A stretch of 32,801 nucleotides of DNA, taken from positions 1 to 32,801 of the forward strand of contig JAJRZN010000002.1 of assembly GCA_024275235.1 (NCBI GenBank), given 5' to 3'. The notes under the pieces are model-generated. The model was not told where the DNA came from. It ran no database searches and saw only the letters and a program-made list of their open reading frames with translations. The DNA comes from Deltaproteobacteria bacterium. GTDB lineage: Bacteria; Desulfobacterota; Desulfobulbia; Desulfobulbales; VMSU01. Of the stretch, positions 1 to 32,801 are shown piece after piece. The stretch's first letter is position 1, and the number at the start of each line of letters is the position of its first letter. A program made the translations under genes and the position numbers.

Positions 1-1
1 G

Positions 2-145
2 ATTATTTATTGCCGGCCCGGTAGCAAAGAAAATTTTGAGACCGGGGTGGAGTTTGTGGAGGTGGATGAGGAAAGCCGTTTGGTTCTCGATAAGTTCATC
101 CGCCTGTTTAAAGAGTACGAGATGGAGCAGGAAAATAACGGTTGA
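2..145 (+). CDS. C-terminal fragment of a PilZ-domain-like protein (5' end outside window)
   Basis: Open frame from the window edge ending ...TGVEFVEVDEESRLVLDKFIRLFKEYEMEQENNG*; the GVEFVEVDEESRLVLDKFI segment resembles PilZ C-termini. Confidence 0.55.
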   Translation: MIYCRPGSKENFETGVEFVEVDEESRLVLDKFIRLFKEYEMEQENNG

Positions 146-184
146 CTGCTCCAGGGAAGCAGTTTCACCTCTCCACTCCTGGTT

Positions 185-2152
185 CTATGGAGCCGCCGCT
201 GATTCCGCCTCTATATGGTCAACAGCCTCCTGCAGCTCTTCCCATTGAGGATATATTTTCTCTAATCGTTTGGTAATATTCTGATATTCCTTGCTTTTGT
301 CGGTAAAGGCCTCTTGATTATGATAAAGTTCCGGATCGGCCAGAATCTGTTCAAGGCTGCCCTTTTCGTTTTCCAGGGCTTCGATATCCCGTTCAAAGTC
401 AGCCAGTTTTTTCTTCAGAGGCTTGAGACGATGAGCTGCCGCCGCCCTGGCAGCGGCCTTTGCCTTACGAGCCTCCTTGCTTCTCGCCGCCTTGGGGATG
501 GACTTTTTTTGTAGTTCGGCCCTCTGTTTGTCCTTATTGTCTGTTCTTGAGCGGGTCTTCTCGAGATAATAACTGATGTTGCCCTCATATATGGTGGCCT
601 GGCCGTTTTTGATCTCTAAAACCTTATTGACGAAGCCGTCTAAGAAAAAACGATTATGGGAAACCACGATAATAGAGCCGTCATACTGCTTCATGGCCTC
701 CTGGAGAATATCCTGCGACATCATGTCTAAATGATTGGTAGGTTCATCCATAATCAGTAGATTAGCAGGCGACATAATCATTCTGGCCAGCGCCAGACGG
801 CTCTTTTCACCGCCTGAAAGCACCATTACCTTTTTGTCAACCTCGTCCCCTCTGAAGAGGAAGGTTCCCAGTAATGAGCGGGTGGAGGTAACTGTCTGCT
901 CAATATCAACCTGTTCCATGGTCTGCATTACGGTCAGGTCAGGGGCCAGTTCCTGGGCCTGGTGCTGGCCGAAATATGAAATACGACAATTATGGCCCGG
1001 CTGTATTGTTCCCGAGGTGGGGGTAATATGCCCGGCAATAATCTTGACCAGGGTGGATTTACCCGCCCCGTTAGCCCCAACCACCGCCACCTTGTCGCCA
1101 CGGTTGACCTCAAGGTTAAGCCCCTTAAAGACCTGCTTTTCGGCATAATTCATGGCCAGATTTTCGACTGTAACCGACATTCGGCCGCTGCTGATGGCGG
1201 GTGGAAAACGAAAAGATATTCGACTCTCACTATCTTCAAGCTCCAGAATGTCAAGTCGCGAGATTTGTTTGAGCCGGCTCTGAACCTGTTTGGCCTTGGT
1301 GGATTTGGCCCTGAATCTGGTTACAAAACGCATGGTTTGTTGAATCTTGGCCTGCTGGTTATTATAGGCCGCCCGTTGAACCGCCATTCTTTCGGCCTTC
1401 TCGGTGATATAATAGCTGTAATTCCCCTTGTAAACCGTCAGCCGTCCCAGGCTGAGTTCCCAGGTCATATTGGTTAAATTGTCGAGAAAGGCCCGGTCGT
1501 GGGAGATGATAATCATGGCTCCCTGGTATGATTTTAGGAAATCTTCCAGCCAGGTAAGTGATTCTATATCAAGATGATTAGTGGGCTCGTCCAAAAAAAC
1601 AAAAGAGGGGTGGGTGAGAAGAATTTTGGCCAGCATAATACGCATCTGCCAGCCGCCGCTGAAGTCACCACAATCACGGCTCATGTCTGAGCCGGAAAAA
1701 CCAAGTCCGCTTAAAACCTTCTCAATTTTGCCCTCAATATGAAAAAAATCGGAGCTGTCAAGCTGCATCTGTAACTCGCCCTGCTGCTGGAGAAGATCAG
1801 AAAAACCCGGGCTGCTGGGGTCAGTGGCGCTTAATTGATTATTAACCGCATCAAGCTCAGTCTGAATTTTCAGGAGATGGGCAAAGGCTGTTTCCGCCTC
1901 CTGGCGCAGGTTTCGGCCGGGAGCGAATCCTTCAAATTCCTGGGGCAGATAGCCGAGAGTGGATTTTTTAGATTTGCTGATGACTCCGAAATCGGTTTCC
2001 TGGTATCCGGCCATCATTTTCAGCAGGGTGGATTTGCCGGTGCCGTTAACCCCCACCAGGCCGACCCTGTCCTGACCGTTTAAACGGACGGAGATGTCCT
2101 TAAAAATGTGTTTATCACCGTATTGGAGATTGAGACTGTTAACCTGTAACAT
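185..2152 (-). CDS. ABC-F family ATP-binding protein (two tandem ABC domains)
   Basis: 655 aa with two Walker A motifs (GVNGTGKST, GANGAGKST), two signature motifs (FSGGW, LSGGEKSR), two DEPTNHLD Walker B motifs, and no membrane domain. Confidence 0.95.
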   Translation of the reverse strand: MLQVNSLNLQYGDKHIFKDISVRLNGQDRVGLVGVNGTGKSTLLKMMAGYQETDFGVISKSKKSTLGYLPQEFEGFAPGRNLRQEAETAFAHLLKIQTELDAVNNQLSATDPSSPGFSDLLQQQGELQMQLDSSDFFHIEGKIEKVLSGLGFSGSDMSRDCGDFSGGWQMRIMLAKILLTHPSFVFLDEPTNHLDIESLTWLEDFLKSYQGAMIIISHDRAFLDNLTNMTWELSLGRLTVYKGNYSYYITEKAERMAVQRAAYNNQQAKIQQTMRFVTRFRAKSTKAKQVQSRLKQISRLDILELEDSESRISFRFPPAISSGRMSVTVENLAMNYAEKQVFKGLNLEVNRGDKVAVVGANGAGKSTLVKIIAGHITPTSGTIQPGHNCRISYFGQHQAQELAPDLTVMQTMEQVDIEQTVTSTRSLLGTFLFRGDEVDKKVMVLSGGEKSRLALARMIMSPANLLIMDEPTNHLDMMSQDILQEAMKQYDGSIIVVSHNRFFLDGFVNKVLEIKNGQATIYEGNISYYLEKTRSRTDNKDKQRAELQKKSIPKAARSKEARKAKAAARAAAAHRLKPLKKKLADFERDIEALENEKGSLEQILADPELYHNQEAFTDKSKEYQNITKRLEKIYPQWEELQEAVDHIEAESAAAP

Positions 2153-2237
2153 ATTTAATAGTAGTGGTTGTGAAAGAAAATTGCTTGACGGTTAGAGCTT
2201 ATGGGGGAGGGCAAAGCTGAACAGTTACGGAAAAAAA

Positions 2238-2603
2238 TTATGATAGTATTTCATTTACGGCGGTAAGCAGAGTTTCCTTGGATACTGGTTTGGTTAGACT
2301 TTTTTTAACTCCAATGGTACAGGCCAGGCGCAGATAACGTTCAGCCTCGATAACTCCGCCGCCGGAAACGGCAATAATCCGCGTCTCGGGGAATACCTTA
2401 TCTAATTCCATGATCATTTTCAGGCCGTCTTTAACCGGCATAAGCATATCAGTGATAATCAGGTCAAAGGAATTATTTCGGCATAACTCCAGGCCTTCCT
2501 GGCCGTTTTCAGCGCAGGCAACCTCATGCCCCTCTTTTTTGAGAATTTTGGTAAATACCTTTCTTATTGCCGGGTCGTCGTCTACTAAGAGGATATGTGC
2601 CAC
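2238..2603 (-). CDS. Stand-alone response regulator receiver domain protein
   Basis: 121 aa CheY-like: HILLVDDDPAIRKV, phosphoacceptor LIITDMLMP, late K in LTKPVS. Confidence 0.9.
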   Translation of the reverse strand: MAHILLVDDDPAIRKVFTKILKKEGHEVACAENGQEGLELCRNNSFDLIITDMLMPVKDGLKMIMELDKVFPETRIIAVSGGGVIEAERYLRLACTIGVKKSLTKPVSKETLLTAVNEILS

Positions 2604-2637
2604 TTGTTTACCTTGTTAAAGCTATGAAAGAATGGAT

Positions 2638-2761
2638 GTAACTGTTCAGCAGCACCCCATTTCGGAGTCTACGCTTTCCTTGCCCATTTCGGACTTCTCG
2701 AATACCAAAGTATGCTTCGAAGTCCTAAATAAACAAACCTGGAGCACTGCTGAACAGTTAC
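2638..2761. repeat. Nested palindromic intergenic element A
   Basis: Outer arms GTAACTGTTCAGCAG (2638-2652) and CTGCTGAACAGTTAC (2747-2761) are exact inverse complements; inner imperfect hairpin GGACTTCTCGAATACCAAAGTATGCTTCGAAGTCC. Confidence 0.75.
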
Positions 2762-2843
2762 GCTCCGGGGTTTTCGTCACTTTCAGGCATCACGTTGAAT
2801 AGTTACGAATGATGGCGTCGTAGTTAACATGCTTGTCATGAAA

Positions 2844-2967
2844 CGAAAAGTCCGATCTACGGCGTTGTGGCGTTTCGGCAGACCTTCGGCATACCATATG
2901 TATGGCCGAAGTCCTGTCGAACCACCACGCCTCGCAGTCTACGCTTAGCTGTATATCGAACTTTTCG
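2844..2967. repeat. Nested palindromic intergenic element B
   Basis: Outer imperfect arms CGAAAAGTCCGATCTACGGC / GTATATCGAACTTTTCG; inner hairpin TTCGGCAGACCTTCGGCATACCATATGTATGGCCGAAGTCCTGTCGAA. Confidence 0.65.
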
Positions 2968-3003
2968 CAGTCTTCGCTTAGCTGACTTAGCCATCTTTAG
3001 TTA

Positions 3004-3030
3004 GTGATGGACTTTTTACGAGTCCATCAC
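3004..3030. repeat. Perfect 10-bp hairpin GTGATGGACT-ttttacg-AGTCCATCAC
   Basis: Arms 3004-3013 and 3021-3030, 7-nt loop; lies 3' of the MOSC gene on the minus strand, with no clear U-tract. Confidence 0.7.
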
Positions 3031-3089
3031 GAATGGATTATAAAAAATAACATAAAAAAACTTTAAATCCCACATTTTGTTAAAACTAA

Positions 3090-3524
3090 TTATTTTATAA
3101 AAAGTTCATCGCCGGTTCTGAGGACTCCGGGCTTGATAACCTTGGCGAAGATCCCCTCTCTCGGCATTATACAGTCGCCGACTTTTTTGGCGATATTGCA
3201 TTTATCATGGCATTTTTTACCAATCTGAGTAACCTCCAGCTCGATCTCTACAGATTGCAGTCTGGTGCCGACTGGCAGGGCCGGCAGATCAATCCCGCGG
3301 GTGGTAATGTTTTCAGCAAAGGAGCCGGGCGGCAGCTCGAGGTCGCTTCTCGATGCCAGCATCTTGTTGATGCTCTCAATGCCGAGGAGACTGATCTGGC
3401 GGTGCCAGTTTCTGGCGTGGGCATCGCCGATAATCCCATGATCAATTTTTAAGGTAACCTTTGAGACGGGTTTTTTCTCCATTCCCTTACTGAGGCTGAT
3501 ATTTAAAGAAACAATTGCTGCCAT
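3090..3524 (-). CDS. MOSC domain-containing protein
   Basis: 144 aa with the MOSC-like motif GKKCHDKCNIAKKVGDCIMPREGIFAKVIKPG. Confidence 0.88.
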   Translation of the reverse strand: MAAIVSLNISLSKGMEKKPVSKVTLKIDHGIIGDAHARNWHRQISLLGIESINKMLASRSDLELPPGSFAENITTRGIDLPALPVGTRLQSVEIELEVTQIGKKCHDKCNIAKKVGDCIMPREGIFAKVIKPGVLRTGDELFIK

Positions 3525-3610
3525 TATTTACTCCTTGGAGGTTGTTAATATAGGTATTCTACGGATTAAGGCAAGTTTGGTTGGCTGCGTCTCTCGTCTG
3601 GCCGGTTGAT

Positions 3611-4531
3611 TTAATCTGTAAAAAGCGGGGTGCTGAGGTAGCGTTCCCCGGTGTCAGGAAGGATGACCACCAGAGTTTTGTCCTTATTTTCCGGCCGGGC
3701 GGCTGTGTCAAGAGCGGCAAAGGCGGCGGCCCCGGATGATATACCGCAGAGGATGCCCTCGGTGGTACTTAACGAGCGTGCCGTTTGCATGGCCTCATCA
3801 TTACTGACCTGAAAGACTTCATCAATGATGGCGGTATTTAAAACCCTGGGGATAAAACCGGCGCCAATCCCCTGAATTTTGTGAGGCCCTGGTTGACCGC
3901 CGCTTAATACCGGGGAATCTCTGGGTTCAACCGCGATTATCTTGAGGTCGGGGTTTTTATCCTTTAAGACCTCGCCCGCTCCGGTAATTGTTCCCCCGGT
4001 TCCCACCCCGACAATAAATATGTCCACCTTACCCGCGCTATCCTGCCAGATTTCGGGGCCGGTGGTACGACGGTGAATCTCCGGGTTGGCGGGATTGCTG
4101 AACTGGCCCGGAATAAAGGAATCCTGGATTTCTGCCCCAAGCTGAACCGCCTTGTTAATGGCTCCCTTCATGCCCTCGGCTCCGGGGGTCAGGACGAGCT
4201 CGGCGCCGAGATGGCCCAGGAGGCGGCGGCGTTCGATACTCATGGTGTCGGGCATAGTCAGGATCAAGCGCAGCCCCCTGGCGGCGCATACCGAAGCCAG
4301 AGCAATACCTGTATTGCCGCTGGTGGCCTCAATGATTACGGTCTGGGCGGAAATTTCCCCGGCCGCCTCGGCCGCGGCGATCATCGCCTGGCCGATACGA
4401 TCCTTGACACTGCCAAGGGGGTTACGGGATTCAAGTTTGGCCAGAATGAGGGCCTGGCTCTGATTGAGGCGGTTTAAGCGGACAAGGGGGGTGCGGCCGA
4501 TAGTTTCGGTGAGGTTATTGTAGATACTCAT
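3611..4531 (-). CDS. cysK: Cysteine synthase (O-acetylserine sulfhydrylase)
   Basis: 306 aa; [26 protein letters not shown]-lysine motif, [28 protein letters not shown]. Confidence 0.95.
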
Positions 4532-4564
4532 AGCTTGACTCCTTGCGTGGGATGTGAAAAAAAA

Positions 4565-5530
4565 TTATTTGGCGGTCTTTCTGCCGCGGCCAAGGAAGGC
4601 CAGTTCCGGGCGTTTCAGTAAAACTTTGGTGTCTGGTTCGACACTCTCCGTGAGCCAGATATTACCGCCGATTACGGCTCTGGTACCGATGGTGGTTTCA
4701 CCGCCCAATATGGTAGTGTTGGCATAGATAATCACATCGTCCTCAATGGTTGGGTGGCGTTTGTGGTCGCGGTAGCGCTTTCCGGCATCACTGGGCAGGG
4801 AGAGGGCGCCCAGGGTTACTCCCTGATAGAGGCGCACCCGGCTGCCTATTTCAGTGGTTTCGCCAATGACCACCCCCGTGCCGTGATCAATGAAAAAACT
4901 GCCGCCGATGGAGGCGCCGGGGTGGATATCAATGCCCGTCAGACTGTGGGCGTGCTCGGTCATTATGCGGGGGATGATGGGCACCCCCAGTTTTAAAAGG
5001 ACGTGGGCCATGCGGTAAACATTGATGGCCAGCAGGCCGGGATAACTGAAGATGACTTCATCGGCCCCCTTGGCCGCCGGGTCGCCATCTAAGGCGGCCT
5101 GGATGTCAGAGGTGAGCATTACCTCCATCTCGGGCAGAGTCTCAATAAAGCGCAGGGCGATTTCATGGCCCTTGGGTCTGCAGGATGAACAGGGGAGGCT
5201 GCGCCGCACACAGTCATGTTGGAGGGCGAGAACTATCTGCTGGCTTAAATCGGCGTAAAGTTCCGTGGTTTCCTGGCCTAAAAAATAGGCCAGGTTGGAT
5301 TTTTTGAGCTTGGTACTGGTGAAGTAACCGGGAAACAGAAGGCTGCGGGCCTTGTGGATTATGCGGACTACGGCTTCATGGGAGGGCATGGGCGTTGGTT
5401 CAAGATGCTCAAAGCCCTCTTTGGTATTCCAGAAAGTCAGCAGGTTGTTTACTACCTCGGGAATCTGGTCGTAGAAGGCGCTGATCTGACTTTCTTCATC
5501 AACGCATTTGATTGTAGTTATTGGTTCCAT
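4565..5530 (-). CDS. cysE: Serine O-acetyltransferase (EpsC/CysE-like, left-handed beta-helix)
   Basis: GIDIHPGASIGGSFFIDHGTGVVIGETTEIGSRVRLYQGVTLGALS...RHPTIEDDVIIYANTTILGG hexapeptide repeats; next to cysK. Confidence 0.92.
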   Translation of the reverse strand: MEPITTIKCVDEESQISAFYDQIPEVVNNLLTFWNTKEGFEHLEPTPMPSHEAVVRIIHKARSLLFPGYFTSTKLKKSNLAYFLGQETTELYADLSQQIVLALQHDCVRRSLPCSSCRPKGHEIALRFIETLPEMEVMLTSDIQAALDGDPAAKGADEVIFSYPGLLAINVYRMAHVLLKLGVPIIPRIMTEHAHSLTGIDIHPGASIGGSFFIDHGTGVVIGETTEIGSRVRLYQGVTLGALSLPSDAGKRYRDHKRHPTIEDDVIIYANTTILGGETTIGTRAVIGGNIWLTESVEPDTKVLLKRPELAFLGRGRKTAK

Positions 5531-5546
5531 AATTAAAATCTGATCT

Positions 5547-6143
5547 TTAATGGCCGATTAAAAATATACCATAGGTGGCTCGAAGATTAGGCAGTAAACG
5601 AATAACCCGGCCATGAAGGTCTTCATTCTGGGTATTGATTCCCATTTCTCTGATAATTTTAAAGCCTGTTTTGTGGACAAATCCACGAAAATCTCTAAGG
5701 GTGATTACCCTGATATTAGGGGTGTTATACCAATCGTAGGGCAGCTGACTGGTAGTGGGTGTCCGGCCCATGAAAAAGAGCTGCATCCGGCACAGCCAGT
5801 GACTGAAATTTGGGAAACTCACCACTATACGGCGGCCGACGCGCAGTAATTCTTTCAGCAGGACCTCCGGTTCGTAGACCTGTTGCAGGGTGCGGCTCAG
5901 AATAACATAATCAAAGGTGTTGTCGGCATAATCCAAGACCTCTTCGTTGATATCTCCCTGAATAACCGAGATCCCCCGCTCGATACAACGGGCGATATTG
6001 GCTTCTTCAAAATCAATACCAGTACCCGTTACTTCCTTGTTATGCACCAGGAAATATAATAAATCTCCGCTGCCGCAACCCAGATCAAGTACTTTGGTAC
6101 CGGGTTCTATCCAGGAGGCGATTATCTCGAGATCAAAGCGCAT
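5547..6143 (-). CDS. metW: Methionine biosynthesis protein MetW (SAM-dependent methyltransferase-like)
   Basis: [32 protein letters not shown]; overlaps the 3' end of metX. Confidence 0.92.
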
Positions 6144-7278
6144 AACTCTGAGACTCCCGGCCCATTCTGTCTAAGAAGCCGCTCATAAGGTTTGACAGCC
6201 GTTCATTTTCCAGGAGAAAGGCGTCGTGGCCCCATTTGGCCTCTATCTCGCAGAAGCTTACGTCTAAGCTGTTCTTCTTCATGGCCTTGACCATGGCTCG
6301 TGACTCTCTGGTGGGGTAAAGCCAGTCTGAGGTGAAGGAGACCACGAGATAACGGGCTTTGGCTCTGGTAAAGGGCGATTTAAGGCTGCCATCGGCCTGA
6401 CGACGGGGAGCCAGGTCAAAATAATCTGCCGCCTTGGTGATATACAAAAAGGAGTTGGCGTCGAAACGTTCGACGAACTTTTTACCCTGATAACGCAGAT
6501 AGCTCTCAACCTGAAAGTCGGCATCAAAATTAAAGGAGAAGTCTTCTTTGTCCTGTAAGCGGCGGCCAAATTTATGGCGCATGGCCTCGTCTGAGAGATA
6601 GGTGATATGGCCAATCATGCGGGCTACGGCCAGGCCCATATCCGGTTTAGTGCCCTGGTAATAATTGCCATCCTGCCAGTTTGGGTCAGCCATAATCGCC
6701 TGACGGGCCACTTCGTTAAAGGCGATGGCCAGGGCGGAATGACGCTGGGTGGTGGCGAGAAGAATGGCGGAAAATACCATCTCCGGATAGCGGATACTCC
6801 ATTCCAGGCCCTGCATGCCGCCGATGGAGCCGCCGATTACTGCCAAAAGGCGGGGAATGCCCAGAAAATCAATGAGCTGTTTCTGGGCCTTGACCATGTC
6901 GGCAATGGTAATTACCGGAAACTGCAGGCCGTAGGCCAGGCCGGTGGCAGGGTTAAGGCTTGAGGGGCCGCTGGTCCCCATACAGCTCCCCAGTATATTA
7001 GAACAAACAACAAAATATCTGTTGGTGTCAATGGCCTTGCCGGGGCCGATCATGATCTCCCACCAGCCGGGTTTGCCGGCCCCGGCATGGAAACCAGCGG
7101 CATGGGCATCACCGGACAGGGCGTGACAGATTAAAATGGCGTTGTCGGCCGCCTTGTTTAATTCCCCGTAGGTCTCGTAGGCAATTATTCCCTCATGGAG
7201 AGAGTCGTTATTGTCTAATAGCAGAGAACCAGGAAGTCGAAAATATTTAGTTTCAGTCGGGCCGATTGTTTTTTTCAT
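6133..7278 (-). CDS. metX: Homoserine O-acetyltransferase
   Basis: alpha/beta hydrolase fold, [26 protein letters not shown] nucleophile elbow, C-terminal GHDAFLLE. Confidence 0.95.
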
Positions 7279-7289
7279 GGCCGAATAGA

Positions 7290-8573
7290 TTACAGCGCCT
7301 GCTCCAAATCAGCAATAATATCTTCTATGTTTTCGATACCGATGGACAGGCGGATAAAATCCTCTGTGACCCCGGCCTCTATCTGCTGTTCAGGAGTCAT
7401 CTGCGAGTGGGTGGTACTGGCTGGGTGGATGGCCAGCGATTTCGCGTCACCCACGTTGGCGAGATGCGAGAAGACCGTGAGGCTCTCAATAAATTCGCGG
7501 CCGGCCGCCAGTCCGCCCTTGATACGAAACCCCACCATACCGCCAAAACCATTATGGAGATATTTCAGGGCCTGCTCGTGGCTGGGATGTTCGGTCAGGC
7601 CGGGGTACATAACCTCGCTTACCTTGGGATGCTCCTGGAGGAAGCGGGCGGCGGCCAGGGCGTTTTCGCTGTGACGTTCCATGCGCAGGGCCAGGGTCTC
7701 TAAGCCCTGCAAAAAGAGAAAAGCGTTAAAGGGGCTCATACAGGGGCCCAGATCTCTGATAAAACGGGATTTTAACTTGACGATATAGGCCAGTTGGCCG
7801 AATTCATCTAAATAATTCAGGCCGCCCCGGTAAGAGGGATCGTCGGCGCTGAGGTCGGGGAATTTGCCGCTGCTCCAGTCGAATCTGCCGGAATCGACCA
7901 CCAGACCGCCGATGGAGGTGCCGTGGCCGCCGATCCATTTGGTGGCTGAGTGGATGATTATATCCGCGCCATGTTCAAAGGGACGGCAGAGACAGGGGGT
8001 GGCAAAGGTGTTATCAATAATCAGGGGAATACCTGCCTCATGGGCGACTGTGGCCGCTCCGGCGATATCCAGAACGTTAAGCTTCGGATTGCCGATGGTC
8101 TCGGCGAAAACGGCCTTGGTCTTTCCGTCAATGGCCTCTTTTATGCTCTGGGGGTCGGGGTCGACAAATTTAACCTCAATACCGAATTTCTGGCGGAAGG
8201 TGAGGTCAAAAAGGGTATAGGTGCCGCCGTATATGGAGTTTGAGGCCACAATATTGTCACCATTACCGGCAATGGTGAGCAAAGCCATGAAGGTGGCCGA
8301 TTGCCCCGAGGACAGGGCGGCTCCGGCCAGCCCGCCCTCTAAGCTGGCGATGCGGGCCTCCAGAGCTTCATAGGTGGGATTGGTGAAGCGGTTGTATATT
8401 TCTCCAGGGAAATCAGGGGCACGCAGGGCGAAAAGATTGGCCGCCTGTTCGGTATTTTCAAATATATAAGAGGCGGTCTGGAATATGGGAACCGCCCTGG
8501 CCCTGGTAGTGGAATCCGGGGTGTAACCGCTGTGCAGGGCCCTGGTGTTAAAACCTAATTTAGATTCTGACAT
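7290..8573 (-). CDS. metY: O-acetylhomoserine aminocarboxypropyltransferase/sulfhydrylase (PLP Cys/Met metabolism family)
   Basis: 427 aa; [65 protein letters not shown]. Confidence 0.95.
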
Positions 8574-8592
8574 ATGCTGCTCCTTTCATAGC

Positions 8593-9003
8593 TTATTTTG
8601 TTGATTCTGACTCCGGCTCTTCAAAGTTCTTTATCAGAGAGACCAAGACCTCACATTGGCGGCAGACGGACATTTTATCCTGCCAGGTTTTCTTAGCCTG
8701 GCACTCGCAGATGGTACCGTTTATAAACCAACAGAGTTTACCGGCCTGGAACTCCCAGGCCGGACATTTATTGCGGCGTTTAGGGGGGCATTTTTTTACC
8801 TCCCAGCATGGTTTTATCTTTTTTTCATCGTTGCCAAGTCTGGATAAAAGAAAAAATATCTGCCGTTCGATATGGGCCGGTATTTTACGCCATCCCTGCT
8901 CGTAGCTGTGAACGGCCTTTAGTGAAACTCCCAGAAGCTCGGCCATTATTTTTTGGGTTTTTCCCAGGCGCTTGCGAACCGCGAGAAATTCAGCACTGAT
9001 CAT
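8593..9003 (-). CDS. Helix-turn-helix regulator fused to a cysteine-rich 'two-CW'-type domain
   Basis: N-terminal HTH (RLGKTQKIMAELLGVSLKAVHSYEQGWRKIP); C-terminal CWEVKKCPPKRRNKCPAWEFQAGKLCWFINGTICECQ...DKMSVCRQCEV; 19 nt upstream of metY. Confidence 0.85.
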   Translation of the reverse strand: MISAEFLAVRKRLGKTQKIMAELLGVSLKAVHSYEQGWRKIPAHIERQIFFLLSRLGNDEKKIKPCWEVKKCPPKRRNKCPAWEFQAGKLCWFINGTICECQAKKTWQDKMSVCRQCEVLVSLIKNFEEPESESTK

Positions 9004-9021
9004 AATACCACCGATGGTGAC

Positions 9022-9050
9022 TAACGGTTTTAATATAACATAAACCGTTA
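9022..9050. promoter_or_regulatory. Inverted repeat TAACGGTTT-N11-AAACCGTTA, candidate operator of the HTH/metY operon
   Basis: Perfect 9-bp arms (9022-9030, 9042-9050) just upstream of the minus-strand HTH start codon. Confidence 0.5.
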
Positions 9051-9092
9051 ATTATAGAGTATAAGAAGTGAAAGAAATACATGAAATGATTA

Positions 9093-9111
9093 AATACCAC
9101 ATTGTGGTATT
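9093..9111. promoter_or_regulatory. 19-bp palindrome AATACCACA-T-TGTGGTATT in the divergent intergenic region
   Basis: Perfect 9-bp arms around one central base, between the sulfur operon (-) and purM (+). Confidence 0.5.
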
Positions 9112-9392
9112 GATGGCAAGTAAAAAAACAAAAAATGAGCTGTCAATTTATTTAGCTGCACAAAAGTTTGTGAGGGTGGGGGGGAATAAGGGCAATAGAC
9201 ATTGTTCGTGAGAAATATCCGAACCGGATCGCAGGCCGGGGATAATTTAAGTTTTCCGGTAAGCAAAATGGGATAATATAAATTGACTTTTGTGGTCTCG
9301 AAGATTAAAAAGTAAGGTTGGCTGTCTGACATTTTTCTTTGGTGGGCTGTTGGGGCAGAAAATACTATAACTATATGGAATTACAGAAAATT

Positions 9393-10448
9393 ATGACCGA
9401 TAAAAAATCAAAATATGCCGAAGCTGGTGTTGATATTGATAAGGCCAATGCTTTTGTTGATAATATAAAACCTCTTGTTGCCGCTACTTTTCAACGCGGC
9501 GTGTTAACGGATATTGGCGGTTTTGGCGGGCTTTTCGCTCTGGGCAGCGGCCGTTATCAGGATCCGGTGCTGGTTTCCTCCACTGACGGTGTGGGTACTA
9601 AATTAAAAATTGCCGAATTGTGCGGCTGTCACGATACCATTGGCATTGATCTGGTGGCTATGTGCGTGAATGACGTTATTGTCTCCGGGGCCCGGCCGCT
9701 TTTTTTCCTGGATTATTTTTCCATGGGGGTTTTGGATATAGAGCAGGCCAGTGATGTGGTAAAAGGGGTTGCCAGGGGCTGCCAGATTTCTAAATGTTCA
9801 CTCATTGGCGGCGAAACGGCAGAGATGCCGGGGCATTATGCCGCCGGTGCCTATGACCTGGCCGGTTTTTCCGTTGGTATTGTGGAGCGCGATGCCATTA
9901 TTGACGGTTCTGAAATCAGGGTGGGGGATAAAATTATCGGGCTGGGTTCAAGCGGTATCCATAGTAATGGCTATTCTCTGGTGCGTAAAGTCTGTTTTGA
10001 GGAACTTGGCCTCAAGGTTGATGATTATATCGACGAACTGGGTTGCTCTCTCGGAGAGGAACTTTTATGTCCCACCAGAATTTACACCGAGACGATACTT
10101 AATATAATCAAGAATTTCCCAGTTCGGGGGCTGGTGCATATTACCGGCGGCGGTTTTATTGATAATATCCCGCGAATTCTGCCCAAAGGCTGTCGGGCGG
10201 TTATTGACCGTAATTCCTGGCCGCTGCTGCCGATTTTTGAATTTCTGCGCCATGGCGGTAAGATAAGCGGATCTGATATGTACCGTACCTTTAACTGTGG
10301 GATCGGTATGGTTATGATCGTGGGGTCAAAGTCTGTTGAAGATGTTATTATGCAGCTTGAGGCTCTCGGTGAAAAGGCCTATGTTATCGGTGAGATATCC
10401 GCCTGCCAGGGTGAATCGTGCCCCGCTGTGGAGATGGACGGCCTCTGA
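9393..10448 (+). CDS. purM: Phosphoribosylformylglycinamidine cyclo-ligase
   Basis: KYAEAGVDIDKANAFVDNIKPLV, DGVGTKLKIA, GGETAEMPGHY, GLGSSGIHSNGYSLVRK; start uncertain (alternatives at 9375 and 9339 in the same frame). Confidence 0.95.
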   Translation: MTDKKSKYAEAGVDIDKANAFVDNIKPLVAATFQRGVLTDIGGFGGLFALGSGRYQDPVLVSSTDGVGTKLKIAELCGCHDTIGIDLVAMCVNDVIVSGARPLFFLDYFSMGVLDIEQASDVVKGVARGCQISKCSLIGGETAEMPGHYAAGAYDLAGFSVGIVERDAIIDGSEIRVGDKIIGLGSSGIHSNGYSLVRKVCFEELGLKVDDYIDELGCSLGEELLCPTRIYTETILNIIKNFPVRGLVHITGGGFIDNIPRILPKGCRAVIDRNSWPLLPIFEFLRHGGKISGSDMYRTFNCGIGMVMIVGSKSVEDVIMQLEALGEKAYVIGEISACQGESCPAVEMDGL

Positions 10449-10457
10449 AATTTCAAG

Positions 10458-10491
10458 CGGTAGAGCAAGGCATACCTGCCTTGCTCTACCG
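10458..10491. terminator. Strong hairpin between convergent purM and moaB/mogA, possible bidirectional transcript end
   Basis: Perfect 15-bp arms CGGTAGAGCAAGGCA (10458-10472) / TGCCTTGCTCTACCG (10477-10491), 4-nt loop; overlaps the stop codon of the minus gene; no clear T-tract. Confidence 0.6.
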
Positions 10492-10983
10492 GCCGCAATC
10501 GGCCGTACCGCCCTTTATTTTGTAAATAGCGTGAGGCAGAGCGTCAAGAACAACAGCGATATTTTCCTGGGCCGCTTTTTTGCTGCCCGGCAGATTTATA
10601 ATCAGGCAATTACCCCTGATCCCGCATATGGCGCGGGAGAGGATAGCATGGGGGGTTATTTTGAAGCTTGCCCGGCGCATGGCCTCGGCAAGTCCCGGTA
10701 ACTCACGGTCAATGACCCGTCTTGTGGCCTCTGGCGTCACATCGCCGGGGCTGACTCCGGTGCCGCCGGTGGTGATGATGAGATCAAGCTCCCTGATGTC
10801 AGCCCAGTCTATTAAGGTGGTTGAGATTATCTTCTCGTTATCGGGAATAATTTGGTAGGAGCCGATTTTAAAGCCGGCGGCCTCCATTATTTTCTGCAGG
10901 TTCTTTCCGCTGGTATCTTCACGTTTGCCCCTTGAGCCCTTGTCGCTCATAGTCAGAATTCCGCAGCTGTATTCGGCCCCCAC
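10486..10983 (-). CDS. MoaB/MogA-family molybdenum cofactor biosynthesis protein
   Basis: ILTMSDKGSRGKREDTSGKNL...LIITTGGTGVSPGDVTPEATRRVIDRELPGLAEAMR; GTG start overlapping the stop codon of the EF-G-like gene. Confidence 0.9.
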   Translation of the reverse strand: MGAEYSCGILTMSDKGSRGKREDTSGKNLQKIMEAAGFKIGSYQIIPDNEKIISTTLIDWADIRELDLIITTGGTGVSPGDVTPEATRRVIDRELPGLAEAMRRASFKITPHAILSRAICGIRGNCLIINLPGSKKAAQENIAVVLDALPHAIYKIKGGTADCGR

Positions 10984-13034
10984 TATGCCTCCTCGTTAAT
11001 GATTTTTTCGGTCAACTGAGCCGGTAACTCCTCGTAATGGGAAAATTCGTTTATGAAACTGCCCAGCCCGCCGGTAATGGCAATGAGCTGGGAGCCGTAC
11101 TCCTGAATTTCGGCCATGGGGGCCTGCACCTTGATTATCTCACCGTCCGGAGCGGAATCCATGCCCATGACCCGGCCGCGGCGGCTGTTAATATCACCGA
11201 TGACATCGCCTACATAGTCTTTGGGTACGGTAATGGTGAGGCTCATTATCGGTTCTAATAATACCGGATTGGCCTCTAAGGCCCCCTTTTTAAAGGCCAT
11301 GGAGCCGGAGATTTTAAAGGCCATCTCTGAAGAGTCAACATTATGAAAGGAACCGTCCACCAGTGAGACCTTGACATCAACCATGGGATAGCCGGCAATT
11401 ACCCCCTTGGCGATGGCCTCCTGGACGCCTTTGTTGACGGCCGGTATATACTGTTTGGGAATTACACCGCCGACGATTTCATCGACAAATTCATAACCTC
11501 CTCCCCTGGGAAGGGGCTCAATCTGCAGCCAGTTATCGGCATATTGTCCCCGGCCGCCGGACTGCTTTTTGTGCTTGTATTGTACCCTGGCTTTACCGCG
11601 AATGGTCTCCTTGTAAGGGACTTTGGGCAGTTTCAGCTCCATGCCGACCCCGAATTTGCGCTGTATTTTCTCGCCGGTGATCTGCAGGTGAATTTTACCG
11701 GTACCGGAAATTAAGACCTCGTTGGTCTGTTTTTCCCGGCCCAGTCGCAGAGTGGGATCTTCGGCCAGCATCTTGCTGAGGGCGGCAAAGAGCTTATCCT
11801 CGTCATCTTTTTTGGCGCCTGAGACCGCGTAGGTGACGGTGGGACGCAAAGCCTCCGGCATGTCAAAGATGATGGGCCGCTCGGCAAGGCACAGAGTGTC
11901 GCCCGTTTCAGTGTATTTCAGTTTAGTGACCGCGGCGATCATTCCGGCTTCCACCTCCGGCACAGGGTGATGCTCTTTACCCTCCATAATAAGCAGCTGG
12001 CCAAATTTTTCGTTTTTATCCTTATTGGCATTGTAGAATGTGTCGCCGGATAATTTCCCGGAGATAACCTTGAATATGGTGAGACGACCGGCGTAAGGAT
12101 CGGCCATGGTTTTGAATACCAGGGCCGAGAAAGGGGCGTCTGTTGTGGGTGGCAGCTCAACTATATCGCCGCTGCCGGGGACGGTGCCGACCCTGGGCGG
12201 CATTTCCGCCGGGGCGGGCAGGAGACCGATAATGGTATCCAAAAGTGGTTGAACCCCCATGCTGACCGCGGCTCCAGCCAGTATCGGGCATAATTTTGCC
12301 TCTCGTACCGCCCGCCGCAGACCTTCTTTTATCTCGCTGTCCTTTAAGCTGCCTTCTTCCAGAAATTTTTCGATAAGATCGTCATCCGTTTCAGCCACGG
12401 ACTCCATGAGTGCTTCACGCCAGAGCGCGGCCTCCTCCACCATCTCGGCCGGGATGTCGGTCTCGGTGAATTCTCCGCTTTCATCTTTGAGGAAGGCCTT
12501 TAAGGTCAGCAGGTTGATAACCCCCCTGAAATTATCCTCTGCTCCCACGGGGATTTGAATTACCGCGGTCTTAAAGGGGAGATCCTCTTTAATGCCATTG
12601 ACGGCGGCATTAAAATCAGCCCGTTCGCGATCCATTTTGTTGATGAAAATAAGGGCGGGCCGCTGGTTGTTGAAGATAAAGTCAGCGATCTTGGCTGTCT
12701 GGTTTTTGATGCCTAACACGGCGCCAACAATGAAGACGGCGCTGTCAACCACCTGGGCCGCAAAAAAGGCGTCATTTAAAAAATTGTCATCGCCGGGTGT
12801 GTCGGTGAGAAATATATCGTGCTTTTTCCAGGTACAGCGGTTGAAAGAGGAATTTATACTGAGTTTATGGTTGATTTCCTCGGGCTCAAAATCCATCAAC
12901 GCTGAGCCGTCATCGACCTTGCCTAAACGGGAGTTTTTCCCGCAGGTATATAATATGGCCTCCGCGAGGGAGGTCTTGCCGCATTTGCTGTGCCCGAAGA
13001 TACCAACGTTTCTGATAAGACGTGCTTCTTTCAT
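10983..13034 (-). CDS. Elongation factor G-like translational GTPase (EF-G paralogue)
   Basis: 683 aa; G1 GHSKCGKTSL, DTPGDDNF, INKMDRERADF, EF-G domains IV/V (SGGRGQYADNWLQIEPL...FVDEIVGGVIPKQYIPAVNKGVQEA). Confidence 0.92.
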   Translation of the reverse strand: MKEARLIRNVGIFGHSKCGKTSLAEAILYTCGKNSRLGKVDDGSALMDFEPEEINHKLSINSSFNRCTWKKHDIFLTDTPGDDNFLNDAFFAAQVVDSAVFIVGAVLGIKNQTAKIADFIFNNQRPALIFINKMDRERADFNAAVNGIKEDLPFKTAVIQIPVGAEDNFRGVINLLTLKAFLKDESGEFTETDIPAEMVEEAALWREALMESVAETDDDLIEKFLEEGSLKDSEIKEGLRRAVREAKLCPILAGAAVSMGVQPLLDTIIGLLPAPAEMPPRVGTVPGSGDIVELPPTTDAPFSALVFKTMADPYAGRLTIFKVISGKLSGDTFYNANKDKNEKFGQLLIMEGKEHHPVPEVEAGMIAAVTKLKYTETGDTLCLAERPIIFDMPEALRPTVTYAVSGAKKDDEDKLFAALSKMLAEDPTLRLGREKQTNEVLISGTGKIHLQITGEKIQRKFGVGMELKLPKVPYKETIRGKARVQYKHKKQSGGRGQYADNWLQIEPLPRGGGYEFVDEIVGGVIPKQYIPAVNKGVQEAIAKGVIAGYPMVDVKVSLVDGSFHNVDSSEMAFKISGSMAFKKGALEANPVLLEPIMSLTITVPKDYVGDVIGDINSRRGRVMGMDSAPDGEIIKVQAPMAEIQEYGSQLIAITGGLGSFINEFSHYEELPAQLTEKIINEEA

Positions 13035-13124
13035 GAAACCTCCTCCTTGCTGTTATGGCAGACCTGATGAATATTGTCGCCTTTATGGCTAATATAATGC
13101 GCCGGGCTTGTCAATTGAAAAACT

Positions 13125-13157
13125 GTAACTGTTTAGCTGCACCCAATCCGGAGTCTC
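13125..13157. repeat. Dispersed half-copy of the element A left arm
   Basis: GTAACTGTTTAGCTGCACCCAATCCGGAGTCT is close to 2638 GTAACTGTTCAGCAGCACCCCATTTCGGAGTCT. Confidence 0.65.
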
Positions 13158-13303
13158 ACAGGCTCGCTTACCTGAATTGTATTTTATGAACTTGGTACCC
13201 GGTTGATATAAAATTGTGTTATAATTAAATTTGTTTGATTTTACAGCCAGTCAGTAATTAAGTAAAAACAAAAAGAGAAAAGGCGGAAAGGAGAAATATT
13301 GAG

Positions 13304-15472
13304 ATGAAGGGGATTTATATTCAATTGTTCAGCGTCCATGGTCTGGTACGTGGAGAAGCCCCGGAATTAGGCAGGGATGCCGATACCGGAGGGCAGGTAA
13401 AATATGTTCTGGAGTTGGCCCGGGCCCTGGCTTGTCAGCCTGAAGTGGCCCAGGTTGATCTCTTTACCCGTCTCATTGAGGATAAAAGATTATCGCCCTC
13501 CTATGCCAGACCCATTGAGCCTCTTAATGATAAGGCCCGGTTGATCCGCCTGCCGTGCGGCGGGCGGAAATATATCAGGAAAGAGCTGCTCTGGCCTCAT
13601 TTGGATGAATTTGTTGACCGTACGGTTCGTTTTATCCGCAATGAAGGGCGGATTCCTGACTTTTTTCACGGTCATTATGCCGATGGCGGCTATGTGGCTC
13701 AGGAACTGGCCCGTATTTTCGGGATGCCCTTTATCTTTACCGGACATTCCATGGGACTGCATAAAAAGAACCGGCTGTTAAGTGAAGGAGCTAAAGAACA
13801 GGAATTACAACGTAAATACCAGATTGATTACCGAATAGAGGTGGAGGAAAAGATTATTGAGAACGCCGAGTTGATCATAACTTCCACCAACCATGAATTA
13901 AAAAATCAATACGGCCTTTACCGGAATCATGAGAGCGGCCGCTATGCCGTTATTCCGCCGGGTATTGACGTTGATATCTTTTACCCCTATTACGATAACG
14001 AAATTGATCCAAATCACAGCGATGAGGTCTCAAAGCAGGCCCACATGACCCTGATAAATGAGTTGCAGCGCTTCTGGGTTGGACCTCAAAAACCATTTGT
14101 TCTGGCCCTTTGCCGTCCAGATCAGCGTAAAAATATCTCCGGTCTCATAACCGCTTATGGTGAGGATCTGGAGTTGCAGGCCATGGCTAATCTGGCCATC
14201 TTTGCCGGAATCAGAAAAAATATTACCGAGATGGAGGAGAATGAACAGAATGTCTTGACCGAAATGCTGCTTCTCATGGATCAATATGATCTTTATGGCA
14301 AGATGGCCATTCCCAAGAAACATAATTTCAGTCTTGAGGTTCCGGAACTTTACCGGCTCTGCGCCAGCGGCGGCGGCGTTTTTGTCAATCCCGCTCTTAT
14401 CGAGCCTTTTGGTCTTACCCTTATTGAGGCCGCCTCCTGCGGGGTACCAATTGTTGCCACCAACGATGGGGGGCCGGCGGATATTATCGGTAACTGTGAT
14501 AATGGCTTTCTGGTTGATCCCACTGACAGCTCGGCTATTGCCGTGGCCTGTAAAAATATTATAACTGATCATGATTTATGGAATAAATTTTCCCGTAACG
14601 GTATTAATGGTATCCGTAGTCATTATTCCTGGAGCTCACATTGCGCTAAAATGCTTAAAGAAATTACCGAAGTGAAGGATAAAATGCCTCTTGTCACCCA
14701 CCGTAGAGCCCATACCAAGGTAAGTGGTATAGGGCGGCGTTTGACCAGGGTAAACAGGCTGCTGGTCACCGATATAGATAATACCCTGGTGGGAGACGAC
14801 GAGGCCATGAAGAAGCTGCTGGCCGTGCTTGATGACTCGCGTCAGATCATGGCCTGGGGGGTAGCTACCGGCCGCTGCCGGGAGATGATGTGTGATATTC
14901 TGGAGGAATATGGAGTTCCCCTGCCGGACATAATGATTACCTCGGTGGGTACAGAGATATATTACGGCGCTCTCATGGAAGAAGACCGCGGCTGGCAGCG
15001 GCATTTAAGTTATCGCTGGCGGCCGGAGGCGGTTATGGAGGTCATGGCTGGTCTGGACTTTGTGGAGCTGCAGGAAGAAGACGCCAGGCGCCGTTACAAA
15101 TTGAGTTATTATATGGAGGATGATCCGGAGATGCTGGCCGAGGTTCATCGTCGTCTGCACGAGGCCAGGCTGCGCTCCCATGTGGTTTATTCCCACGGCC
15201 AGTTTCTGGATATCCTGCCTTTACGGGCCTCCAAGGGCAAGGCGGTACGCTATTTGAGTAATAAATGGGGCATTCCTTTGACTAATATTATGGTATGCGG
15301 TGATTCCGGCAACGATCTGGAGATGCTGCGTGGCGAGACCTGCGGCGTGGTTGTGGGGAATTACAGTAAGGAACTGGAACCTCTTAAAGGGCTGCGTAAG
15401 CTCTATTTCAGCAAACAGGAATATGCCGCCGGTATTATTGACGGTATAGCTCACTATGGCTTTATCAAATGA
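13304..15472 (+). CDS. Sucrose-phosphate synthase with fused C-terminal HAD sucrose-phosphatase-like domain
   Basis: GT4 motifs (DTGGQVKYVLELARAL, GHYADGGYVA, EPFGLTLIEAA) plus HAD motifs VTDIDNTLVGDD and CGDSGNDLEML. Confidence 0.93.
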   Translation: MKGIYIQLFSVHGLVRGEAPELGRDADTGGQVKYVLELARALACQPEVAQVDLFTRLIEDKRLSPSYARPIEPLNDKARLIRLPCGGRKYIRKELLWPHLDEFVDRTVRFIRNEGRIPDFFHGHYADGGYVAQELARIFGMPFIFTGHSMGLHKKNRLLSEGAKEQELQRKYQIDYRIEVEEKIIENAELIITSTNHELKNQYGLYRNHESGRYAVIPPGIDVDIFYPYYDNEIDPNHSDEVSKQAHMTLINELQRFWVGPQKPFVLALCRPDQRKNISGLITAYGEDLELQAMANLAIFAGIRKNITEMEENEQNVLTEMLLLMDQYDLYGKMAIPKKHNFSLEVPELYRLCASGGGVFVNPALIEPFGLTLIEAASCGVPIVATNDGGPADIIGNCDNGFLVDPTDSSAIAVACKNIITDHDLWNKFSRNGINGIRSHYSWSSHCAKMLKEITEVKDKMPLVTHRRAHTKVSGIGRRLTRVNRLLVTDIDNTLVGDDEAMKKLLAVLDDSRQIMAWGVATGRCREMMCDILEEYGVPLPDIMITSVGTEIYYGALMEEDRGWQRHLSYRWRPEAVMEVMAGLDFVELQEEDARRRYKLSYYMEDDPEMLAEVHRRLHEARLRSHVVYSHGQFLDILPLRASKGKAVRYLSNKWGIPLTNIMVCGDSGNDLEMLRGETCGVVVGNYSKELEPLKGLRKLYFSKQEYAAGIIDGIAHYGFIK

Positions 15473-15505
15473 TAATTACGTGATTTTTAATTTCAGGGGT
15501 TAGAT

Positions 15506-17914
15506 ATGAGTAAAAATCTGCAAAATTTTGTTGATGAAGAAGAATTACCGGTGCTGCGGGAATTCTTATTCTCTCTGCCCGATAACCTGCCGGGGCCGAT
15601 TATTCTGCGTAATGATATTATGCACGCTTTCAAGCTGTATCTTCAGGGGCTGGAGCAGGATGGGGATATGCCGGGAGCCTGGCTGTTTCTAGGCCGGATT
15701 CAGGAATTGATGCGGATGGATGACCGTTTAGTTTTTATCTTTCGCCGCCAGCGGGCTCGAAGCCGAATCTATGAGATACAGCGGCGGGATAATAAATTAA
15801 AGCAGTTGACGGTGAAGGATTTTTTGACCATTAAAGAGAAACTGCTCTACCCGGATCTGCCGGTCAATGAACGAACCAGCCTGGAGGTCAACCTGGCCCC
15901 CTTCTATGATTACGGCCCCCATCTTAAAGATCCGGATTCCATTGGCCAGGGGATAAAGCATCTTAATCGTTATATGTCCACCAATCTGGTGCATGAACCG
16001 GATAAAATGAACAGTGCCCTTTATGAGTTTTTGAAGCTCCATCATCTTCACGGCCGCCAGTTGCTCTTAGATGGCAGTCTGGTTCGTAACAGCCGGGAGT
16101 TAGAGACGGTTCTGGAGGACGCCGTTGATATAATTGAACGTCGCCGGGAGAATGAAGGGCCGGGCTTTTTACGTCATAAACTGGCGGCCCTGGGGCTGCT
16201 GGATGGCTGGGGGAACAGTGCTGTCCGTATCCTTGAGACCATTAACCTCCTCCGGGATGTGTTGCAGCAGCCAGATGAGAACAACTTAGAGGAGTTCCTG
16301 GCCAGGGTGCCCATGGTCTCCAAGGTGGCCCTGATTTCACCGCATGGCTGGTTTGGTCAGAAAAACGTCCTTGGCCGTCCTGATACCGGCGGCCAGGTGG
16401 TCTATGTCCTTGATCAGGCCTGCGCCATGGAACAGTATATGCGCAAGGATTTACGGCTTTCCGGCCTGGAAATCAAGCCGCGGATTGTCATTGTTACCCG
16501 TTTGATTCCCGAAAATGACGGCACTACCTCCGATCAGTGCCTGGAAAAGGTTGATGGTACGGATAATGTCTGGATCTTAAGGGTACCGTTCCGTGATCAT
16601 AATGGTGAAATTGTCCCTTACTGGATGTCAAGATTTAAGGTCTGGCCCTATCTCGAACGGTTTTCCCGGGAGGCGGAGCAGGAGATCATGCTTGAGCTGG
16701 GCGGCCGTCCCGATCTTATAGTCGGCAATTATTCCGATGGTAACCTGGTGGCCACCAAACTCTCCAAACGGCTCGGGGTTATTCAATGCAATATCGCTCA
16801 CGCCCTGGAGAAATCTAAATATCTCTTCAGCGATCTTTACTGGCATGATTTTGAGGAGCAGTATAATTTTTCTATTCAGTTCATGGCTGACCTCATCGCC
16901 ATGAATCTGACCAACTTTATCATCACCTCCACCAGTCAGGAGATCAGTGGTACCGAGAGCTCCATTGGTCAATATGAATCGTATCAGTTTTTTATTATGC
17001 CCGGCCTGATGAAGGTGGTGAGCGGTATTCAATTATTTCATCCCCGCTTTAATGTTATCCCGCCGGGGGTCAATAACAGGGTTTTTTATCCCTACACCTT
17101 GAAAAAGCGGAAGGCAGAGGTCATGGAGGAGATGAACCGCATCCTCTTTGAGGCGCAGGATGAATCGTGTCTGGGCTATTTGGAACGGCCTGAACTGCCG
17201 CCGATATTTTCCATTGCCCGTCTCGACCGGATTAAAAATCTCACCGGTCTTGTGGAGGCCTATGGCCGGAATCCGGAGCTCATGGCCACGGCCAATATGG
17301 TGATTATTGCCAGCGTCATTAATCCTGATAACTCCAATGATCAGGAGGAAAAGTCCGAAATCAACCGGATGCATGAGCTTATTAATGAACTGGGGCTGGC
17401 TGGTCATATCCGCTGGATTGGCCGGCGATTGTCCAAAGAGCAAACCGGTGAGGCCTATCGGGTGGTTGCCGACCGCAAGGGGATATTTGTGCAGCCCGCC
17501 CTGTTTGAGGCCTTTGGTCTCACCATTCTGGAGGCCATGCATTCAGGACTGCCGGTTTTCGCCACTAAGTTTGGCGGCCCTCTGGAGATAATTAAGGACG
17601 GGATAAGCGGGTTTCTGATTAATCCCACTGAATATGAGCAGATGAGTAATCGTCTCTTAAATTTTTTTAAGGATGCCGGGAACAGGAGAGGGTATTGGCA
17701 GAAGATTTCCAAAGCTGGTCTGCAACGGGCTAGTTCCCGTTTTACCTGGGAGCGTCATTGTCAGATGCTGACCCGGCTTACCAAGGTTTATGGCTTTTGG
17801 CGTTATTCCATCTCCAATCAGGCTAAGTCCCGGCTTAGTGAGTATTGTCATCTGCTCTATGAGCTGTATTTCAAGGAGCGGGCCGGGCGGCTTGTTGAAC
17901 CGCGTGGGGAGTAA
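15506..17914 (+). CDS. Sucrose synthase
   Basis: 802 aa; VALISPHGWFGQKNVLGRPDTGGQVVYVLDQACAME, NYSDGNLVATKLSKRLGVIQCNIAHALEKSKY, ARLDRIKNLTGLVEAYG, FVQPALFEAFGLTILEAM. Confidence 0.95.
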   Translation: MSKNLQNFVDEEELPVLREFLFSLPDNLPGPIILRNDIMHAFKLYLQGLEQDGDMPGAWLFLGRIQELMRMDDRLVFIFRRQRARSRIYEIQRRDNKLKQLTVKDFLTIKEKLLYPDLPVNERTSLEVNLAPFYDYGPHLKDPDSIGQGIKHLNRYMSTNLVHEPDKMNSALYEFLKLHHLHGRQLLLDGSLVRNSRELETVLEDAVDIIERRRENEGPGFLRHKLAALGLLDGWGNSAVRILETINLLRDVLQQPDENNLEEFLARVPMVSKVALISPHGWFGQKNVLGRPDTGGQVVYVLDQACAMEQYMRKDLRLSGLEIKPRIVIVTRLIPENDGTTSDQCLEKVDGTDNVWILRVPFRDHNGEIVPYWMSRFKVWPYLERFSREAEQEIMLELGGRPDLIVGNYSDGNLVATKLSKRLGVIQCNIAHALEKSKYLFSDLYWHDFEEQYNFSIQFMADLIAMNLTNFIITSTSQEISGTESSIGQYESYQFFIMPGLMKVVSGIQLFHPRFNVIPPGVNNRVFYPYTLKKRKAEVMEEMNRILFEAQDESCLGYLERPELPPIFSIARLDRIKNLTGLVEAYGRNPELMATANMVIIASVINPDNSNDQEEKSEINRMHELINELGLAGHIRWIGRRLSKEQTGEAYRVVADRKGIFVQPALFEAFGLTILEAMHSGLPVFATKFGGPLEIIKDGISGFLINPTEYEQMSNRLLNFFKDAGNRRGYWQKISKAGLQRASSRFTWERHCQMLTRLTKVYGFWRYSISNQAKSRLSEYCHLLYELYFKERAGRLVEPRGE

Positions 17915-17932
17915 AAGAGGAGCTTAGTAATT

Positions 17933-18775
17933 ATGAAGAGGGTTATCTGCATCGGTGAAACGGTATGGGATATTTTTCCGGATCGGGAGGTGTTGGGCGG
18001 GGCGCCCTTGAACGCCGCCTGTCAGCTGCGGAATCTGGGGCTGGATGTAAATCTTATCAGCCGGGTGGGTGCTGATCGTCTCGGCGACTCTGCCCGGCAG
18101 CAGATATCCGCTTTGGGGCTGCCCGCCGCCGGTATTCAGGTGGATGATAATTTGCCCACCGGCCAGGTTGATGTCCGCTTTGATGAACGTAATGAACCCC
18201 ATTTTGAAATTCGGGAACCAGCGGCCTGGGACAATATAATATACGCCGAGGCCGAGCCTCTGGCGGCTTCTCCCTTTCATCTCCTTTTTGGCACCCTGGG
18301 GCAGAGGGGAGCGGTGAGCCGGGAGACCATTGCTTCTCTGCGGCGCCGGGCTGAGCTCTGTTTCTATGATGTCAATTTACGGCCGCCCTTTACGACTATG
18401 GAATTGGTGGAAGAATCCATGGTTGCCTCTTATATGGTCAAGATGAATGAGGAGGAATTTCTAAAAATTACTGCCTGGTACGGTTTTGACGGCCAAAGGC
18501 GCGAGAAGGCGGGACGGCAGTTAGCGCGGCGCTTTAAGATCGGGGTGCTGGTGGTTACCCTTGGGGCGGGCGGCGGCTGGCTGCTTAGTGGCAGCGAGTT
18601 TGTGGAGCACCCTGGTTTTGCTGTCAAGGTGGTGGATACCGTGGGAGCTGGAGACGCCTTTTTTGCTGCCTTTATTAACGGTTTCATGGCAGGGCGGCCC
18701 TGGGTGGAATGTTTAAGCGCTGCCAACCGCCTGGGCAGTGAAGTGGCGGCCAGGCCGGGGGCCACGGCTGTTTAA
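17933..18775 (+). CDS. PfkB-family fructokinase
   Basis: CIGETVWDIFPDREVLGGAPLNAACQLRNLG; VDTVGAGDAFFAAFINGFM; directly follows sucrose synthase. Confidence 0.9.
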   Translation: MKRVICIGETVWDIFPDREVLGGAPLNAACQLRNLGLDVNLISRVGADRLGDSARQQISALGLPAAGIQVDDNLPTGQVDVRFDERNEPHFEIREPAAWDNIIYAEAEPLAASPFHLLFGTLGQRGAVSRETIASLRRRAELCFYDVNLRPPFTTMELVEESMVASYMVKMNEEEFLKITAWYGFDGQRREKAGRQLARRFKIGVLVVTLGAGGGWLLSGSEFVEHPGFAVKVVDTVGAGDAFFAAFINGFMAGRPWVECLSAANRLGSEVAARPGATAV

Positions 18776-18805
18776 AATCAGTATTTTTAATATTTCCCGG
18801 GGACG

Positions 18806-19075
18806 ATGATGGAAAAAGAAACCAACAAGAAATTGATTGAGGAGCGTTCCCGCCATGAGGCCGAGTGGGGGGCGGCCATGGATTCATCCGCTGATGCCAT
18901 ATATATACTTGATCCTGACCGTATGATTATTCGGGCCAATAAGGCCTTTTATAAGATGACCGCCAGTACGCCGGACAAGGCAATAGGGCGGCACATAACG
19001 GATATAGTCCATCCCCAGGGTGAATTAAAACCTTGTCCAGTCTGTCAGGCGCAGGAGGCAAAAAGGACGCGGTAA
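18806..19075 (+). pseudogene. N-terminal PAS-domain part of a sensor kinase, separated from the kinase domain by a -1 frame change
   Basis: MEKETNKKLIEERSRHEAEWGAAMDSSADAIYILDPDRMIIRANKAF...[18 protein letters not shown] then an abrupt stop; the matching continuation lies in the -1 frame. Confidence 0.75.
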
Positions 19076-20382
19076 TTATTATGGAGGCTGATGACCCTGA
19101 TAATCCTGCCGGTGTACCCTTGGAAATTATTGTTAAGGTGGCGCGGGATGAAAATGGTAAAGTCTTGAGTATCTTCATGAGTCTGCATGATCTGACCACA
19201 GGGCGCAAATTGATTGAAGAAAAGAGAATACTTGAAGATCAGCTCCGGCAGGCTCAGAAAATGGAATCCATCGGCCGTCTGGCGGGAGGCATAGCTCATG
19301 ATTTTAACAATATACTGACGACTATTCTCGGATATAGCGAGTTGATTCTTATGGAAATGGCTGATAACGATCCATTTCGGGAGGAGATTGAAATCATTCG
19401 CAGCGCCGGCGAGAAGGCTGCCGGTCTTACCCGTCAGTTACTGGCTTTCAGCAGGAAGCAGGTAATGGATAAAAAACCGGTTTCTATAAATAAAATTATT
19501 CAGGAAATCAGTAAGCTGCTTGCTAAAATGATTGGCGAGGATATCATAATAACGACAGTAATGGAGGCGGAGCCTGGCGTTGTGGATGCCGATCAGGGGC
19601 AGATTGAGCAGGTTCTGATGAATCTGATTGTAAATGCTCGTGATGCCATGCCCTGCGGTGGTCGTTTAATCATTGAAACGCAAAACGTCACTTTTGATCA
19701 GAAATACACCAGGGCGCATCCAGAGGTCAAGGCTGGGGAGTATGTCATGATGTCGGTGACGGATTTTGGCGAGGGAATAAGCGGTGAGGCTATTGAACAT
19801 ATATTTGATCCATTCTTTACCACCAAAGAACGGGGCAAGGGGACGGGGCTTGGCCTTTCTACGGTATATGGAATAATAAAACAGCACAACGGGCATGTTT
19901 ATGCCTATAGTGAAATCGGCAGGGGAACTACATTTAAAATATATTTTCCGGCCAGCAGTAAGTTAATCGTGGAATCGGCGGCTGATAAAGGGGAGAGCCT
20001 GGCTGCCGGTACGGAGACTGTTCTTATTGTCGATGATGAACCATCAATCCGCCGTTTGATTATGGATACTCTTGAGCCTTTTGGCTATAAATGCCTTGAT
20101 GCTTCATGCGGAGCCGATGCCCTGCGGCTTATCCAGACAACATCTGAAAAGATTGATCTTCTCCTGACCGATGTAATTATGCCGGGGATGAATGGTAAGG
20201 AGCTTGCTGATAAGGTCAGTAAGGACAACCCGGCCATAAAAATAATTTTCATCTCCGGTTATACCGAAAATACTATTGCTCATCACGGTATTCTTGATCC
20301 TGAGGTTAACTATATTCAGAAGCCGTTGACCCCGACGATTTTAATCAGGAAACTTCGCCAGGTTCTTGATAGTTACAGATAA
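19033..20382 (+). CDS. Hybrid histidine kinase: end of PAS domain, HisKA, HATPase, C-terminal receiver (5' part in another frame)
   Basis: [25 protein letters not shown]-box, [11 protein letters not shown]-box, [14 protein letters not shown]-box, then [13 protein letters not shown]...LLTDVIMP...QKPLTP receiver; the annotated start is a TTG with no visible support. Confidence 0.88.
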
Positions 20383-20413
20383 TGGCTTCTCTTGAAATTT
20401 CCTATCATTGTCA

Positions 20414-20459
20414 TTGACACAAACAACCGATGTGTATAAAATATGCAAATAATACACAT
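20414..20459 (+). promoter_or_regulatory. Candidate sigma70-like promoter and operator for vapBC
   Basis: TTGACA (20414-20419), 17-bp spacer, TAAAAT (20437-20442); inverted repeat ATGTGTAT (20430-20437) / ATACACAT (20452-20459). Confidence 0.55.
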
Positions 20460-20481
20460 TAAAGGTTTAAGGAGAAGGACA

Positions 20482-20673
20482 ATGAGAACCAATATCGTGG
20501 TTGATGACAATTTAATGGCTGAAGCAATTAAACTTACAAATATTAAAACCAAAAAGGGGGTTGTGAATCAGGCGCTGAAATTACTCGTCCAGGTCAAAAG
20601 ACAAGAGGAAATTCGGAGCGTTAGGGGAAAGTTAAAATGGGAAGGCAATTTATCCGAGATGAGGGTTGATTAA
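20482..20673 (+). CDS. vapB: VapB-family antitoxin
   Basis: 63 aa MRTNIVVDDNLMAEAIKLTNIKTKKGVVNQALKLLV...; RBS aaggagaagg; stop overlaps the downstream start (TAATG). Confidence 0.85.
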   Translation: MRTNIVVDDNLMAEAIKLTNIKTKKGVVNQALKLLVQVKRQEEIRSVRGKLKWEGNLSEMRVD

Positions 20674-21080
20674 TGGTCATAGTAGACTCCTCGGTTTGGG
20701 TAAATTATTTCAATGGTACCATTACATGGCAAACAGAAATTCTTGACCAAATGCTACAGCAAATACCGATACTTACAGGGGATTTAATTCTCACCGAAGT
20801 CCTGCAGGGTTTCCGCAGCGATAAAGATTTCGGGAAAGCAAAAGAAATAATGAGCGTACTCCCATGCAAAGAGATGGTTGGCCCCAATATTGCCATTCAA
20901 AGTGCTGAAAACTACCGGAAGCTAAGAAAAAAGGGGATTACGGTAAGAAAAACAATCGATGTGATCATTGGGACATTTTGTATATCGGGAAATATTCCGT
21001 TACTACATGATGACAAAGATTTTGACCCAATGGCTGAGCATTTAGGTCTGAAAACCATATCAAGAGCTATTGTTCAATAA
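20673..21080 (+). CDS. vapC: VapC-family PIN-domain toxin (ribonuclease)
   Basis: MVIVDSSVWVNYFNG...LTGDLILTEVLQGF...TIDVIIGTFCISGNIPLLHDDKDFDPMAEHLGLK PIN acidic residues. Confidence 0.9.
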   Translation: MVIVDSSVWVNYFNGTITWQTEILDQMLQQIPILTGDLILTEVLQGFRSDKDFGKAKEIMSVLPCKEMVGPNIAIQSAENYRKLRKKGITVRKTIDVIIGTFCISGNIPLLHDDKDFDPMAEHLGLKTISRAIVQ

Positions 21081-21136
21081 ATACTAAGGGTTAACTACGA
21101 GTTTATCAAGGTTGAAAATCGGAATACTCACCTGCC

Positions 21137-22435
21137 TTAAATCTGCCGTTTGTCGATTACCCGTCTGGCCTTGCCTTCAGAACGCTCCAGGGTTTTTTCC
21201 TCCACCAGTTTTACCTCAACGCCGATACCGAGTTCCACCTGCAGTCTCTTCTGGATCTGGTTGACGAATTCCCTCTGTTCTTTCATCTGATCGGAAAATA
21301 TGGCATTTACTACCTCTACCAGAACCGTGGTTTTATCAAGACGTCCTTCTCGTTCGACGATGATCTGATAATGTGGTTCCGTGCCTTCAATCTCGAAGAG
21401 AACTGCTTCTATCTGGGACGGGAAGACGTTTACCCCCTTGATAATCAGCATATCGTCGGTGCGGCCGAATACCCGTTCCATGCGCTGGAGGGTGCGGCCG
21501 CAGGGACAAGGGCCGGGGAGCAGGCGGGTCAGGTCACGGGTTCTGTAGCGGATAACGGGAAAGGCCTCCTTGGTGAGGGTGGTAATTACCAGTTCTCCGA
21601 CCTCGCCGGGAGCCACCGGTTCCAGGGTGTCGGGATCGATGATCTCCACGAGAAAATGATCCTCATTGATATGCAGGCCGTTGGCCTCCCGGCATTCCCC
21701 GGCTACCCCCGGCCCCATAATTTCCGAGAGCCCGTAATTGTCGCTGGCCTTGATGTGGAGTTTTTCCTCCAGTTCCCGGCGCATGGCCTCTGACCAGGGC
21801 TCACCGCCGAAGAGCCCCACTCGAAGGGGCAGGGCGTTGATGTTGATACCCATATCGACCATGCGGTCGGCCATGAGCAGGGCGTAACTCGGGGTGCAGA
21901 CCAGGGCGCTGGTCTTGAAATCCTGCATAATCCGCAGCTGGCGTTTGGTATTACCGCTGGAGATGGGGATGACCGAGGCCCCAAGGCGCTCCGCTCCGTA
22001 ATGCATACCGAAACCGCCGGTGAACAGCCCGTAGCCAAAGGCGATTTGTACCACATCATCCGGGGTTACTCCGGCGCTGGTCATGATCCTGGCGGTAAGA
22101 TCAGACCAGTTTTTCAGGTCGTTACGGGTGTAGCCCACAACCGTGGCCTGGCCGGTGGTACCGGAGGATGAATGGATACGCACCACTTCGCGCAACGGCA
22201 CGGCAAAGAGGCCGTAGGGATAATTATCACGGAGATCTGCCTTGGTGGTAAAGGGCAGGCGGCGCAGATCATCTAAGGAAGTGAAGCCGTCGGGATCAAT
22301 ATTCATCTTCTTGAATTCAGCGCGGTAAAAAGGTACATGGGTGGCGGCCCGAAAGAGGGTGGACTGTAGTCTTTCAAGCTGTAACTGGGCCATATCCTCT
22401 CTAACCATACACTCCTTTTCCTGTTGCCAATACAT
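21137..22435 (-). CDS. paaK: Phenylacetate-CoA ligase family protein (PaaK paralogue 1)
   Basis: 432 aa; [78 protein letters not shown]. Confidence 0.95.
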
Positions 22436-22488
22436 TTTTCGTCTCCTGTTGTGTAACGACTTATAGTCGTTTTAAAAGTACCAGTTTC

Positions 22489-23217
22489 TTATTTATTATC
22501 GACATTCTGCCCCAGATAGGCCCGCTGGACATCCTGGTTGGCCAGGAGGTCTGCCGCCGGGCCCTGGACAATTATCTTGCCGTTCTCCATAACATATCCC
22601 CGGTCGGCAATTCTCAGCGCGGCCCTGGCGTTCTGCTCAATGAGCAGAACTGTATTACCTTTATCCTTCAGCTGCCGGATAATAGAGAATATATTTTTGA
22701 CGATCATGGGGGCCAGGCCGGTGGAAGGCTCATCCATCATAATCAGGGCTGGCTGGGCCATGAGGGCGCGGCCCATGGCCAGCATCTGCTGTTCCCCGCC
22801 GGAGAGGGTGCCGGCCATCTGTGCTTCCCGTTCCTTTAAGACCGGAAATAATTGATAAACCGGTTTTAAGTCCATGCTCCGGCGCTTGTTTTTTGCCGCC
22901 CGGTAGCGCACAAAGGCCCCGAGGAGCAGATTGTCGCGGACACTCATGGCGGCAAATACCTGACGGCCTTCAGGAACCAGGGAGCAGCCGGAGGCCACGA
23001 TACGCTCCGGTCTCTGTCTGCTTATATCCCGGCCCTGGAGGTAAATTTCGCCGTTAGTGGCTCGTAACAGACCGCAGACCGTGCTGAGCAGGGTGGTTTT
23101 ACCGGCTCCGTTGGCTCCAATCAGGGTAACAATTTCTCCCTGATTGACGTGAAGGGATATATTGCGTAATACCTTGAGTCTGCCGTAGCCTGCCGATAGG
23201 TTTTTTATTCTAAGCAT
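22489..23217 (-). CDS. livF: Branched-chain/amino acid ABC transporter ATP-binding protein LivF
   Basis: GANGAGKTT, LSGGEQQMLAMGRALM, DEPSTGLAPMIV. Confidence 0.95.
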   Translation of the reverse strand: MLRIKNLSAGYGRLKVLRNISLHVNQGEIVTLIGANGAGKTTLLSTVCGLLRATNGEIYLQGRDISRQRPERIVASGCSLVPEGRQVFAAMSVRDNLLLGAFVRYRAAKNKRRSMDLKPVYQLFPVLKEREAQMAGTLSGGEQQMLAMGRALMAQPALIMMDEPSTGLAPMIVKNIFSIIRQLKDKGNTVLLIEQNARAALRIADRGYVMENGKIIVQGPAADLLANQDVQRAYLGQNVDNK

Positions 23218-23219
23218 GG

Positions 23220-23981
23220 TCAGTCATCCCCGCCGAGATATATCCTGATAACCTCCTGGTTATTCTGAATGGTGCCTGGTACTCCTTCGGCGATTTTGCG
23301 GCCGAAATTTAATACTACTATTTCATCAGATATTCGCATGACGAGTGACATATCATGTTCCACCAGCAGAATGGTAATTCCTATTTCCCTGATTTGAGTT
23401 ATCAGTTCGGCCAGTTCGGCGGTTTCGTAAATATTCAGTCCGGCGGCTGGTTCATCGAGAAGAAGAAGCTCCGGCTCGGCGGCCAGGGCTCTGGCCATCT
23501 CCACGGCCCGCTGCTGACCAAAGGCCAGGCTCACCGCCTCCTTGTCGGCCAGCTCGGCAATGTTAAGCATTTTAAGCAGGGCGTATGATTTTTCTTCGAT
23601 ATCATCTTCCTCCCGCCGGGCTCGGGGCAGGTTGAGCATGGCAGCTATGAACCCGGTGTGACTGCGGCTGTGGCGGCCCAGCATGACATTTTCCAGGCTG
23701 GAGAGACCGGGATAGAGTTTGATGTTCTGAAAGGTGCGGGCCAGCCCCAAACGGGCAATACGATGGGCTGTTAGAGTTTCAATGGCCTGGTCTTTAAAGG
23801 ATATGCGGCCGCTGGTGGGGGGCAGGTTGCCGCAGATCAGATTAAACATGGTAGTCTTGCCGGCGCCGTTGGGGCCGATGAGGGCCTTTATGGTACCTCG
23901 TTTTACCTTGAAAGAGACATCGGAGACCGCCTGGATGCCGCCGAAGGAGCGGTTGAGGTCTTTTATAGTTAACAGTGCCAT
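23220..23981 (-). CDS. livG: Branched-chain/amino acid ABC transporter ATP-binding protein LivG
   Basis: MALLTIKDLNRSFGGIQAVSDVSF; GPNGAGKTT, DEPAAGLNIYETAEL; the start at 23981 avoids the overlap of the longer ORF with livM. Confidence 0.93.
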   Translation of the reverse strand: MALLTIKDLNRSFGGIQAVSDVSFKVKRGTIKALIGPNGAGKTTMFNLICGNLPPTSGRISFKDQAIETLTAHRIARLGLARTFQNIKLYPGLSSLENVMLGRHSRSHTGFIAAMLNLPRARREEDDIEEKSYALLKMLNIAELADKEAVSLAFGQQRAVEMARALAAEPELLLLDEPAAGLNIYETAELAELITQIREIGITILLVEHDMSLVMRISDEIVVLNFGRKIAEGVPGTIQNNQEVIRIYLGGDD

Positions 23982-23986
23982 TCTGT

Positions 23987-25048
23987 TCAACCGTCCCGGT
24001 GTCGGAAATTTAATTTTCGCCATATAGGCAGCCGCAGTATGCCGTTCGGGGCAAAGAGCATGACGAGAACCAGGATGGCGCCGAATACCGCGTCATCGTA
24101 GGAGCCGAATACCCCGCGCAGAGAGAGGAAATTAAGGATGACCCCCATACTTAAGGCGCCCCATAGACTGGCCATACCGCCAATGGCGATAATAGCTACA
24201 TAACGTACCGACTTCATGATGGAGGCCTCCGAGGGACCGATACCGCCATTAAAGTGGGTGAGAAAAACCCCGGCTACCGCCGCGAAGGCGGCGCTGATGA
24301 CAAAGGTCAAGAGTTTGTAACGGGCCGTGTTTATCCCCACCGCCTCGGCGGCCTCCGGGGAGCCGTGGATGGCCCTTAAGGCCCGTCCGGGCCGGGAATC
24401 TATGAGATTTATTAATAGAAACATACCGGTCAGGATCAGGCCCCAGGCAATATAATAATTCTGGGTTCGGTAACTGAAATCGCCGCTGACGGTTAGCCCC
24501 GGCAGCAGGGTAAAGGCCGGTACGTCGGATATACCGTCCGCCTCACCAAAATAGGTGCTGGCCATGACAATCCGGAAGATGATGATTCCGAAGCCCATGG
24601 TGGCCATGGCGAGATAATGGCCCTTTAATTTCAGAACCGGGATGCCGATGATAAAGGCGATGAGCAGAGCGGCGGCAATGGCCGCGAGACAGGCGGGCCA
24701 GGCCTTGACCGTGATCAGCGGTTCGCCGTAAATATCATGGCGGCTGATGAGAAGATGGGCGTGATTGAGCAGAGTAATAAAAAAATCATTCCGGCAGGCC
24801 GTCAGATCATGGGTAGTTAGGGCCGCTGACACATAGCCGCCGATGGCAAAGAATCCGGTATGCCCCAGGGAGAGCTGCCCGGCATAGCCCATGAGGAGGC
24901 AGAGCCCTGTAATCAGCAGGCCGTAATAGGCCGTTATGGTCAGTTGGGTCAGATAATAGGCGGTGCCGGTATAAGAGGTCAGGAGCTGAACCGCTGTCAC
25001 CATGAGGGCCATTACGGCCAGCGGCAGGTATTTCTTCAGGTGGCGCAT
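23987..25048 (-). CDS. livM: Branched-chain/amino acid ABC transporter permease LivM
   Basis: hydrophobic, GYAGQLSLGHTGFFAIGGYVSA; RPGRALRAIHGSPEAAEAVGI. Confidence 0.93.
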   Translation of the reverse strand: MRHLKKYLPLAVMALMVTAVQLLTSYTGTAYYLTQLTITAYYGLLITGLCLLMGYAGQLSLGHTGFFAIGGYVSAALTTHDLTACRNDFFITLLNHAHLLISRHDIYGEPLITVKAWPACLAAIAAALLIAFIIGIPVLKLKGHYLAMATMGFGIIIFRIVMASTYFGEADGISDVPAFTLLPGLTVSGDFSYRTQNYYIAWGLILTGMFLLINLIDSRPGRALRAIHGSPEAAEAVGINTARYKLLTFVISAAFAAVAGVFLTHFNGGIGPSEASIMKSVRYVAIIAIGGMASLWGALSMGVILNFLSLRGVFGSYDDAVFGAILVLVMLFAPNGILRLPIWRKLNFRHRDG

Positions 25049-25938
25049 CAGAACTCCTTCAGGGCGGCCGTGTCCTTATTGCCAAAGAGACCGTGGGGGC
25101 GGATAAAGAGTACTAAGAGGAGGATGGAGGTGGCAATTATCTCCTGATATGACTGAGGTAGAACCATGACACTGAAAGACTCGACAAGACCTAACAGCAG
25201 GCCGGCCGCCACTGCCGCCATACTGTTTCCCAGGCCGCCGAGGATGGCCACGGTAAAGCCCTTTATGGCCAGGCCCGGCCCCATGTCATACTGGCTGTAG
25301 GTGATGGGTGACATGACACAGCCCGCCGCCGCGCCGATGGCGGCGCTGAGCATGAATGAGAGGGTTATCCGGTTGCGGGTGTTGATGCCGCAGAGGGTGG
25401 CGGCGAGACGATTGGCGGCGCAGGCCCTCATCTCCCGTCCCAGAGTGCTTAATTGAAAGAACAGGCTTAAAATGGTGACCATAACGGCACAGACCCCTAT
25501 GACCCACAGAACCTGAGGTGAGACATTGGCACCCATAATATTGATGGAGCTGATACTGTTGCCATTGAAATAGGGCAGGCTGCGAACGCTCTCGCCCCAG
25601 ACAAACAGTGCCGCCTCCCGAATAAGGATGGAGAGGCCGATGGTGATGATAATCATCCGCAGCACCGAGGGATTATCGAGCCAGCGGATAAATATTATCT
25701 CTACCAGGGCCCCGATGATGGTGGTGATGATGACAGCGGCAACTATGGCCAGGGGCAGAGGCATAAAAGGGTAAAGGGAGATGGCCGTCATGCCGCCCAG
25801 CATGACGAATTCGCCCTGGGCGAAATTTATAATGCCGGTGGCGTTGTAAATAATATTAAAGCCGATGGCAACGATGGCATAGAGAAAGCCGTAAGTGATA
25901 CCGGCCGAGAAATATTGAAAGAATAATTCCGTACTCAT
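25048..25938 (-). CDS. livH: Branched-chain/amino acid ABC transporter permease LivH
   Basis: AIGFNIIYNATGIINFAQGEFVMLGG; STLGREMRACAANRLAATLCGI. Confidence 0.93.
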   Translation of the reverse strand: MSTELFFQYFSAGITYGFLYAIVAIGFNIIYNATGIINFAQGEFVMLGGMTAISLYPFMPLPLAIVAAVIITTIIGALVEIIFIRWLDNPSVLRMIIITIGLSILIREAALFVWGESVRSLPYFNGNSISSINIMGANVSPQVLWVIGVCAVMVTILSLFFQLSTLGREMRACAANRLAATLCGINTRNRITLSFMLSAAIGAAAGCVMSPITYSQYDMGPGLAIKGFTVAILGGLGNSMAAVAAGLLLGLVESFSVMVLPQSYQEIIATSILLLVLFIRPHGLFGNKDTAALKEF

Positions 25939-26002
25939 TTATTGTGTAGCATTACAAATATTCCGGGGCTTTCTTATGATTGTTGTAATCGGCCCTGTCT
26001 GC

Positions 26003-27163
26003 CTATTTATAGAGCGCGAAATGGCCGTTCTTGACGGTGAGCATATCAAAGGCGTCGAGTTTCAGGCCACTATGATCGGTGGGCGAAAAATGAAAAACGC
26101 CGCCGGTACCGATGAAGGTCATATGTTCAATGGTAGAGCGCACCTTCTCCTCGTTAAGAGTTCCGGCCTGATTCACGGCCTTGCATAGAATATTGAAGGC
26201 GTCGTAGGCGTGGCCGCCAAAGGTGCTCACCGGCTCCTTGTATTTAGCCTCATAATCCTTTTTGTATTTCAGCAGCACCGCCTGCTGGGGATTGTTGGCA
26301 TCTAAGCTGTCGGCAACGAGAAGGCGGCCGGCCGGGAAGATAATCCCCTCGGTGGCCGGGCCGCCGATCTGGACATATTTAATATTGCCGAAGCCGTGGC
26401 TCTGATAGAGAGGCACGTTCCATTTTCTCTGGCGCATATTCTTGGCCAGAATGGTCTGGGCTGGAACGATGGACCAGTTGACCACGGCCTGAATCTCCGG
26501 ATGGGCCATGAGCTTGGTGACGAGGGAGCTTAAATCGGTGGCCCTGGGGCTGTATGATTCGTTCATTATCACTTTGATGCCGTATTCCGGGGCAAGCTTG
26601 TTCAAAAACATCCGGCCCATTTTACCAAAGCCGGTGCCGCCCACTACCACGGCGATTTTGCTGATCCCCTTGCTCTTCATCTCCCGATAAATCATCCGTA
26701 CCGCCAGGCTGTCATTTTGAGGGGTCTTGAAGACGTAGCTCGCCACCGGGTCAACGATTTTCTTGGTGGAGGCGCAGGAGATGAGTATAGTTTTATTCTT
26801 TTCGCAGATATTTTTGATGGCCAAGGTTGAACCGCTGCGGGTGGGGCCAAGAATGGCAAAGACGTGGTCTTCCTCAATTAGCTGGCGGGCAAAGGAGACG
26901 GCCTTGCTTTTCTGGCCGGCGGAGTCCTTAAGCAGCAGCTCTACCTTGAATTTACCGGCCACTCCTCCTTTGGCATTGATCTCGTCGGTGAGCATGCGCA
27001 GGGTTTTGGCCTCCGGCTGGCCCAGGAAAGAGGCCGGGCCGGTTTCGGCTATAATGGCCCCTATTTTAAGGGTCTGGGCCGCCATTATGGGGGCGGCGCA
27101 GAATAAGGCCGCAGCGCCGACGGCGCACAGGACGGTTAGTGTTTTGCTGAAGAAATTTTTCAT
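26003..27163 (-). CDS. livK: Amino acid ABC transporter periplasmic substrate-binding protein (LivK-like)
   Basis: signal peptide then TLKIGAIIAETGPASFLGQPEAKTLRMLTDEINAKGGV; last component of the livKHMGF set. Confidence 0.92.
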   Translation of the reverse strand: MKNFFSKTLTVLCAVGAAALFCAAPIMAAQTLKIGAIIAETGPASFLGQPEAKTLRMLTDEINAKGGVAGKFKVELLLKDSAGQKSKAVSFARQLIEEDHVFAILGPTRSGSTLAIKNICEKNKTILISCASTKKIVDPVASYVFKTPQNDSLAVRMIYREMKSKGISKIAVVVGGTGFGKMGRMFLNKLAPEYGIKVIMNESYSPRATDLSSLVTKLMAHPEIQAVVNWSIVPAQTILAKNMRQRKWNVPLYQSHGFGNIKYVQIGGPATEGIIFPAGRLLVADSLDANNPQQAVLLKYKKDYEAKYKEPVSTFGGHAYDAFNILCKAVNQAGTLNEEKVRSTIEHMTFIGTGGVFHFSPTDHSGLKLDAFDMLTVKNGHFALYK

Positions 27164-27189
27164 GGGCTCTCTCCGTTTTAATTTTGTAA

Positions 27190-27224
27190 CGAATATCGGA
27201 GCTTGCCGCTTACCTCGATATTCG
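27190..27224. repeat. Inverted repeat upstream of livK
   Basis: CGAATATCGGAG-cttgccgcttac-CTCGATATTCG (one bulged base), between the ACT gene and livK. Confidence 0.55.
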
Positions 27225-27285
27225 ATTTAGAATTACTTTCTTCTATTTTACCCATAAGTTACGAACATTCTTATGCCCTGCCGGT

Positions 27286-27717
27286 TCAGATGGCATAAAC
27301 CTCTTCGCCGTTTAAGATGCGCAGGCCGGCCTCCTGAAAGACCTTGACCGCTGCCTCCTGATCGTCAAAGCGGAAGATAATCAGGCCCGATTCACCGCTG
27401 CGCTGGGAGAAGGCGTACATGTACTCAATATTAAGCCGGGCTTTGTTTATGGCGCTTAACGCCCCTGCCAGGCCGCCGGGTTGATCCGGCACCTCCACTA
27501 CCAGAACTTCGGTTCTGCCAACGGTAAAACCATGATCCTTCAGAATCTGGCTGGCCTTGTCAACATCGTTGACAATGAGGCGCAGAATGCCGAAATCAGC
27601 GGTATCAGCCAGCGACAGTGCCCTGATATTAATGCCGTTTTCGGCCAGAGTGCTGGTTATTTCAGCGAGGCGTCCAGCCCGGTTTTCCAGGAATATAGCA
27701 ATTTGTTCTACCTGCAT
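27286..27717 (-). CDS. Tandem ACT-domain protein
   Basis: 143 aa: VEQIAIFLENRAGRLAEITSTLAENGINIRALSLADT and VLVVEVPDQPGGLAGALSAINKARLNIEYMYAF. Confidence 0.9.
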   Translation of the reverse strand: MQVEQIAIFLENRAGRLAEITSTLAENGINIRALSLADTADFGILRLIVNDVDKASQILKDHGFTVGRTEVLVVEVPDQPGGLAGALSAINKARLNIEYMYAFSQRSGESGLIIFRFDDQEAAVKVFQEAGLRILNGEEVYAI

Positions 27718-27775
27718 TGTTGATTCCCTCCCTTTTCTTGAATATGTCTCTGTTGACCTGAACAGGGACGAGGAT

Positions 27776-27810
27776 AACAGGCCGTCAATACTTTAGCCTG
27801 ACGGCCTGTT
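27776..27810. repeat. Strong intercistronic hairpin between paaK2 and the ACT gene
   Basis: Perfect 12-bp arms AACAGGCCGTCA (27776-27787) / TGACGGCCTGTT (27799-27810), 11-nt loop. Confidence 0.65.
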
Positions 27811-27846
27811 GTCAGTTCTGTCGTATTATCGTATTCTGAGCCGCTA

Positions 27847-29145
27847 CTATATTTTCCGTTTATCAATAACCCGCTGAGCTTTGCCTTCGCTGCGTTTTAT
27901 GGTCTTCGGCTCCACCAGGGTAATCTTGCAGGTCGAGCCGATGAGATCCTTGATGTCAGCCTGAATATGTTTGGTGATGGAGACCATATCCTTGATTTCA
28001 TCAGAGAAGATGTTTTCGCTGACCTCAACCTGCACCTCCATGGTGTCCATGGCCCCCTGGCGGTCAACGATAATCAGATAATGGGGCTCAACCCCTTCAA
28101 TACTCATCAGCACCTGTTCGATCTGGGAGGGGAAGACATTTACGCCCCGGATTATCAGCATATCATCGGTACGGCCGCTGACCTTGGGCATGCGGAGCAT
28201 TGTTCTGCCGCAGGAGCAGGGGGTGGCGTTCAGCCGGGAAATATCCTTGGTTCGGTAGCGGATCACCGGAAAGGCGGTCTTGGTGAGGGTGGTGAATACC
28301 AGTTCGCCGGTTTCGCCTATGGGCAGAGGCTCAAAGGTGTTCTGATCGACAATCTCAGGTAGGAAATGGTCTTCAAAAATATGCAGCCCATTTTGTTCCT
28401 CGATACATTCGACTGCCACTCCAGGGCCTATAATTTCACTTAGGCCATAGATGTCAATGGCTTTTATCCGCAGGCGTTTTTCCAGGTCATGGCGCATTCC
28501 TTCACTCCAGGGCTCGGCCCCGAAGACCCCTACCCGGAGCGGCAGAGCGGCGGGATCAACCCCGGATTCAATCATGACTTCGGCGAGGTTCATGGCGTAA
28601 GAGGGGGTGGAAAGCAGTACTGTTGAGCCAAAATCACGCATAATGGTAATCTGGCGTTTCGTCTGACCGCCGGAGATGGGGATAACCGTGGCGCCCAGTT
28701 CCTCCGCTCCGTAATGGGCTCCAAGGCCGCCGGTGAAGAGGCCGTAGCCGTAAGCGTTCTGGATAATATCCTTACTGGTTACTCCGGCGGCGCTGAGGCT
28801 GCGGGCCATTAAGCCGGCCCAGAGTTTAATGTCTTCTTTGGTGTAGCCTACCACCGTTGGTTTACCGGTGGTGCCGGAGGAGGCGTGCAGCCGGACAATG
28901 TCATCCATGGGTACGGTGAAGAGACCGAAGGGGTAATTTTGGCGGAGATCTTCCTTAGTGGTAAAGGGTAGATGGCGGATATCCTCCAGGACGCGGATAT
29001 CTTCGGGTTTGACTCCGGCCTCATCCATCTTGCCTCGGTAATAGGGAACCTTGTCATAGACCCGTGCCACCAGTTTCTGGAGCCGTTCAAGCTGCAGGGC
29101 GCGTAATTCCTCACGGGGCATGGTTTCATGGTCATTCAAAATCAA
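27847..29145 (-). CDS. paaK: Phenylacetate-CoA ligase family protein (PaaK paralogue 2)
   Basis: 432 aa; [52 protein letters not shown]. Confidence 0.95.
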
Positions 29146-29201
29146 TTTTTCCCTCCTTGTCCATAAGTTGAGGTCTTAATGGTTGTGTGGATGTAAGCGT
29201 T

Positions 29202-29777
29202 TCAGGACGCCTCTTGTCTGCCGGCGGCAAAGGCCCGCAGATTGAGCTCGAGAATTCTGGCCGGCAGGTTGCTCTTCATCACTTTGATGAAGATATCCTC
29301 CGTTACCGGCAGAAAGGTGGACAGGGCCCCTACAAGAACAACATTGGCGGCCCGTACCTCCCCCAGCTCACGGGCGATGGCGAAGCTGTCTATACTTAGC
29401 AATGCCAGCCCTTTGTCTTGGAGTTTGTCCAGGACATCGACCGGGTAGGGGGCCTGGCCCAGAGCCACGGCGGGCGGGGCAATCTGATGAGTGCTGGCTA
29501 CTATCTGAGTTTTTTCGTGCATGAAATTAAGATAACGGGCCGCCTCCATTTTCTCTAAGGAAAGTATGAAGTCAGCTGCCCCCTGAGCAATAAGCGGTGA
29601 ATAGACCTTGTCGCCGTATCGTAGATGAGCCACCACTGAGCCGCCGCGCTGGGCCATGCCGTGTACCTCGCTTTTCTTCACCGTAAACCCGGCCGCCATG
29701 AGGGCGAAGGCGGTAATTTCACTGGCGAGAAGAATCCCCTGACCGCCGACTCCACAAAATATTATTCCACCCTTCAT
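29202..29777 (-). CDS. iorB: Indolepyruvate:ferredoxin oxidoreductase beta subunit
   Basis: FCGVGGQGILLASEI, KKSEVHGMAQRGGSVVAHLRYG; overlaps the end of iorA. Confidence 0.93.
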   Translation of the reverse strand: MKGGIIFCGVGGQGILLASEITAFALMAAGFTVKKSEVHGMAQRGGSVVAHLRYGDKVYSPLIAQGAADFILSLEKMEAARYLNFMHEKTQIVASTHQIAPPAVALGQAPYPVDVLDKLQDKGLALLSIDSFAIARELGEVRAANVVLVGALSTFLPVTEDIFIKVMKSNLPARILELNLRAFAAGRQEAS

Positions 29778-31582
29778 ATCGCTTTATCCTCCCTGACTAT
29801 GGCGTCGAATTTACATGTCTGAGCGCAGAGCCCACAGCCATTACACATCTCACTTATCCGGGCATATCCCTTTTGCTTCTTCTTGAATCCCAGGGCCGCG
29901 CCTTCCTCCGGGCTCACTGTCTGCCAGCTCATGGCAGGGCAGCCGAGACGAAGGCAGGACATACAGCCCGTGCATTTTGCCGGCTCAATGGTGAAGGGGA
30001 TTTTGGGCCGTTTCTTTTCCGCCGGCAGCAGGGCGCAGGGATATCTGGTAATGACCACTGAGGGGCCTTCAAAGTCCAGGGCCTCTATCAGCGCCTTTTT
30101 GGTTTCTTTAAGGTGCTGAGGATTTACCACCTGTACATGCTCAACTCCGAGGGCCCGGCAGAGTCCGGCGATGTCAATCTCATGGGCTGGCTCTCCCTGC
30201 AGGGTCTGGCCGGAGGCGGGATTAGGCTGATGACCAGTCATGCCGGTAATCCGGTTGTCGAGGATGATAACGGTGGAGTTGCCCTTGTTGTAGACAATAT
30301 TGGTCAGCCCCGTTATACCGGAATGGAAGAACGTTGAGTCACCGATGACGCTCACCATCTTGCCGCGGCCGGCATCCCCCAGGGCCTTGTCCATACCGTG
30401 GGCAATACCGATGCTGGCTCCCATGCAGACGCAGGAGTCCATGGCTGAGAGCGGCGGCAGGAAACCCAGAGTATAGCAGCCAATATCACCGGAGACAAAG
30501 ACCTTGAGGCGGTTAAGATTATAGAAAAGCCCCCGGTGCGGGCAGCCGGGACACATATTGGGGGGACGCATGGGTAAGCTGAGGGGCTCAAATCCCGGTT
30601 CCTCCTGTTCCCCTAAGGCCTGGCGGATTATGTCCGGGCTGAGTTCACCGATGGCCGGGATTTTCTCCTTGCCGGTACATTTAATCCCCATGGCCCTGAT
30701 TCGGGTCTCTAAAAATGGGTCTAATTCTTCAATAATAAATAACTCATCCACCTCGGCGGCAAAGCTTTTAATCAGCTTCTCCGGCAGGGGATAAACGAGT
30801 CCAAGTTTAAGGAAAGAGGCCTCGGGAAAGGCCTCTTTGGTATAGAGATAACTAACTCCGCTGGTGATAAAGCCGCGTTTTTTTGTACCCCATTCCGTGC
30901 GGTTGGGGGCAAAATCCTCGGCAAGGGCTTTCAGGCGGTCGTGACGCTGGGCCATTACCTCCCGTCTGACCCTGGCATTGGCCGGCAGCATGACGAATTT
31001 GGCCGCCATTTTCTCTATACCCGGAGTAAGCGGTGGAGTTATAACTTCTCCTTTCTTCACCATGCCCTTGACATGGGCCAGACGGGTGGTGGTTCTGACC
31101 AGCACCGGGGTATCAAATTCTTCGCTTAATTCAAAGGCCAGCTTGACAAAATCCCGGGCCTCGGCTGGATCGGAGGGCTCCAGCATGGGAATCTTGGCGG
31201 CATAGGCGTAATTGCGGTTATCCTGCTCGTTCTGGGATGAGTGCATACCGGGATCATCGGCATTGATAATCACCAGCCCGGCCCGTACTCCGGTATATGA
31301 GAGGGTAAACAGAGGGTCGGCGGCAACATTCAACCCCACATGCTTCATGGTGGCGAGAGCCCGGCCCCCGGCAAAGGCGGCCCCGATGGCTGTTTCAAGG
31401 CCGGTCTTTTCGTTGGGAGCCCATTCGGTATAGGGGCCCTGGTATTTGGTAAGGTTCTCTAAAATTTCGGTTGATGGGGTTCCCGGGTAGCCTGATGCCA
31501 CCTTTACGCCTGCCTCAAAGGCCCCCAGAGCAAGGGCCTCATTACCGGAAAGCCAAAGGTGGTCAGTTGATTCTTGGGTCAC
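29774..31582 (-). CDS. iorA: Indolepyruvate:ferredoxin oxidoreductase alpha subunit
   Basis: 602 aa; SGYPGTPSTEI, CPGCPHRGLF, TPP-binding GDSTFFHSGITGL...N, C-terminal 4Fe-4S motifs CTGCMSCLRLGCP and CNGCGLCAQTCKFDA. Confidence 0.96.
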   Translation of the reverse strand: MTQESTDHLWLSGNEALALGAFEAGVKVASGYPGTPSTEILENLTKYQGPYTEWAPNEKTGLETAIGAAFAGGRALATMKHVGLNVAADPLFTLSYTGVRAGLVIINADDPGMHSSQNEQDNRNYAYAAKIPMLEPSDPAEARDFVKLAFELSEEFDTPVLVRTTTRLAHVKGMVKKGEVITPPLTPGIEKMAAKFVMLPANARVRREVMAQRHDRLKALAEDFAPNRTEWGTKKRGFITSGVSYLYTKEAFPEASFLKLGLVYPLPEKLIKSFAAEVDELFIIEELDPFLETRIRAMGIKCTGKEKIPAIGELSPDIIRQALGEQEEPGFEPLSLPMRPPNMCPGCPHRGLFYNLNRLKVFVSGDIGCYTLGFLPPLSAMDSCVCMGASIGIAHGMDKALGDAGRGKMVSVIGDSTFFHSGITGLTNIVYNKGNSTVIILDNRITGMTGHQPNPASGQTLQGEPAHEIDIAGLCRALGVEHVQVVNPQHLKETKKALIEALDFEGPSVVITRYPCALLPAEKKRPKIPFTIEPAKCTGCMSCLRLGCPAMSWQTVSPEEGAALGFKKKQKGYARISEMCNGCGLCAQTCKFDAIVREDKAI

Positions 31583-31859
31583 GTTGCGTCTCCTGATGTC
31601 GTCGTGTCGGTAGTAGTTCTACCTGCTTTTGTGAAATGATTTAGGCGTTTTTACCATGCTTTCAGGCTTTGTTCAAGTACGCTTTCAGTATCACAGTGTC
31701 AGGTCTACACCTTTGACAATCAGAATCGGCAGATTTAGGTTGTCATTTCCAGCCATGTTTTTGATTAACAACCTCTAAACCTCTAAGTTACTCTTATTTT
31801 GCTTGCCTCCATGTGCAAATAAATTGTACAACTAAGAACACCTTTAGGAGGGCAATACA

Positions 31860-32132
31860 ATGCAAAAAACACCACAAATAATCCCTATTTCCGATTTGCG
31901 CCAAAATGTTAGTAGCATTGTGAAACAACTATCATCTTCTACCGCCCCACTTTTTATTACTCAGAGAGGACGGGCGGCCGCCGTAATGATGAGCATGCAG
32001 GAATATGAATACAACCAACAAGAATTGGAAATATTACGTTTGCTTGCTCGTGGAGAAAAAGAAATAGAAGCTGGCATTGGTTATGACTTAGCTTCAGTTT
32101 TTGCTGAAGCCGACGAAATGCTGGCAGACTAA
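31860..32132 (+). CDS. Phd/YefM-family antitoxin
   Basis: PISDLRQNVSSIVKQLSSSTAPLFITQRGRAAAVMMSMQEYE; RBS taggagg upstream. Confidence 0.88.
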   Translation: MQKTPQIIPISDLRQNVSSIVKQLSSSTAPLFITQRGRAAAVMMSMQEYEYNQQELEILRLLARGEKEIEAGIGYDLASVFAEADEMLAD

Positions 32133-32136
32133 AAGG

Positions 32137-32508
32137 ATGAAAATTTCCTTTACCCCAACAGCACGTAATCAATTTCCGCAAGCTATAGCATACATTCGGC
32201 GCGATAAACCTTCTGCTGCGACTTCATTTCGCAAAAAAGCAGAAAAAACTCTTTCTCGGCTTATTGACCATCCTAAATCTGGCCGCCCTATTCCCGAATT
32301 TCCTGATCTTCCCTATCGAGAGGTTATTATTACCCCCTACAAATTTTTTTATCGGGTGAAAGACAATACAGTTTGGATTGTTTCGGTATGGCATGGAACT
32401 CAACTTCCCCAACAACCTCTTTCCCCCAAAGAATACACTCTTCGCTGCTCCCTGAATATATCTTATAGCGATCGATTACCTTCTCCTTCAACGTCGAACG
32501 AACGATAA
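32137..32508 (+). CDS. RelE/ParE-family toxin, with an unusually long C-terminus
   Basis: MKISFTPTARNQFPQAIAYIRRDKPSAATSFRKKAEKTLSRLIDHPKSGRPIPEFPDLPYREVIITPYKFFYRVKDNTVWIVSVWHGTQLP; 4-bp gap from the antitoxin. Confidence 0.85.
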   Translation: MKISFTPTARNQFPQAIAYIRRDKPSAATSFRKKAEKTLSRLIDHPKSGRPIPEFPDLPYREVIITPYKFFYRVKDNTVWIVSVWHGTQLPQQPLSPKEYTLRCSLNISYSDRLPSPSTSNER

Positions 32509-32550
32509 GATCCATTTGGGGGACGTCTAGATCTATTTGGGGGACGTCTA
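32509..32550. repeat. Tandem 21-bp direct repeat GAT[C/C][C/T]ATTTGGGGGACGTCTA, two copies
   Basis: GATCCATTTGGGGGACGTCTA (32509-32529) followed directly by GATCTATTTGGGGGACGTCTA (32530-32550). Confidence 0.85.
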
Positions 32551-32622
32551 TGATTTCATGCGTTTTGACCAGGTACTAACAAATTATCTTGGCAACAAGG
32601 CATAATATCATAGACGTCCCCC
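32539..32622. repeat. 16-bp perfect inverted repeat GGGGGACGTCTATGAT ... ATCATAGACGTCCCCC
   Basis: 32539-32554 and 32607-32622 are exact inverse complements, 52 bp apart. Confidence 0.85.
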
Positions 32623-32801
32623 TTACCGTCCCAAAAGGGCGTAAAATCGCCTGTAATGACCCGTCCCGCAGGGGACAAATCAAGCCCTATCCTGCTCTCT
32701 CCGAGCTTCATTGCAGCTTGGGGGAACTCGGCGAAATTGAGCTGATCATGGTCAATGGCGACCGAAATCAGTGGCAATTGTGGCAAAGCATGGTCAATAC
32801 C
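32589..32801 (+). CDS. Possible partial CDS open to the window edge, function unknown
   Basis: Open frame (possible TTG start) LATRHNIIDVPLTVPKGRKIACNDPSRRGQIKPYPALSELHCSLGELGEIELIMVNGDRNQWQLWQSMVNT, no stop before the window end. Confidence 0.3.
   Translation, partial: MATRHNIIDVPLTVPKGRKIACNDPSRRGQIKPYPALSELHCSLGELGEIELIMVNGDRNQWQLWQSMVNT

Follow-up and report, generated by a model that had tools for sequence, protein, structure and literature searches.

A helix-turn-helix gene at the head of a met/cys operon

The window analysed here is the whole stretch of 32,801 nucleotides from the start of contig JAJRZN010000002.1 (assembly GCA_024275235.1), which belongs to a deltaproteobacterium of the order Desulfobulbales. 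On its minus strand, positions 8593–9003 encode a protein of 136 residues with an ATG start (hereafter the regulator, in anticipation of its proposed role), which consists of an N-terminal helix-turn-helix (HTH) domain (approximately residues 1–56; 8836–9003, minus strand) and a cysteine-rich two-CW domain (residues 65–122; 8638–8811, minus strand). Because orthologues in the genus are 94–96% identical and 56 of 58 related genomes contain a match to part or the whole of the protein, often as several paralogues, a chance open reading frame is ruled out.

Profile searches placed residues 65–122 in the NCBIfam family NF045718 (two_CW_domain) at 46.7 bits (cut-off 35), and a separate NF045718 search of the window's own genome recovered the same domain at 48.1 bits; Pfam, searched with the regulator, has no model for it. 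The HTH is clear, although its Pfam scores stay below gathering level (HTH_3 at 19.3 versus 23, with the remaining HTH models likewise below) and an RstR match is also sub-threshold. In the AlphaFold model, pLDDT exceeds 90 for residues 1–50, and the short Foldseek matches to this part are XRE repressors that superpose at about 1.1–2.2 Å over some 50 residues with weak E-values, including C.Kpn2I at 1.4 Å over 52 columns; the fold is of the lambda/Cro type. The cysteine-rich domain is modelled with low confidence (pLDDT mostly about 53–79), and Foldseek returned no match to its fold, the XRE-type HTHs being the only ones listed. A sequence search of solved structures gave marginal HTH matches and nothing else.

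The first-pass annotation had proposed this two-domain architecture and suggested a profile search for the two-CW domain; the reading frame and the above-cut-off NF045718 match bear it out. Its count of about nine cysteines and three tryptophans is corrected here to eight (C66, C72, C80, C91, C99, C101, C114, and C117) and four (W67, W83, W92, and W107) in the cysteine-rich part. Seven of the cysteines are invariant across 56 aligned homologues, the exception being C101, which is replaced by glycine in some relatives.

The genes that follow on the minus strand encode enzymes of sulfur amino acid synthesis. The first is metY (O-acetylhomoserine sulfhydrylase; 7290–8573; TIGR01326, 614.7 bits versus a cut-off of 495), whose start codon at 8573 lies exactly 19 nt from the regulator gene. 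After a gap of 11 nt comes metX (homoserine O-acetyltransferase; 6133–7278; NF001209, 535.8 bits versus 331), which metW (5547–6143; TIGR02081 over cut-off) overlaps by 11 nt, and then an N-terminally extended cysE-like serine acetyltransferase gene (4565–5530), with strong scores below cut-off (TIGR01172, 152.1 bits versus 210.65; NF041874 EpsC, 148.2 bits versus 150), and cysK (cysteine synthase A; 3611–4531; TIGR01139, 449.9 bits versus 351). A MOSC-domain gene (3090–3524; PF03473 over gathering score) lies 86 nt past cysK; it is retained after cysK in some relatives and likely marks the end of the operon. Profile identities and the measured gap thus agree with the earlier description of a regulator 19 nt upstream of metY heading metY-metX-metW-cysE-cysK-MOSC.

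Rfam at gathering score matched no family in window positions 2000–13500, and control of metY by a SAM/SAH riboswitch was rejected, the leader having no Rfam match. Elsewhere in the window, positions 13304–17914 carry a pair of glycosyltransferase genes of the sucrose-synthase/sucrose-phosphate-synthase-like type with a sugar kinase-like gene after them, all recognised from sequence.

Homologues and their genomic settings

A scan of public genomes returned 457 relatives of the regulator. The best 80 of these are titled Desulfobulbales, Desulfobulbaceae, Desulfurivibrionaceae, generic Deltaproteobacteria, some Desulfobacterales/Desulfobacteraceae, and one Spirochaetales, the last probably a binning error. 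Genes for HTH–two-CW fusions head metY/metX/metW/cysE/cysK loci in several families. Within the window's family the adjacent MetY is 78–100% identical, whereas other families have a distant MetY (about 40–45%) at the same place, and in some loci MetY is missing after the regulator. Two distant MetY lineages (about 41% identical) directly follow the regulator when the window's gene (7290–8573) is compared with loci L038, L041, L042, L044–L048, L069, L074, and others, suggesting replacement in place. What stays constant downstream of the regulator is cysteine/homocysteine synthesis rather than one set of orthologues. In one same-genus assembly (G002), the regulator–met operon is present twice; the additional copy (L040; G002:C44) is 74% identical and also located beside purM and mog, which may reflect a duplication or a mixed bin.

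At some loci without metYX, the regulator homologue precedes an HcyBio/DUF39 gene (PF01837, 511 bits) and a NIL-ferredoxin gene; at others, it precedes a ThiI-like/ThiF-like/cysteine desulfurase/cysK set. In Desulfovibrio, proteins of the DUF39 and NIL/ferredoxin types form homocysteine by a route that is free of homoserine (PMC5764234). Since the regulator heads metYX loci in some genomes and DUF39/NIL loci in others, it tracks sulfur incorporation over two unrelated pathways, and this comparison of loci predicts a tie to the incorporation of sulfur, not to any single set of genes.

In a tree of 74 full-length homologues, met-linked and other genes are strongly clustered (7 changes versus about 22 in shuffles). 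A survey of homologues had been proposed as a way to refute the sulfur link; sulfur-unrelated settings do exist, but they mostly belong to other paralogue clades. One such paralogue is present in the window's own genome (L067; G000:C17:13129–13506), where it directly follows an NAD-dependent epimerase gene and has no TACCAC operator upstream. A further HTH–two-CW clade is located after DAHP synthase II, and another heads mnmA–mtaB–cinA, genes of partly sulfur-dependent tRNA modification, in a palindrome-free arrangement (L098, with similar layouts in L088 and L102). Sulfur regulation is not ascribed here to other paralogue clades such as that on G000:C17. The two-CW domain itself is more widespread: the own genome encodes a third two-CW protein (G000:C190:23956–24195), and larger proteins with such domains, some as tandem pairs, are common in these genomes (L105, L106, L107, L108, and others).

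A conserved palindrome in the regulator promoter

The new result relative to the first-pass annotation is a perfect palindrome upstream of the regulator gene, TACCACATTGTGGTA (TACCAC-N3-GTGGTA; 9095–9109), which extends to AATACCACATTGTGGTATT at 9093–9111, again perfect (9+1+9). This candidate operator falls inside 9004–9140, the stretch earlier named for a mobility shift assay. The form TACCACNNNGTGGTA has a single exact copy in the own genome, at the regulator's own promoter, which is likewise the sole exact site in several same-family genomes. In other families, the same arms recur ahead of the met-linked homologues. In a set of 80 loci, TACCACNNNGTGGTA is present within 350 bp upstream of met/cys-linked loci exactly in 28/50 cases and with at most one mismatch in 39/50, compared with 7/25 for the remaining loci; the loci are related, the sets used to discover the motif and to test it initially were related too, the 80-locus set overlaps the first locus set, and the counts are therefore descriptive, not independent. 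None of 4000 shuffled upstream sequences came within one mismatch of TACCACNNNGTGGTA. Recognisable sites are missing at some met-linked homologues, namely L038 (4 mismatches), genus g8 of family f5 (3), and the second G002 copy L040 (2). Among sites pre-selected at one mismatch or fewer, all 12 arm positions are 89–100% constant and the centre is variable, as expected for the binding site of a dimer.

The palindrome is embedded in a predicted sigma70-type promoter (9089–9119, minus strand) with a −35 box TTGCCA (9119–9114), a 19-bp spacer that contains the palindrome, and a −10 box TTTAAT (9094–9089), so that about 80 nt of leader precede the regulator start. This geometry recurs: in 36 of 58 distinct homologous sites, a −35 box with at least five of six matches to TTGACA begins 9–12 bp ahead of the palindrome, a placement (offset −12 to −9) that shuffles give in about 1.6% of cases, and other offsets occur hardly ever. 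With the −35 box so placed, the palindrome occupies the interval between −35 and −10. This interval is the classical position of a repressor, and from the sequence geometry the regulator probably represses rather than activates.

An activator that acts in the fashion of MerR, bound within an over-long spacer of 18–20 bp and realigning the promoter once its cysteine domain is loaded, would also fill the spacer with its palindrome, and best-fit spacers are indeed often 18–20 bp with weak −10 boxes. We consider this unlikely, as the HTH is XRE/Cro-like and not of the MerR type, the spacer has the normal length of 17 bp at 15 of 45 sites, and a good −35 box is absent at some sites.

The leader contains, between promoter and start codon, another perfect inverted repeat, TAACGGTTT-N11-AAACCGTTA (9022–9050), largely conserved in two same-genus genomes, which may be an RNA hairpin or a second operator.

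The conservation of both operon context and operator with sulfur genes across families also bears on the nature of the protein. Weak matches of the HTH to the RstR, Y4mF, and MqsA families could point to a protein related to MqsA/RstR that resembles an antitoxin or phage repressor, has a zinc domain of structural function, and plays no part in metabolism. Given that these matches lie far below cut-off, that a toxin partner is absent, and that the sulfur context is conserved, such a role is very improbable.

Further candidate targets and the identity of the binding protein

The window's genome has one exact site, and genomes of other families have as many as nine (reversed control, 0–1). Two kinds of neighbourhood recur at these sites. 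One is a divergent arrangement of DUF2339 and a cytochrome c–TtrB/NrfC/DsrO-like Fe-S–NrfD gene set (about 15 genomes); the other is a secreted beta-propeller gene with an FtsX/MacB permease gene (about 12 genomes), from which an ABC/thioredoxin/NosL operon diverges. Propionate/acetate-CoA ligase, a YcaO protein, porin-like proteins, and a solute symporter-like protein are rarer neighbours, and a Sulf_transp (YedE-like) protein is found near some sites. The candidate target set is functionally mixed.

Both modules are present in the own genome, on contig C18. Allowing one mismatch yields 9 sites in this genome versus 7 for the control, that is, no numerical enrichment, yet two of the eight one-mismatch sites fall exactly in the divergent intergenic regions of the two modules: TACCACTCAGTGGCA at C18:5254, with TTGACA nearby, between the propeller gene and the ABC–thioredoxin–NosL–FtsX operon, and TACCACTTTGTGGTG, located at C18:14868 where cytochrome c and DUF2339 diverge. 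At eight sites per 2.79 Mb, about 0.002 would be expected by chance in those 650 bp. The credibility of these two sites derives solely from their position at orthologous targets. Same-family genomes retain one-mismatch versions at most module positions, the propeller module of G005 having a two-mismatch candidate at best. Only 14 of 82 non-autoregulatory sites show the −35 geometry, and the regulator may thus act differently at different targets. From these site positions, the regulator most likely also controls the cytochrome c/Fe-S/NrfD plus DUF2339 module and the beta-propeller/FtsX plus ABC/thioredoxin/NosL module, and the small predicted regulon is phylogenetically supported. The earlier proposal of a dedicated sulfur-assimilation regulator accordingly survives in part: the sulfur link is strengthened by the met/cys context in several families, the switch of homocysteine pathway, and the conserved palindrome, whereas the word "dedicated" no longer fits, with sites also at two other modules, including in the own genome.

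Three lines of evidence connect the palindrome to the regulator itself. In three f3 genomes (L086, L089, and L093), an HTH–two-CW gene immediately precedes the beta-propeller/FtsX pair at which the site is found elsewhere. In two 99%-complete genomes that yielded no HTH–two-CW fusion (G017 and G033), a module is retained but lacks any site within two mismatches, whereas G038 has both the gene and an exact site; G032 is of no use as a control, as its contig ends inside the module. Finally, the sole exact site in the own genome and in several close relatives is at the regulator's own promoter. On these comparisons, the regulator likely binds the palindrome and autoregulates, and a conserved palindrome is indeed present in its own promoter.

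The occurrence of the palindrome at many functionally mixed promoters in several families could instead mean that it belongs to a different global regulator, of which the HTH–two-CW gene is merely one target, and in G036 six exact sites were found with no HTH–two-CW gene in the assembly. That assembly is only 86% complete, however, and a separate global regulator would account poorly for the finding that the own and several same-family genomes have their one exact site at the regulator promoter, for the adjacency of HTH–two-CW genes to a target module in the f3 genomes, and for the lack of sites at orthologous targets where no such gene was found. We regard it as improbable.

A model for sulfur-linked autorepression

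We propose, with a probability of about 0.7, that the regulator is a one-component autorepressor of the met/cys operon that uses its cysteine domain as a sensor and acts on two further modules. In this model, the HTH, presumably as a dimer, would bind TACCAC-N3-GTGGTA between the −35 and −10 boxes of the operon's single likely promoter and exclude RNA polymerase; a site in this interval should bring about repression of the regulator and of metY-metX-metW-cysE-cysK(-MOSC). The two-CW domain, with its seven invariant cysteines, would be the probable sensor, either through a bound metal or Fe-S cluster or through modification of the domain by sulfide, persulfide, or thiol, and its state would alter DNA affinity with the sulfur or metal state of the cell. 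The conserved cysteines and the list of predicted targets, which spans sulfide incorporation, NosL, thioredoxin-like and HMA proteins, and an electron-transfer complex, would fit the sensing of sulfide/persulfide, an Fe-S cluster, or a sulfide-sequestered metal.

The signal alone is at issue in a reading that otherwise overlaps this model, in which the primary signal is a metal (copper or zinc) and the sulfur genes are controlled as sulfide and metals constrain each other. The second module, with its NosL, thioredoxin-like lipoprotein, two ABC systems, and, in some genomes, a nearby HMA protein, would fit a metal signal, as would the seven invariant cysteines of the two-CW domain. Yet the most constant target, and the sole exact one in the own genome, is cysteine/homocysteine synthesis, and no copper efflux gene is among the targets examined, and we regard a primary metal signal as less likely than not.

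The autorepressor model makes the regulator a likely switch of a previously undescribed sulfur-linked gene set, as judged from sites and gene neighbourhoods. More tentatively, and at somewhat less than even odds, the two-CW domain could be a novel kind of sensor for the status of sulfur or of a sulfide-coupled metal, and the HTH–two-CW protein the master regulator of a Desulfobulbales regulon that ties sulfur amino acid synthesis to a cytochrome c/Fe-S/NrfD electron-transfer complex and to NosL/ABC/thioredoxin trafficking. Many of the organisms considered here inhabit sulfide, and how its incorporation is governed is the question that this analysis addresses. It supplies a candidate factor, an operator, a promoter geometry, and a short target list, all directly testable, and an initial functional entry point for the two-CW domain, found in many proteins encoded by these genomes.

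Comparison with known systems

The deltaproteobacterial methionine regulators reported so far cover the Desulfovibrionales and Desulfuromonadales (PMC4239095). SahR, an ArsR-family regulator responsive to S-adenosylhomocysteine in these two orders, acts on methionine metabolism in sulfate reducers and their relatives, as is proposed here for the regulator, but it belongs to another HTH family, its reported role is in the SAM cycle and not in metYXW-cysEK, and the groups listed for it do not include the Desulfobulbales (PMC4239095). A SahR-type identity was rejected, as the regulator has no ArsR-type match and its HTH is Cro-like. Literature searches for the palindrome motif and for a Desulfobulbales regulator retrieved nothing relevant, and a search on the two-CW domain accession retrieved no function or paper.

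Proteins of NF045718 share the C-terminal domain of the regulator above cut-off, many of the other matches sitting in larger proteins. That family takes its name from sequence alone, and the regulator differs by its HTH fusion and its tie to an operator. MqsA is likewise a small protein that combines a cysteine-rich (zinc) domain with a Cro-type HTH; MqsA identity was rejected, with TIGR03830 at 22.2 versus a cut-off of 61.8 bits, a reversed domain order, and met/cys genes as neighbours in place of a toxin partner.

The XRE/Cro repressors C.Kpn2I, HipB, and P2 C have the HTH fold in common with the regulator, and repressors of this type act at palindromic operators over core promoters. In members that carry a C-terminal sensor or dimerisation domain the overall plan is similar, the regulator differing in that its own cysteine-rich C-terminal domain has no structural match. 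CstR, SqrR, and IscR are one-component factors that sense sulfur or Fe-S status through cysteines, as proposed here for the regulator; by description, they are set apart from it by other HTH families and another cysteine architecture.
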